A DNA stretch of 64,000 nucleotides, from NCBI RefSeq assembly GCF_030036535.1, contig NZ_CP080387.1, positions 2,732,501 to 2,796,500 on the forward strand, read 5' to 3'. The position numbers and the translations under genes were made by a program. The stretch is from Agrobacterium cucumeris (GTDB lineage Bacteria > Pseudomonadota > Alphaproteobacteria > Rhizobiales > Rhizobiaceae). This document shows, piece by piece, positions 1 to 64,000 of the stretch (positions within the stretch are counted from its first letter, which is position 1; each line of letters begins with the position of its first letter). Below the pieces are notes generated by a model that saw nothing but the letters and a program-made list of their open reading frames with translations, was not told the origin of the DNA and ran no database searches.

Positions 1-2808
<2,808 letters not shown>

Positions 2809-3054
2809 CATTGTTCATGCTCATCGAACGCAGTTCGATGATCTGTTCTGTCCTGACGCCCGAAGGGCTCCGGACGGGCCGCGCCACAGGGCGCGACGAC
2901 CTCTGGTCTGTATGGCTTCCATGCTCGACTTCGAGCAAAGGTGGAATACGGATCGGTCACGGAAAGACGTGTTAAATTAAATAGAGCTTTGAGCTCTCCA
3001 GCTTCTCGAAACAGCAGTTTCCATGTGAAAACATGGAGCATGTTGCGTTTTGCC
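2809..3054 (+). other. 23S-5S transcribed spacer
   Basis: Spacer of about 245 bases with no gene. Just after the 23S end is a perfect 8-bp hairpin (CATCGAAC, loop GCA, GTTCGATG; 2822-2840). The last 13 bases before 5S (TGTTGCGTTTTGC, 3041-3053) are the exact reverse complement of the 13 bases starting at 3174, one base beyond the 5S gene, so the precursor closes into a long helix around 5S that probably serves as an RNase E/III processing stem. Confidence 0.7.
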
Positions 3055-3172
3055 GACCTGGTGGTTATCGCGGGGCGGCTGCACCCGTTCCCATTCCGAA
3101 CACGGCCGTGAAACGCCCCAGCGCCAATGGTACTCCGTCTCAAGACGCGGGAGAGTAGGTCGCTGCCAGGTC
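3055..3172 (+). rRNA. rrf: 5S ribosomal RNA
   Basis: Typical alphaproteobacterial 5S rRNA of about 118 nt. The ends GACCTGG and CCAGGTC pair, and the conserved core CCCATTCCGAACACGG lies in the middle. It is the last rRNA of the operon, and an intrinsic terminator follows about 55 bases on. Confidence 0.95.
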
Positions 3173-3228
3173 TGCAAAACGCAACATCTAATCTTCTCAT
3201 TCACATTCTTCGGCCCAGCCGATAAAAA

Positions 3229-3254
3229 AAGGGCCGCTCAAGCGGCCTTTTGTC
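3229..3254 (+). terminator. Intrinsic terminator after 5S rRNA
   Basis: GGCCGCT/AGCGGCC stem with a CA loop, preceded by A-rich sequence and followed by TTTT. It probably ends most rRNA operon transcripts, although the initiator tRNA 140 bases further on could be reached by read-through. Confidence 0.8.
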
Positions 3255-3303
3255 GTTTAAGACCAGAATAAAAAAAGACGCCTCGTGCGTCCCTTAAAGG
3301 AGA

Positions 3304-3384
3304 CAAATCGCCTTCGGCAATTTGCTCCGGCACCAAGCATAACCGCCATGCGGTTACGCTCTCGCGACAAGTTCTGCGAACTTG
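3304..3384 (+). other. Three consecutive small hairpins upstream of tRNA-fMet
   Basis: Between the rRNA terminator and the tRNA lie three inverted repeats in a row: CAAAT/ATTTG with an inner GCC/GGC (3304-3324), AACCGC/GCGGTT (3341-3355) and CAAGTTC/GAACTTG (3368-3384). They probably form a structured leader or processing region of the tRNA. No promoter is obvious. Confidence 0.5.
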
Positions 3385-3393
3385 CGCTGGTAA

Positions 3394-3470
<77 letters not shown>

Positions 3471-3502
3471 AATCCCCTACAAAGACTATCATACAATAAA
3501 AT

Positions 3503-3527
3503 GCCCTCCCGCCGCGGAGGGCTTTTG
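3503..3527 (+). terminator. Intrinsic terminator after tRNA-fMet
   Basis: GCCCTC/GAGGGC stem around a GC-rich loop, followed by TTTTG. It ends the tRNA transcript before recQ. Confidence 0.75.
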
Positions 3528-3664
3528 CGTTCCAAGCACTCAAACCTATGCATCTTCTGGCTGGTAATCTGCCTCTCTTTCTGTGCCGATCCAGCCGTTC
3601 GAGATTGCCATAAATCCGGATTTGGCCATGATGCGCAAATCATCCAACGCAGAAGAAAGACGCC

Positions 3665-5473
3665 GTGACCGCCGAACCTTTGCAGATACTCAAGACCATC
3701 TACGGCTATGATACATTCCGCCGACGCCAGGGCGAGATCATCCAGCATGTCATGGCAGGACATAATGCATTCGTACTCATGCCCACGGGTGGAGGAAAGT
3801 CGCTTTGTTACCAGATCCCGGCGCTTGCCCGGGCGGGAATGGGGCTTATCGTATCGCCGCTCATAGCGTTGATGGTCGATCAGGTGGCTGCCCTGCGTCA
3901 GGCTGGTGTGCGGGCCGAGGCGCTCAATTCCGATCTTTCTCTGGAAGAGCGCCGTGCGCTCTGGCAGGATATGCGGGCCGGCGAGGTCGATATTCTTTAT
4001 GCCGCGCCGGAAACCCTGCTCAAACCCGATGTTCTCGACGCGCTTCAATCCATTGACCTGTCGTTGATCGCGGTCGATGAGGCGCATTGCCTGTCGCAAT
4101 GGGGACATGATTTCCGCCCGCCTTATCGTCAGCTCGACACATTGATTGAGCGTTTTCCCGACACGCCGCGCATGGCCCTGACGGCGACGGCGGATGAACC
4201 CACCCGCGCCGAGATTCTCGGCCATCTGGGCATCGATGACAAAGATGCATTCATCGCCGGGTTCGACCGTCCTAACATCCGCTATGCGATCATGGAGAAG
4301 GACAATCCTCGCGCCCAGCTGAAACGTTTTCTCAACGGCCGGGAAAATGAAAGCGGAATCGTTTATTGCCTGTCAAAACGCAAGGTGGATGAGACGGCGG
4401 CGTGGTTGCGGGAAGAGGGGCGAGATGCGCTGCCCTATCACGCCGGCATGGACAAGGCCGCCCGCGAAGAGAACCAGACCCGTTTTCAACATGGTGAGGC
4501 GGTGATTATTGTCGCGACCGTCGCTTTCGGCATGGGCATCGATAAGCCGGATGTGCGTTTCGTTGTCCATATCGATTTGCCCGGCAGCATCGAGGCCTAT
4601 TATCAGGAGACCGGCCGCGCCGGTCGTGATGGTCTGCCGTCAGACGTGCTTATGCTCTACGGTTATGAAGACATCGCTTTGCGCAACCGCTTCATTGAAG
4701 AATCGGACGCCGCGGACCAGCGCAAACATATGGAGCGCCAGAAGCTTGATTCCCTGCTCGGTCTGGCGGAAACGGCGGGCTGCCGCCGGCAGATCCTGCT
4801 CTCCTATTTTGGCGATCGATGCGAGCCCTGTGGTAATTGTGATACCTGCGCCGAGCCGCCGGATCTGTTTGACGGGTCGATAGCCGCGCAAAAGCTGCTC
4901 TCCTGCATTTACCGCACTGGGGAACGTTTCGGCCAGGCCTATGTCATCCGCGTCTTGCTAGGCGTCGAGGACGAGCGGATTTCCCGCTTCGGGCACGATC
5001 AGATCACCACTTACGGGATCGGCAAAGAGCATGATAATCGCACCTGGCGCGCGATTTTACGGCAACTGGTTGCGCTTCGCCTGATCGAGGTGGATCTGTC
5101 CGGACATGGCGGATTGTCGATTTCCGAAGACGGGAGGCGGTTCCTGCGCGAAAAGCCATCCCTGATGCTGAGAATACCGTCTGCGCCCCGCTCGACCCGA
5201 CAGCAGACGCCGCGTAATGCCGCATCGACAGCTTTGCCGGAGGCGGATCGTGGTCTCTTCGAGGTGTTGCGCGCGAAGCGCATGGAAATTGCCCGCACGC
5301 AGAACGTCCCGCCTTATGTGATTTTTCACGACAAGACCCTGATCGAACTCGCTGCTGCGAAACCGGCCTCGGCGAGGGAGATGGCGCAAATCCCCGGCGT
5401 CGGAGACACCAAGCTGGAGCGCTACGGCCCCGCCTTTCTGGAGGCGATCATGCAGCACGCCGCTGGCGAGTGA
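3665..5473 (+). CDS. recQ: ATP-dependent DNA helicase RecQ
   Basis: 3'-5' DNA helicase of recombination and replication-fork repair. The 602-residue protein has the full RecQ layout: Walker A TGGGKS (41-46), DEAH box (138-141), motif VI TGRAGRDG (316-323), the RQC zinc cluster (C373, C389, C392, C395, within CGNCDTC) and a C-terminal HRDC domain (about 520-600). Translation starts at a GTG with only a weak purine-rich site upstream. It is a single gene after the tRNA terminator and converges with frcR. Confidence 0.95.
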   Translation: MTAEPLQILKTIYGYDTFRRRQGEIIQHVMAGHNAFVLMPTGGGKSLCYQIPALARAGMGLIVSPLIALMVDQVAALRQAGVRAEALNSDLSLEERRALWQDMRAGEVDILYAAPETLLKPDVLDALQSIDLSLIAVDEAHCLSQWGHDFRPPYRQLDTLIERFPDTPRMALTATADEPTRAEILGHLGIDDKDAFIAGFDRPNIRYAIMEKDNPRAQLKRFLNGRENESGIVYCLSKRKVDETAAWLREEGRDALPYHAGMDKAAREENQTRFQHGEAVIIVATVAFGMGIDKPDVRFVVHIDLPGSIEAYYQETGRAGRDGLPSDVLMLYGYEDIALRNRFIEESDAADQRKHMERQKLDSLLGLAETAGCRRQILLSYFGDRCEPCGNCDTCAEPPDLFDGSIAAQKLLSCIYRTGERFGQAYVIRVLLGVEDERISRFGHDQITTYGIGKEHDNRTWRAILRQLVALRLIEVDLSGHGGLSISEDGRRFLREKPSLMLRIPSAPRSTRQQTPRNAASTALPEADRGLFEVLRAKRMEIARTQNVPPYVIFHDKTLIELAAAKPASAREMAQIPGVGDTKLERYGPAFLEAIMQHAAGE

Positions 5474-5531
5474 CTGGCAGATTAATTCGGCCAAGACCAG
5501 CGTTGGGGATAGTCAGGTAAAGGGTAAAGAC

Positions 5532-6764
5532 TTAGCCTGTCGTGTCCTTAAATAGAACGTTCTGATCGATGAGATAACGGGAGAACAGGGGCAGGCTTGC
5601 CCCCCCGATCGCCCGGGCCTGGCTGCCGACCGCGCCCTCGATGATCTCCGGCAGCGTAACGCCCTGAAGGTCGTGGTGTTTGAGAGCAAGCCGGGTGGCA
5701 GAGACGATCCTCGCTCTGACCCAATCGGGAAAACCGCCATCGATGATGACACTGGAAAAGTCGATGATGGAGGCGGCGGCGATGACGGCCTGCGCCAGCG
5801 CGGCGGCCGTCTTGTTGATCCAGCTTTCCAGCGGTTCGCCGAAATCGATCCATTCGTCGGGTGAGAACCAAAGGGGACGTGGATCGATACCCTTTTCGCG
5901 CAGCATGTTCTCCAGAACGAAGATCGACGCGATTTTCAGAAGCTGAACCGTATTGCCATCCTGCCCCTGCACCGGTAGAGGGCCGATTGCACCGGCGGTG
6001 CCCGTTTTTCCGGAGAACAGCGCCGAATTCAAAACGACGCCTCCTCCGATGAAGGAGCCGATGAAGATATAGAGAAAATCCGGGTAGTTCTGGCCAGCGC
6101 CAAAAACCAGCTCTGCACCGCAGGCACTGGTCGCGTCATTCTGCAGAAAGACCGGGTAGCTGACGCCTTCGGCAATTTCGGAGCGGATATCAACATCCCG
6201 CCACCGTTCCATTTCGGCCTGCGGCGCGCCCACTTCCTGGGCCCAGTTCCACAGTTCGAATGGGGCGGCGATACCAACTCCGGTGATTTTTTGCCGTTCC
6301 GCCGGGGACAATTTCGATTCGATCTCCGTGATCCCTTCGATCACGAACGGCAATATCCATTCCGGCAGGGGGTAAGGGTAAGTCTTGCGCAGCTTGAGTT
6401 TGATCCGGCCGACAAAATCCATCAGCACGAGATCGACACTGCGCCGGCCGATCTTCACGCCAAACGAAAAGACGGCGTCGGGATTGAGACGCATGGGTGT
6501 CGATGGTTGCCCGACCTTTCCGCGCAGTCTTTCACCACGAATGAGAAGGCCGTCTTTCTCCAGCGAGCGCATGATGACCGATACGGTTTGCGCCGAAAGG
6601 CCGCAAAGCCTGGATATTTCGGCTTTCGACAATCCGCCATGGCGGCGAACGAGCGACAGCACCAGCCGCTCATTATAAGCGCGCACCCCGATCTGGTTGG
6701 CACCGCCGCTGATATCCATAATGGTGGGCGGCGCAGGCGGCGCCGTCTCGACAGATCGTCTCAT
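5532..6764 (-). CDS. frcR: ROK-family repressor of the fructose locus (FrcR-like)
   Basis: Transcriptional regulator of the NagC/XylR (ROK) family, 410 residues, with an N-terminal winged HTH (about 35-75) followed by a sugar-kinase-like ROK fold. It is divergent from frcB, so it probably senses fructose or a related sugar and represses frcBCAK. The CXCGXXGC zinc motif typical of ROK proteins is missing: after the GTAGAIG segment the protein reads GPLPVQGQDGN with no cysteines, so ligand binding must be organised differently. The ATG has a strong GGGAGG site upstream. The symbol rests on the neighbourhood and on the known frc locus of Sinorhizobium. Confidence 0.82.
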   Translation of the reverse strand: MRRSVETAPPAPPTIMDISGGANQIGVRAYNERLVLSLVRRHGGLSKAEISRLCGLSAQTVSVIMRSLEKDGLLIRGERLRGKVGQPSTPMRLNPDAVFSFGVKIGRRSVDLVLMDFVGRIKLKLRKTYPYPLPEWILPFVIEGITEIESKLSPAERQKITGVGIAAPFELWNWAQEVGAPQAEMERWRDVDIRSEIAEGVSYPVFLQNDATSACGAELVFGAGQNYPDFLYIFIGSFIGGGVVLNSALFSGKTGTAGAIGPLPVQGQDGNTVQLLKIASIFVLENMLREKGIDPRPLWFSPDEWIDFGEPLESWINKTAAALAQAVIAAASIIDFSSVIIDGGFPDWVRARIVSATRLALKHHDLQGVTLPEIIEGAVGSQARAIGGASLPLFSRYLIDQNVLFKDTTG

Positions 6765-6889
6765 AATGTCATCCTCCCGCCCGCTATATCCGTCACGACC
6801 GATACCTGCAGGCTTTATGGCAATCTTGCTATCGCAACGTAAACAACGGTGGCGATATTCCTCCCTGCCGCATATTAGAATGCCATACC

Positions 6890-6902
6890 GAATTAATAAT
6901 TC
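6890..6902. promoter_or_regulatory. Candidate FrcR operator
   Basis: GAATTAATAATTC is a perfect inverted repeat around a central A. It lies in the A/T-rich part of the frcR-frcB divergent region (6765-7029) and resembles the A/T-rich palindromes bound by ROK repressors such as NagC. This is inference from position and symmetry only. Confidence 0.4.
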
Positions 6903-7029
6903 AATCGGATTTATTTATTGACAGGCGTTTCCTTTGGTGGTTCCATCTGGGCCAACGGTCGTTGTTCTCGGAGGAGACGAGATCGTCGGGTAACCGTCAC
7001 GGTGCTCAAATATCCATTGGGAGGATCTC

Positions 7030-8052
7030 ATGAAGACCACTGTTTCCGCTCTTCTGGGCGCGCTTGCGCTTGGCGTTTCTTTCGCTTCCGTCGCGTCCGC
7101 GGCAGACACATCGGTGTGCCTCATTACCAAAACCGACACCAATCCCTTCTTCGTCAAGATGAAGGAAGGCGCGACCGCCAAGGCCAAAGAACTTGGCGTG
7201 ACGCTGAAATCCTATGCCGGCAAGATCGACGGCGATTCCGAAAGCCAGGTTGCAGCCATCGAGACCTGCATCGCCGATGGCGCCAAGGGTATCCTGATCA
7301 CCGCATCGGACACCAAGGGCATTGTTCCGGCCGTGCAGAAGGCACGTGATGCCGGCCTTCTGGTGATCGCTCTCGACACGCCTCTGGAGCCCGTTGATGC
7401 CGCCGATTCCACCTTTGCCACCGACAATCTTCTGGCAGGTGAGCTGATCGGCAAATGGGCCGCCGGCACCCTTGGCGACAAGGCCAAGGACGCAAAAATC
7501 GCCTTCCTTAACCTCACCCCCTCCCAGCCAACAGTGGATGTGCTTCGTAACCAGGGCTTCATGAAGGGCTTTGGCATCGACGTGAAAGACATCAACAAGA
7601 TCGGTGATGAAACCGATCCGCGCATCGTTGGCCATGACGTTACCAATGGTAACGAAGAAGGTGGCCGCTCGGCCATGGAAAACCTGCTGCAGAAGGATCC
7701 GACCATCAACGTCGTTCACACCATCAATGAACCTGCGGCTGCCGGCGCTTACGAGGCGCTGAAAGCGGTTGGTCGTGAGAAGGACGTTCTGATTGTTTCC
7801 GTCGATGGCGGTTGCCCTGGCGTCAAGAACGTCGCGGAAGGCGTAATCGGCGCGACCTCGCAGCAATATCCGCTGCTGATGGCGGCTCTTGGCGTGGAAG
7901 CCGTAAAGAAGTTCGCCGATACGGGTGAAAAGCCGAAGCCGACCGAAGGCAAGAGCTTCGTCGACACTGGCGTGACGCTGGTGACCGACAAGCCAGTCAA
8001 GGGCCTCGACTCGATCGACACGAAGGAAGGTCTCAACAAGTGCTGGGGCTGA
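7030..8052 (+). CDS. frcB: Fructose ABC transporter, periplasmic binding protein
   Basis: CUT2-family solute-binding protein of 340 residues. A Sec signal peptide ends near residue 25 (ASA-AD). The body is a type I periplasmic-binding fold of the ribose/xylose group (start of mature protein, [15 protein letters not shown]; hinge segment [17 protein letters not shown]). It captures the sugar and hands it to FrcC/FrcA. Strong GGGAGG ribosome-binding site before the ATG. It is followed by a hairpin and then frcC, and it matches FrcB of rhizobia in gene order and sequence character. Confidence 0.9.
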
Positions 8053-8071
8053 TGCCTCGCCATTGAAACCC

Positions 8072-8094
8072 GCGGGGGCATTCTTGCCCCCCGC
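8072..8094 (+). other. frcB-frcC intercistronic stem-loop
   Basis: GGGGGCA/TGCCCCC stem with a TTCT loop (8074-8091), extended by GC pairs, and not followed by a T run. Such hairpins behind binding-protein genes usually protect the upstream mRNA and lower expression of the permease. That role is inferred here. Confidence 0.6.
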
Positions 8095-8279
8095 CCTTGG
8101 ACCAGAATAATTTCAGCCACGATCCGGGGGATCGGACAAAGGAACAAACGAGCGCGCCGCGCGTCCCGCAGACACGAGATTGGCCCGCTTCACAACACTT
8201 TGAATCTACGCGTCATTTTATTGAAAAATAGACCCTTGCTTCAAGGGCGGATGCGATAGAGCGATCGGGAGGAAAATCC

Positions 8280-9362
8280 ATGAGCGATCAGCCGGTGCGG
8301 GCTCAGCCGCATAATGAATTTGAAAATGTGCTTTCGGGAAGTTCGACGCAGGTCGCCGCTTTCGACACGCACGACAAGAGTGTTCTGGAAAAATTCCAGT
8401 ACTTTCTGCATTCCAGCCCGGCGGCCGTGCCGCTGATCGTACTGGTGCTGTCGTTGACTGTCTTCGGCATGACCCTTGGCGGCAAGTTTTTCTCGGCATT
8501 CACGCTGACCCTTATCCTGCAGCAGGTGGCCATCGTCGGCATCGTCGGCGCAGCGCAGTCGCTGGTCATTCTGACGGCGGGTATCGATCTGTCGGTGGGC
8601 GCCATCATGGTACTCTCCTCCGTCATCATGGGGCAGTTTACCTTCCGTTACGGCCTGCCGGCGGAACTCTCCATTCTCTGTGGTCTTGCTGTCGGCGCAT
8701 TCTGCGGCTTCATCAACGGCATTCTGGTCTCGCGCATGCGCCTGCCGCCCTTCATCGTCACGCTCGGCATGTGGCAGATCGTACTGGCGACGAATTTCCT
8801 CTATTCCGCAAATGAAACGATCCGCGCACAGGACATCGCTCAGCAGGCGCCCATTCTGCAGTTCTTCGGAAATAACATCCGTCTGGGAAGTGCGGTCTTT
8901 ACCTACGGCGTCATCGCCATGGTTCTGCTCGTTGCTCTGCTCTGGTATGTGCTCAACCGCACCGCCTGGGGCCGCCATCTTTATGCCGTGGGTGACGATC
9001 CGGATGCTGCCGAACTGGCCGGCGTCAACGTCAAGCGCATGCTGACGACCGTTTACACCCTGTCCGGCCTCATCTGTGCCTTCGCCGGTTGGGCTCTCAT
9101 CGGCCGCATCGGCTCGGTTTCACCGACCGCCGGCCAATTTGCCAATATCGAATCCATCACGGCTGTGGTTATCGGCGGCCTGTCGCTGTTCGGCGGGCGC
9201 GGCTCGATCATGGGCATGATTTTCGGCGCCCTGATCGTCGGTGTCTTTTCGCTCGGCCTCAGGCTCATCGGAACCGACCCGCAATGGACCTATCTGTTGA
9301 TCGGCGTCCTCATCATCATGGCTGTCGCAATCGACCAGTGGATCAGAAAGGTAGCAGGCTGA
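8280..9362 (+). CDS. frcC: Fructose ABC transporter, permease
   Basis: Inner-membrane permease of the BPD_transp_2 (RbsC/XylH) family, 360 residues. About the first 45 residues form a soluble extension, followed by hydrophobic segments and the conserved loop GGRGSIMGMIFGA near the C-terminus. It forms the channel for the sugar delivered by FrcB. Good GGGAGG site before the ATG. The stop codon overlaps the start of frcA (TGATG). Confidence 0.9.
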   Translation: MSDQPVRAQPHNEFENVLSGSSTQVAAFDTHDKSVLEKFQYFLHSSPAAVPLIVLVLSLTVFGMTLGGKFFSAFTLTLILQQVAIVGIVGAAQSLVILTAGIDLSVGAIMVLSSVIMGQFTFRYGLPAELSILCGLAVGAFCGFINGILVSRMRLPPFIVTLGMWQIVLATNFLYSANETIRAQDIAQQAPILQFFGNNIRLGSAVFTYGVIAMVLLVALLWYVLNRTAWGRHLYAVGDDPDAAELAGVNVKRMLTTVYTLSGLICAFAGWALIGRIGSVSPTAGQFANIESITAVVIGGLSLFGGRGSIMGMIFGALIVGVFSLGLRLIGTDPQWTYLLIGVLIIMAVAIDQWIRKVAG

Positions 9363-10144
9363 TGGCAAAAGAACCTATTCTCACAGCACGCAATCTCGTC
9401 AAACGTTATGGCCGCGTGACCGCCCTCGATCATGCCGATTTCGATCTCTATCCCGGAGAAATCCTGGCGGTGATCGGCGACAATGGCGCCGGCAAATCCT
9501 CGCTCATCAAGGCGATTTCCGGTGCGGTGACACCGGATGAGGGAGAGATCAGGCTTGAAGGCCAGCCTGTGCAGTTCCGCTCGCCGATCGAGGCGCGCAA
9601 GGCGGGTATCGAAACCGTCTATCAGAACCTCGCGCTCTCGCCGGCACTTTCCATAGCCGACAATATGTTCCTCGGCCGGGAAATCCGCAAACCCGGCATT
9701 CAGGGCAGCGTGTTCCGGGCGCTGGATCGTCCGGCCATGGAAAAATTCGCCCGCGAGAAACTCTCGGAACTGGGTCTGATGACGATCCAGAACATCAATC
9801 AGGCGGTGGAAACCCTTTCTGGCGGCCAGAGGCAGGGTGTGGCGGTAGCACGCGCGGCGGCTTTCGGCTCCAAGGTCGTCATCCTCGACGAACCGACGGC
9901 AGCACTTGGCGTGAAGGAAAGCCGGCGTGTTCTTGAACTCATTCTTGACGTGCGTTCGCGCGGTCTGCCGATCGTTCTGATCTCGCATAACATGCCGCAT
10001 GTGTTCGAGGTGGCGGACCGCATCCACATTCACCGGCTGGGCAAGCGCCTGTGCGTCATCAATCCAAAGGACTATTCCATGTCCGACGCCGTCGCCTTCA
10101 TGACCGGCGCCAAGGAAGCGCCGAAGGAAACGCTTGCCGCATGA
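9362..10144 (+). CDS. frcA: Fructose ABC transporter, ATP-binding protein
   Basis: ATPase of 260 residues: Walker A GDNGAGKS (39-46), signature LSGGQ (152-156), Walker B VVILDEPTA (172-180) and switch histidine H209. Unlike RbsA-type CUT2 ATPases, which carry two nucleotide-binding domains (about 500 residues), this has one, so it should act as a homodimer, as in the rhizobial Frc system. The start at 9362 overlaps the frcC stop. A longer reading frame into frcC exists but lies over conserved frcC sequence. Confidence 0.9.
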   Translation: MAKEPILTARNLVKRYGRVTALDHADFDLYPGEILAVIGDNGAGKSSLIKAISGAVTPDEGEIRLEGQPVQFRSPIEARKAGIETVYQNLALSPALSIADNMFLGREIRKPGIQGSVFRALDRPAMEKFAREKLSELGLMTIQNINQAVETLSGGQRQGVAVARAAAFGSKVVILDEPTAALGVKESRRVLELILDVRSRGLPIVLISHNMPHVFEVADRIHIHRLGKRLCVINPKDYSMSDAVAFMTGAKEAPKETLAA

Positions 10145-10770
10145 CGCTGAAGCTTGAGACGATCGCTGAAGACGTTCTTCGGCGGGCAGAGGGCAAATCC
10201 CGTTTTATCATTGCCATTGCCGGTCCCCCTGGGGCCGGCAAATCCACGCTGGCGGACGCGCTTTGTGATGCTTTGCTGGCGCGGGGCGAAACGGCCGCCG
10301 TGCTGCCCATGGATGGCTTCCATATGGACAATGGCATCCTTGAAGAGCGTGGGCTGCTGCCGCGCAAGGGCGCGCCCGAAACCTTTGATGTGCGTGGCTT
10401 CCTCGATATCGTCTCTGCCGTCCGCAGGGGCGGGCAGGAGGTGCTTGTCCCGGTTTTCGACCGCTCCCGCGAAATCGCCATTGCGTCCGCCCGCGCCATC
10501 GCGCCGGAGACACGCTTCATTCTGGCTGAAGGCAATTATCTGCTGCTGAATGAGGCCCCATGGACGGCGCTTTCCGAGAGCTTCGACCTTACTATTTTCG
10601 TTGGGCCGTCGGTCAACGTGCTTGAAGAGAGGTTGCGGAGCAGATGGCAGGGCTACGGCCTCGATGCAGCTGCGATCCACGCCAAACTTTTTGAAAACGA
10701 TCTTCCCAACGGTAAAAGGGTGATCGAGAACGCCCGCCCTGCCGATATTCACATCGATATCTGGGAATAG
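10141..10770 (+). CDS. frcK: FrcK, P-loop kinase of the fructose operon
   Basis: A 209-residue P-loop protein of the uridine kinase/pantothenate kinase-like superfamily, with Walker A GPPGAGKST (28-36) and an acceptor segment MDGFHMDNG. It overlaps frcA by ATGA and ends the frc operon, the position held by FrcK in Sinorhizobium. The substrate is not evident. Fructose imported by an ABC system arrives unphosphorylated, so a sugar kinase role is plausible, but the fold is that of a nucleoside or CoA-pathway kinase. Confidence 0.8.
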   Translation: MTLKLETIAEDVLRRAEGKSRFIIAIAGPPGAGKSTLADALCDALLARGETAAVLPMDGFHMDNGILEERGLLPRKGAPETFDVRGFLDIVSAVRRGGQEVLVPVFDRSREIAIASARAIAPETRFILAEGNYLLLNEAPWTALSESFDLTIFVGPSVNVLEERLRSRWQGYGLDAAAIHAKLFENDLPNGKRVIENARPADIHIDIWE

Positions 10771-10880
10771 GTTAACGCTTTCTCGTCACTGAGCGGCAAG
10801 GCGCATTTGCCGTTAAGCCTTTGTTGACCATGTGTTGAATCTTTTTCATCCACAGGGTGGGGCTTTTGTGTGTCTATTTA

Positions 10881-10910
10881 TTGACGAGAAAATTTCCTCA
10901 TATGCTATAT
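10881..10910 (+). promoter_or_regulatory. Promoter of the nrdHIEF operon
   Basis: TTGACG (10881-10886) and CTATAT (10905-10910) are 18 bp apart, matching the alphaproteobacterial vegetative promoter (TTGAC, CTATAT). The start point would be near 10917, just ahead of the riboswitch. Confidence 0.7.
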
Positions 10911-10915
10911 GTGGT

Positions 10916-11125
10916 GTTCAAGGTTCTCCCGATTCGCAAGCGTCGGGAGCTAAGACGGGAATTCGGTGAGCAACGCCATCATGGCGGAACAATGCCGAAA
11001 CTGCCCCCGCAACTGTAAGCGGCGAGCATCGTTCCGATTTGGGTCACTGGAGCCAAAAGCTCCGGGAAGGCCGGGATAGATGTTGTGACCCGTAAGTCAG
11101 GAGACCTGCCTTGAGCGAAAACGTC
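10916..11125 (+). ncRNA. Cobalamin (AdoCbl) riboswitch upstream of nrdHIEF
   Basis: The conserved B12-element blocks appear in order: GGGAATTCGGTG, then CTGCCCCCGCAACTGTAAGC, then CACTGGAGC, then the B12 box CTCCGGGAAGGCCGGGA, and finally GACCCGTAAGTCAGGAGACC. Known members of this class turn genes off when adenosylcobalamin is plentiful. Here the target is the class Ib ribonucleotide reductase, which does not need B12. The expected logic is that the enzyme is made when B12 is scarce, provided a B12-dependent class II enzyme (NrdJ) is encoded elsewhere. Confidence 0.93.
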
Positions 11126-11154
11126 CACGGGCGGGGTGTCCGGAAGGAAGGTAT

Positions 11155-11182
11155 GGCGCAAATGAATTGCGTTCGCCCTTTT
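11155..11182 (+). terminator. Putative riboswitch expression-platform terminator
   Basis: GGCGCAA/TTGCG...CGCC hairpin followed by CTTTTC, 30 bases past the B12 core. It could be the ligand-controlled terminator. The T run is short, and a start-codon-blocking mechanism cannot be excluded because nrdH is 260 bases further on. Confidence 0.45.
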
Positions 11183-11282
11183 CTGACCCCTTCCAGAACA
11201 AGCTTCGGGGTGAAGTCATGCCAGTGCATTTTTTTAAGTTCCTGCGCTCGTCGGCGTAGAGAGTGATTTTACGCGGCCAGAA

Positions 11283-11328
11283 GCGTTTTCAGGATAACCG
11301 GGACAAACGGTTTCCGTCCGGAAATGTG
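11283..11328 (+). repeat. Rhizobiales palindromic repeat (degenerate copy, nrd leader)
   Basis: GCGTTTTCAGGATAAC, a spacer, then GGTTTCCGTCCGGAAATG, an imperfect copy of the GCATTTCC-AGGAAAA...GGTTTTCCGTCCGGAAATGCG element found five more times in this window. It lies inside the transcribed leader between riboswitch and nrdH. Confidence 0.65.
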
Positions 11329-11441
11329 ACAAACCCTCTAAGCCGTGCGCCCCACCTGAATGACAAATCCATCGCCACCCGATTGCGATTGCAATCGGCA
11401 ATGTTGAGCCGTGTCCAAGAACGGCTTCGAAAGAGGAAATT

Positions 11442-11663
11442 ATGACCGTCACCGTTTACAGCAAGCCCGCCTGCGTCCAATGCACTGCCACCTATCGCGC
11501 ACTCGACCGCATCGGCGTTAGCTATGAGATCGTCGATATTTCCGAAGATGCGGATGCGCTCGATCACGTTCGCGGCCTTGGTTACATGCAGGTTCCCGTG
11601 GTCGTCGCCGGCGAACGCCATTGGGCGGGTTTCCGGCCGGATATGATCGGCGCGATCAGCTAA
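11442..11663 (+). CDS. nrdH: NrdH, glutaredoxin-like reductant of class Ib RNR
   Basis: A 73-residue thioredoxin-fold protein that reduces NrdE with electrons from thioredoxin reductase. The redox pair C11-V-Q-C14 is near the N-terminus, and the C-terminus carries HWAGFRPDMI, typical of NrdH. It is first in the nrdHIEF operon, with GAGGAAATT immediately before the ATG. Confidence 0.95.
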   Translation: MTVTVYSKPACVQCTATYRALDRIGVSYEIVDISEDADALDHVRGLGYMQVPVVVAGERHWAGFRPDMIGAIS

Positions 11664-11675
11664 GGCGGCAGCGTG

Positions 11676-12061
11676 ATGGGGCTGATCGTTTATTATTCCA
11701 GCCGCTCTGAAAACACGCATCGTTTCCTTCTGAAACTGGGGCGGCGATTATTGCGCCTGCCACTCGGCGCCGAGGAGGATGTGCCTCATGTGTCTGAGCC
11801 CTATGTGCTCGTCACCCCCACCTATGGGGGCGGCGGCACGAAAGGGGCCGTGCCAAAGCCGGTCATCCGGTTCTTGAACGAGCCCTCCAACCGAAATCTC
11901 ATTCGCGGCGTCATCGCGGCGGGAAACACGAATTTTGGCGCAGCTTTCGCATCCGCCGGAGATATCGTCTCGCGCAAATGTGCCGTGCCGTTTCTCTATC
12001 GCTTCGAGCTTCTCGGCACGGAGGAAGATGTCGCCAACGTCAAACATGGATTGGAACGATT

Positions 12062-12074
<13 letters not shown>
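11676..12074 (+). CDS. nrdI: NrdI, flavodoxin-like RNR activator
   Basis: A 132-residue flavodoxin-like protein that supplies the oxidant for the Mn(III)2-tyrosyl radical of NrdF. The FMN phosphate loop reads [12 protein letters not shown] at the N-terminus and a [10 protein letters not shown] segment follows. A GTG lies one codon earlier (11673), but the ATG at 11676 is the likelier start. It overlaps the nrdE start by 13 bases. Confidence 0.93.
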
Positions 12075-15239
<3,165 letters not shown>

Positions 15240-15256
15240 GACCGGAGAACGGTAAG

Positions 15257-15280
15257 AACCCGCAGAAACTACTGCGGGTT
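15257..15280. terminator. Hairpin between convergent nrdF and DUF900 gene
   Basis: AACCCGCAG/CTGCGGGTT, a perfect 9-bp stem with a 6-base loop. It includes the last codons of the minus-strand gene. No T run on either side, so it may act as an mRNA 3'-end barrier. Confidence 0.5.
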
Positions 15281-16372
15281 CACCACCTGGCTCGCAAGGC
15301 GGAAGGGGCTGGAGACGGTCGCGCCGATCGCATCGAAAACGAAGGCACCCGCACTGTTGATGTCGCCCTCGCGTCTGCTGGATTCCAGCTGCGGTACCAT
15401 CGAGGCCAGCGCCGCATAGCGGTCATGGTTGAGCGGATCGGAAGCCTCGAGTTTGGAAATGTCGATGAACTGCACGCCCTCCTTCAGGGCGGCTTCCTGT
15501 ACCTGTGGGTCGGTCACGTCAAGTGCGCCGATGCGGGTGACATCCGCGCCCAAAATGGAGGATGCCTTAAGGGCGCGGTCGTCCTTGGAAACGAGAACGG
15601 TGAGCGGCGGGTTGAGCCGGCCCACCACCTCGATCTGTTTGCGAAACACATCGGCATCGATGTCAGGTGCTGCCAGCACCACCTGCAGCTTGGCGAGCAC
15701 GTCGTTCCTGCCCTGCAAGCGCAATTGGCGCAGCGCCTCCATGACCAGCCAGCCACCCATGCTGTGGCCAAACACGACAACGCTTTTTCGCGGGGTCTGC
15801 CGGGTAAGGTCGATCAGCACACCCGCCAGCGCATCACGCGAGAAGGTCGCCGATTCCTTGTCGGCCACGTAACCGGTGACGTTGGCCTGCGATGGCCAGG
15901 AGAACACCAGCGGTACGCCATCCATCTTGGCATCGGCAGCCATTTGCGCCGCGCGGAACAGGGCTTCCTGATAGCTGTAATTATAACCATGCACAAAAAG
16001 CGCGATCTGCTTGCCGGACCGGGCGACGTCGCCAAGATCGGCATTGAAGCTCGGCTTCGTCAGCGTATCGGCGCGGGTAACGACGAAATCCTTGTTCGGA
16101 TCCGGCTTGCCGCTGGCCCACTCGATTTTTCCACTTTTATGAGTAGGAGGAATAGAAATGTCGAAGCTTGCATAATTCGGCTCCATTGCCCGCTCCGTGC
16201 CAAACCCCTTTTTCGCGTCGGTGTTTTTCTCCCGTGTGCTCACCACATAGGCCGTCACGATTTTCGTGCCGTGGGCCTTGGTGTTTATGGCCTGCAGCAC
16301 GTCCGCCCCCGGCCTGCCTGCACAGGATGAAAGAATACCGAGAGTGAGAAACAGCGAAAAGATCAGGCGCAT
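15269..16372 (-). CDS. DUF900 alpha/beta-hydrolase lipoprotein
   Basis: A 367-residue predicted lipoprotein: hydrophobic N-terminus ending in lipobox LSSC (C17). The rest is a DUF900-type alpha/beta hydrolase, with oxyanion-side HGYN (128-131), nucleophile elbow GHSMGG (S204), and a likely acid and histidine further on (SDPLNHDRY near the C-terminus). It is probably an esterase or lipase anchored to a membrane facing the periplasm. The substrate is unknown. It stands alone, convergent with nrdF and divergent from recF. Confidence 0.8.
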   Translation of the reverse strand: MRLIFSLFLTLGILSSCAGRPGADVLQAINTKAHGTKIVTAYVVSTREKNTDAKKGFGTERAMEPNYASFDISIPPTHKSGKIEWASGKPDPNKDFVVTRADTLTKPSFNADLGDVARSGKQIALFVHGYNYSYQEALFRAAQMAADAKMDGVPLVFSWPSQANVTGYVADKESATFSRDALAGVLIDLTRQTPRKSVVVFGHSMGGWLVMEALRQLRLQGRNDVLAKLQVVLAAPDIDADVFRKQIEVVGRLNPPLTVLVSKDDRALKASSILGADVTRIGALDVTDPQVQEAALKEGVQFIDISKLEASDPLNHDRYAALASMVPQLESSRREGDINSAGAFVFDAIGATVSSPFRLASQVVNPQ

Positions 16373-16524
16373 GAATGGGCTACCGATGATAAGGAACGGC
16401 TCATAAATAACCGGCCGTCCGAAAAGTTGCTACTGGAGAATGAATTGCCTTGCTGTGACGGTCTTTCATGCGGATGGGCATTCCCCTTCTTGCCATCCGG
16501 CCATGTTCGTTTTAGGCCGTACAG

Positions 16525-17649
16525 ATGACGAACAAGGTGTCGCTTTTACGGCTGAAACTCACGGACTTCCGCAACTATGCGGCGGCGGCGCTCACACTTG
16601 ATGATCGCCATGTTGTGCTGACCGGCGATAATGGCTCAGGCAAGACCAATCTGCTGGAGGCCGTCTCGTTTCTTTCACCCGGCAGGGGCCTTCGCCGGGC
16701 CACCCTGTCCGATGTTACCCGCGTCGGCGCGGACGCCGGGTTCTCGATCTTCGCCGATGTCGAAGGCATGGATGGCGAAGTTGCCATCGGCACCGGGATT
16801 GAAGGCGATGGCGAAGTGGTGTCACGTCGCCTGCGGCTGAACGGCACATCGGTAAAATCCGTTGACGAACTGACTGATCATCTGCGCGTGCTGTGGCTGA
16901 CGCCCGCCATGGACGGCCTTTTCACCGGCTCGTCATCGGACCGTCGGCGTTTTCTCGACAGGCTGGTGCTGTCGCTCGATCCCGCCCATGGCAGGCGGGC
17001 AAGCGATTTCGAAAAGGCCATGCGCGGCCGCAATCGCCTGCTGTCGGAAGGCCGTTTTGATCCGGTCTGGCTGGACGGCATCGAAAAACAGATGGCCGAA
17101 CTCGGCATTTCCATGGCGGTTGCCCGTTATGAAATGCTCGGCCTGTTGAAGACCCTGATTGAGGGCCGGGCCGGCAACGCTGCTTTCCCGTCGGCGGCGC
17201 TTGCGCTCTCCGGCTTCATGGACGGCGGGCTTCATCGGCCGGCTGTCGATCTGGAAGACGAATATGGTCTGATGCTGCGGGAGGGCCGGTATCGGGACGC
17301 GGCGGCAGGCCGCACGCTGGATGGCCCGCACCGCGTTGATCTCTTTGTGCGCCATGCGGAAAAGAACATGGAAGCGGAACGCTGCTCGACCGGAGAGCAG
17401 AAAGCGTTATTGGTCGGGCTGGTGCTTGCACATGCGCAGCTGACAGCCAATATGACCGGACATGCGCCCATTCTGCTCCTGGACGAAATCGCCGCTCATC
17501 TGGACGAGGGCAGACGTGCCGCCCTGTTCGATCTCATCCATGCGCTCGGCGGCCAGAGTTTCATGACCGGAACGGATGCGGCCATGTTCTCCGCCCTTGG
17601 CGAGCGGGCGCAGTTCTTCAATGTTTCCCACGGGAGCGTCACGGGATGA
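16525..17649 (+). CDS. recF: DNA replication and repair protein RecF
   Basis: SMC-like ATPase that loads RecA at gapped DNA. 374 residues with Walker A GDNGSGKT (34-41), the ABC-type signature region STGEQKALLVG, and Walker B ILLLDEIAAHLD near the C-terminus. Unlike in enterobacteria it is not next to dnaN or gyrB. It is followed 22 bases later by the MoeB-like gene on the same strand. Confidence 0.93.
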   Translation: MTNKVSLLRLKLTDFRNYAAAALTLDDRHVVLTGDNGSGKTNLLEAVSFLSPGRGLRRATLSDVTRVGADAGFSIFADVEGMDGEVAIGTGIEGDGEVVSRRLRLNGTSVKSVDELTDHLRVLWLTPAMDGLFTGSSSDRRRFLDRLVLSLDPAHGRRASDFEKAMRGRNRLLSEGRFDPVWLDGIEKQMAELGISMAVARYEMLGLLKTLIEGRAGNAAFPSAALALSGFMDGGLHRPAVDLEDEYGLMLREGRYRDAAAGRTLDGPHRVDLFVRHAEKNMEAERCSTGEQKALLVGLVLAHAQLTANMTGHAPILLLDEIAAHLDEGRRAALFDLIHALGGQSFMTGTDAAMFSALGERAQFFNVSHGSVTG

Positions 17650-17671
17650 CGATAGAGAGATGGAGGGCAAG

Positions 17672-18439
17672 ATGGACCCGCTGAGCCCGGAAGAGATCGA
17701 ACGCTACAAGCGCCACATCCTGCTGCCGGAAATCGGCGGTGCCGGTCAGCAACGGCTGAAAGCGGCGCGCGTGCTGGTCATTGGCGCGGGCGGTCTCGGC
17801 GCGCCCGTCCTTCATTACCTTGCCGCCGCCGGTGTCGGCACGCTCGGCATGATTGACGACGATGTCGTTTCCCTGTCCAACCTCCAGCGACAGGTGATTC
17901 ACGATAGCGGCACGATCGGCGAGCTGAAAACGCAAAGCGCCCGCAAGGCCATCGCCCGTCTCAATCCACATGTCCGAGCGCTGGTTTATGAGGAGCGCTT
18001 TTCGCAGGTCTGGGCGCATGACCATCTGCCGTCCTTCGATCTGCTGATCGATGGTTCGGATAATTTCGATACGCGTTATGCCGCTGCCGATGCAGCGGAA
18101 GCGGCGAAGAGGCCGTTGGTCACCGGCGCCGTCGGCCGTTTCGATGGCTCGGTTACCGTGTTGAAACCCTATGAAACCAACGCCGACGGCGCTCTTCTGC
18201 CGGGCTATCGTGATCTGTTTCCGGAGCCACCGCCGCAGGGCCTCATTCCCAATTGCGCCGAAACCGGCATCGTCGGGGCGCTGACGGGGGTGATCGGCAC
18301 CATCATGGCCATGGAGGCGATCAAGCTGATAACAGGTGCCGGTGAGCCCCTGATCTGCCGCCTGCTTCTCTATGATGCCCTGTCGGCCCGTTTCGAAACC
18401 GTTCGTTACAAGCGCCGGCCAGCGGGAAAGAAACCATGA
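17672..18439 (+). CDS. HesA/MoeB/ThiF family adenylyltransferase
   Basis: E1-like enzyme that adenylates the C-terminus of a ubiquitin-like sulfur carrier (MoaD or ThiS). 255 residues from the ATG at 17672, placed behind GGAGGGCAAG. The nucleotide motif is GAGGLG (38-43), with MIDDDVVSLSNLQRQ (60-74) completing the ATP site. E. coli MoeB has two CXXC pairs binding zinc. This protein has none (only isolated cysteines in PNCAETG and LICRLL), so it lacks the structural zinc. MoeB and ThiF roles cannot be told apart from the sequence. Confidence 0.8.
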   Translation: MDPLSPEEIERYKRHILLPEIGGAGQQRLKAARVLVIGAGGLGAPVLHYLAAAGVGTLGMIDDDVVSLSNLQRQVIHDSGTIGELKTQSARKAIARLNPHVRALVYEERFSQVWAHDHLPSFDLLIDGSDNFDTRYAAADAAEAAKRPLVTGAVGRFDGSVTVLKPYETNADGALLPGYRDLFPEPPPQGLIPNCAETGIVGALTGVIGTIMAMEAIKLITGAGEPLICRLLLYDALSARFETVRYKRRPAGKKP

Positions 18440-18912
18440 TCGAAATCGCAAGGGTCGGCGAAAAATTCGATCGCTGGCAGGAATTGCTGGCGCTCATCAT
18501 GGCGTCCTTCGCCTATATGGATGGCGTCATCGATCCGCCGTCGTCGGCCCATCTCCTGACACTGGAAAATCTTGCCGAGAAGGCGAGGGCAGAGATCGCT
18601 TTCGTGGCGCTTGACGGCGATGAGCTGCTGGGCTGCCTGTTTTGCCGGCCGGAGCCGCCGGCCTGCCTTTATGTCGGCAAGCTTTGTGTTTCCCCGAAAG
18701 CGCAGGGAAAGGGCATCGGCAGGATGTTGCTTGAAAGAGCTGAAACACTGGCTGGCGAATTGGCGCTTCCGGCGCTACGCTTGGAAACGCGCATCGAGCT
18801 TGGTGCCAATCACGCCAAATTCGCCGCCTGGGGTTTCGTCAGGACCGCTGAAAATGCCCATGCCGGTTATGATCGCACAACCTCGATTGAAATGACGAAA
18901 TTCCTCGGTTGA
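18436..18912 (+). CDS. GNAT-family N-acetyltransferase
   Basis: 158 residues, overlapping the previous gene by ATGA. The acetyl-CoA-binding segment is VSPKAQGKGIGRMLLE (R/Q-x-x-G-x-G/A). C-terminal FAAWGFV is typical of motif B. The acceptor substrate is unknown. The tight coupling to the MoeB-like gene suggests co-expression, not necessarily shared function. Confidence 0.8.
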   Translation: MIEIARVGEKFDRWQELLALIMASFAYMDGVIDPPSSAHLLTLENLAEKARAEIAFVALDGDELLGCLFCRPEPPACLYVGKLCVSPKAQGKGIGRMLLERAETLAGELALPALRLETRIELGANHAKFAAWGFVRTAENAHAGYDRTTSIEMTKFLG

Positions 18913-18954
18913 GGCCTTTCAATCGTTGCAGCAAAACCGGTATTGCGAAAAGGC

Positions 18955-19644
18955 CTATCGCAGCAGGCCGGATTGCAGCATTTGCGCGATAAAGACAGCG
19001 GAAACTTGGTCAATGCCCGTTTCGGGCTGAACGTCGCCTGATCCGACCCGCCAGATGCGCTTGTCCGCTCCGCTGACGAGCTGAATTTCCGTCGTGACCT
19101 TATGCGTCACCGGTGCTGTCATCGCGGCTTCCGCCATCTGTTTCATAAGGTCCGCTGACGGCATGCGGCCACCGTCACCGAGGTCATCCGGCTTTGCGCC
19201 CGCCTTCAGCTTTTTGAAGGCCGGTTCGGCATCCGGAACGACGCAGTTCATCTTGATCCGCGCCAGGAAGACACCCGTGGGCAACTGCGCTCCGATGCGT
19301 GCTGGTTCAGCCTGGCAGCGCGCGCGCTTCGTGCTTGCCACCCACAATTTTGCAAACTCAGTCTGCTGTTCGCTTGTGGTCCCATTTGGCGCGTTGGAAC
19401 TCTTATATTTAAGCTGCCAGGCGACCGGATCGGCAACCAGTTCCATATCGACGTAACGCGGACCGCCATTTGCAGAACCCCATTCTTTATCCAGTCGAGC
19501 CATGCTGCTGCGGTCAAAATTCAGCCAGGCACGATAATAAAGTTCTGCTGTCTCTTCGGGGGAGAGTGAAGCGGCTTGAGCGGGGCTGCTGCCCAGAACA
19601 AGCAAGGCGGAGATGAGCAGCAAAAACTTTGCCGGGATTCCCAT
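18955..19644 (-). CDS. Secreted protein of unknown function
   Basis: 229 residues with a clear Sec signal peptide (LLLISALLVLGSSPAQA-AS, cleavage near residue 25). The ATG at 19644 sits behind GGAGGGAAGG. An upstream GTG in frame overlaps that site. The mature part has two cysteines about 30 residues apart (ARCQAEP and KMNCVVP) that could form a disulfide. I do not recognise a family. It lies alone between a convergent GNAT gene and the hydroxyacid dehydrogenase. Confidence 0.7.
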   Translation of the reverse strand: MGIPAKFLLLISALLVLGSSPAQAASLSPEETAELYYRAWLNFDRSSMARLDKEWGSANGGPRYVDMELVADPVAWQLKYKSSNAPNGTTSEQQTEFAKLWVASTKRARCQAEPARIGAQLPTGVFLARIKMNCVVPDAEPAFKKLKAGAKPDDLGDGGRMPSADLMKQMAEAAMTAPVTHKVTTEIQLVSGADKRIWRVGSGDVQPETGIDQVSAVFIAQMLQSGLLR

Positions 19645-19691
19645 TGACCTTCCCTCCACGCGATAATCAGACGAGGATTTCTTTAGCTGAT

Positions 19692-20696
19692 TTAGCTACG
19701 CCCCGGAAGCACCCGGTTCGGCGGACGGTGTCCATCGAACAGCGTACGGATGTTGATGATGACCTTGTCACCCATTTCGATGCGCCCTTCGATCGTCGCC
19801 GAGCCCATATGGGGAAGCAGGACAACCTTGCCTTCCTTGGCGAGCTTGATGAGCTTGGGGTTCACCGCAGGCTCATTCTCATAGACATCGAGACCGGCGC
19901 CGGCGATTTTTCCTTCGCGCAGGCACTGGATCATCGCCGCTTCATCGATGATATCGCCGCGCGCCGTGTTGACGATGTAGCTGGTTGGCTGCATCAGCGC
20001 CAGCCGCCGCGCCGAGATCAGGTGGTAGGTAGCGGGTGTCGAAGGGCAATTGACGGAGACAATATCCACGCGCGCCAGCATCTGGTCGAGGCTGTCCCAA
20101 TAGGTCGCCTCAAGCTCCGTCTCAGTCGCCGGGTTAACGCGTTTGCGGTTGTGATAATGAATGGAAAGGCCGAAGGCCTTGGCGCGCCGCGCAACCGCGG
20201 TTCCGATGCGGCCCATGCCGACAATGCCGATGCGTTTTCCGGAAATGCGCCGCCCCAGCATCCAGGTCGGCGACCAGCCCAGCCATTCGTCCGAACCATT
20301 GGCAAGCACGCGCGTGCCTTCGATCATGCGGCGCGGCACGGCCAGCACCAGCGCCATGGTGATATCGGCGCTGTCTTCGGTCAGCACATTCGGCGTATTG
20401 GTAACGGTAATGCCTTGCCTGGCCGCGGCATCAACGTCGACGTGGTCTATGCCGTTGGAAAAGCTGGCGATCAGCTTCAGCTGCGGTCCGGCCTTCTCGA
20501 TCATGGCCGCAGTGATGCGGTCGGTAACCGTCGGCACCAGCACATCCACCCGCTGCATGGCGGCGACAAGCTCTGCCTCGCTGCGCGGCGTATCATCGAT
20601 GTTCAGTTCAGCATCGAAGAGTTCGCGCATTCTGGTCTCGACGACGTCAGGCAATTTGCGGGTGATATAGACTGTCGGTCTCTTCTTGTGGGTCAT
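19692..20696 (-). CDS. D-isomer 2-hydroxyacid dehydrogenase (glyoxylate reductase-like)
   Basis: NAD(P)-dependent reductase, 334 residues. Rossmann motif GMGRIG (160-165), catalytic arginine in NTARGDIIDE, downstream glutamate region (AGLDVYENEP) and catalytic histidine in LLPHMGSAT. It reduces a 2-keto acid such as glyoxylate or hydroxypyruvate to the hydroxy acid. The NRKR segment after the second strand would favour NADP(H), by analogy with glyoxylate/hydroxypyruvate reductases. Confidence 0.87.
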   Translation of the reverse strand: MTHKKRPTVYITRKLPDVVETRMRELFDAELNIDDTPRSEAELVAAMQRVDVLVPTVTDRITAAMIEKAGPQLKLIASFSNGIDHVDVDAAARQGITVTNTPNVLTEDSADITMALVLAVPRRMIEGTRVLANGSDEWLGWSPTWMLGRRISGKRIGIVGMGRIGTAVARRAKAFGLSIHYHNRKRVNPATETELEATYWDSLDQMLARVDIVSVNCPSTPATYHLISARRLALMQPTSYIVNTARGDIIDEAAMIQCLREGKIAGAGLDVYENEPAVNPKLIKLAKEGKVVLLPHMGSATIEGRIEMGDKVIINIRTLFDGHRPPNRVLPGRS

Positions 20697-20871
20697 CGTT
20701 TGCCGCTGCCTTGTTCAGAAGTCATTAACCAGAAAGAGCGATAATTTCTTTCAATCAGGGCGTTTCTACCAGACCCGCCGGCGAAGACAAACAAAACTCG
20801 CCGAGGCTCGAGGCATGTGGAACCGAGCCTCCTTAAAATATCATCCGGTTTGTAGAAGGCGGGAAACGGAA

Positions 20872-21411
20872 ATGGGCATGCGCAGTGTGGTTTCTATCGT
20901 TTGCATTGCATTGTCTCTGGGCCTCCTCGGCGCGGCCACCGAAGCCATGGCGCAGGGTGCCGCCAAGGGCGCAAGTGGTCTGCCCCTGCCGCGTTTCGTC
21001 AGCCTGAAGTCCAAGCGTGTTAATATGCGCATCGGCCCCAGCACGGATTATGCCGTGTCGTGGATGTATCTGAAATCGGGAATGCCTGTCGAAATCATCC
21101 AGGAATATGAAAACTGGCGGCGCATCCGCGATGCCGATGGCACGGAAGGCTGGGTCAACCAGGCGCTGCTGTCCGGCGAGCGCACGGCCGTCGCAGCCCC
21201 ATGGATGCGTGGCAAGGGCAAGGAAGTTTACGTAAACATGCGCCGCGAAGCGCAGTCGGGTGCTTCGGTCATCGCCAGGCTGGAGCCGGGCGTCGTCTTC
21301 AGGATCGGTGAATGCAACGGCGACTGGTGCCGCGCCGAGGCCGGTCAGGCCTCGGGCTGGGTATCGCAGGGCGAAATCTGGGGTGCTTATCCCGGAGAGG
21401 CCTTTAAATAA
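20872..21411 (+). CDS. Secreted protein with two SH3-like domains
   Basis: 179 residues from the ATG at 20872 (a second ATG is two codons on). Signal peptide ends near AMA-QG. Two bacterial SH3 (SH3_4) repeats: one starts KSKRVNMRIGPSTDY and ends EGWVNQALL, the other starts VYVNMRREAQSGA and ends SGWVSQGEIWG. Such proteins bind peptidoglycan or protein partners in the periplasm. The 3' end overlaps the adenosine kinase gene on the other strand by 8 bases. Confidence 0.83.
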   Translation: MGMRSVVSIVCIALSLGLLGAATEAMAQGAAKGASGLPLPRFVSLKSKRVNMRIGPSTDYAVSWMYLKSGMPVEIIQEYENWRRIRDADGTEGWVNQALLSGERTAVAAPWMRGKGKEVYVNMRREAQSGASVIARLEPGVVFRIGECNGDWCRAEAGQASGWVSQGEIWGAYPGEAFK

Positions 21412-22396
21412 GGCCGTGCTTTGCGCCAAGCGCCTTGAGCGATGACATCGGGCGCGGCCCTACCTGCTGAATGACGGCCGCGGCCGCAAGGCAGCCGAGC
21501 TTGCCGCAATCTTCGAGCGATCGGTCCTGCGTATAACCGAACAGGAAGCCGGCGGCGAAAAGATCGCCTGCACCCGTCGTGTCGACCACGTCATGCACGG
21601 GATAGGCTTCTACCTTCACCCGTTCCGTACCACGCAGGATAACGGCACCTTCTTCGCTCATCGTCACCGCCGCGATCTTGCAGTCGGCGGCAATTTTCGT
21701 CAGCGCCAGCTCGAAATCATCGGTCTCGTAAAGCGAAAGCGCTTCCTGCTTATTGGCGAAAACAATGTCCACCGTGCCGGAGCGCATCAGGTCGAGAAAT
21801 TCCTCGCGGTAACGGCCGACGCAGAAACTGTCGGACAGCGTCATGGAAACTTCGCGGCCGTTTTCATGCGCAATGCGGGCGCATTCGCGAATGGCGTCCT
21901 TGGCGCGCGGCGGATCCCAAAGGTAACCTTCGAAATAGGTGACCTTGGTCTGCGCCACGACGTCTTCTTCCACGTCCTCCGGCCCGAGATCGACACAAGC
22001 GCCGAGATAGGTGTTCATGGAACGCTCGCCATCTTCGGTCACGAAGATCATCGAACGGGCGGTGGGCGGAAACGTGCCTTCCGGCTTCGTTTCGAAATAG
22101 ACGCCCTGCGCACGGATATCGTGCTGGAAGATTTCCCCGAGCTGGTCTTCGGCGACCTTGCCGAAATAGGCGGCCTTGCCGCCGAAATTCGCCACACCGG
22201 CCGCCGTGTTACCCGCGCTGCCGCCGGAGGCTTCGAGAGCTGGACCCATCAGCGAATAAAGCAGCTCGGCGCGTTCCGCATCGATGAGGTTCATCGCGCC
22301 TTTGGTAATGGCATTGTCGTTGAGGAAGCGGTCGTCGCAGCGGGAAATGATGTCGACGATGGCATTGCCGACAGTCAGTACGTCGAATTTCGTCAT
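21404..22396 (-). CDS. Adenosine kinase (PfkB family)
   Basis: 330-residue PfkB carbohydrate/nucleoside kinase. Ends of the fold are clear: N-terminal GNAIVDI and SGGSAGNTAAGVANFGG, and the C-terminal anion hole with catalytic aspartate DTTGAGDLFAAGFLFG. The whole sequence has the adenosine-kinase character known from Rhizobium, so it probably converts adenosine to AMP in purine salvage. Ribokinase-type sugars remain possible. Monocistronic, and divergent from the sRNA candidate. Confidence 0.83.
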   Translation of the reverse strand: MTKFDVLTVGNAIVDIISRCDDRFLNDNAITKGAMNLIDAERAELLYSLMGPALEASGGSAGNTAAGVANFGGKAAYFGKVAEDQLGEIFQHDIRAQGVYFETKPEGTFPPTARSMIFVTEDGERSMNTYLGACVDLGPEDVEEDVVAQTKVTYFEGYLWDPPRAKDAIRECARIAHENGREVSMTLSDSFCVGRYREEFLDLMRSGTVDIVFANKQEALSLYETDDFELALTKIAADCKIAAVTMSEEGAVILRGTERVKVEAYPVHDVVDTTGAGDLFAAGFLFGYTQDRSLEDCGKLGCLAAAAVIQQVGPRPMSSLKALGAKHGLI

Positions 22397-22584
22397 GGGG
22401 CCCTATCCGGTTCGCACGAGGCGTGTGCGTATTTTCAAACGGTCTTAAACATTTCTGGCGGCAAGAAAAGCCCAAAGGGAAAATATGCGGTTCTCTCCTG
22501 GGGGGGAAGAAACGCGTCATCTGCCTGTAATGTGGTTAAGCTATTGCTCCTTCCAGAGCAAAAGGTGTGTGAATGCGTACCGGA

Positions 22585-22684
22585 ATGGAAGACATGATGG
22601 TCTTCTGGCTCAACCGTTATCTCCGCCACGGATGTACTGGCGGCGTATAACGGACATAAAAGGCGGGGGAAACCCCGCTTTTTC
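22585..22684 (+). ncRNA. Candidate sRNA, copy A of a two-copy family
   Basis: Three elements in order: hairpin GAAGAC-ATGATG-GTCTTC (22588-22605), a CCGTT/AACGG stem (22614-22618 with 22649-22653) enclosing CCACGGATGTACTGGC (22626-22641), and an intrinsic terminator. The same order and the identical 16-mer recur at 51035-51146. In this copy the element is further closed by CCGCC/GGCGG. The 5' end is not defined. A 25-codon frame starts at 22572 and covers part of it, but the shared bases are not read as a shared protein in copy B. Confidence 0.65.
22658..22684 (+). terminator. Intrinsic terminator of sRNA copy A
   Basis: AAAAGGCGGGG, loop GAAA, CCCCGC then TTTTTC. A strong Rho-independent terminator with a GNRA-type loop. 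Confidence 0.85.
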
Positions 22685-22789
22685 TTTGCGCTGACGCCGC
22701 GGAATGCGGGGTTATGGGCAGCGAAGACCATTCCCGGTGACGGCGCTTGATCGGGCTGGCTCCCGCGGCATGCGATCCGCAATCGGGCG

Positions 22790-22847
22790 AAAACAAAGAC
22801 GCTCAGCGTTTTCGCGATTCCATTCCAGTGGAAAACGCTCTAAAGCG
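22790..22847 (-). repeat. Rhizobiales palindromic repeat (minus orientation)
   Basis: Read on the minus strand: AGAGCGTTTTCCACTGGAAT, then CGCGAAAACGCTGAGCG, ending in TTTGTTTT. It is a variant of the dispersed palindromic element, between sRNA copy A and the AEC transporter. Confidence 0.55.
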
Positions 22848-22883
22848 GAGTATCTCCCGCAAAGCCGCGAAAGCTTTCCCTCC

Positions 22884-23828
22884 ATGTCTGCCGTTGCCGC
22901 TAACGTCGCTCCGATTTTCATTCTCATCCTGATTGGCTGGCTTACAGTCAAGGCCGGTCTGTTCCGTGCCGATGCCGGCGAGATTCTCAGCGATTTCGTG
23001 TTCAAGATCGCCGTGCCGACACTGATCTTTCGCACGCTTGCGGAAGCGAACTTCCACGGTGCGTCGCCCTTCCGGCTCTGGATTACCTATTTCGCCGGCG
23101 TGGCCGTGACCTGGACAATCGGACATATCGTCACCCGTTACGTCTTCAAGCAGGATGTGCGTATCGCCGTCATTGCCGGGATTTCCTCGGCCTTCGCCAA
23201 CAATATCTTCATCGGCCTACCGCTCGTTGGCCGGTCCGTTGGCGATGAGGGGCTGGTGGCGCTTTCCATTCTGCTGGCCATCCACCTGCCGGTCATGATG
23301 ATTGCCGGCACGATCCTGATGGAGAACGCCACGCACAAGGCCGTCGGGGGTGAAAAGCGAAGCATGGCTGCGGTCTTCAAACAGGTCGGTCGCAACCTCG
23401 TTACCAATCCGCTGGTGATTGGCCTTGTGATTGGCCTTTCAACCAATGTTTCCGGTGTGACGCTGACACCCATCCTCAAAACCGTGGTCGATCAGATTGC
23501 TTCAATGGCAGGGCCAGCGGCGCTCATCTCGCTCGGCATGGCGCTGACGAAATACACCATTCGCGGCAATCTTGGCATTGCCGTTACCATGACGGTGTTT
23601 AAACTGCTGCTCTTGCCCGCCTGCGTGTGGGCTATGGGCCACGCTCTCGGCCTTAGCCGGGAATGGACTGCGGCCCTTGTGCTCACCTCGTCGGTGCCGA
23701 CGGGGGTGAACGCCTGGCTGATCGCCAATCGCTTTGGCATCGGCCACAGCGTCGCGGCCTCCACCATCAGCATTTCCACGGCGACCGGCGTTCTTTCCGT
23801 GTCGCTGTGGGCTTGGCTGCTGAGCTGA
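22884..23828 (+). CDS. AEC-family permease (auxin efflux carrier-like)
   Basis: 314-residue membrane protein with about ten hydrophobic segments in two halves, a typical member of the AEC (MdcF/YfdV) family. Bacterial members export or exchange small organic acids such as malonate or malate. The name does not imply auxin. The ATG at 22884 begins the first membrane helix (MSAVAANVAPIFILILIGWL). An open frame extends 180 bases upstream through a palindromic repeat and is not part of the gene. Confidence 0.83.
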   Translation: MSAVAANVAPIFILILIGWLTVKAGLFRADAGEILSDFVFKIAVPTLIFRTLAEANFHGASPFRLWITYFAGVAVTWTIGHIVTRYVFKQDVRIAVIAGISSAFANNIFIGLPLVGRSVGDEGLVALSILLAIHLPVMMIAGTILMENATHKAVGGEKRSMAAVFKQVGRNLVTNPLVIGLVIGLSTNVSGVTLTPILKTVVDQIASMAGPAALISLGMALTKYTIRGNLGIAVTMTVFKLLLLPACVWAMGHALGLSREWTAALVLTSSVPTGVNAWLIANRFGIGHSVAASTISISTATGVLSVSLWAWLLS

Positions 23829-23845
23829 CCGCCCTGCTGAATTGA

Positions 23846-24862
23846 TTATTTCTGAGCGCTGAGGATCTTGAAGCGGGCGTTACGGCATACCTCGGCGCTG
23901 GTGCGGAACTCCGCTGCCAGTACCGGCTCATAGGGCATGCCGCGATTGGCAACCATCAGCAGCTTGCCGCCGCTGCGAAGCGCGCCGGCTGCCGTCTTGA
24001 TGAAAGCCTGACCGAGAGCGGGCTCTGCCGCCTGTCCCGCCGCGTGGAAAGGCGGGTTCATGATGATGAGATCGTATTTTTCCTTCGGCGGTTCGTTCGC
24101 CAGATCCTGCCAGAAGAAACGTGCCGTCAGTCGCGGATTGTTTTCAAGAAGATTGGTCTTCGCAAATTCAAGCGCATTCCAGTCCGCCTCAAACAGGTCG
24201 ATGCGGGCCGTGCGCGGCGATTTTTCCGCCAGCATTACCGAGAGGTAACCCCAGCCCGCGCCAAAATCAGCGGCGTTGCCGTCAAAATCGGTCGGCAGGC
24301 GCGATGCGAGAAGCTCCGAGCCGTCATCGACGCGGTCATGTGAGAACATGCCGGGCAGGGCGGTGAAGCGGCCTTCAACCGTCACGGGCTTCTGGGCAAG
24401 CTTCGAGAGAGCCGAGGAAACATCGTCCGGACGTTTGAACCAAAGCGCGACACCATGGTATTTGGGCGTCGAGTCGGCCTCGATGCCAAGCTTTGCCAGC
24501 GTCTTGCGCAGCGTCACGATGCCGTCTTCCTTTGATCCCGCCGCGACGATCAGGCCGCCGGCTTTCACGCGGGACAGTGCTTCCGCGACGCGGTTTTCGT
24601 TCTCGCCACGATGTTTACCGCACAGCAACAGTGCCGCATCGTAATCCTCGCCCGAAATGTCCGGGGTGACCTGCGCGCCCTGCGCCTGCAGAGCCCGGTA
24701 AAGTGGCCGAAGATGCTGAACGGCAATGATCTCCGCGTCAAAACCATCCAGCCGCGGGCCAGCCTCCGCTCCCAGAAACAGAACGCGTTCGCCCTCTTTC
24801 GGCATATCGAGCATTTCTGCGGCAAAGGGGTGGAAAAGGGTTTTAACAGCGTCGCGGCTCAT
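23846..24862 (-). CDS. Class I methyltransferase, RsmC-like
   Basis: 338 residues with two tandem methyltransferase-like halves, as in RsmC/RlmG. The N-terminal half is degenerate. The C-terminal half holds the SAM loop DFGAGWGYLS and the catalytic NPPFH motif of guanine-N2 methyltransferases. Probably a 16S rRNA m2G1207 methyltransferase acting on the small subunit. An N-terminal-half loss of the SAM motif is normal for the family. Confidence 0.85.
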   Translation of the reverse strand: MSRDAVKTLFHPFAAEMLDMPKEGERVLFLGAEAGPRLDGFDAEIIAVQHLRPLYRALQAQGAQVTPDISGEDYDAALLLCGKHRGENENRVAEALSRVKAGGLIVAAGSKEDGIVTLRKTLAKLGIEADSTPKYHGVALWFKRPDDVSSALSKLAQKPVTVEGRFTALPGMFSHDRVDDGSELLASRLPTDFDGNAADFGAGWGYLSVMLAEKSPRTARIDLFEADWNALEFAKTNLLENNPRLTARFFWQDLANEPPKEKYDLIIMNPPFHAAGQAAEPALGQAFIKTAAGALRSGGKLLMVANRGMPYEPVLAAEFRTSAEVCRNARFKILSAQK

Positions 24863-24875
24863 GGGAGCGTCCTTA

Positions 24876-24922
24876 GGGCATTTCCAGGAAAAGCGGGACT
24901 GCTTTTACATCTGGACAATGCG
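24876..24922 (+). repeat. Rhizobiales palindromic repeat
   Basis: GGGCATTTCCAGGAAAAGCG, then GCTTTTACATCTGGACAATGCG. The left arm matches the element well and the right arm has diverged. It lies between the methyltransferase gene and the pnp terminator. Confidence 0.65.
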
Positions 24923-24986
24923 TTAAATCAAAGAGTTAGATCTCTCTGGCGGTGAGAAGGAAAGCCAAAGGATCTAAGCGGGATAG

Positions 24987-25016
24987 AAAAAAGGCGCGGG
25001 CAGAACCCGCGCCTCG
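24987..25016 (-). terminator. Terminator downstream of pnp
   Basis: On the minus strand: GGCGCGGG/CCCGCGCC stem with TTCTG loop followed by TTTTTTC. It ends the rpsO-pnp transcript and probably the whole rimP-to-pnp cluster. Confidence 0.88.
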
Positions 25017-25037
25017 ATAGGGTCTGGCGGCGCGACC

Positions 25038-27185
25038 TTATTCGGCAGCGGCTTCGCCGTCTTCCTTCTTCTTGTCGGCAGCAACTTCCTGGCCGGTTGC
25101 CTGGTCGACAACCTTCATGGACAGGCGAACCTTGCCACGCTCGTCGAAGCCCATCAGCTTGACCCAGACCTTGTCGCCTTCCTTGACGACGTCGGAGGTC
25201 TTGGCCACACGCTCGGAAGCGAGCTGCGAGATGTGGACGAGGCCGTCGCGGGCGCCGAAGAAGTTGACGAAAGCGCCGAAGTCAGCGGTCTTTACGACCG
25301 TGCCTTCGTAGATGGCGCCGACTTCCGGTTCAGCAACGATCGAGTGGATCCACTTGCGGGCCGCTTCGATTTCCTTGCCGGAAGAAGAAGCGATCTTGAC
25401 GGTGCCGTCGTCTTCGATGTTGATCTTGGCGCCGGTCTTTTCAACGATTTCGCGAATGACCTTGCCGCCGGAGCCGATGACTTCACGGATCTTGTCGACC
25501 GGAATGTTCATGACTTCGATGCGCGGTGCGAATTCGCCGAGCTGGCTGCGGCTCTCGGTGATGGCGTTGGCCATTTCGCCGAGAATGTGCTTGCGGCCAC
25601 CCTGTGCCTGCTCCAGAGCGATTTTCATGATCTCTTCGGTGATACCGGCGATCTTGATGTCCATCTGCAGCGAGGTGATGCCGTCGGCCGTACCCGCAAC
25701 CTTGAAGTCCATGTCGCCGAGGTGGTCTTCGTCGCCGAGGATGTCGGAGAGAACCGCAAAGCGCTCGCCTTCAAGGATAAGGCCCATGGCGATACCGGCA
25801 ACCGGCTTTGCCAGCGGAACGCCGGCATCCATCAGTGCAAGCGAGGTGCCGCAAACCGTTGCCATCGACGAAGAGCCGTTGGACTCGGTGATTTCGGAAA
25901 CGACGCGCAGCGTGTAGGGGAACTGTTCCGCAGTCGGCAGCATCGGACGGATCGCGCGCCATGCGAGCTTGCCGTGACCGATTTCGCGACGGCCCGGGGA
26001 GCCCATGCGGCCTGTTTCACCGACCGAGTAGGGCGGGAAGTTGTAATGCAGCAGGAAGCGTTCTTTGTACATGCCGGTGAGCGAGTCGACATACTGTTCG
26101 TCTTCGCCGGTGCCGAGCGTCGCAACAACGATCGCCTGGGTTTCACCGCGGGTGAACAGCGCCGAACCGTGCGTGCGCGGCAGCAGGCCGACTTCCGAAA
26201 TGATCGGACGAACGGTCGACAGGTCGCGGCCGTCGATGCGGCTCTTGGTGTCGAGAACGTTCCAGCGAACGATCTTCGCCTGCAGGTGCTTGAAGACGGC
26301 GCCGATTTCTTCCGGGCTGTACTTGGCTTCGCCTTCTTCCGGCAGGAAGTGGGCCTTGACCTTCGCCTTCACGGCATCGACGGCAGCGTAGCGGGCAGCC
26401 TTTTCGGTGATCTTGTAGGCGGTGCGCAGTTCGGTTTCGGCCAGAGCCAGCATTTCGTTTTCGAGCGCGGAGAAATCTTCCGGTTCGAATTCGCGGGGTT
26501 CCTTGGCGGCAACTTCGGCAAGCTTGATGATCGCGTCGATAACCGGCTGGAAGCCCTTGTGGCCGAACATGACGGCGCCGAGCATGATCTCTTCGTTGAG
26601 TTCCTTGGCTTCCGATTCAACCATCAGAACGGCGTCGGAGGTGCCGGCAACAACCAGATCAAGCGTGGATTCTTCCATCTCGTCCAGATGCGGGTTCAGA
26701 ACATATTCGCCGTTGATGTAGCCAACGCGCGCGCCGCCGATCGGACCCATGAACGGGATGCCGGAAAGGGTCAGCGCAGCCGAAGTGGCGACCATCGACA
26801 GAATGTCGGGGTTGTTTTCCAGATCGTGCTGGATGACGGTCACGACAACCTGCGTGTCGTTCTTGTAACCTTCAGGGAAAAGCGGGCGGATCGGGCGGTC
26901 GATCAGACGCGAAACGAGGGTTTCGTTTTCGCTCGGACGGCCTTCGCGCTTGAAATAACCGCCGGGAATCTTGCCGGCTGCATAGGTCTTTTCCTGGTAG
27001 TTGACGGTCAGCGGGAAGAAGTCCTGGCCGGGCTTCGGAGACTTTGCGGAAACCACGGTCGCGAGAACCATCGTCTCGCCGTAGGTTGCGATGACGGCGC
27101 CGTCAGCCTGACGGGCAACCTTGCCGGTCTCGAGCTTCAGCGGGCGGCCTGCCCATTCGATTTCCACGGAGTGCTTATTGAACAT
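25038..27185 (-). CDS. pnp: Polyribonucleotide nucleotidyltransferase (PNPase)
   Basis: 3'-5' phosphorolytic exoribonuclease and degradosome partner, 715 residues. Two RNase PH domains (N-terminal half, and the second with [16 protein letters not shown]), a KH domain ([18 protein letters not shown], about 560-610) and an S1 domain ([18 protein letters not shown], about 625-690), with an acidic/lysine tail. Full length for the family. It lies 268 bases after rpsO with a terminator hairpin between, the arrangement seen in E. coli, where pnp is autoregulated through its leader. Confidence 0.97.
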
Positions 27186-27408
27186 ATCTTGTCCTTGTTT
27201 GTACTTGCCGCCTTATGGGGGGCGAAGAACGACGCAATCACGGGCAAGACAGCGGGAGGCTTTTAAGGTGCAAGCATCCGGCAATCCTGCCCCATGACAG
27301 GTCTGCGGTTGAAAAGGCGGCACCGGCCCATCCGGGTCACCCTTGTCGTCCGGGGGCCACAGCTGCGGCAAACGCCCGGAAATTCATGCGGCCTTCAGAA
27401 GACCCAAT

Positions 27409-27446
27409 ATAAAAACCGGCGGGTATCGTGGTGAAACCCGCCGGGC
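27409..27446 (-). terminator. Terminator between rpsO and pnp
   Basis: On the minus strand: CCGGCGGGT/ACCCGCCGG stem with an 11-base loop followed by TTTTTATA. It separates the rpsO transcript from pnp and is partially read through in comparable loci. Confidence 0.85.
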
Positions 27447-27453
27447 ACAAGTT

Positions 27454-27723
27454 TTAGCGGCGAATGCCGAGAGCACCGATCAGCTTGGTGTAACGGGCTT
27501 CGTCCTTCTTCTTCAGATAGTCGAGAAGCGAACGACGGCTCGAAACCAGCGTCAGAAGGCCACGACGGGAGTGGTTGTCCTTCTTGTGGTCCTTGAAGTG
27601 ACCGGTGAGGTTGTTGATCCGCTCGGTCAGGATTGCGACCTGAACTTCCGGAGAACCGGTGTCACCTGCCTTGGTGGCATATTCCGTGATGAGGGCGGCT
27701 TTGCGCTCTGCAGTAATCGACAT
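27454..27723 (-). CDS. rpsO: 30S ribosomal protein S15
   Basis: 89 residues, the normal S15 length. N-terminal [12 protein letters not shown], central [14 protein letters not shown] and C-terminal [16 protein letters not shown] are typical. A primary 16S rRNA-binding protein of the small-subunit platform. Followed by a terminator and pnp. Confidence 0.97.
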
Positions 27724-27879
27724 CGTACGATCCTTTCTTGTTTTAAGGAAAAACGGGGACGCCTAGAGCCGGGATGTCGTCCAGCTCTGGCCATTCAGCA
27801 GCATAGGCAAAGCCCAAGCTGGCGCTGCCTATAAACTATTCCGGGTACAATTGAAAGAGGTGATTGACTGGGCCTCGCG

Positions 27880-27926
27880 GAGCATTTCCGAGAAAAACGG
27901 ATGCGGTTTTCCGTCCGGAAATACAT
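27880..27926 (+). repeat. Rhizobiales palindromic repeat
   Basis: GAGCATTTCCGAGAAAAACG, then GCGGTTTTCCGTCCGGAAAT. A near-intact copy in the truB-rpsO intergenic region, so any read-through transcript from truB carries its hairpin. Confidence 0.7.
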
Positions 27927-27940
27927 GAAGACAGTCTATT

Positions 27941-28888
27941 TCAGCCAAAAACCCGCTTTGGCCGAAACTCTCCCTCACCGATTTCGCCGATCGCGACCAG
28001 CTTGCCCTGCGCGGTGGCATAGGCTTCCGGATGATTGGCCGGCGCGTCACGCCCGCGCAGCAGGATGGGGTTGCCCATCTTCAGCCGATGCGCCTGGTCG
28101 TCGTTGATGATGAGATGCGGAAGCGAGGAAAGCGCCTGCGCCGTGTCGATCAGAAAGGCGTCCAGCGCCTCGACCCGCTCGTCGCGGTCTTCGATGGCTT
28201 CCAGCGCCGTCAACGTTTCAAGCGGCACCATCATGTCTTCGCCAAACGGGGCGACCATCGTGCGGCGCAGTTCCGAAATATGGCCGAAACAGCCGAGATC
28301 GCGGCCCATGTCACGTGCCAGCGCCCGCACATAGGTGCCCTTGCCGCATTCCACTTCGAAATGCGCGGTATTGGCGTCGGGGCAGGCAAGCAGCGTCAGG
28401 CGGTGAATTTCCACCTCGCGTGCCGGGATTTCCACCGTCTCGCCGTCGCGCGCCAGATCATAGGCGCGCTCGCCGGCAATCTTGATCGCGGAAAATTGCG
28501 GCGGTGTCTGCAGGATCACACCGGTATAATTGGGCAGAAGATCGCGGATCGCCTGTTCGTCCGGGCGCTGATCGGAGGAATTGACGACCTCGCCTTCCAG
28601 ATCGTCGGTTGCGCGCTGCTCACCCCAGGTGACGGTAAATTCGTAGATTTTCCGGCCGTCCATGACGTAAGGCACGGTCTTGGTGGCATCGCCGAGGGCG
28701 ATCGGCAACATGCCGGAAGCCAGCGGATCGAGCGTTCCGGCGTGGCCTGCCTTCTGGGCGTTGAACAGCCACTTGATCTTGGAAACGGCTTCGGTGGAGC
28801 CGAAATCGAGCGGCTTGTCGAGGATCAGCCAGCCCGAGATCGGGCGGCCCTTGGGTTTGCGGTGCTGCTGTTTGCGTGGTTTGGACAT
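27941..28888 (-). CDS. truB: tRNA pseudouridine-55 synthase
   Basis: 315 residues. Catalytic motif [12 protein letters not shown] with nucleophile D54. The PUA-like C-terminus is present. It makes pseudouridine 55 in the T-loop of elongator tRNAs. It starts three bases after rbfA ends, in the usual alphaproteobacterial order infB-rbfA-truB. Confidence 0.96.
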
Positions 28889-28891
28889 GCT

Positions 28892-29308
28892 TCAGTTCTG
28901 TTCGTCGTCTTTTTCGTTTGAAGGTCCAAGATCGCGCTGCACCTCCGGTGACCGCAGGAGTGCGTCGATCTTCTGGTAATTGTCGAAACTCGTATCGTCG
29001 CGGAAACGCAGTTCCGGCATGTATTTCATCTGCCGCAGCTGCGGACCGAGACGGCCGCGCATGAATTTCGCGTGGCGGTTCAGCGCGCTGATGATGTCGG
29101 TGTGATCCGCAACGCCAAGCGGCGTCACGTAAGCTGTCGCGATCTTGAGGTCAGGCGACATGCGCACTTCCGAGATGGAAATGACGGTGCCTTCGATCAG
29201 GTCGTCGCGGACTTCGCCGCGCTGGAGAATTTGGGTAAGGGCGGCGCGCACCTGTTCGCCAACACGCAGCATGCGTTGCGAAGGGGCCGATGATGTTGCT
29301 TTTGCCAT
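28892..29308 (-). CDS. rbfA: Ribosome-binding factor A
   Basis: 138 residues with the small KH-like RbfA fold: [17 protein letters not shown] at the N-terminus, [19 protein letters not shown] in the centre and [19 protein letters not shown] at the end. A late 30S maturation factor that acts on the 16S 5' domain. It lies 75 bases after infB and is followed directly by truB. Confidence 0.96.
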
Positions 29309-29383
29309 GGGTAATGCCTCAAACGGAGCGAGCGCCGGTAAGCCGGCGCCCGACAGAAAAATCCTGTTTTGCGGCGAGAACGC

Positions 29384-32143
29384 TTAGAGCGTTCTCGTGA
29401 TGTGTTCGACGCGGAAGCACTCGATGGTGTCGCCAGCGCGGATGTCTTCGTAGTTTTCGAATGCCATACCGCACTCCTGACCAACCGGCACTTCGTTGAC
29501 TTCGTCCTTGAAGCGCTTGAGGGTCTTGAGCTTGCCTTCGTGGATGACGACGTTGTCGCGCACCAGACGGACACCCGCACCACGTTCCACCTTGCCCTCG
29601 ACGACGCGGCAACCCGCGACCTTGCCGACCTTGGTGATGTTGAACACCTCGAGAATTTCGGCATTGCCGAGGAAGGTCTCGCGACGTTCCGGAGAAAGCA
29701 GACCCGACATCGCCGCCTTAACGTCATCCACCAGATCGTAGATGATGTTGTAGTAGCGGATTTCGATACCGGCGCGTTCGGACGCCGTACGTGCCTGTGC
29801 GTTGGCGCGAACGTTGAAGCCGATGATCGCGGCGTTCGATGCCTCGGCAAGCGAGATATCCGATTCCGTGATGGCACCAGCACCAGAGTGAACGACACGA
29901 GCGCGGACTTCGTCTGTGCCGAGCTTGTCGAGCGAAGCGATAATGGCTTCGACCGAACCCTGCACGTCCGCCTTGATGACCAGCGGGAATTCCTTCAGTC
30001 CCGAAGTCTGCAACTGGCTCATCATCTGTTCCAGCGAGCCGCGCTGACCGGTCTGGCGGGCGACAGCCTTGTCGCGTGCCAGACGCTGGCGGTATTCGGA
30101 AATCTCGCGGGCGCGGCTTTCGTTTTCGACAACCGCAAAACGGTCACCGGCCGACGGTGTGCCGGAAAGGCCGAGGATTTCGACCGGCATGGCCGGACCG
30201 GCTTCCTTGACGTGTTCGCCCTTGTCGTTGACGAGCGCACGCACACGGCCCCACTGGTCACCGGCAACGATGATCTGGCCAGGTCTCAGCGTACCCTTCT
30301 GCACGAGAACGGTGGCGACGGCGCCGCGTCCACGGTCCAGCTCGGCTTCGATGACCGTGCCTTCTGCGGTGCGGCTTGGATCTGCCTTGAGATCGAGGAT
30401 TTCCGCCTGAAGCAGGATTGCTTCGAGCAACTTGTCGAGGTTGAGCTTGTTCTTGGCCGACACTTCGACGTCAAGAACTTCACCACCCATCGATTCCACG
30501 AAAACTTCGTGCTGCAGCAGTTGCTGGCGAACCTTGTCAGGATTTGCCTCGTGCTTGTCGATCTTGTTGATCGCGACGACGATCGGAACACCGGCCGCCT
30601 TGGCGTGATTGATGGATTCGATCGTCTGCGGCATGACGCTGTCGTCTGCGGCAACAACCAGAACGGCAATGTCGGTCGCCTGCGCACCACGGGCACGCAT
30701 GGCCGTGAAGGCGGCATGGCCGGGGGTGTCGATGAAGGTGATCTTCTGACCGTTCTTCTCAACCTGGTAGGCGCCGATATGCTGGGTGATGCCACCGGCT
30801 TCGCCAGCAACCACGTTTGCCTGACGGATGGCGTCGAGCAGCGAGGTCTTGCCGTGGTCGACGTGACCCATGATGGTCACGACCGGCGGACGGGAAACCA
30901 TTTCGCCTTCGTCGTCAGCCTGGTTGAAGATGCCTTCTTCCACGTCGGATTCAGAAACGCGCTTGACGGTGTGGCCGAATTCGACGGCGATCAGTTCCGC
31001 CAGATCGGCGTCGATGACGTCGCCCGGCTTCATCATCTGGCCTTCCTTCATCAGGAACTTGATGACGTCAACGGCGCGCTCGGACATGCGCTGCGACAGT
31101 TCCTGAATGGTGATGGTTTCCGGCAGGATCACTTCGCGCATAACCTTTTCGCGGGTTTCCTGCATCTGGCTGCGGCGGAATTTCTCCTGCCGGCGGCGCA
31201 TGGATGCCATGGAGCGACCACGCGGCGTGCCGTCTTCATCCAGATTGGACGAGGTAACGGTAAGCTTGCCGCGACGGCGTTCTTCTTCCGTCTTCAGGCG
31301 GGCAGCGGGCTTGGCCGGAACCGGAGCCGTGACCTTGCCGCGAGCCGGAAGGCTGCTGCCACGACGCGCGGCACCACGATCATCCTCCTCGTCGCCACCG
31401 GTACGACGTCCGCGCGGAGCGGCCGCGTCGGGCGTTGCAGGAGCGGAACGGGGGGCAGCGGCGGCGGACTGAGGACGTGCGTCAGTGCGGGGGGCCGGTG
31501 CAAAGGCTGCAGCCGGCTTTTCGCTGGCCGGTTCGGATCTCACTTCAGCGGCAGGCTGGCTTGCCGCTGCCTTGGCAGCCGCGGCCTCTTCGGCAGCGCG
31601 GTTGGCAGCCTCGACCTTTTCGGCTGCGATGCGCTGTTCTTCCTCGACCTTGCGGCGGGCTTCGTCTTCGGCACGCTGCTTAGCTTCCACCACGTCGCGA
31701 GCCTGCGCTTCCATCAGCGCACGGCGACGGGCTTCCATCTCGCCGGCGGAAAGATCGTGCAGAACGTTGCCGCGCGGGCGATCAGGCTGGCGCTGCTGGG
31801 GTGCGGACGAGCCGGGACGCTGCTGCGACTGGGAAGAACCCGGACGCTGCTGCTGGCCGCCTGGCTGATGAATGCGCGGCTGGGGAGCCTGCGGACGCGC
31901 TGCCACGGGGGCAGGTGCCGGTGCTGCGGGCTTCGGCGCAGGTGCTGCTGCCGCGATCGGCTGAACCGGCTTCTCGTCTTCGGGACGTAGGGGGCGGCGC
32001 TTGCGTGTTTCCACGACAACCGCATTTGTGCGACCTCGACCCATATCCTGCCGCACGGTGCCCTGATTCATCCCGCCCGGCTTGAGGGTGAGAGTCTTCT
32101 TGGCCGGCGCGTTAAGTGTCTTGTCGTCGTTGTTGTCGGTCAT
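29384..32143 (-). CDS. infB: Translation initiation factor IF-2
   Basis: 919 residues. A long, low-complexity Ala/Pro/Gln/Arg-rich N-terminal region (about 50-330), then the IF2_N segment (about 335-390), the GTPase with G1 GHVDHGKT (426-433) and G3 DTPGH, then domains II, III and the fMet-tRNA-binding C-terminal barrel. It brings initiator tRNA to the 30S subunit. The antisense strand is open for 873 codons, a result of base composition and not a gene. Confidence 0.97.
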
Positions 32144-32244
32144 TCGTTCCCGTTCCTTCGGACGAGAACCGGATGACGTCCATCAGGTCTCGTCGTTCAA
32201 TTGCTGCATCGGAACGCGGCGACCGTTCATGTCGGTTAACCGCG

Positions 32245-32946
32245 TCATTGTTCTGTCCGGGCAGCGTCGCGTTCCGCCTGAGATCGACCGCCAAGGCGGT
32301 ACTGTTCAAGCATCGTTGCGCGCTTCACTACACCCTCACCCGCCTGCCCCGCAAGCGCGCAAGCATGGATAAAAGCATTCTGGCCCATCAACTCGTCCAT
32401 TTCGGCGCTACTGAAGAGCCGGAAGGACGGAATTTCATTGTCGGCATCGCTGCCGAACGCCCAGGCCCTGCGGGCCTGGTCCAGTTTTCTCACGCCGTCA
32501 GCCGCAGCATCGGTCGCGTGGAACACGGCAATCGCGTTCCCGGACCGGACGGCGGCATCGACCTTCGTCGCGCCGCTGATGAACTGGCCCGCCTTGCGCG
32601 CCATGTTCATCATTCCGGCAAGCTGCTGCGCCATCAGCCGGTCCAGAAGAGCAAGAAGCTCCGGTCCGGCCTTGACGTCGCGTTTGAGTGCCCGTGCGAA
32701 GATCTTCTTCGCAATGGCTTTCTCGATCAGGGCGCGCTCGGGTGTTACCCAGCAGCCGCGCCCCGGCAATTGGCGTTTCAGATCCGGCACGACGCTGCCG
32801 TCCGGGCCTGCGACGAAGCGGATCAGCTCATCGGGTGATCCGCTTTGCCGTGTCACAATGCACATACGTCCATTGACGTTGCCTGCAAGCCGCCCGTCCT
32901 CATCGGTCTCGGGCAGTTCGTCCGGCTCATGCGCCTGCGATGTCAT
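32245..32946 (-). CDS. YlxR-L7Ae fusion RNA-binding protein
   Basis: 233 residues between nusA and infB. The N-terminal part is YlxR (DUF448), with its GRGCWV motif at 62-67. The C-terminal part (about 110-200) is an L7Ae/YlxQ-type domain (AGMMNMARKAGQFISGATKV). In Bacillus these are two neighbouring genes, ylxR and ylxQ, and in this lineage they are one protein. The start overlaps the nusA stop (ATGA). Probably an RNA-binding accessory of transcription or ribosome assembly. The tail after 200 is basic and not conserved. Confidence 0.88.
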   Translation of the reverse strand: MTSQAHEPDELPETDEDGRLAGNVNGRMCIVTRQSGSPDELIRFVAGPDGSVVPDLKRQLPGRGCWVTPERALIEKAIAKKIFARALKRDVKAGPELLALLDRLMAQQLAGMMNMARKAGQFISGATKVDAAVRSGNAIAVFHATDAAADGVRKLDQARRAWAFGSDADNEIPSFRLFSSAEMDELMGQNAFIHACALAGQAGEGVVKRATMLEQYRLGGRSQAERDAARTEQ

Positions 32947-34559
32947 TCCTGCTCGGCGGTATCCGCCTCCTCGGCAGCTTCAGCATTGGCTTCCTCTTCG
33001 GAAGCGAGATCTTCGGCCGTGATCCAGCCAGCCAGAAGACGGGCCTGCACCACCATGTTCTCGGCCTCGACGCGCGAAACGTCGAGCTTGGAGAAGATGC
33101 CTTCGAACTTCTTGGTCTCGCCGTCCTTGCGTTCGCTCCAGCCGACCAGATCGTCCGCGGCGCAGCCGGCAAAGTCTTCGATGGTCTTGATACCGTCTTC
33201 ACCCAGCGCAACCATCATCTGTGAGGTCAGGCCGTCGATCTGGCGCAGCTCGTCGGCAACGCCGAGTTCCTTGCGCTTGGCGTCCATCTCGGCTTCCAGA
33301 CGTTCCAGATATTCGCGGGCGCGGGTCTGGATTTCATCGGCGGTGTCTTCATCGAAACCCTCGATCGAGGAAATTTCACCGAGATCGACATAAGCGAGTT
33401 CTTCGACCTGTGCGAAGCCTTCGGAAGCCAGAACCTGGCCGACCATCTCGTCGACGTCGAGGGCGTCCATGAACAGTGCCGTGCGCTCGTTGAATTCCTT
33501 CTGGCGACGCTCGGACTCTTCCTGCTCGGTCATGATGTCGATGTCCCAGCCGGTGAGCTGCGATGCCAGACGCACGTTCTGGCCACGACGGCCGATGGCG
33601 AGCGACAGCTGCTCGTCGGGAACGACCACTTCGATGCGCTCGGACTCTTCGTCCAGAACGACCTTGGCAACTTCCGCCGGCTGCAGGGCGTTGACGATGA
33701 AGGACGCCGGCTCCTGGCTCCACGGAATGATGTCGATCTTCTCGCCCTGCAATTCGCCGACGACGGCCTGAACGCGAGAGCCGCGCATACCGACGCAGGC
33801 GCCAACCGGATCGATCGAGCTATCGTTCGAGATAACGGCGATCTTGGCGCGCGAACCGGGGTCACGGGCGACCGACTTGATCTGGATGATGCCGTCGTAA
33901 ATTTCCGGAACTTCCATGGTGAAGAGCTTCACCATGAACTGCGGATGGGTACGCGACAGGAAAATCTGCGGGCCGCGCTGTTCGCGGCGAACGTCGTAGA
34001 CGTAGGCGCGCACGCGGTCGCCGTAACGCATGTTTTCCCGCGGGATCATCTCGTCGCGACGGATGATGCCTTCGCCACGGCCGAGGTCGACGATGACATT
34101 GCCATATTCGACGCGCTTGACGGTGCCGTTGACGATTTCGCCGATACGGTCCTTGAATTCATCATACTGACGGTCACGCTCGGCTTCACGAACCTTCTGA
34201 ACGATGACCTGCTTGGCCGACTGGGCGGCGATACGGCCGAAATCCATCGGCGGCAGCGGATCGGCGATGAAATCGCCGAGCTTGGCGTCCGGGTTGCGGT
34301 CGCGGGCCAGCTCAAGCGGGATCTGGGTCGAATAGTCCTCAGCGGCCTCGACAACTTCCAGAAGACGCTGCAGGCGGATTTCGCCGGTCTTGGAGTTGAT
34401 GTCGGCGCGAATGTTGGTTTCCGAACCATAGCGCGAGCGGGCGGCTTTCTGGATAGCGTCGGCCATTGCGGCAAGCACGATTTCGCGGTCGATGACCTTT
34501 TCGCGCGCCACAGCATCGGCGATCTGCAGAAGCTCAAGCCGGTTAGCACTCACTGCCAT
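32943..34559 (-). CDS. nusA: Transcription elongation/termination factor NusA
   Basis: 538 residues: N-terminal RNAP-binding domain, S1 domain (about 130-200, beginning [20 protein letters not shown]), KH1 ([18 protein letters not shown]) and KH2 ([16 protein letters not shown]), then C-terminal helix-hairpin-helix repeats and a Glu/Ala-rich acidic tail. It modulates pausing, antitermination of rRNA operons and termination. It lies 62 bases after rimP and overlaps ylxR by four bases. Confidence 0.97.
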
Positions 34560-34621
34560 TTTTCTATCTCCGTAAGTCGCATAATTGCGGGGATCGCCCG
34601 TTTTCGGGCTTTACGTTGGAA

Positions 34622-35218
34622 TTAGTCTTCGTCTGTTTCGTTTTCATCGTTCTGGTTTGCGGCGGCGGCCTTTGCCGCCTTGTCTGCCCGCAACGCATCA
34701 CGAATAAGGTCGTCCGTCAGAATAAGCTTCGCATCGGAAAGCGCGCTGAACGGAACGATGACTGTCGGCTCCTCGCCATAGGCGATCTGGTCGCGTTCCA
34801 GCTTGAAGCCGTCCGCATCGACCTCGACGATCTTGCCGCGAAACCGCTTGCGGTTTTCGACCAGAATGGAGGTTTCGACCTTCACCAGATGACCCTGCCA
34901 GCGGGTGAAATCCGATTTGCGAACCATCGGCCGGTCAATGCCGGGCGAGGAAACTTCGAGATGATACGCTTTATCGACCGGATCTTCCACATCAAGAACC
35001 GGTGAAATGGCCATGGAGATCGCTTCGCAGTCCTCGACGGTCATGGTGCCGTCTTCGCGCTCGGCCATCACCTGCAGCGTCATGCCGTTCTGGTTGGAGA
35101 GCCGCACGCGCACCAGAAGATATCCCATACCCGCCAAAACAGGCTCGATGATCTCGGCAATGCGCTGGTCGATGCCCGTTTCAGTTATCAGTCGCGATTC
35201 TTGTGCGGTGTCTGCCAT
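34622..35218 (-). CDS. rimP: Ribosome maturation factor RimP
   Basis: 198 residues from the ATG at 35218, which follows GGAAGGCCAG. The longer in-frame start at 35341 would lie in the -10 region of the promoter and is not usable. The RimP N domain ([33 protein letters not shown]) is followed by the SH3-like C domain and a Lys/Ala/Asp/Glu tail. It helps 30S assembly and heads the nusA-infB operon. Confidence 0.93.
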
Positions 35219-35280
35219 CTGGCCTTCCGGTCTCTGATTTTCACCGGGCTCCTGGCCCGTGGTTTCCGGTTCGCCTAACG

Positions 35281-35310
35281 AAAAAGAGCGGAGCCTTGCG
35301 GCCCCACTCT
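35281..35310 (-). terminator. Terminator-like hairpin in the rimP-nusA-infB leader
   Basis: On the minus-strand RNA: AGAGUGGGGCC, loop GCAA, GGCUCCGCUCU followed by UUUUUC. This is an 11-bp stem with two G-U pairs and a GNRA tetraloop, about 23 bases after the predicted start point and 60 bases before rimP. It looks like a transcription attenuator for the operon that encodes NusA itself. Confidence 0.75.
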
Positions 35311-35339
35311 TCATCAAGCGATCAAGAATTTCAGGGGTC

Positions 35340-35367
35340 ATATAGACCCATCGGGGCGGGATTGCAA
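35340..35367 (-). promoter_or_regulatory. Promoter of the rimP-nusA-infB operon
   Basis: On the minus strand TTGCAA (35362-35367) and CTATAT (35340-35345) are separated by 16 bp, a good fit to the alphaproteobacterial vegetative promoter. The start point would be near 35333. Confidence 0.65.
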
Positions 35368-35505
35368 GGTTTTCGCGGGCGCTCCTGCTTCAATGGCGTC
35401 CGCAGCCACATTTTCACCTTCACCGTGTCGGAAGGGGTGGCATCATTCTGGGCACTGTCTATAGTTGCCGTTTAACAAATCGCAGTTGCATCAAGTGGAC
35501 AGAGC

Positions 35506-37134
35506 GTGCCTGACCGTAAATCGCCACTCGCGCCTTTAAGGCATTTGACTTACAGACGAATCTGGGTCGCCAGCCTTGCCTCGAATTTCGGCGGACTGAT
35601 CCAGGCGGTGGGCGCCGCATGGATGATGACCTCGCTTTCGAGTTCTGAAAACATGATCGCGCTGGTGCAGGCTTCCACCTCGCTGCCGATCATGATGTTT
35701 TCGCTGATTTCCGGCGCGCTGGCCGACAGTTTTGATCGTCGCCGCATTATGATCTCGGCGCAGCTCCTGATGCTGACGGCCTCCGTGCTGCTGACGGTTT
35801 TTGCCTGGTCCGGCTGGCTCACGCCCTGGCTGCTGCTGTTCTTCACCTTCATGATCGGCTGCGGCACGGCGCTCAACAATCCGTCCTGGCAGGCCTCCGT
35901 CGGTGAAATGGTGCCGCGCGAAGATTTGCCCGCCGCCGTAACGCTGAACAGCGTTGGTTTCAACATCACCCGCAGCGTCGGCCCCGCCATCGGCGGTATC
36001 ATCGTCGCTGCCGCCGGTGCCGCTGCCGCGTTTTTCGTCAATGCGCTCAGCTACTTCACCCTGCTTTACGCCCTGTTTCGCTGGCAGCCGCCCAAACACG
36101 CCTCGACCTTGCCGCGCGAGCAGCTTCTTGCCGCCATATCGGCCGGAATGCGCTATGTGGCGATGTCGCCCAATATCGGCAAGGTGCTGGTGCGCGGCTT
36201 TCTCTTCGGTCTCTCCGCCAGTGCCATCCTAGCCTTGATGCCGATCGTTGCCCGCGATCTGGTCGAGGGCGGTCCGTTGACCTATGGCGTCATGCTGGGC
36301 GCGTTCGGCGTTGGCGCCATTGGTGGCGCGCTCATCAGTGCCCGGCTGCGGGAAGTCATGTCCAGCGAATGGATCGTGCGTGTCGCCTTTTTAGGTTTCG
36401 CCTTCAGTTCCGGCATAACGGCAATCAGCACGAGCGCGATCATCACCTCGCTGGTTCTCACCGTCGCCGGCGCCTGCTGGGTGCTGGCGCTTTCCCTGTT
36501 CAATACCATCGTCCAGCTTTCCACCCCGCGCTGGGTGGTGGGCCGGGCGCTGTCGCTTTATCAGACACTGACCTTCGGCGGCATCGCGGTCGGCAGCTGG
36601 CTGTGGGGTGAACTGGCCGAAGATTACGGTATTTCCTATTCGCTTCTCTGTTCCTGCGTGCTGATGCTGCTCGGCGTCGTCGTTGGCCTCAAGCTCGCCA
36701 TGCCAGCCTTCGCCTCGCTCAATCTCGATCCGCTCAACCGCTTTGTCGAGCCGCCGTTGAGGCTTGATATCAAGCCGCGCAGCGGCCCGATCGCCATTCT
36801 CATCGATTATGAAATCCATGACGAGGATCTCGGCGAATTCCTGCCGCTGATGGCCGAGCGTCGCCGCATCCGCATCCGGGATGGCGCACGCAACTGGAAT
36901 TTGATGCGCGATCTCGAAAATCCTGACATCTGGACCGAGAGCTACCATGTGCCGACATGGGTGGAATATGTCCGCCATAACCACCGCCGCACCCAGGCGG
37001 ATGCCGAGGCCTGGGACCGGTTGCTGGAGCTTCATCGCGGCAAGACACGGCCGCGCGTGCACCGGATGATCGAGCGGCAGACCATTCCGCCGACCGACGA
37101 TATCTTCCACAAGCCGCATACCGATCAGCATTGA
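35506..37134 (+). CDS. MFS exporter with C-terminal monooxygenase-like domain
   Basis: 542 residues. Residues 1 to about 405 are a twelve-helix major facilitator of the MFS_3 (EntS-like, transmembrane secretion effector) group, including the FDRRRIM loop between helices 2 and 3. About 140 extra residues follow, starting with GPIAILIDYEIHDEDLGEFL, which look like the dimeric alpha-beta barrel (ABM-like) domain attached to some proteins of this group. The exported substrate is unknown. Starts at GTG. Divergent from rimP, convergent with the transglycosylase gene. Confidence 0.8.
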   Translation: MPDRKSPLAPLRHLTYRRIWVASLASNFGGLIQAVGAAWMMTSLSSSENMIALVQASTSLPIMMFSLISGALADSFDRRRIMISAQLLMLTASVLLTVFAWSGWLTPWLLLFFTFMIGCGTALNNPSWQASVGEMVPREDLPAAVTLNSVGFNITRSVGPAIGGIIVAAAGAAAAFFVNALSYFTLLYALFRWQPPKHASTLPREQLLAAISAGMRYVAMSPNIGKVLVRGFLFGLSASAILALMPIVARDLVEGGPLTYGVMLGAFGVGAIGGALISARLREVMSSEWIVRVAFLGFAFSSGITAISTSAIITSLVLTVAGACWVLALSLFNTIVQLSTPRWVVGRALSLYQTLTFGGIAVGSWLWGELAEDYGISYSLLCSCVLMLLGVVVGLKLAMPAFASLNLDPLNRFVEPPLRLDIKPRSGPIAILIDYEIHDEDLGEFLPLMAERRRIRIRDGARNWNLMRDLENPDIWTESYHVPTWVEYVRHNHRRTQADAEAWDRLLELHRGKTRPRVHRMIERQTIPPTDDIFHKPHTDQH

Positions 37135-37155
37135 GAGGCGAGGGCTAAAAGCGGA

Positions 37156-38478
37156 TTATCTCAGCGTCGCCTTCAGCGTCGCATCGGGAAAACACGTCGG
37201 TGAAAGACCGTTTTTCGCCTGCCAGTCGCCAAGTGAACGGCGCGTCTTGAAGCCGGCCAACCCGTCCGCCTTGCCGACGTCGTAACCCTTGGCAACCAGT
37301 GCCTTCTGCATGGCCAGAACATCCGAGCGCAGCATAGAGCCGACATTGCCCCATTCCGCCTTGAATGGCCCCGCCCCATGGGCGATGCGGTCGGCGAGAT
37401 TGCCGATGAACAGGGCGTAGAGATCGGAATTGTTGTATTCCTTGATGACGTAGAAATTCGGCGTCACCACGAATTCCGGCCCATGCCGCCCGGCTGGTAC
37501 CAGCATCATGCCATCGGCGGTAAGGTCATTGGCCGGAAAGGCTTTTCCGGAAATGCGGGTGATGCCCATCTTCGCCCAGTCGGCCACCGGCCGTGCAAGG
37601 TCCGGGCCTTCCTGCGCGCAGGAGACATTGGCCGGGATCGAGGCTTCGAAGCCCCAGTCGCGATTGCGCTGCCAGCCGCGCTGAGAAAGATAGTTCGCTA
37701 TGGATGCCAATGCGTCCGGTACGGAGTTCCAGATATCCCGCCGGCCGTCGCCATCGAAATCCACCGCATATTTGAGGTAGCTCGACGGCATGAATTGCGG
37801 CTGACCGAGCGCCCCGGCCCAGGAGCCCATCATGCGTGAAGCTGCAACATCGCCGCTTTCGACGATCTTCAGTGCGTCGATCAGCTCGGTGCGGAACATC
37901 TCCTTGCGGGTGGACATATAGGCCTTCGTAGCCAGCACATCGACCACCGAATGCGGCAGTTTCGCGCGGCCGAAACCGGATTCGCGGCCCCAGATCGCGA
38001 CGATGATATCGCCGGGCACGCCATATTTCGCTTCGATGCGACGAAGGGTGGCTGCATGGGTTGCGGCAAGCGACCGACCGGTGCCGGCAAGCCCCTGCAA
38101 TCGCTTCTCGGAGAAATAGGCGCCCGGTGAAGAGAATTCGGCCTGGCTCTGGCTTTGTTCCTTCGGCGGTTTCTGGCCGGGGATGACGAGATCAGGCAGC
38201 TTCCAGTTGATGGAAAGACCGGTGAGCGCAGCATCGAGCGTCTTTTGCGAAATACCCGCCTTGCGTGCTTCCGGCCAGACTTCCTTTTTCAGCCATGTAT
38301 TGAATTCGGCGTCGTATCGGGCGGCGGCTGCACGGGTTGGCACAGATTGCGCCATGGCCGCCGTCGCTGAAAAAACGGAAAGAATGGCAGCCAGTGCCTT
38401 GAAGCTTTTCCAGGAAAAGTGGAGCTCGGTTTTCCGTCCGGAAATGCGCCAGGACAAACAATCAAATCGGTTTCGCAT
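37156..38478 (-). CDS. Lytic murein transglycosylase (MltB family)
   Basis: 440 residues. The SLT_2 transglycosylase domain (about 50-340) has the catalytic glutamate in VAIWGRESGFG. The C-terminal PG_binding_1 domain has LQKALVAKGYDVGKADG. It cleaves peptidoglycan glycan strands in the periplasm. The ATG at 38478 follows GAGGAGACCG, but the hydrophobic signal sequence only begins near residue 25 (FKALAAILSVFSATAAMA). The added N-terminal stretch is encoded by a palindromic repeat (38403-38448) read in frame. It lies 39 bases after recR on the same strand. Confidence 0.87.
   Translation of the reverse strand: MRNRFDCLSWRISGRKTELHFSWKSFKALAAILSVFSATAAMAQSVPTRAAAARYDAEFNTWLKKEVWPEARKAGISQKTLDAALTGLSINWKLPDLVIPGQKPPKEQSQSQAEFSSPGAYFSEKRLQGLAGTGRSLAATHAATLRRIEAKYGVPGDIIVAIWGRESGFGRAKLPHSVVDVLATKAYMSTRKEMFRTELIDALKIVESGDVAASRMMGSWAGALGQPQFMPSSYLKYAVDFDGDGRRDIWNSVPDALASIANYLSQRGWQRNRDWGFEASIPANVSCAQEGPDLARPVADWAKMGITRISGKAFPANDLTADGMMLVPAGRHGPEFVVTPNFYVIKEYNNSDLYALFIGNLADRIAHGAGPFKAEWGNVGSMLRSDVLAMQKALVAKGYDVGKADGLAGFKTRRSLGDWQAKNGLSPTCFPDATLKATLR
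38403..38448 (+). repeat. Palindromic repeat inside a coding region
   Basis: GCTTTTCCAGGAAAAGTG, then CGGTTTTCCGTCCGGAAATG. A well-preserved copy of the dispersed element. It covers roughly codons 11-25 of the lytic transglycosylase gene on the opposite strand, without breaking its frame. Confidence 0.8.
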
Positions 38479-38517
38479 TCGGTCTCCTCTTTGGGTCGCG
38501 GGGAGTGAAGGAAGGTG

Positions 38518-39123
38518 TCAGATCGTCGTGCGGGCCCGAAGCGCCGCCGTCAATGTGCCTTCGTCGAGATAATCCAGCTCGCCGCCCACCGGCACGCCAT
38601 GTGCAAGCCGGGTGATCTTGATACCGAGATCGGAGAGGCGGTCGGTGATATAATGGGCGGTTGCCTGCCCCTCAACTGTCGCATTGACGGCGATGATAAG
38701 CTCGCGAATGCCACCGACGCTGACACGGTCGATCAGCCCCTTGATGTTCAGATCTTCCGGCCCCACACCGTCGAGCGGCGACAGCGTGCCGCCCAGCACA
38801 TGATAGGCGGTGTTCATGGCGCCCGCCCGTTCCAGCGCCCACAGATCCGAAACATCCTCGACAACGATGATGACCGACTGGTCGCGCCGGTCGTCGGCGC
38901 AAACGGTGCAGGGGTCGATGGTATCGACATTGCCGCAGCAGGAGCAGATTTTCACCTTGTCATAGGCCTCGCCCATGGCGTGGCCCAGCGGCCCGAGAAG
39001 CTGCTCCTTCTTTTTGATGAGATGCAGCGCCGCCCGCCGCGCCGAGCGGGGGCCAAGCCCCGGCACTTTTGCCAGAAGCTGGATCAGTTTTTCGATTTCC
39101 GGACCGGTGACTCGTTTTGCCAT
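38518..39123 (-). CDS. recR: Recombination protein RecR
   Basis: 201 residues: helix-hairpin-helix ([17 protein letters not shown]), C4 zinc finger ([16 protein letters not shown]) and Toprim domain ([15 protein letters not shown]). It acts with RecF and RecO to load RecA on gapped DNA; recF is also in this window. In many genomes recR directly follows dnaX-ybaB. Here an oppositely oriented MOSC gene lies between. Confidence 0.95.
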
Positions 39124-39181
39124 GAGCGCTTTCTACTGCATAAATCGGGAAACGGGAATCATGAAGCACGAAGGGCAGTTC

Positions 39182-39796
39182 ATGAAAATACAGGCGGTGT
39201 GCCGGGGCGAGGCCAAAAAACTGCCGGGAAAGACGATGAAGACGGGCATCTTCAAACATCCCGTGCAAGGCCCGGTCATGGTGGATGCCGAGGGCATTGT
39301 CAGCGACGCCGTGTGCAATCGCAAACATCACGGCGGGCCGGATCAGGCGATTTACGTCATGGGCTCCATTGATCTCGACTTCTGGTCGCGGATATTGGGC
39401 TTTGTGGTCGAGCCCGGATTTTTCGGCGAAAACCTCGTCCTGGAGGGTGTCGACAGCGCAAAGCTGCATGTGGGTGACAGGTTTTCAGCCAGCGAAGTCA
39501 TGCTGGAGGTAACCGCTGCCCGCATTCCTTGCGCTACACTCTCGGCCCGGATCGGCGATCCCGATTTCGCCCCGCGCTTCAGGCAGGCGGGCCAGCCGGG
39601 CTTTTATTGCCGGGTGCTGAAAGGCGGAATGCTTGCCGCCGGCGAGGATATCGCCTTCGAACCCTATCAGGGAACGAAACTGCCGATACCAACTATTCTC
39701 CAGCGCTTTCGCCCCATGCAGCTTAATGCAGCCGAGCGCATGGCCTATCTGGAAACGCCACTTGCCAGCCGGTTTCGCGCGATGCTGGAGGCCTAA
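39182..39796 (+). CDS. MOSC domain protein (YiiM-like)
   Basis: About 204 residues from the ATG at 39182, which has AAGGG at good distance. An in-frame ATG at 39161 would add seven residues. The MOSC core (GPVMVDAEGIVSDAVCNRKH, GGPDQAIYVMG, GFFGENLVLEG) and the conserved cysteine (ARIPCATLSARIG) indicate molybdenum-cofactor-dependent chemistry like that of YiiM, which reduces N-hydroxylated compounds. It sits on the plus strand between minus-strand recR and ybaB. Confidence 0.8.
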   Translation: MKIQAVCRGEAKKLPGKTMKTGIFKHPVQGPVMVDAEGIVSDAVCNRKHHGGPDQAIYVMGSIDLDFWSRILGFVVEPGFFGENLVLEGVDSAKLHVGDRFSASEVMLEVTAARIPCATLSARIGDPDFAPRFRQAGQPGFYCRVLKGGMLAAGEDIAFEPYQGTKLPIPTILQRFRPMQLNAAERMAYLETPLASRFRAMLEA

Positions 39797-39863
39797 ATTC
39801 TGCCTTGAGACGAGGACGGCGAATGCTCAGCAGCGTTTCGCCATCCTGTCAGTCGATATGATA

Positions 39864-40187
39864 TCAGAACGGCAACTTCATGCCCGGCGGCAGCGGCAGA
39901 CCGGCGGTCAGGCCCGCCATCTTTTCCTGCGCCTGTGCTTCGCCCTTTCCCTTGGCGTCCTTATGGGCCGCCACGATCAGGTCCTCGAGAATTTCCACCT
40001 CTTCTTCCTTCAACAGCGAAGGATCGATTTTCAGGCTGCGCATTTCGCCCTTGCCGTTGAGAACGACGGTCACCAGACCGCCGCCGGCCCTGCCTTCGAC
40101 TTCAAGGGCGGCGATTTCTTCCTGCACCTTTTCCATCTTGGACTGCATTTCCTTGACCTTGCCCATCATGCCCATGATGTCACGCAT
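39864..40187 (-). CDS. YbaB/EbfC nucleoid-associated protein
   Basis: 107 residues. The YbaB tweezer fold is recognisable: [19 protein letters not shown], then [19 protein letters not shown] and the helix [13 protein letters not shown]. It binds DNA as a dimer. It starts 27 bases after dnaX, the standard dnaX-ybaB pairing. Confidence 0.93.
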
Positions 40188-40214
40188 GTGCCAAACTCCT
40201 GTTTTTGTTGTATA

Positions 40215-42089
40215 TTAAAACTCGATATCGTCGCCGGGAAGAATGTCGCCTTCGCTCGATTCGGCAACCGATGGCGGAGCGATCTCGTCCGCCTCGTCCT
40301 GTTCGACAGCCCTGATGCGCACGTCGGTGATCTTTGCGCCGGGGAATTGCTGGAGAATGGCCACGACGTCAGGATCCTGCCTCGCATCGACAAGGCGGGC
40401 GTCGCGGGCGTTGCCCTCGGCCTCCACCAGGGTCGGCTGGCCCTCTTCCTTGCTGAGGCTGACGATCCAGTGGATACCGGTCCACTCCTTCAGCCTCACG
40501 CCAAGCTCGCCGGGCAGGGAGCCGGGGGCACCATCGCCAAGGCGCATATCGAGCCGGCCTGGTTCCAGCCGGACCAGCCGCACAAAGTTGCGCACCTTCG
40601 CCCGCATGACGGGATCGCGATTTTTCTGGCAGAGATCGGCAATATCCTGCATCGAATTGACCGGAACCTTCGGCTCCGGCCGTTCTTCGCTCTTCGGTGT
40701 GGCGATCTGCATGTCGTGCGGGCGGCTGTCGGGAACGGCGCGCAACATCGCAGATGTCTGCGGTGTTGCCGGGCGCTGTGCGGGAAGATCGACGGGTCTT
40801 GCCGCAGCCACGGTTTGCGCTGACGAATAAGCCCGCGCCCCGCCACCATTGCCGCCGCCCGAAGGCGCGCCGTTGGCATAGCCGCCATCACCGTTGGAAA
40901 GCTCAAGCAGCCGCCGCGCCGCATCTTCGGGCGCAGGCAGATTGGCGGCATGCGAAAGCCGGATCAGCACCATTTCGGCAGCACCCGCAGGCCGCGAAGC
41001 ATTTTCCGTTTCCGGAATGCCCTTCAGCAGCATCTGCCAGATGCGCGACAGGGCCGTCACCGCGATGGTTTCGGCAAATTCCGCGCCACGCACACGTTCG
41101 ATCTCGGACAGAGAAGGATCGTCTGCCGCGTCAGGCACATATTTCATGCGGGTGACAAGGTGGGTGAAATCGGCAAGGTCGTTCAACACCACGACAGGGT
41201 TCGCGCCCGCCTCATATTGGCCGTTGAATTCCGAAAGGGCTGCAGCGATATCGCCTTTGACGACATGCTGGAAAAGATCGACGATGCGCGCCCGGTCGGC
41301 AAGGCCCAGCATGCCGCGCACGGCTTCGGCCTCCACGCGGCCGCCGCCATGGGCAATTGCCTGATCGAGCAGGGAAAGGCCGTCACGCGCCGAACCCTCG
41401 GCTGCACGGGCGATCATCGACAGTGCCTGCGGCTCAGCCTCAAAACCTTCCTTGCCGGCAATGGCGGTGAACAGACCGACGAGATCGGCAGCGCTGATGC
41501 GGCGCAGGTCGAAGCGTTGGCAGCGTGACAGAACGGTGATCGGAACCTTGCGAATTTCGGTGGTCGCGAAGATGAATTTCACGTGCTCCGGCGGCTCTTC
41601 AAGAGTCTTTAGAAGACCGTTGAAAGCCTGCGTCGACAGCATGTGCACTTCGTCGATGATATAGACCTTGTAGCGCGCCGAGACCGGGCGATATCGCACC
41701 TGCTCGATGATCTCGCGGATATCGTCGATGCCGGTATGGGAGGCCGCGTCCATCTCGATCACGTCGACATGCCGGCCTTCCATGATCGCCTGGCAATGTT
41801 CGCCGGGGATACGCAGGTCGATGGTCGGCTTGTCGATGGTGTCGGTCTTGTAATTCAGCGCGCGGGCGAGAATGCGAGCCGTGGTCGTCTTGCCCACGCC
41901 GCGGACGCCGGTCAGCATATAGGCCTGCGCGATGCGGCCGGTCTCGAACGCATTGGTCAGCGTGCGGACCATCGGCTCCTGGCCGACCATCAGATCGGAA
42001 AAATCCTTCGGGCGATATTTGCGCGCCAGTACCCGATAGCCGGTCCCGACCTGGGATTCGCTTGTGGTGGTGGGTACGGTGTCGCTCAT
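40215..42089 (-). CDS. dnaX: DNA polymerase III subunit gamma/tau
   Basis: Clamp-loader ATPase of 624 residues from the ATG at 42089. Walker A GVRGVGKT (61-68), DEVH (146-149), arginine finger in SRCQRFD. Domain III is followed by a Gly/Pro/Ala-rich linker and the tau C-terminal part. The four-cysteine zinc module that E. coli DnaX carries after Walker A is reduced to one cysteine (C99 in GEHCQAI). No clear slippery heptamer was seen, so a separate gamma form is not evident. The frame runs on upstream into the SRP RNA gene, which is not coding. Confidence 0.94.
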   Translation of the reverse strand: MSDTVPTTTSESQVGTGYRVLARKYRPKDFSDLMVGQEPMVRTLTNAFETGRIAQAYMLTGVRGVGKTTTARILARALNYKTDTIDKPTIDLRIPGEHCQAIMEGRHVDVIEMDAASHTGIDDIREIIEQVRYRPVSARYKVYIIDEVHMLSTQAFNGLLKTLEEPPEHVKFIFATTEIRKVPITVLSRCQRFDLRRISAADLVGLFTAIAGKEGFEAEPQALSMIARAAEGSARDGLSLLDQAIAHGGGRVEAEAVRGMLGLADRARIVDLFQHVVKGDIAAALSEFNGQYEAGANPVVVLNDLADFTHLVTRMKYVPDAADDPSLSEIERVRGAEFAETIAVTALSRIWQMLLKGIPETENASRPAGAAEMVLIRLSHAANLPAPEDAARRLLELSNGDGGYANGAPSGGGNGGGARAYSSAQTVAAARPVDLPAQRPATPQTSAMLRAVPDSRPHDMQIATPKSEERPEPKVPVNSMQDIADLCQKNRDPVMRAKVRNFVRLVRLEPGRLDMRLGDGAPGSLPGELGVRLKEWTGIHWIVSLSKEEGQPTLVEAEGNARDARLVDARQDPDVVAILQQFPGAKITDVRIRAVEQDEADEIAPPSVAESSEGDILPGDDIEF

Positions 42090-42168
42090 TGCCTCGCCAG
42101 TTTGTTTTGCCAGTTTGTCTTGGGGCGCTGAACTGGCCCGGCGAAAGCTGAGCACGTCTTTTAAAAAA

Positions 42169-42270
42169 GGTGGGAGGCTGGCACGGCGACCCGTGCCGGG
42201 CTCGTTAGGGCTGCTTCCTTCCGGACCTGACCCGGTTGGCGAGTGGCTCGTCCACCACCAACCTCCCGGG
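42169..42270 (-). ncRNA. ffs: SRP RNA (4.5S type)
   Basis: Minus-strand RNA with the invariant SRP domain IV sequence GGTCAGGTCCGGAAGGAAGC. The 5' GGGAGG pairs with CCTCCC at the 3' end, about 100 nt in all, and TTTTTTAAAAG follows. It forms the signal recognition particle with Ffh. It is transcribed towards dnaX, 80 bases upstream of it, as in many bacteria. Confidence 0.95.
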
Positions 42271-42331
42271 GCCACATATCGGCAATATCGACAGCAAATG
42301 CAAGCCAAGCCTTCAAAAAACTGCTATCACA

Positions 42332-42760
42332 ATGAAAACAAACATGGAGGACACCTTGGAGACATTCCGGCTGGACGACAGGCTGGCACGCGATAGCGTG
42401 CTTGTGACGCGTTTGGGGCTATGCGAATTGCGTTTGCAGAATGACAGCCGCTGGCCCTGGCTGGTGCTGGTGCCGCAGCGAGACGGTGTCAGCGAATTGT
42501 TCGATCTCACCCCGCTCGATCAGGCCATGTTGACATTTGAGACCAATCTCGTCGCCGCTGCGCTGAAAGAAGTCACAGGGGCCATCAAGATCAATGTCGG
42601 TGCGCTGGGCAACATCGTCCGGCAGCTTCATGTTCATATTATCGCCCGCAACGAAGGCGACACCTGCTGGCCCGGCCCCATCTGGGGGCACGGAACGCCG
42701 GTGCCTTATGCGGCGGGTGAAAAGGAAACTTTGATGAAAAAAATCTCCGGCGCGCTCTGA
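42332..42760 (+). CDS. HIT-family protein
   Basis: Up to 142 residues. Possible starts are ATG 42332, ATG 42344 or TTG 42356, and only the last has a good ribosome-binding site (GGAGG five bases before it). The HIT region reads NIVRQLHVHIIARNEGD: the first histidine of the HxHxH triad is glutamine, while the second (nucleophile in HIT enzymes) and third remain. It is followed by a conserved WPGPIWG. Probably a nucleotide-binding hydrolase. It is coupled to nudC by a TGATG overlap, which fits nucleotide housekeeping. Confidence 0.8.
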   Translation: MKTNMEDTLETFRLDDRLARDSVLVTRLGLCELRLQNDSRWPWLVLVPQRDGVSELFDLTPLDQAMLTFETNLVAAALKEVTGAIKINVGALGNIVRQLHVHIIARNEGDTCWPGPIWGHGTPVPYAAGEKETLMKKISGAL

Positions 42761-43722
42761 TGATGTCAATGACGATTTTCGAAACCAACGCCCCCCATCC
42801 CGAAGCAAGCCTGCTGACAGCCTTTTCAAAAAATGCCCTCGACCGTTTCGCCGAGAAGCGGACGGAAGAGTGCGTTGCCGATGCGCTGAAAATCGATGGC
42901 ACCCATATTTTCGCCTTCTCCGGTAACCGGCTTGTCCTGAAGCACGATGATCAGGTCATCGATCCCCTGTTCTCCGCCTATGAACTGGCCGAGTTGCAGC
43001 CGGATTTCGACAATGCCGTGCTGCTTGGATACCGTGAGACCGGCGAGCCGAGAATAGCCGTGCCGGTTGCCGTCGCCGAAGACCGTCTGGCGAGCCATTA
43101 CAAGCTCGCCGACGCCCGTACGCTTTACCGCGATCATCTGCTCGATGAGGAATTGCTCAGTGAAGTTGCTCAGGCTGTCAGTCTCACGCACTGGAATGGT
43201 GACAATCGCTTTTGTGGCAAGTGCGGCGGCAGCATGGAGCTGCGAATCGGTGGCTACAAGCGGATCTGCGCCGCCTGCAACCACACTATTTTTCCGCGAA
43301 CCGATCCTGTCGTCATCATGATGACGATCGATATCGAGCGTGATCTTTGCCTGCTTGGTCGTGGCGCCCATTTTGCGCCGGGCATGTATTCCTGCCTCGC
43401 CGGCTTCGTTGAACCGGGTGAAACCATCGAGCAGGCCGTCCGCCGCGAAACGCATGAGGAATCCGGTGTCGACATCGGCCGCGTGCGCTATCACGCCTCC
43501 CAGCCGTGGCCGATGCCGCATACGCTGATGATCGGCTGTTATGCCGAAGCGCTCTCTTTCGATATCGCCCGTGACGAGATCGAACTGGAGGATTGCCGGT
43601 GGTTTACACGCACCGAGGTGGCCGCGATGCTGGAGACGGCGACGGGCGAAGGCTTTTCCGCCCCTCCGGGCGGCGCCATCGCGCACCGGCTGATGCGCGA
43701 CTGGGTGGAATGGACGAAATGA
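42760..43722 (+). CDS. nudC: NADH pyrophosphatase NudC
   Basis: 320 residues. Zinc ribbon C152, C155, C170, C173, then the Nudix box at about 215-237 (GFVEPGETIEQAV, RRETHEESGV), followed by the SQPWPMP motif that marks the NudC subfamily. It hydrolyses NAD(H) to NMN(H) and AMP and, in E. coli, removes NAD caps from RNA. It starts on the HIT gene stop codon. Confidence 0.92.
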   Translation: MMSMTIFETNAPHPEASLLTAFSKNALDRFAEKRTEECVADALKIDGTHIFAFSGNRLVLKHDDQVIDPLFSAYELAELQPDFDNAVLLGYRETGEPRIAVPVAVAEDRLASHYKLADARTLYRDHLLDEELLSEVAQAVSLTHWNGDNRFCGKCGGSMELRIGGYKRICAACNHTIFPRTDPVVIMMTIDIERDLCLLGRGAHFAPGMYSCLAGFVEPGETIEQAVRRETHEESGVDIGRVRYHASQPWPMPHTLMIGCYAEALSFDIARDEIELEDCRWFTRTEVAAMLETATGEGFSAPPGGAIAHRLMRDWVEWTK

Positions 43723-43739
43723 ACCGCGTTGCGGCAGGC

Positions 43740-44615
43740 TCAGCTCTGGTTGAGCTTGCCGCGCATTGCGTGGCCCTTGTAGACGCCGAGAATACGGACT
43801 TTTTCTGAGAAGAAGCGCAACTCGTCCAGCGCATGCCGTACCGGCTCGTCATCCGGATGGCCTTCAATGTCGGCATAGAACTGCGTCGCGACGAATTTTC
43901 CACCGAGCTGATAGCTCTCCAGCTTCGTCATGTTGATGCCGTTCGTCGCAAAGCCGCCCATGGCCTTGTAGAGCGCGGCCGGAATGTTGCGGACGTTGAA
44001 AACAAAGGTGGTGACGATGATTTCGTCGGTAGATTTGCCGTCAGACTGGCGTTTGGCCCAGTTTTCATCACGCGACAGCACGACGAAACGGGTGACGTTG
44101 TTTTCCGAATCCTCGACATTTTCGGCCAGAATATCGAGACCATAGAGATCAGCCGCAAGGCGTGGTGCGAGCGCTGCCATGCTGCGGTCACCCTTTTCCG
44201 AAACCTGCTTGGCCGCACCCGCGGTATCGCCGGCGATAACCGGTTTCCAGCCGTTGGAGCGGATGATCTTGCGGCACTGGCCAAGCGCATGAATGTGGCT
44301 GTGGACGGTGCGAATCTCGTCTTTTTTTACACCCGGCATGACCATCAGCTGGAAGCGGATCGGCATGAAATATTCACCGATGATATGCAGACGCGATTCC
44401 GGCAGCAGATGGTGAATATCGGCGACACGGCCGGCCAGCGTATTTTCGATCGGGATCATGCCGAGATCGGCTTCGCCATTTTCAATGGCGTTGAAGGCAT
44501 CCTCGAACGTCGGGCACGGCAGAGGCTCCATATCCGGGAACATGTCACGGCAGGCCATGTCGGAATTCGCGCCGAATTCGCCCTGAAAGGCAATGCGATT
44601 TGTGCTCAAGGTCAT
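43740..44615 (-). CDS. pheA: Prephenate dehydratase
   Basis: 291 residues, monofunctional (no chorismate mutase domain). Substrate-site motif NVTRFVVLSRD, and a C-terminal ACT domain (NIPAALYKAMGGFATNGINM, with LESYQLGG) for feedback inhibition by phenylalanine. It makes phenylpyruvate in phenylalanine synthesis. It starts 11 bases after kdsB ends, so the two are probably co-transcribed. Confidence 0.95.
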   Translation of the reverse strand: MTLSTNRIAFQGEFGANSDMACRDMFPDMEPLPCPTFEDAFNAIENGEADLGMIPIENTLAGRVADIHHLLPESRLHIIGEYFMPIRFQLMVMPGVKKDEIRTVHSHIHALGQCRKIIRSNGWKPVIAGDTAGAAKQVSEKGDRSMAALAPRLAADLYGLDILAENVEDSENNVTRFVVLSRDENWAKRQSDGKSTDEIIVTTFVFNVRNIPAALYKAMGGFATNGINMTKLESYQLGGKFVATQFYADIEGHPDDEPVRHALDELRFFSEKVRILGVYKGHAMRGKLNQS

Positions 44616-44626
44616 GACATTATCCG

Positions 44627-45382
44627 TTAGAGAGTTCTGCTTGCAAGAATGCTGCGGGCTTTTTCGAGGTCGTGCGGCGTGTCGACGCCGAGCGGCACGG
44701 AGCGGACGATTTCCGCATCGATGCGCATGCCGGCTTCCAGCGCCCGTAGCTGTTCCAGCCGCTCGCGCTTTTCCAGCGGCGAGGGCGGAAGGCTCACGAA
44801 TGTCTCAAGTGCGGCGCGGCGATAGGTGTAAAGCCCGATATGGTGATAAAGCGGGCCGTCGCCAGAAGGCGCGGTCGCACGCGTAAAATAAAGGGCGCGC
44901 AGCCGAGTTTCGGAGAGCGGGCTGCCCACGACTTTCACGACGTTCGGATTGGTTTTTTCATCCTCGTCGGTGATTTCCACCGTCAGCGTGGCGATATCGA
45001 CGGCGGGGTTCTCCAGCGGGCGCAGAGAGGCGCGGATCGTTTCCGCCTCGATGGTCGGCAGATCGCCCTGGACATTGATGACGTATTCGGCGTTGCCGTG
45101 AGGATCGGCCTTTTGCAGCGCTTCGAAGATGCGGTCCGAACCGGACTGGTGGTCGTCCCGCGTCATCATCACGTCGAAACCGGCATTTTGAACGGCCGAA
45201 AAAACCTGTTCGTCATCGACAGCAACGACGATTCGTTCCGCACCTGCTTCTCGCGCACGCAACGCCACCTGAACGATCATCGGCTTGCCGCCAATATCCG
45301 CAAGCGGCTTGCCTGGCAGGCGTGTGGATGCCATCCGCGCCGGTATGAGGACGACAGCTTTCTCGAAATCCCGATTCTTCAT
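44627..45382 (-). CDS. kdsB: CMP-KDO synthetase
   Basis: 251 residues. The cytidylyltransferase P-loop-like region [21 protein letters not shown], plus VINVQGDLP and [14 protein letters not shown], identify 3-deoxy-manno-octulosonate cytidylyltransferase. It activates KDO for the lipopolysaccharide core. First gene of kdsB-pheA and divergent from the cytochrome gene. Confidence 0.95.
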
Positions 45383-45532
45383 CCGACACCCTTCAAATCC
45401 CGTCCGAAAAGTGTCAAAACGTCACGGAGTGGGGACCATTATTCAAGTTGCGCAGGCTGTGCAAAAGCCATAGCTTTCGAGTAATTTCAAGATGCCCGGT
45501 TATATGGAGCGGATGCGAGGGAGCGCATATAG

Positions 45533-46108
45533 ATGAATTCTTATGTAAATATGGGCGTTGGGGCGTTGCTGGGTACGGTTTTTGTCCTGATGTCGGTGTC
45601 AATTGCTTCTGAGGGCATTTTTCATGCGCCTACGCCCGAGAAGGAAGGTTACGCCATTGCTGCTGCAGAAAGCGGCGGTGAAGCAGCCGGCGGAGAAACG
45701 GCTGCCGCAGCGACGCCAATCGCGCAATTGCTTGCGAACGCCGACGCTGCCAAGGGCGAAACGGTCTTCAAGAAGTGTACGAGCTGTCATACCGGAGAGA
45801 GTGGTGGTGCAAACAAGGTCGGCCCCAATCTCTTCGATATCGTCAACCGGCCGATCGCCAGCCACGAAGGTTTCAGCTATTCCGCAGGCATGAAGGATTT
45901 CTCCAAGGGCGGTTCCGTGCATTGGGATTACGATCATCTCAGCTTCTTTCTCGAAGCTCCGAAGAAACACGTTCCCGGAACGGCCATGGGTTTTGCGGGT
46001 GTGAAGAAAGAAACGGAGAGAGCCGATCTGATCGCTTATCTGCGTACGCTGTCGGCAAACCCGGCACCGCTGCCGGATCCGGCAGCTGCTCCCGCGCCGA
46101 CGAACTGA
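45533..46108 (+). CDS. cycM: Membrane-anchored c-type cytochrome (CycM-like)
   Basis: 191 residues. An uncleaved N-terminal membrane helix (about 8-27), an Ala/Glu/Gly-rich linker, then a class I cytochrome c domain with haem site CTSCH and a likely methionine ligand in AMGFAG. It closely resembles CycM of rhizobia, which carries electrons to the aa3 oxidase. A Pro/Ala tail and an intrinsic terminator follow. Confidence 0.9.
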
Positions 46109-46126
46109 CGCAAATCTGATTCATAC

Positions 46127-46157
46127 AAAAAAGCCCGGCAGCGATGCCGGGCTTTTT
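46127..46157 (+). terminator. Terminator after cytochrome gene
   Basis: GCCCGGCA/TGCCGGGC stem with GCGA tetraloop, flanked by AAAAAA and TTTTT, so it can work in both directions, also for the minus-strand sugar transferase gene ending at 46187. Confidence 0.88.
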
Positions 46158-46186
46158 CATTCTGTGGCATGGCAGTTCTTAAACGA

Positions 46187-46915
46187 TCAGAAGCCCTTGC
46201 CGCCACGCAATTCGGAAATCACGGTTCCGACCATGATCCTGATGTCCAGCCAGACCGAAAAATTGTCGACGTAATAGAGATCGGAAACAATCCGTGCCCG
46301 CGCCTTGTCACTACGATCCGTCGGGCCGCGCAGCCCGCGCATCTGTGCAAGGCCGGTAATGCCCGGCCGCATCTGGTGCCGCATATGATAATGAGGAACC
46401 AGCTCTTCATAAGGCCGGCCGGCCGCCAGCATGCCGATGGCATGGCAGCGCGGGCCGACAAGCGACATATCGCCTTTCAATACATTGATAAGCTGTGGCA
46501 ATTCATCGATGTTGGTGCGGCGGAGAACGGCGCCGATGCGGGTTATGCGCGGGTCGTTCTTCACCGTTTGTGCCACACCGGTGGCGTCGCCCAGTTCGGT
46601 CCGCATGGAGCGAAATTTATAGACCCGGATTTTTCGCCCGTTCATGCCCCAGCGGATTTGCGAGAACAGAACTGGCCCCTTGCTGTCCAATTTCACCAGC
46701 GCCGCAACCGTCAGCAGTACGGGCGCCAGCGCGACAAGGGCGATGGACGCCCCTGCAATGTCGATTGTTCTTTTGAGCGCGAACTGGCCGCGCTGCAACG
46801 CAGATGGGTTTTTTTCTAAAAAGGAAGTCTGCATTTCCGCCGTTTCGAAACTGGCGGCCGCAGGATAGGGAGCACCGTAAAAAACGGCATGCGATGAGCC
46901 TTTAGTACCCAGCAT
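46187..46915 (-). CDS. Undecaprenyl-phosphate sugar phosphotransferase (ExoY-like)
   Basis: 242 residues from the ATG at 46915. An in-frame TTG eleven codons earlier is less likely. One membrane segment ([17 protein letters not shown]) follows the start motif KRTIDI. Conserved KFRSM and [20 protein letters not shown] mark the bacterial sugar transferase family that adds the first sugar-1-phosphate to undecaprenyl phosphate for exopolysaccharide. It is isolated from other polysaccharide genes. The upstream region is strikingly A/T rich. Confidence 0.87.
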
Positions 46916-46948
46916 AATATGGAACCCTGAAAAGTTATTTTGAAACAA

Positions 46949-47204
46949 GAAAATTAATTTATATGAACAATTAATAATTCATTTACCGTAAAAAGTCACC
47001 CGAAATGTAGCCGCCTCGGCGCAAAAGGCAATCTAGGGTTAATGCTGGTGCACGCATATGTTGCGGCTTTAGGGCGTCTCCGCTCATGGATGCGGATTTG
47101 AAGCACCAAGCCTCTGGAAAAACGGGGACTTTGCGGAAAGTGAGCCTATGGCTGCCGAACCTACTATCGGTCATTAAACCGGCCGGCTCATACCCGATGC
47201 GGGG
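46949..47204. other. Intergenic region with no recognised feature
   Basis: The right side of the sugar transferase promoter is A/T rich (around 46940-46990). No gene, repeat or RNA is supported between here and the PBP stop codon at 47205. Confidence 0.5.
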
Positions 47205-49550
47205 TCAATTTCCCATCAGAATGTCGAGCAGGGTCGTCTGTTTCGGCCCGGATGTCGCAGGGGATTGACCGCCTATATCCGCTGGCGGCACAGGTCCATT
47301 GCCGGCCTGATAGCCGGGTTCGATGTCGCGGGAGGGGATGTTCGCCGGCGGCATGGCCATGCCCGGCTGATTCGGGTTCGGCGAAGCGGGTGCATCGGGA
47401 TAGGCGCGGGGGTCCGTTGTTCCGCCGCCCAGCGCATTGGAAATGATGTCGCCGATGGAAGAGGGCGCGTTTTCGGGCGCCGGTTGCTGCATTTCCCCAA
47501 GCGGCGGCACGGCACCTGCGCCAAGGCCGAAGAGTGGCGAAGGCGAAAGCCCGGAATGGGCGGCGGTCATGAAATCCTTCCAGGCTCTTGCCGGAAGACC
47601 GCCACCGGTAACCTTTTTCATCGAGGTGCCGTCGTCATTGCCAAACCAGACGCCCGTGGTCAGATTGCTTGTGTAGCCGACAAAAAGTGCGTCGCGAAAG
47701 GATTGAGTGGTGCCGGATTTTCCCGCTGCCTGCCAGCCTTGCAGGCGTGCAGCCTTGCCTGTGCCTTCGGTAATGACGCGCGACAGCATACTGTTCATGG
47801 TTGCGGCGATTTCCTCGCTCAGTACACGCGGCGGGTTGTCGTATTTGTTTTCGTAAAGCACCTTGCCATCGGCATCGGTGATACGCTTGACGATATGCGG
47901 AGTCGCCTTGTAGCCGCCATTCATGAAAGGTGCGTAGGAAGCGGTCAGCTCCATCAGTGACACTTCCGAAGTGCCGAGTGCGATGGAGGCATTGTTCTGC
48001 AGCTCCGATTCGATGCCCATGCGATGCGCCACCTGCGTCACCCGGTCAGGGCCAACTTCCATCACCAGCTGTGCGGCTATCGTGTTCAGCGAATTGGCGA
48101 GTGCTGTGGCGAGTGTCACTTCGCCACGGAATTTCTTCTCGTAATTTTCCGGGGTCCAGTTGCCGATGCGGACCGGTGCGTCGTTGCGAATGGTGTAAGG
48201 GGTAAGCCCCGATTCGAGCGCGGCCACATAAACAAAGGGTTTGAAGGCCGAACCGGGTTGGCGTTTCGCCTTGGCGGCACGGTTGAACTGGCTTTCGGCA
48301 TAATCAGCCCCGCCGACGACGGCCCGGATCGCGCCCGTGCCATCGATGGAGACCAGCGCCGCCTGCGAAGCGCCCTGCTTCTTGCCATCACCCTGCAATA
48401 TTTGGGTCAGCGCCTTTTCGGCGTCGCGTTCAAGATTGGGGTCGATGGTCGTATCGACGACGATGTCCTGCTTGACCTCGCCAACCAGGCTGCGCACTTC
48501 CTCCAGAACCATATCGGCGGCGTAATGTTCGGCGCCGGACCAGAAACGTTTCGCCTTGGTTGGCGGCTGCGACATGGCAGTCTTGATTTCATCGTCCGTG
48601 ATGAAGCCGACATCGCGCATGGATTGCAGCACGACCTGCGCCCGCTCTTCCGCTGCCTGCGGATCACGTGCGGGTGAAAGGCGCGACGGGGCCTTCAGAA
48701 GCCCGGCAAGCATTGCCGCTTCGCCCAGATTGACGTCGCGCGCGGATTTGTTGAAGTAGCGCCGGGAAGCCGCCTCGACGCCATAGGCATTGGACCCGAA
48801 ATAGACGCGATTGAGATACATCGCGAGAATCTGGTCCTTGGTAAATTCATGCTCCAGCCAGAACGACAAAAGCACTTCCTGAACCTTGCGCTCCAGCGTC
48901 CGGTCGGGAGAGAGGAACAGGTTTTTCGCCAGCTGCTGCGTCAGCGTCGAGCCGCCTTGCACTGTTCGCCCCGTCAGCACATTCGTCACGATTGCACGGC
49001 CGAGACCCAGCGGATCGATACCGAAATGCGAATAAAACCGCCGGTCCTCGATCGCCATGACGGCCTGGGGAATATAAGGCGACATGTCTTCCAGCGCGAG
49101 CGCCTCGCCGCCTGTCGTGCCGCGATTGGCAAGCACGCTGCCATTGACCGAAACGATCTTCACATTCGGCGGGCGTTCGGGAATGGACCAGCTGCTGGCG
49201 CTTGGCATGCGTGCGCCATAATAAAGGACAAGGCCGGCAACGCCGATACCGCCCCAGATACCGAGCACGATGCACCAGTAAAAGAGGGAGCGGACAATGC
49301 CCGTCGCGCCGCGGCCGGAGGAATTGCGGGAGCGTTTTTCTTTTTTCTGCGATTTGGCGCGACCGGTGGTGGCCTTCGGCTTTCTGGCGGGCTGCTTTGC
49401 GGTTCCGCTGATGCGTTCGCTGGCGTCGAGGCGCAGGTCATCGCCGGACTCGTGGAAATCCCCGAAGGAAGGTTCTACCCGATCGCGTGATTTGCCCTTG
49501 CCTGCCATCCAGCCGAAATTGCTCCTTAATTCACGAGACCGCGCATCCAT
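47205..49550 (-). CDS. Class A penicillin-binding protein (PBP1A family)
   Basis: 781 residues: a basic cytoplasmic N-terminus (about 1-85), one membrane helix (about 88-110), a GT51 glycosyltransferase domain with EDRRFYSHFGID and GGSTLTQQLAKNLFL, and a transpeptidase domain with SxxK (SAFK), SxN (SLN) and KTG-like KSGTTQ motifs. It polymerises and cross-links peptidoglycan. The C-terminal 100 residues are Pro/Gly-rich and disordered. The unusually long charged N-terminus may bind a cytoplasmic partner. Confidence 0.92.
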   Translation of the reverse strand: MDARSRELRSNFGWMAGKGKSRDRVEPSFGDFHESGDDLRLDASERISGTAKQPARKPKATTGRAKSQKKEKRSRNSSGRGATGIVRSLFYWCIVLGIWGGIGVAGLVLYYGARMPSASSWSIPERPPNVKIVSVNGSVLANRGTTGGEALALEDMSPYIPQAVMAIEDRRFYSHFGIDPLGLGRAIVTNVLTGRTVQGGSTLTQQLAKNLFLSPDRTLERKVQEVLLSFWLEHEFTKDQILAMYLNRVYFGSNAYGVEAASRRYFNKSARDVNLGEAAMLAGLLKAPSRLSPARDPQAAEERAQVVLQSMRDVGFITDDEIKTAMSQPPTKAKRFWSGAEHYAADMVLEEVRSLVGEVKQDIVVDTTIDPNLERDAEKALTQILQGDGKKQGASQAALVSIDGTGAIRAVVGGADYAESQFNRAAKAKRQPGSAFKPFVYVAALESGLTPYTIRNDAPVRIGNWTPENYEKKFRGEVTLATALANSLNTIAAQLVMEVGPDRVTQVAHRMGIESELQNNASIALGTSEVSLMELTASYAPFMNGGYKATPHIVKRITDADGKVLYENKYDNPPRVLSEEIAATMNSMLSRVITEGTGKAARLQGWQAAGKSGTTQSFRDALFVGYTSNLTTGVWFGNDDGTSMKKVTGGGLPARAWKDFMTAAHSGLSPSPLFGLGAGAVPPLGEMQQPAPENAPSSIGDIISNALGGGTTDPRAYPDAPASPNPNQPGMAMPPANIPSRDIEPGYQAGNGPVPPADIGGQSPATSGPKQTTLLDILMGN

Positions 49551-49653
49551 ATGACCTTCAGGCTTCTATGCCAGCGCGATCCTTAATCCAGGATGAAGAG
49601 TTTAAATGCGGCAATTTAAGGCGGGGTTAAGCCCAGACGGGATCAAATCGCCG

Positions 49654-50112
49654 TCATTGGCAGACGTCGACCCATTCCGCTCCCGTCAATTCAGCCATGG
49701 CATCGGGCGAAATCCGCACCGCCGCATTGGTGGCGCCGGCCGCCGGCACCACCTCGTCATAGTTTTTCAGCGATATGTCGCAGAACACCGGCAGAGGTGA
49801 GGGCAGCCCGAAAGGGCACACGCCACCGATGGGATGGCTGGTCACTGCAACCACGTCTTCCGGCCCCAGCATGCGCGGCTTGGCGCCGAAATGATCACGG
49901 AATTTCCGGTTGTCGAGCCGCTTCGTACCGGCGGTGACGACGAGAAGAATGGTGTCGCCGGCCTTCAGGCAGATTGTTTTGGCAATCTGGTCCGGCTCGA
50001 CGCCATGCGCTTCGGCAGCCAGCGCGACGGTCGCCGAACTGGCTTCCGTTTCGATAACGGTCACTTCCGGCAATTTCTCGGTGAAGAAGGCTCTCACGGA
50101 TTCGATAGTCAT
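49654..50112 (-). CDS. YbaK/EbsC family aminoacyl-tRNA deacylase
   Basis: 152 residues of the YbaK fold: QIAKTICLKAGD with the catalytic lysine, VVTAGTKRLDNRKF, and GGVCPFGLPSPLPVF. Members hydrolyse mischarged prolyl-tRNA (Cys or Ala). The exact specificity cannot be assigned. Single gene, divergent from the sRNA and cspA. Confidence 0.87.
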   Translation of the reverse strand: MTIESVRAFFTEKLPEVTVIETEASSATVALAAEAHGVEPDQIAKTICLKAGDTILLVVTAGTKRLDNRKFRDHFGAKPRMLGPEDVVAVTSHPIGGVCPFGLPSPLPVFCDISLKNYDEVVPAAGATNAAVRISPDAMAELTGAEWVDVCQ

Positions 50113-50228
50113 GCGTATTTATTAGGCGGTAAGCGAGGGAGCTTCAAGACGCCAGGAGATAGCTATGCATTTTGTGCAATGCTGCGCTGCGATGAAGTGT
50201 CTGTTTTTTGAGCTGATATCCTGTATGT

Positions 50229-50350
50229 TCAAACCATCGAAGCGACGCACTCCTCCTCCCAGCGTCGCCCGATTGGACTGACAATACTCCTCCTCCCAAT
50301 TGTCAGTCAGTTTCAAGAACCCGGCGCACCTCCTCCCGCGCCGGGTTTTT
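50229..50350 (+). ncRNA. alpha-r14-like sRNA with three anti-Shine-Dalgarno loops
   Basis: Three hairpins in a row, each exposing a CCTCCTCCC or closely related pyrimidine run: stem GCGACGC/GCGTCGC (50242-50268), stem GACTGACAAT/ATTGTCAGTC (50276-50308), and terminator stem CCCGGCGC/GCGCCGGG (50320-50345) with TTTTT. This is the architecture of the rhizobial alpha-r14 family (NfeR1 in Sinorhizobium), whose loops pair with ribosome-binding sites of transporter mRNAs. The 5' end is estimated. Confidence 0.88.
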
Positions 50351-50425
50351 GCTGTTTAAAGCCCTGTTTTCAGCGGCTTCGGTTTGGCAGCGCTTCACAA
50401 AGATCACACCGTTTTTCAAAGAAAC

Positions 50426-50454
50426 TTGACTTTTGGCCCCTGCCAACCTAGGTG
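50426..50454 (+). promoter_or_regulatory. Candidate cspA promoter
   Basis: TTGACT (50426-50431) and TAGGTG (50449-50454) with 17 bp between. The -10 is weak. A start near 50460 would give a leader of about 130 nt, as is usual for cold-shock mRNAs. Confidence 0.4.
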
Positions 50455-50590
50455 TTCGCCCATCGATATTTGTTTGACGACCAGAGCTTCGGCGCCTTTT
50501 TGGGTGCACACGACGATCTTTCCTTCAAATTCGACCCAAGACCGCACTGCGCGCAGTGCAAATACAATTTGCCAACGGAAGGAAATCGTT

Positions 50591-50800
50591 ATGGCGACTG
50601 GTACAGTAAAGTGGTTCAACGCAACCAAGGGCTACGGCTTCATTCAGCCTGACGACGGTTCGCAGGACGTATTCGTGCACATCTCCGCTGTTGAGCGCGC
50701 TGGTTTGACCGCCCTCAACGACGGTCAGAAGCTCTCCTACGAGCTGATGCAGGATCGCCGCTCGGGCAAGATGTCCGCAGGCGAACTCGTCGTTTCCTGA
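50591..50800 (+). CDS. cspA: Cold-shock protein (CspA family)
   Basis: 69 residues, one cold-shock domain. RNP1-like KGYGFIQP and RNP2-like DVFVHIS are present. It is an RNA chaperone binding single-stranded RNA and DNA. The ATG at 50591 follows GGAAGGAAATCGTT. Frames opening further upstream are leader sequence. An intrinsic terminator lies 40 bases after the stop. Confidence 0.95.
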
Positions 50801-50837
50801 TAAGCGCTCTGGCCCTCACGGGTCATTGACATGAATG

Positions 50838-50866
50838 GAAAGGCCGGATTTTTCCGGCCTTTTTCT
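50838..50866 (+). terminator. Terminator after cspA
   Basis: AGGCCGGA/TCCGGCCT stem with TTTT loop, followed by TTTTC. Confidence 0.88.
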
Positions 50867-51030
50867 TTTGGAAGACGGTCCTGAACGGGCTGGCCTTGAA
50901 AAGAACGGATCGCATACCAATATAGGGTTCAACAGTGTTTCGGATGAAAACTGTCGGGCGGGCATTTTGATAATGCCGCTGTGATCGCGTTAACCAAAGA
51001 TTAACCGAAACAGCTGATCCTGACCGTGAA

Positions 51031-51147
51031 AGCAGCGTCGACATGATCGACGCGCTCTGAAGCATCAGACCGTTGAACGCTTTGACCACGGATGTACTGG
51101 CATTGACGAAAAACGGATGGAAAGGTCGGGCTTGCCCGGCCTTTTTG
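51031..51147 (+). ncRNA. Candidate sRNA, copy B of a two-copy family
   Basis: The same ordered elements as at 22585-22684: hairpin GCGTCGA-CATGA-TCGACGC (51035-51053), a CCGTT/AACGG stem (51070-51074 with 51112-51116) enclosing the identical CCACGGATGTACTGGC (51086-51101), and a terminator. The surrounding bases differ while the pairing is kept. No open frame of note covers it. It lies between cspA and the convergent M20 peptidase gene. Confidence 0.68.
51121..51147 (+). terminator. Intrinsic terminator of sRNA copy B
   Basis: GGTCGGG/CCCGGCC stem with a CTTG loop followed by TTTTTG. Confidence 0.85.
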
Positions 51148-51166
51148 TTTTGAGCGCCAAAAGCAG

Positions 51167-51198
51167 GAAAAGGAGGAGCCGGGTAGCCGACGCCTCCT
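51167..51198 (-). terminator. Terminator of the M20 peptidase gene
   Basis: On the minus strand a GGAGGC...GCTCCTCC stem around CGG/CCG pairs, ending in TTTTCC. The T run is short. Confidence 0.55.
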
Positions 51199-51208
51199 CT
51201 TTTCTTGG

Positions 51209-52600
51209 TTATTTTGCCGCCAGCGCGTCGAGAATCCGGACCCAGGAGCGGATGCCCTTGTGGAAGGACTGCAGGTCGTATTTTTCATTGGGCGAATGAA
51301 TGCGGTCGTCGGTGAGGCCGAAGCCGACAAGCAGCGAATCCATGCCCAGCATCTTCTGGAAATCACCGACGATCGGGATCGAGCCGCCCATGCCGATGAC
51401 GACGGCGGGATTTGGCCACTCGTCCGAAAGGGCGTTTTTGGCCTTGGTCAGCACGGGTGAATCGTAGGAAAGCTGGATGGCTGGTGATGCGCCATGCTCA
51501 TGAAACTCCACCGAGCAATCCGCCGGGATTTTCGAGCGTACATAAGCCCGGAAGCTCTCGCGAATGGCTGCGGGGTTCTGTTCACCAACCAGACGGAAAG
51601 ACACCTTGGCGGAAGCTTTTGCGGCGATCACGGTTTTGAAGCCGTCGCCGGTATAGCCGCCGATAATGCCGTTGACTTCCGCCGTCGGCCGCGCCCAGGT
51701 CTGCTCCAGCACGGTGCGGCCTTTTTCGCCCGAGGGAACCGAAAGGCCGACTTCACCGAGGAAGGCTTCCGCCGTGCGCCCCAGCGTTTCCCAGGAGGCC
51801 TTGATGTTGGCAGGCGTTTCCTCCACGCCGTCATAGAAGCCGGAAAGTGTGACACGGCCGGTTTCGTCATGCAGACCGGCCAAAATATCGGTGAGAATGT
51901 GGATCGGATTTGCCGCCGCACCGCCGAACAGGCCGGAATGCAGATCACGGTCAGCCGCGGTGATGACGATTTCTTCACCGACGAGGCCGCGAAGGGCGGC
52001 GGCAATGGCGGGCGTATCGCGGTCCCACATGCTGGTATCGCAGACCAGCGCATAATCGGCCTTCAGCTCATCTGCATTGGCTTCGAGGAACGGCTTCAGC
52101 GAGGGCGAGCCGGATTCCTCTTCGCCCTCAAAGAGGATGGTGACGCGGACCGGCAGGCCACCATTGACGGCCTTATAGGCCCGGCAAGCTTCCACGAAGG
52201 TCATCAGCTGGCCCTTGTCGTCAGCCGTTCCGCGGCCGGTAATCACCTGACGGCCAGCGCCGATATCCTTGATCGCCGGCTCGAATGGGTCATTTTCCCA
52301 GAGATTGAGCGGATCGACCGGCTGTACATCGTAATGCCCGTAAAAAAGCACATGTGGTGCGTCTTTGGTGGCTGCATCGTGATGCGCCACCACCATCGGA
52401 TGACCGGCCGTATCGCGAACGGAAGCCTCAAAGCCCAGTGAGGAAAGCGTTCTGACCAGCCATTCCGCCGCTTTGCGGCATTCCGCCTTATAGGCGGGGT
52501 CCGTGGAAATCGACGGAATGCGCACCAGTTCGAACAGCCGCTCGAGGCTGGATGTAAGATTGTCGTCGGCGGTGGAAAGAATGGGGGAAACGTCTGTCAT
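51209..52600 (-). CDS. M20 family dipeptidase
   Basis: 463 residues from the ATG at 52600, which follows AGGA at good spacing. Earlier in-frame starts have no site. Zinc ligands are visible: H and D in FYGHYDVQ, D in GRGTADDKGQ, E-E in EGEEESGS, with the dimerisation domain in the middle. A cytosolic metallopeptidase of the M20/M25/M40 (carnosinase/ArgE) type that probably hydrolyses dipeptides. The substrate is not known. Confidence 0.88.
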   Translation of the reverse strand: MTDVSPILSTADDNLTSSLERLFELVRIPSISTDPAYKAECRKAAEWLVRTLSSLGFEASVRDTAGHPMVVAHHDAATKDAPHVLFYGHYDVQPVDPLNLWENDPFEPAIKDIGAGRQVITGRGTADDKGQLMTFVEACRAYKAVNGGLPVRVTILFEGEEESGSPSLKPFLEANADELKADYALVCDTSMWDRDTPAIAAALRGLVGEEIVITAADRDLHSGLFGGAAANPIHILTDILAGLHDETGRVTLSGFYDGVEETPANIKASWETLGRTAEAFLGEVGLSVPSGEKGRTVLEQTWARPTAEVNGIIGGYTGDGFKTVIAAKASAKVSFRLVGEQNPAAIRESFRAYVRSKIPADCSVEFHEHGASPAIQLSYDSPVLTKAKNALSDEWPNPAVVIGMGGSIPIVGDFQKMLGMDSLLVGFGLTDDRIHSPNEKYDLQSFHKGIRSWVRILDALAAK

Positions 52601-52721
52601 CGCTGATCCTGTCATGTCTGTCGTGACCCGGCGATGGACGAGGCATCCGGGCATCGCGCATCGCGTGGGAACAAGGGGCTGACGTGTCGTGAATCGCCAA
52701 ACGTGCAGCCGCCGGAACGAT

Positions 52722-52778
52722 AGAGCAGTTCAGGAAAACTGCGAAGCGGTTTTACATCCGAAATTACGCATAAACAAA
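52722..52778 (+). repeat. Rhizobiales palindromic repeat
   Basis: AGAGCAGTTCAGGAAAACTG, then GCGGTTTTACATCCGAAATT and a trailing ACGCATAAACAAAA. A moderately diverged copy between the M20 peptidase and marR genes. Confidence 0.6.
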
Positions 52779-52841
52779 ACCCCGGACCCTCAGCGATGAC
52801 AGGTCTCAGAGCAGATGAGCAGCGGTTTCAAGTTGCGAATG

Positions 52842-53288
52842 CTATTTCGCTTTTTTTGCGCTTTCGATCGCCCGGCGCATATATTCCAGCAGAAGCTGTC
52901 TTTCGAAGCGGCGGAAATCCTTAAGCAGCGTCTCTTCGGTGGCCTCGGAGGCCGCAATGGCATTCGCCTCCAGATCCCTGCCGCGCTGGGTCAGCTCGAT
53001 GATCTGGGCGCGGCGGTCGCTGGGATGGGATTTGCGGATGATCAGCCCGTCGCGCTCCATACGTGAGAGCGTATTGGCAAGCGTTGCCTGCTCGACGTCG
53101 ATTCTATCGAGCAATTGCCGCTGCGTCAGGCCTTCCTCATGCCATAGCTCGATCAGGATGGGGAATTGCCCGGGGGAAAAACCAAGGGCAGCGGCTCTTT
53201 TTTGCAGCGCCATGGTGAATTCCCGCGCCATTTTCGTGGCGAGATAAATTGCCGATTCGTCCCGGGAAAATCCCATTCTTCCGTCCAT
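52842..53288 (-). CDS. MarR-family transcriptional regulator
   Basis: 148 residues with the MarR winged helix: EEGLTQRQLLDRIDVEQATLAN, then LSRMERDGLIIRKSHPSDRRA with the conserved DRR wing. The ATG at 53288 has GGCGGAA upstream. A further ATG at 53276 is possible. Ligand and targets are unknown. A palindrome 45-60 bases upstream may be its own operator. Confidence 0.88.
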   Translation of the reverse strand: MDGRMGFSRDESAIYLATKMAREFTMALQKRAAALGFSPGQFPILIELWHEEGLTQRQLLDRIDVEQATLANTLSRMERDGLIIRKSHPSDRRAQIIELTQRGRDLEANAIAASEATEETLLKDFRRFERQLLLEYMRRAIESAKKAK

Positions 53289-53327
53289 AGAGCATTTCCG
53301 CCGGCACATTCCGGCAATTAGATAGCG

Positions 53328-53347
53328 CGATATATATCGTATGATAT
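53328..53347. promoter_or_regulatory. Candidate MarR operator
   Basis: Two overlapping symmetrical sites in an A/T-rich stretch before marR: the perfect palindrome CGATATATATCG (53328-53339) and ATATC-GTAT-GATAT (53334-53347). MarR proteins commonly repress their own promoter through such sites. Binding is inferred. Confidence 0.45.
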
Positions 53348-53373
53348 GTTTGCGCCAGCCCGGAATCCGGCAC

Positions 53374-53520
53374 AAAATAAAACCGCCATGGCCGGGAGGG
53401 ATCGGCCATGGCGGTCATATTGGAGGACAAAGGCCCGGAGAGGGGGAAAGGCCTTTGTCCGGTCTGACGCGGCGGGGGACGAGCCAGCTATCAGACTACG
53501 GCGTGATCAGGCGCCGTCCC
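53374..53520 (-). ncRNA. alpha-r7-like sRNA between marR and polA
   Basis: On the minus strand two long perfect hairpins: GGACAAAGGCC/GGCCTTTGTCC (53425-53460) with a C/T-rich loop, and a terminator ACCGCCATGGCCG/CGGCCATGGCGGT (53382-53415), with CCCTCC in the loop, followed by TTTATTTT. Upstream, TTGAAA and CATTTC with 17 bp between could be the promoter, giving about 145 nt. The position next to polA and a marR gene matches my recollection of Smr7C (alpha-r7) in Sinorhizobium. The family name is inferred. Confidence 0.75.
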
Positions 53521-53690
53521 TTATGAAATGTGTCTCCAAATACGGCTTTTCAAGGGAGGAGCTGATTACAAATCGGTAACGTTCGGGTGAATTCTCAGCG
53601 CTTTTCGGGCGGTCTCGTTTCCAGTGCTTTGCGGTGTGTTGTGCGAAGTTTCGGTGGACGCCAAAACGGCCCCGCGCTATCCATATCGCC

Positions 53691-56690
53691 ATGAAAAAAG
53701 GCGATCATCTCTTCCTCGTTGACGGTTCCGGTTTCATTTTCCGGGCGTTCCATGCCATTCCGCCGCTGAACCGCAAGTCGGACGGGCTGCCGGTCAACGC
53801 CGTCTCCGGCTTCTGCAACATGTTGTGGAAGCTCTTGAAGGATGCGCGCAACACCGATGTCGGCGTGACGCCAACACACTTCGCCGTTATTTTCGACTAT
53901 TCGTCGAAAACCTTCCGCAATGAACTTTATGATCTCTACAAAGCCAACCGTTCCGCGCCGCCTGAAGATCTGGTTCCGCAATTCGGCCTGATCCGCGAGG
54001 CGACACGCGCCTTCAACCTTCCCTGCATCGAGACCGAAGGCTTCGAGGCGGATGACATCATCGCCACCTATGCCCGCCAGGCGGAGGCGATCGGCGCCGA
54101 TGTCACGATCATCTCTTCCGACAAGGATCTGATGCAGCTCGTCACGGCCAATGTGCATATGTACGATGCCATGAAGGACAAGCAGATCGGCATCCCTGAC
54201 GTCTTCGAAAAATGGGGCGTTGGCCCGGAAAAGATGATCGACCTGCAGGCGATGACCGGCGATTCCACCGACAATGTGCCCGGCATTCCCGGCATCGGGC
54301 CGAAGACGGCGGCGCAATTGCTGGAGGAATATGGCGATCTCGATACGCTGCTGGCGCGGGCGGGCGAAATCAAGCAGCAGAAGCGCCGGGAAAACATCAT
54401 TGCCAACGCCGATCTTGCCCGTCTTTCCAGGCAGCTCGTGGCACTTAGAACCGATGTGCCGCTGGAGCAGTCTCTCGAGGCGCTGGTGCTTGAACCGCAG
54501 AACGGCCCGAAGCTCATCGCCTTCCTGAAGGCGATGGAATTCACGACGCTGACCCGCCGCGTTGCCGAAGCGACCGACAGCGACGCCTCTGCCATCGACC
54601 CCGCCAATGTGCCGGTTCAGTGGGGGGCGGATGCCCATGGTCCCGATCTCGATGCGCCTGCTTCGGCAGTCGCCATTGGTGACGTGGCCGCCGGCGCAAC
54701 TGCCGCCTCGGCTTCGCCCTCTGTTTCGGCGAGAAAGCTGACCGGAGAAGGCAGCGCGCCTGCCGATCTCGCCGCCGCGCGCCAAGTGCTTTTTTCAGCC
54801 GCCAAGATCGATACGACCGCTTACACGACGATCAGAGACCTTGCAGAACTGGACCGCTGGATTGCTGCAGCCCGTGAGACCGGCGTCGTCGCCTTCGACA
54901 CGGAAACGACTTCGCTTGATCCGATGCAGGCGGAACTTGTCGGTTTTTCGCTGGCCATCGCCGACAATGGCAAGGACGCCTCGGGCACCGACATCCGCGC
55001 TGCCTATGTTCCTTTGACGCACAAGACCGGCTCCGGCGGCGATCTTTTCAGCGATGGTATCAAGCTTGCCGAAGGGCAGGTGCCATTTGCCGAGGCGCTG
55101 GCGCGTTTGAAAAGCCTGCTTGAGGACCCGGCGGTTCTGAAAATCGCCCAGAACCTCAAATATGACTATCTGCTGATGAAACGCCATGGCGTCGTGATGC
55201 AGAGCTTTGACGATACCATGCTGATTTCTTATGTTCTCGAGGCTGGCAAGGCCACGCATGGCATGGATTCGCTGTCCGAACGCTGGCTCGGCCACACGCC
55301 GATTGCCTACAAGGATGTAGCGGGATCGGGCAAGTCGAGCGTCACCTTCGATTTCGTCGACATCGACAAGGCGACGGCTTACGCCGGGGAAGACGCGGAT
55401 GTCACCCTGCGCCTCTGGATGGCCCTGAAACCCCGGCTCGCCGCCGAGCGGCTGACCAGTGTTTACGAGCGGCTGGAGCGCCCTCTGGTGCCGGTTCTGG
55501 CGCATATGGAGGAACGCGGCATCACCGTTGACCGGCAGATCCTGTCGCGCCTTTCCGGTGAACTGGCGCAGAAGGCTGCCGCCTTCGAAGAGGAAATCTA
55601 CGAGCTGGCGGGCGAGCGTTTCAACGTCGGATCACCAAAGCAGCTCGGCGATATTCTGTTCGGCAAGATGGGCTTGCCCGGCGGCTCCAAGACCAAGACC
55701 GGCCAATGGTCGACATCGGCGCAGGTTCTGGAAGATCTGGCAGCGGAAGGTGCAGAGCTGCCACGCAAGATCGTTGACTGGCGGCAGCTGACGAAGCTGA
55801 AATCGACCTATACGGATGCGCTGCCGGGATACATCCATCCCGAGACGAAACGGGTGCATACCTCCTACGCGCTCGCTTCCACCACCACGGGGCGTCTGTC
55901 GTCCTCGGAGCCGAACCTTCAGAATATCCCGGTGCGCACGGCGGAGGGTCGCAAGATTCGCACGGCCTTCATCTCCACGCCCGGTCACAGGCTTCTGTCC
56001 GCTGACTATAGCCAGATCGAGCTGCGCGTGCTGGCTCACGTCGCCGATATTCCGCAACTGCGCAACGCCTTTGAAAACGGCATCGACATCCATGCAATGA
56101 CCGCATCGGAAATGTTTGGCGTGCCGGTGGAAGGCATGCCGTCGGAAGTGCGCCGCCGCGCCAAGGCCATCAATTTCGGCATCATCTACGGTATTTCGGC
56201 TTTCGGTCTCGCCAACCAGCTGAGCATCGCTCGCTCGGAGGCGGGCGAATATATCAAGAAATATTTCGAGCGGTTTCCCGGCATTCGCGATTACATGGAA
56301 GCGACCAAGGCTTTCGCCCGCGAAAACGGCTATGTCGAAACGATTTTCGGCCGCCGGGCGCATTATCCGGAAATCCGCTCTTCCAACCCTTCGGTGAAAG
56401 CCTTCAACGAACGGGCGGCCATCAATGCCCCGATCCAGGGTTCTGCCGCCGATATCATTCGCCGCGCGATGGTCCGTATAGAGCCGGCACTGGAAGCGGA
56501 GAAGCTCTCTGCCCGCATGCTTTTGCAGGTGCATGACGAACTCATCTTCGAAGTCGAAGAAGCGGAAATCGAAAAGACGCTGCCCGTCGTCGTCTCGGTC
56601 ATGGAAAACGCGGCCATGCCGGCCATTTCCATGAAGGTGCCGTTGCAGGTGGATGCGCGTGCTGCGGAGAATTGGGACGAGGCGCATTGA
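53691..56690 (+). CDS. polA: DNA polymerase I
   Basis: 999 residues. 5'-3' exonuclease (1 to about 300, FEADDIIATYA and SSDKDLMQLV), a linker of about 70 Ala/Ser-rich residues, an active-looking 3'-5' proofreading domain (FDTETTSLDP with D and E ligands, DYLLMKRHG), and the polymerase domain (SADYSQIELRVLAH, RRAKAINFGIIYGISAFGLA, LLQVHDELIFEV). It performs Okazaki fragment maturation and repair. The ATG at 53691 fits the conserved N-terminus. The frame is open further upstream without conservation. Confidence 0.96.
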   Translation: MKKGDHLFLVDGSGFIFRAFHAIPPLNRKSDGLPVNAVSGFCNMLWKLLKDARNTDVGVTPTHFAVIFDYSSKTFRNELYDLYKANRSAPPEDLVPQFGLIREATRAFNLPCIETEGFEADDIIATYARQAEAIGADVTIISSDKDLMQLVTANVHMYDAMKDKQIGIPDVFEKWGVGPEKMIDLQAMTGDSTDNVPGIPGIGPKTAAQLLEEYGDLDTLLARAGEIKQQKRRENIIANADLARLSRQLVALRTDVPLEQSLEALVLEPQNGPKLIAFLKAMEFTTLTRRVAEATDSDASAIDPANVPVQWGADAHGPDLDAPASAVAIGDVAAGATAASASPSVSARKLTGEGSAPADLAAARQVLFSAAKIDTTAYTTIRDLAELDRWIAAARETGVVAFDTETTSLDPMQAELVGFSLAIADNGKDASGTDIRAAYVPLTHKTGSGGDLFSDGIKLAEGQVPFAEALARLKSLLEDPAVLKIAQNLKYDYLLMKRHGVVMQSFDDTMLISYVLEAGKATHGMDSLSERWLGHTPIAYKDVAGSGKSSVTFDFVDIDKATAYAGEDADVTLRLWMALKPRLAAERLTSVYERLERPLVPVLAHMEERGITVDRQILSRLSGELAQKAAAFEEEIYELAGERFNVGSPKQLGDILFGKMGLPGGSKTKTGQWSTSAQVLEDLAAEGAELPRKIVDWRQLTKLKSTYTDALPGYIHPETKRVHTSYALASTTTGRLSSSEPNLQNIPVRTAEGRKIRTAFISTPGHRLLSADYSQIELRVLAHVADIPQLRNAFENGIDIHAMTASEMFGVPVEGMPSEVRRRAKAINFGIIYGISAFGLANQLSIARSEAGEYIKKYFERFPGIRDYMEATKAFARENGYVETIFGRRAHYPEIRSSNPSVKAFNERAAINAPIQGSAADIIRRAMVRIEPALEAEKLSARMLLQVHDELIFEVEEAEIEKTLPVVVSVMENAAMPAISMKVPLQVDARAAENWDEAH

Positions 56691-56767
56691 CCGGCCATCT
56701 GATCGGTCAATGTCATTGGTTTGTTGCGTGCGCAGATTAGGGGAAGCCTCTCACAAGGAGTTCCCCG

Positions 56768-57487
56768 ATGCACGCCCCGCTCGTCTCGAAAGATCTGGAA
56801 TATTTCTCCGTCAACAGCCACGATATGCCACCGCGTCATCTTGGCAGCCGTTATAATTTGGACGGCGAATTTCTGCCCGAGCCGGGCAACACGGTGGTTT
56901 GCCATCTCGTCGAGGGATCGCAGGGCGAAAGCGCGATCATCAGGACGCGCCAGCGCTTTCTGGATATGCCGGAAGCATCGCAGCTCGCCTTCACACCGGT
57001 TTCCAGCCTGCATATGACGGTGTTTCAGGGCATCATCGAATTTCGGCGCGCTCTGCCCTATTGGCCGGAGAACATGCCGCTCGATACGCCGATTGACACA
57101 ATGACGGACTATTATCGCGACCGTCTTTCGGCCTTTCCCACCCTTCCGGTTTTCAGGATGCAGGTGACTGGCCTCAAGCCCACAGGACTGGTGATGCAGG
57201 GTGTGACCGCGCAAGACAACCGGATCGTTGCGTTGTGGCGCGATGCGTTTGCCGAAGCCTTCGGTTACCGGCATCCCAACCATGAAAGTTATGAGTTCCA
57301 TATTACGCTGTCTTACATCACGCGCTGGTTCGATCCGGAATGCCTGCCGCGCTGGCAGGCGATGCTCGATGAGGAACTGGAAGAACTGCGTGCGGCAGCG
57401 CCGGTCATCGAGATGCGCCCACCGGCTTTCTGTGAATTCAAGGATATGAACCACTTCAAGGAGCTTGTCGTTTTTGATAAGAGGTGA
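56768..57487 (+). CDS. DUF1868 protein, 2H phosphoesterase fold
   Basis: 239 residues. Two H-x-T/S-type motifs, LHMTVFQG and FHITLSY, are about 100 residues apart, the signature of the 2H phosphoesterase (LigT-like) superfamily; the overall protein resembles DUF1868. Probably a hydrolase or ligase on 2',3'-cyclic or 2'-5' linked RNA ends, but no substrate is shown. AAGGAG precedes the ATG. It follows polA by 77 bases and has no terminator before it, so co-transcription is possible. Confidence 0.78.
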   Translation: MHAPLVSKDLEYFSVNSHDMPPRHLGSRYNLDGEFLPEPGNTVVCHLVEGSQGESAIIRTRQRFLDMPEASQLAFTPVSSLHMTVFQGIIEFRRALPYWPENMPLDTPIDTMTDYYRDRLSAFPTLPVFRMQVTGLKPTGLVMQGVTAQDNRIVALWRDAFAEAFGYRHPNHESYEFHITLSYITRWFDPECLPRWQAMLDEELEELRAAAPVIEMRPPAFCEFKDMNHFKELVVFDKR

Positions 57488-57679
57488 GGCATGATTTGCT
57501 ACGCCTGACGGCGGCCCGTTGCACCAATTCCGCTGAATCGGAAAAAATGCGCGTCAGGGCTGGTCAAAGCCCGTTTGGGCATGTATAAGCGCGCCAAATT
57601 TCCGATATCGAGACACCCGACATTCGGCCTTTGGTTCTGGCCGGTTCCGTTGTTTCGCCGCTAAAGTGGAGTAACAAAA

Positions 57680-57865
57680 ATGGCTGTACCAAAAAGAAAA
57701 ACAAGCCCGTCCAAGCGCGGCATGCGCCGCTCGGCTGACGGTCTCAAGTCTGCAACCTACGTTGAAGACAAGAACTCCGGCGAACTGCGCCGCCCGCACC
57801 ATATCGATCTGAAGACCGGTATGTATCGTGGCCGTCAGGTTCTGACGCCGAAGGAAAGCGCATAA
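57680..57865 (+). CDS. rpmF: 50S ribosomal protein L32
   Basis: 61 residues, [20 protein letters not shown] at the N-terminus, as in all L32 proteins. The C4 zinc-type cysteines are absent, as usual for this lineage. A terminator follows 20 bases after the stop. It is not followed by plsX. Confidence 0.96.
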
Positions 57866-57887
57866 GCTTTTCTGAAATCTTATTTGC

Positions 57888-57916
57888 AAAAAACCGGCCC
57901 TCGTGGCCGGTTTTTT
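57888..57916 (+). terminator. Terminator after rpmF
   Basis: CCGGCC/GGCCGG stem with CTCGT loop, A-rich before and TTTTTT after. Confidence 0.85.
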
Positions 57917-58025
57917 GTTTTCTGAAGGTGATGTCAGTCAAAGGCGGGTCACTTGGAAAATAAGATAACACCTCCTACACTCCCTGTGGGAGTTAGCGGG
58001 AGCCTGATGTGGGAGAGGAGCTTCG

Positions 58026-59852
58026 GTGAAATATCGCTGGATTTTGCTGATATTTCTCAGCCTCGGCCTCGGTTATGGTGCCGTGACAAGGGGTGGCGGC
58101 ATTATCGCGGAAAGCTATTTCGGCGAAGTCTCCGATCAGGGGCGTACCACTCTGCGGCTGGCGGTGTCGGCCCTCGGCGGGCTCTTGAGCCGTTACGAGC
58201 CGCTGCCAGCCCTGATTGCCGACCACGACGACATTGAGGAACTGGTCGCGCATCCGAAGGATGAGGCGCTGCGCCAGCGTGCCAATGTCTATCTCAAATC
58301 CATCAACACCCTGCTGGAATCCTCCGATATCTACATCATCACGCTGGACGGCGAGACCGTCGCGGCCAGCAATTATGATGGACCGACCAGCTTCGTTGGC
58401 GAGAATTTCAGCTATCGCCCCTATTTTCAGGATGCTGCCAAGGGCTTCCAGTCGCGATTCTTCGCGCTTGGCACGACCTCCTTCAAGCGCGGTTATTATT
58501 TTTCCGCCCCCATTCTCTTTAATGAGGAGATCAAGGGCGTCATCGTCTTCAAGGTCGATATCGAAGGCATAGAGGCCTCCTTCGGTGATGGCGAGAACCG
58601 TATTCTCGTTTCCGATCCGGAAGGCATCATTTTCATGACCGGAACGCCGCAATGGCTCTATTCCGGCTTGATGCCGCTGACACCCGAAAGGTTGGCGCGC
58701 ACGGAGGCCTCCCGTCGATACGCAAATGCTGCACTGAAGGAGCTGCCGCTGAAAAACGGCAATTTCGGCTCCCATCAACTGATGACGATCACCCAGAATG
58801 ACGGGGAGAGGGAATATATGGTCCTTTCCCAGCCGATGCCGGATGCCGGCTGGACCGTCAGCGTGCTGATGGATACGGGTTCAGTCAGAACACAGGTCAA
58901 GACGGCGATGATCGCCATCATCCTGTGCCTTTGCCTTGCCGCCGCTCTCATCGCCGCGATCCTGCAGAGGCGACGGCGTCTGCGTGAGCGCCTGACGCAT
59001 CAGGCCGAGGCGCAGGCGGAGCTGGAGCGCCGGGTAGAGGAACGCACCGCCGATCTCGCCCGGGTCAACCAGGAGATCAAGCACGAGATCGCCGAACGCC
59101 GTCAGACCGAGAAGCAATTGCGCAAGATGCAGAATGATCTGGTACAGGCGGGTAAACTTGCCGCACTCGGTCAGATGTCGGCGGCTCTGTCGCACGAGTT
59201 TAACCAGCCGCTTGCCGCCGCCAAGAACTATGCAGAAAACGCCTCCCTTCTGGTGGAGCGCGGGCGTCTGGACGATGTGACGGAAAATCTCAGACGCATT
59301 TCGGGCCTCATCGATCGTATGGCGTCCATCAGCAAACACTTGAGGAATTTCGCCCGCAAGCCCAACGAAAAAATGGCGGCGGTCGGTCTGGAGGCCGTGC
59401 TTCGCGATACGCTGGAAATCGTCGGTGCGCGATTGAAGGCTGCCAATGCGGTGCTGGATGTCGATCTTGGCCCGGTGCCGCTTGCGGTGAAGGCCGGCTC
59501 AGTGCGGCTGCAGCAGGTGCTCGTCAACATCATTTCCAATGCTGCCGATGCCGTGGAAGGGCGCGAGGATCGCCGCATTTCCCTGCAGGCTGTGCAGCAT
59601 GACCAGACAGTGTCGATTTTCATTCGCGATCGCGGCCCCGGCGTGCCGCCGGCGATTTCTGAACGCATCTTCGATCCCTTCTTCACCACCAAGGGTGTAG
59701 GGCGCGGTCTCGGCCTTGGCCTCTCCATCTCCTACAACATCATCAAGGATTTCGGCGGCCAGTTGCGTGTGCGAAACCATGCCGATGGCGGCGCAGAGTT
59801 CGAGATCGAATTACCGGCCGCCGTCTATCGTATGGAGGTGGCCGCCGAATGA
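58026..59852 (+). CDS. DctB-type sensor histidine kinase
   Basis: 608 residues. N-terminal membrane helix (about 5-20), a periplasmic tandem-PAS sensor region (about 30-290), a second helix (about 294-313), a coiled-coil linker (320-375), HisKA with phospho-acceptor H390 in ALSHEFNQPLAAAK, and a HATPase domain (ISNAADAV, DRGPGVPP, GLGLGLSI). This is the C4-dicarboxylate sensor (DctB) architecture. The ligand here is more likely the substrate of the adjacent Tct transporter. GTG start behind GGGAGAGGAG. The stop overlaps the regulator gene. Confidence 0.85.
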   Translation: MKYRWILLIFLSLGLGYGAVTRGGGIIAESYFGEVSDQGRTTLRLAVSALGGLLSRYEPLPALIADHDDIEELVAHPKDEALRQRANVYLKSINTLLESSDIYIITLDGETVAASNYDGPTSFVGENFSYRPYFQDAAKGFQSRFFALGTTSFKRGYYFSAPILFNEEIKGVIVFKVDIEGIEASFGDGENRILVSDPEGIIFMTGTPQWLYSGLMPLTPERLARTEASRRYANAALKELPLKNGNFGSHQLMTITQNDGEREYMVLSQPMPDAGWTVSVLMDTGSVRTQVKTAMIAIILCLCLAAALIAAILQRRRRLRERLTHQAEAQAELERRVEERTADLARVNQEIKHEIAERRQTEKQLRKMQNDLVQAGKLAALGQMSAALSHEFNQPLAAAKNYAENASLLVERGRLDDVTENLRRISGLIDRMASISKHLRNFARKPNEKMAAVGLEAVLRDTLEIVGARLKAANAVLDVDLGPVPLAVKAGSVRLQQVLVNIISNAADAVEGREDRRISLQAVQHDQTVSIFIRDRGPGVPPAISERIFDPFFTTKGVGRGLGLGLSISYNIIKDFGGQLRVRNHADGGAEFEIELPAAVYRMEVAAE

Positions 59853-61195
59853 CCATGTCGAGGGTTCTGTTGATCGATGACGAGGAGGAGCTGCGTTTCT
59901 CCACCGCACAGGCGCTGGAGCTTTCCGGTTTCGCCGTGACCATGCTGGCGAGCGCCGAACATGCGCTCGAACTCATCGGTTACAGCTTCGACGGCGTCGT
60001 GGTCAGCGATATCCGCATGCCGGGCATGGATGGCATGACGCTTTTACAGAAGGTGCGGGAGCTTGACCCGGAAATACCTGTCATCCTCATGACCGGACAC
60101 GGCGATGTGCAGCTGGCGGTCAATGCCATGCGCAATGGCGCCTATGACTTCATCGAAAAGCCGTTCACGCCGCAATATCTCGCCGGCATCATCAAGAGAG
60201 CCAATGACCGGCGGGCGCTGGTGCTGGAAAACCGCCGCCTGAAGGCGGTGGCCGGCAAACATGACGATCTCGAAACACGTTTGCCGGGCCGAACCCAGGT
60301 CATGGTCGATCTGCGGTATCGCATCCGTGCCATCGGCGCGACGGACGCCGATACGCTGATCGTCGGCGATACCGGTGCGGGCAAGGAGGTGGTGGCGCGG
60401 GCGCTGCATGATATCAGCGCCAGAGCCAACCGGCCCTTCGTCGCGATCAATTGCGCTGCCCTCCCGCAGACGCTGATCGAAAGCGAACTCTTCGGCCATG
60501 AGGCCGGCGCTTTTCCGGGTGCGCTGCGCCCGCGTTACGGCAAGTTCGAGCACGCCCGTGGCGGCACCATCCTGCTGGATGAAATCGGCTCCATGCCGTT
60601 CGAATTGCAGGGCCGGTTCCTGCGTGTCTTGCAGGAGCGGGTGATTACCCGCCTCGGCTCCAATGAAATCGTCGAACTCGACGTCCGTTTCATTGCCACC
60701 AGCAAGGTCGATCTGGAACAGGAAGTCGCCGCGGGCCGGTTCCGCGCCGATCTTCTTTATCGCCTGAATGTCGCGACAATCCTCGTGCCCTCTTTGTCGC
60801 AACGCAGTGCCGACATACCGCTGCTCTTCCTGCATCTGGTGCGGGAGGCTGCCGCCCGTTACGGGCGGGAGGATGTGGACGTGCCGCAACAACTGCTTTC
60901 AGTCGTTTCCCTTCGCGAGTGGCCTGGCAACGTCCGTGAATTGCGCAATGCGGCGGACCGCTTCGTCCTTGGTCTGGAAAGTGATGCTTCCGAAGCCTCG
61001 CCGTCGTTTCAGGACGATGGTAGGGAAGGGCTTGCCACAAGGGTTGCAGCTTATGAAAAAAGCCTGATTGCACGCGCGATTGCCGTCCATGGCGGCAATC
61101 TGAAATCCGTCTATGAGAGCCTCGGCATTTCCCGCAAAACGCTTTACGAAAAAATGCAGAAATACGAGCTACACCGTCATATGACAGAGGTGTGA
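59849..61195 (+). CDS. DctD/NtrC-type response regulator with GAFPGA loop
   Basis: 448 residues: receiver domain with phospho-acceptor D54 (VVSDIRMPG), AAA+ domain with Walker A GDTGAGKE (173-180) and Walker B ILLDEIG (241-247), and a Fis-type HTH at the end (SVYESLGISRKTLYEKM). The sigma-54-contact motif GAFTGA reads GAFPGA (220-225): the threonine essential for sigma-54 contact is proline. It may therefore be altered or lost in sigma-54 activation. It overlaps the sensor gene by four bases and precedes tctCBA. Confidence 0.85.
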   Translation: MTMSRVLLIDDEEELRFSTAQALELSGFAVTMLASAEHALELIGYSFDGVVVSDIRMPGMDGMTLLQKVRELDPEIPVILMTGHGDVQLAVNAMRNGAYDFIEKPFTPQYLAGIIKRANDRRALVLENRRLKAVAGKHDDLETRLPGRTQVMVDLRYRIRAIGATDADTLIVGDTGAGKEVVARALHDISARANRPFVAINCAALPQTLIESELFGHEAGAFPGALRPRYGKFEHARGGTILLDEIGSMPFELQGRFLRVLQERVITRLGSNEIVELDVRFIATSKVDLEQEVAAGRFRADLLYRLNVATILVPSLSQRSADIPLLFLHLVREAAARYGREDVDVPQQLLSVVSLREWPGNVRELRNAADRFVLGLESDASEASPSFQDDGREGLATRVAAYEKSLIARAIAVHGGNLKSVYESLGISRKTLYEKMQKYELHRHMTEV

Positions 61196-61245
61196 TGGGT
61201 GGATTTCCACCCACGGATGAACCCCTATGGGTAGAAATCCACCCA
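61196..61245 (+). promoter_or_regulatory. Two tandem dyads upstream of tctC
   Basis: TGGGTGGATTTCCACCCA (61196-61213), a perfect 8-bp dyad, and TGGGTAGAAATCCACCCA (61228-61245), 7 of 8 pairs. Centres are 32 bp apart, three helical turns. They begin at the stop codon of the DctD-like gene and resemble NtrC/DctD upstream activator sites in size and symmetry, so they are probably its binding sites. Confidence 0.75.
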
Positions 61246-61310
61246 TTGCTGTTTGTGACGACGATAAAAGCGCATCTCTTGGCAAGACCGCCGTTGCTGA
61301 ACGACAATCC

Positions 61311-61326
61311 CGGATCGCAAATAGCT
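61311..61326 (+). promoter_or_regulatory. Weak sigma-54-like promoter for tctC
   Basis: CGGATCGCAAATAGCT has GG and GC separated by 10 bases, as at -24/-12, and lies 67-115 bases after the dyads. Other consensus bases match poorly. Confidence 0.25.
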
Positions 61327-61392
61327 CACCCCGGCCGCCATAGAGGAGTATGCGCGGCTGAAGTGGCGAAAATTTTCATCCGGGAGGAATCG

Positions 61393-62376
61393 ATGAAAAT
61401 ACTGAAGACAGTCACCGGCCTTGCTGCCGCCGCTGCCGTTTCCCTTTTTGCGCTGTCCGCATCCGCTCAGAATTATCCCGAGCGTAACATCACCATGGTC
61501 GTGCCTTTTGCTGCCGGTGGCCCGACGGATACGGTAGCGCGCCTTGTTGCCGAATCCATGTCGAAGGATCTTGGCCAGCAGATCATCGTCGAAAATGTCG
61601 GCGGCGCGGGCGGCACGCTCGGCGCTGGCCGTGTGGCTTCGGCAGATCCGGACGGTTACACGGTTCTCTTGCACCATATCGGCATGGCAACCAGCGCCAC
61701 GCTCTATCGCAAGCTCGCCTATGACACGACAAACGCTTTCGAATATGTCGGTCTGGTCACCGAAGTGCCGATGACCATTCTGTCGCGCAAGAACCTCGAG
61801 ACGAAGGACCTCAAGGGTCTGATCGACTACGCCAAGGCGAACAAGGACAAGGTCACCGTCGCCAATGCCGGCATCGGCGCCGCATCGCATCTGTGCGGCA
61901 TGTTGTTCATGAGCGCCATTGAGACGCCGCTGGTCACCGTTCCCTACAAGGGCACAGGCCCGGCCATGACCGACCTGCTCGGCGGCCAGGTCGATATCAT
62001 GTGCGACCAGACCACCAACACCACCAAGCAGATCCAGGGCGGAACCGTGAAGGCCTATGCCGTAACCACGGCCAAGCGGCTCGACGTGCTTCCGGATGTG
62101 CCGACGGTCGCCGAAGAAGGTCTGCCGAAACTCGAAGTCGGTATCTGGCACGGCATCTATACGCCCAAGGGCACGCCTGCCGAAATCAACGAAAAGCTCT
62201 CCAAGTCGCTGCAGGTCGCGCTGAAGGACAAGAACGTCGCGGCTCGTTTTGCCGAACTCGGCACCACGCCTTCCCCTGAAAGCGATGCGACGCCTGCGGC
62301 ACTCAAGGCCAAGCTTGAAAGCGAAATCGCTCGTTGGAAGCCGGTTATCGAGTCCGCCGGCCAATATGCCGATTGA
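61393..62376 (+). CDS. tctC: Tripartite tricarboxylate transporter binding protein (TctC/Bug)
   Basis: 327 residues from the ATG at 61393, with GGGAGGAATCG before it. Signal peptide to about residue 25 (ASA-QN), then the Bug-family start (ITMVVPFAAGGPTDTVARL) and ENVGGAGGTLGAGRVA. A periplasmic receptor for citrate or another carboxylate. The upstream in-frame extension covers the dyads and is not coding. Confidence 0.9.
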   Translation: MKILKTVTGLAAAAAVSLFALSASAQNYPERNITMVVPFAAGGPTDTVARLVAESMSKDLGQQIIVENVGGAGGTLGAGRVASADPDGYTVLLHHIGMATSATLYRKLAYDTTNAFEYVGLVTEVPMTILSRKNLETKDLKGLIDYAKANKDKVTVANAGIGAASHLCGMLFMSAIETPLVTVPYKGTGPAMTDLLGGQVDIMCDQTTNTTKQIQGGTVKAYAVTTAKRLDVLPDVPTVAEEGLPKLEVGIWHGIYTPKGTPAEINEKLSKSLQVALKDKNVAARFAELGTTPSPESDATPAALKAKLESEIARWKPVIESAGQYAD

Positions 62377-62476
62377 TGATCAGGAAGTGACCGGCGGCGT
62401 TTCGCCGCCGGTTTTCTGCCGTCATTTTTAACGCGCGGAACGGTGTATTGCCGGCCGCAGTGGAGGGGCATCTTTC

Positions 62477-62938
62477 ATGAAGTCGTTTTTCATTGACCCT
62501 GCCGAAGCAGCCTGCGGGGCCATATTCATCGGTTTTGGCGCTTTTTTTGCCCTGCAATCCTTCGGGCTGGAAATCGGAACCGCCTTTCGCATGGGGCCGG
62601 GTTATTTCCCGCTTGTTCTGGCAATCGTGCTGATCCTGCTCGGCAGCGTCATATTCTTCCGCGCCACCCGCGTGCAGGGTGATGTCATCGGCGCCATCGC
62701 CTGGCGGGGGATTTTTTTCATCCTGCCCGCGCCGATCTTTTTCGGCTTCACGGTCCGCGGATTGGGTTTCGTGCCAGCACTGTTTTTCAGCGCGCTTATC
62801 GCAGCCTTCGCCTCGCACAAGATGAGCCCGCTGATGGCCGTCGTTATTTCCGCCGCCATCACGGTCTTCTCCGTTGCTGTGTTCAATTATGGTCTCGGCC
62901 TGCCATTCCAGCGCTTCGGCCCCTGGCTTAAATTTTGA
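62477..62938 (+). CDS. tctB: TTT transporter small membrane subunit TctB
   Basis: 153 residues with four hydrophobic segments, the TctB layout (FRMGPGYFPLVLAIVLILLG is typical). Small permease subunit between tctC and tctA. The intergenic gap to tctC (100 bases) holds a GCCGCCGG-type hairpin at 62392-62412. Confidence 0.85.
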   Translation: MKSFFIDPAEAACGAIFIGFGAFFALQSFGLEIGTAFRMGPGYFPLVLAIVLILLGSVIFFRATRVQGDVIGAIAWRGIFFILPAPIFFGFTVRGLGFVPALFFSALIAAFASHKMSPLMAVVISAAITVFSVAVFNYGLGLPFQRFGPWLKF

Positions 62939-62947
62939 GGCGCCCCG

Positions 62948-64000
62948 ATGGATTTGCTCAATAATCTCGCTCTCGGTTTCGTCACCGCTTCGTCGCTGGC
63001 AAACCTGTTTTTCTGCCTGATCGGCGTATTGCTCGGCACCCTCATCGGCGTGTTGCCGGGCATCGGCGCAACGGCGACCATCGCCATGCTGCTGCCGATC
63101 ACCTTTCAGCTTGAGCCCGTCTCCTCGCTGATCATGCTCGCCGGCATTTATTACGGCGCGCAATATGGCGGTTCCACCACGGCCATTCTCATCAATATGC
63201 CGGGGGAGTCTTCCTCCGCCGTGACCGCCATTGATGGTTACCAGATGGCACGCAAAGGCAAGGCGGGTGCTGCACTTGCAATCGCCGCCATCGGCTCGTT
63301 TTTCGCGGGTACGGTTTCCACCTTCCTCGTGGCAATCTTCGCGCCGCCTCTGACGGCGATCGCGCTGGAATTCGGTGCCGCTGAATATTTCTCGCTGATG
63401 GTCGTCGGCCTTGTCTCGTCCATCGCACTTGCCCATGGCTCCATCGTCAAGGCGCTGGCCATGGTCGTGCTCGGTCTGTTGCTTGGTCTGGTTGGTACGG
63501 ATATCTATAGTGGTACGCCGCGCTTCACCCTCGGCATCCGCGAATATGCCGATGGCCTGAACTTCGTTGCGGTCGCCGTGGGCGTCTTCGGTATTGCGGA
63601 AATCCTGCGCAATCTCGAGAACGAACGCACCCGGTCAGTGCTGATCGCCAAGGTCAGTAGCCTGATGCCGTCGAAGGAAGATTTCAAGGCCATGATCGGC
63701 CCGGTGCTGCGCGGCACAGTTATCGGCTCGGCTCTCGGCATCCTGCCGGGCGGTGGGGCAATTCTTGCGGCCTTTGCCTCTTACACGGTGGAAAAACGCG
63801 TCTCCAAGAACCCGGAAGAATTCGGGCATGGCGCGGTTGCCGGTGTTGCCGGTCCGGAATCGGCCAATAATGCCGGCGCGCAGACTTCCTTCATCCCGCT
63901 GCTGACGCTTGGCATTCCAGCCAACCCGGTCATGGCGTTGATGATTGGTGCGATGATCATTCAGGGCATCGTGCCGGGTCCGAACGTTGCAACCGAACAG
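62948..64000 (+). CDS. tctA: TTT transporter large membrane subunit TctA (partial)
   Basis: The first 351 codons of about 500 are present, and the frame is open at the window edge. The ATG is ten bases after the tctB stop. Conserved TctA segments: [40 protein letters not shown], and [17 protein letters not shown] with GPESANNAG. It is the main permease of this sodium-driven carboxylate uptake system and continues to the right. Confidence 0.92.

Follow-up and report, generated by a model that had tools for sequence, protein, structure and literature searches.

Two copies of a three-hairpin RNA in the window

The window analysed here is a stretch of 64,000 nucleotides from Agrobacterium cucumeris (NZ_CP080387.1, positions 2,732,501 to 2,796,500). 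Two loci on its forward strand, copy 1 and copy 2, carry the 16-mer CCACGGATGTACTGGC (Table 1). The identity of this element in both copies, noticed in the preliminary description, was confirmed by exact matching. When up to three mismatches were allowed, CCACGGATGTACTGGC had five matches in the window compared with 0.41 expected, and none of 100 shuffles reached five. In each copy, a leading hairpin is followed by the stem that holds the 16-mer, and the intrinsic terminator that had been described behind this stem is present in both as a GC-rich hairpin with a T run. Compared with dinucleotide shuffles, the fold of 22574-22688 had a z of -4.9 and that of 51025-51150 a z of -3.4, with 1 of 200 shuffles as good for the latter. 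For the hairpin plus terminator alone, z was -6.5 for copy 1 and -3.8 for copy 2.

Table 1. Features of the two copies and of the neighbouring cold-shock gene, in window coordinates.
Feature	Position	Strand	Basis
Copy 1, stand-alone RNA, probable diverged ar35 paralogue	22585..22687	+	ar35 score, own model, conservation
First hairpin of copy 1, with GACATGAT	22585..22606	+	fold
Second hairpin of copy 1, CCGTTAT/ATAACGG stem around the 16-mer at 22626-22641	22614..22653	+	exact match, fold
Intrinsic terminator of copy 1	22658..22687	+	fold and T run in sequence
Thermometer RF02762 in the csp 5'UTR	50368..50590	+	142.4 bits
Neighbouring cold-shock protein gene (csp)	50591..50800	+	Pfam CSD 79.3 bits
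Copy 2, ar35 sRNA, orthologue of C1_110258F	51026..51150	+	Rfam match 51031-51150; locus coordinates
Second hairpin of copy 2, CCGTT/AACGG stem around the 16-mer at 51086-51101	51070..51116	+	exact match, fold
Intrinsic terminator of copy 2	51117..51150	+	fold

Copy 1 is flanked by a pfkB-like gene on one side and a membrane-transport gene on the other. Its 5' end is uncertain, as the conserved block starts near 22556. Copy 1 is kept in 8 aligned genomes of the genus, and similarity drops abruptly right after the terminator. A 25-codon ORF over copy 1 (22573-22650) was rejected, since 3 of the 8 orthologues carry a frameshift or a break in it and two more have another start. A plasmid collection searched with copy 1 gave no match. 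No expression data for copy 1 were found in the literature, and the main text of PMC3738593 contains no tag for its C58 orthologue.

Copy 2 follows a csp gene, its element starting 286 nt after the csp stop codon and its end lying 350 nt beyond that stop. Neither copy is located within a csp mRNA 3'UTR, copy 2 being placed at this distance and copy 1 having no csp gene within 3 kb. An ar14 sRNA (RF02344, 121.8 bits) was identified at 50232-50353, immediately 5' of the thermometer and the csp gene. In the window, ar14, csp and ar35 therefore stand in a row. An ar7 sRNA (RF02342) is located at 53377-53508 on the minus strand.

The orthologue of copy 2 in strain C58

In PMC3738593, C1_110258F of A. 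tumefaciens C58, a standard laboratory strain, is placed at 110258-110380, with a length of 123 nt by RNA-seq and ~180 nt on Northern blot, and the sRNA is marked as confirmed by RACE at both its 5' and 3' ends. It stands downstream of the cspA thermosensor mRNA, which has a 66-nt 3'UTR (PMC3738593, Lee et al. 2013), and is described as abundant and separate from that mRNA (PMC3738593). Its read counts were 5420, 5444, 2955 and 3636 without TEX, and 559, 381, 220 and 983 with TEX (PMC3738593). As fewer reads were obtained with TEX than without, a processed 5' end is suggested for C1_110258F.

The corresponding locus was studied in a C58-like genome, which was taken as C58 partly from the position of cspA at the coordinates printed in PMC3738593. 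In this genome cspA occupies 109823-110032, the element spans 110318-110333, and ar35 scores 49.9 bits over 110253-110382. Because the spacing between csp and the element is equal in the window and in this genome, copy 2 is assigned, on locus and sequence, as the orthologue of C1_110258F. The two are alike in their position after cspA and are identical in element and terminator, but C1_110258F has a different first hairpin loop, in which GACATGAT is absent. The order of ar14, csp and ar35 is also the same, and ar14 of the C58-like locus sits where C1_109477F is printed (PMC3738593). The element of the copy-1 orthologue in this genome is found at 82107-82122, near 82.1 kb.

Relation to the ar35 family

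The suggestion that the RNA might already be in Rfam proved correct for copy 2, which passes RF02346 (ar35) in cmscan with 48.4 bits at a cut-off of 45. The same search left copy 1 below the threshold, with 26.0 bits over 22597-22687 against the curated cut-off of 45, and the copy 1 of the C58-like genome had no ar35 match at the Rfam cut-off either. With a covariance model built from 46 copies, copy 1 scored 25.5 bits (genome-wide E 1.7e-4). Because it reaches only 26.0 bits, copy 1 falls outside RF02346 by Rfam's rule, and from its sequence it is best seen as a diverged ar35 paralogue.

The two loci had been presented as a two-copy family. However, the genome has three exact copies of the element, the third on the second contig (L031), where ar35 scores 142.5 bits and passes the Rfam cut-off, and the family is a known multicopy one. 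On the same contig, a csp gene precedes this strong ar35 match by 1.7 kb and is followed by a terminator but no element (L031 4146-4230); in related genomes the element is present at this place. When nine other loci were compared with ar35, five hits passed (L032, L034, L003, L017 and L040), of which L003 is a csp 3'UTR from another family. L002, L033, L006 and L021 were below the cut-off, as were csp-linked copies in L032 and L034.

In PMC3927594, RFMSmelB053 is described as a multicopy family, mainly of the Rhizobiaceae, reported in 2011 by Reinkensmeier et al.; its first stem-loop is the most variable, the second carries the loop GGAUGUA and the third is a terminator. There, 29 of 33 related 3'UTRs were connected to cold-shock genes, and the sRNAs were proposed to sequester RNA degradation complexes (PMC3927594). 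SmelB053 equals smrB35 according to a table in a 2020 review (PMC7143759). Both window copies have the second stem-loop with GGAUGUA and the terminator-like third stem-loop. Copies 1 and 2 are best explained as stand-alone representatives of the ar35/SmelB053 RNAs or as relatives of these. The RNA family is real and already in print; what the window contributes is the orthologue of an sRNA already validated, together with a paralogue that is diverged and conserved and scores under the Rfam cut-off. A literature search, with most subscription papers outside its reach, found no functional study of the family after 2011.

The hairpin word GACATGAT, which had been taken as a feature common to the family, proved not to be general in it. 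In a ten-row alignment of copy 2 it occurs in the window row only, and GACATGA in 4 of 10 rows; the C58 copy-2 orthologue has neither. Among 8 copy-1 orthologues, the 8-mer GACATGAT is present in 5 and the 7-mer GACATGA in all 8. The copy-2 alignment and the C58 orthologue thus rule out GACATGAT as a family element.

Structure and constancy of the second hairpin

The stem of the second hairpin usually has a bulged A and is topped by a nearly invariant 9-nt loop, CGGAUGUAC. An A that would be bulged stands directly before the 15-mer in 46 of 46 gapless aligned copies; in copy 1, which has no bulged A, and in some other loci, a G is found in its place. Over the 46 copies, the five outer pairs were paired in 86.7% of cells compared with 74.6% in shuffles, double-changed cells numbered 52 compared with 22.7, and the covariation score was 0.325 compared with 0.132, with none of 500 shuffles as high in each case. 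Slid controls gave much lower covariation. Two weaker measures were equalled more often, pairs with a double change by 53 and pair types by 31 of 500 shuffles. The proposed structural selection on the RNA is therefore supported by a covarying outer stem. The related statement that the arms differ while pairing is kept holds across the family (46 copies); among the 8 copy-1 orthologues little varies.

Most loci were retrieved via the exact element, which requires the inner CCA/UGG and the loop, and the constancy of the element is therefore partly ascertained. In a relaxed inspection of 252 distinct csp 3' flanks, in which the three inner pairs were required, the exact 15-mer was found in 132, a variant in 8 and nothing in 112. 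Closing pairs were changed in 7 of the 8 variants and the loop in 4. An inner pair is broken in L110 and L112, and the loop is changed in L106. Because of these variants, the loop CGGAUGUAC is nearly, but not strictly, invariant. The genome of L109 (G704, from another family of the order) has seven model matches; the one fetched lies 27 nt after a csp stop, and a G-C pair replaces the closing A-U pair.

The loop CACGGAUGU resembles the consensus of a CsrA/RsmE site, from which a decoy that sequesters CsrA/RsmA could be imagined. A further sign of such a relation was a score of 21.7 bits for copy 2 against PrrB/RsmZ, which is below the cut-off of 44. A search for CsrA (PF02599) in 61 genomes, including 37 from the genus of the window, found none, compared with matches in 3 of 14 control genomes, and rhizobia lack CsrA homologues according to a review (PMC7143759). 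With none of the 61 genomes yielding CsrA, such a decoy is ruled out for CsrA itself, and this explanation has a negligible probability.

Distribution and linkage to cold-shock genes

Of the 199 family genomes, 141 have the 15-mer, compared with 7 of 199 for a reversed control pattern; in the class sample it is present in 10 of 289 genomes, that of the window included, compared with 1 for the control. In the 30 family loci retrieved, a csp stop precedes 13 elements by 20-55 nt, and no csp gene stands near the other 17. Among 9 class loci other than the window's own, the element is located 25-137 nt after a csp stop in 8.

With the covariance model and a match defined as E <=0.01, matches were obtained in 52 of the 150 genomes from the order and in 57 of the 299 from the phylum. 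Thirty of these 57 belong to the class: the window's own genome, 12 from its family, 9 from its order and 8 from other orders. The other 27 lie outside the class and are mostly weak; their number is above the E-value prediction, the E-values being rough. No csp link was found in six fetched loci from outside the class (L113, L114, L115, L118, L119 and L121), of which L115 lacks the core and L113 has the exact 15-mer. Among 53 loci from the model searches, 34 are csp-linked within 150 nt, and in 18 of the 23 loci that were new from the order search, all from other families, a csp stop lies at most 150 nt upstream.

The named loci among the matches listed comprise 80 loci with 81 elements, of which 79 could be assessed for an upstream csp gene, as two elements had too little upstream sequence; the 'no csp' entry of L221 is based on 250 nt. 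A csp stop lies at most 150 nt upstream in 44 of these 79 elements, among the matches listed, two more are 245 and 1661 nt from csp, and 33 have none in the locus. Csp-linked genera include Rhizobium, Mesorhizobium, Bosea, Rhodoplanes, Ancylobacter and Aquabacter, and other alphaproteobacterial orders contain patchy, mostly csp-linked copies. Roughly 20-140 nt separate the element from the csp stop codon ahead of it in many Hyphomicrobiales and in certain other Alphaproteobacteria. When one top-scoring csp locus per genome was sampled, rather than all csp genes, the element was carried by 1 of 30 loci in the class and by 3 to 5 of 57 in the order and family, and a universal csp 3'UTR element is ruled out by these counts.

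Two csp-linked loci show repetition. In Martelella radicis (L241), tandem elements lie 21 and 107 nt after the stop of one csp gene, and in Rhizobium leguminosarum Norway (L249) a csp 3'UTR element is followed by degenerate repeats of the element's flank. Ten genes upstream of non-csp copies were inspected: five are glutathione S-transferase-like, all from Mesorhizobium (L182, L203, L234, L242 and L256, with the element 49-66 nt after the gene), one encodes ribosomal protein S21 (Pleomorphomonas, L179, 85 nt) and the remaining four are all different.

Most of the loci inspected have the hairpin immediately ahead of a terminator. This would fit a purely local 3'-end element that aids termination or protects the 3' end, with stand-alone copies that would be relics or carriers lacking a function in trans. 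The occurrence behind other genes, for example the GST-like and S21 genes among these ten, agrees with this, as does the likening of the hairpin to the E. coli cspA 3'UTR in PMC3927594. However, a merely structural role leaves a near-constant loop over a changing stem unexplained, a strict terminator test was passed by 35 of 81 elements among the matches listed, and C58 produces an abundant separate sRNA (PMC3738593). We regard this explanation as unlikely.

Base pairing of the loop

An exposed loop, a terminator with a U tail and a multicopy family are usual in pairing sRNAs. All three are present here, and CGGAUGUAC could then be a seed for mRNAs in trans, with csp 3'UTRs releasing sRNAs with the same seed; the processed 5' end suggested by the lower read counts of C1_110258F with TEX (PMC3738593) is consistent with this. 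However, csp 5' regions paired with the loop more weakly than with shuffled loops, 57 of 60 shuffles being as strong or stronger, and exact 6-mer complements were found in 12 of 83 csp 5' regions compared with 17.8 expected. A seed could do without a fixed bulge and closing stem. No complement of at least 7 bases was found in 23S and 5S rRNA plus 4.5 kb upstream, a stretch without the 16S gene. The antisense 11-mer occurs at least at a few places per genome, own copies included, with no obvious excess. Base pairing is a possible role that we consider doubtful.

Discussion

The new observations on this family are the covarying stem, the counts of csp linkage and the patchy copies in other alphaproteobacterial orders. 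A near-fixed loop that is tied to csp genes and also carried by abundant stand-alone sRNAs points to a specific, testable control circuit. Of most interest in it is the molecule that the loop would bind.

Protein recognition fits better than a seed, because the bulge and the closing stem are kept together with the loop. A protein-binding hairpin is therefore favoured: CsrA is absent, pairing with csp 5' regions and with 23S/5S rRNA is unsupported, and bulge and stem are retained. We tentatively prefer the reading in which a protein binds csp mRNAs at this loop and is titrated by the free-standing sRNAs, a mechanism that may well apply without being probable. The core of the RNA family is the terminator-proximal hairpin with the loop CGGAUGUAC and usually a bulged A, in many cases downstream of a csp stop. 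The loop would be recognised by one conserved partner, probably an RNA-binding protein, with a cold-shock protein or an RNA-decay protein as candidates. This partner would act on the 3' ends of csp mRNAs, and the stand-alone sRNAs would compete for it, by which the stability or translation of csp mRNA would be adjusted. The structure, the conservation and the csp linkage are observed, and the expression of the copy-2 orthologue is taken from the literature. Against this reading stand the 33 of 79 named elements, among the matches listed, without csp in the locus, copy 1 with neither a bulged A nor a csp gene within 3 kb, the minority of sampled csp genes that carry the element, the existence of loop variants, the partly ascertained constancy of the element and the two weaker covariation measures.

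A more specific version would make CGGAUGUAC the site of a cold-shock-domain protein or of another partner specific to csp mRNAs, with the ar35-type sRNAs as sponges in an autoregulatory circuit like that of CsrA/CsrB, but based on cold-shock proteins and in bacteria without CsrA. As the csp-linked hairpin is also found in other alphaproteobacterial orders, this putative circuit would be older than the Rhizobiaceae. We consider this version improbable and put it forward as speculation. Bacterial cold-shock proteins are usually regarded as RNA binders of low sequence specificity.

Among known systems, ar35/RFMSmelB053 (S. meliloti SmelB053 = smrB35) resembles the window copies in its three stem-loops, the GGAUGUA loop, the terminator and the multicopy occurrence, but copy 1 differs from it by its 26.0 bits, the missing bulged A and another terminator sequence. 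The csp 3'UTR hairpins of Rhizobiales described in PMC3927594 have the same hairpin and loop before a terminator, whereas the window copies are separate, and the C58 orthologue of copy 2 is a separate transcript. The CsrB/RsmZ decoy RNAs may share their logic with the ar35 family, as a GGA loop is common to mRNA and sRNA; however, the window genome is without CsrA, and its RNAs have one site each and are not members of that group.
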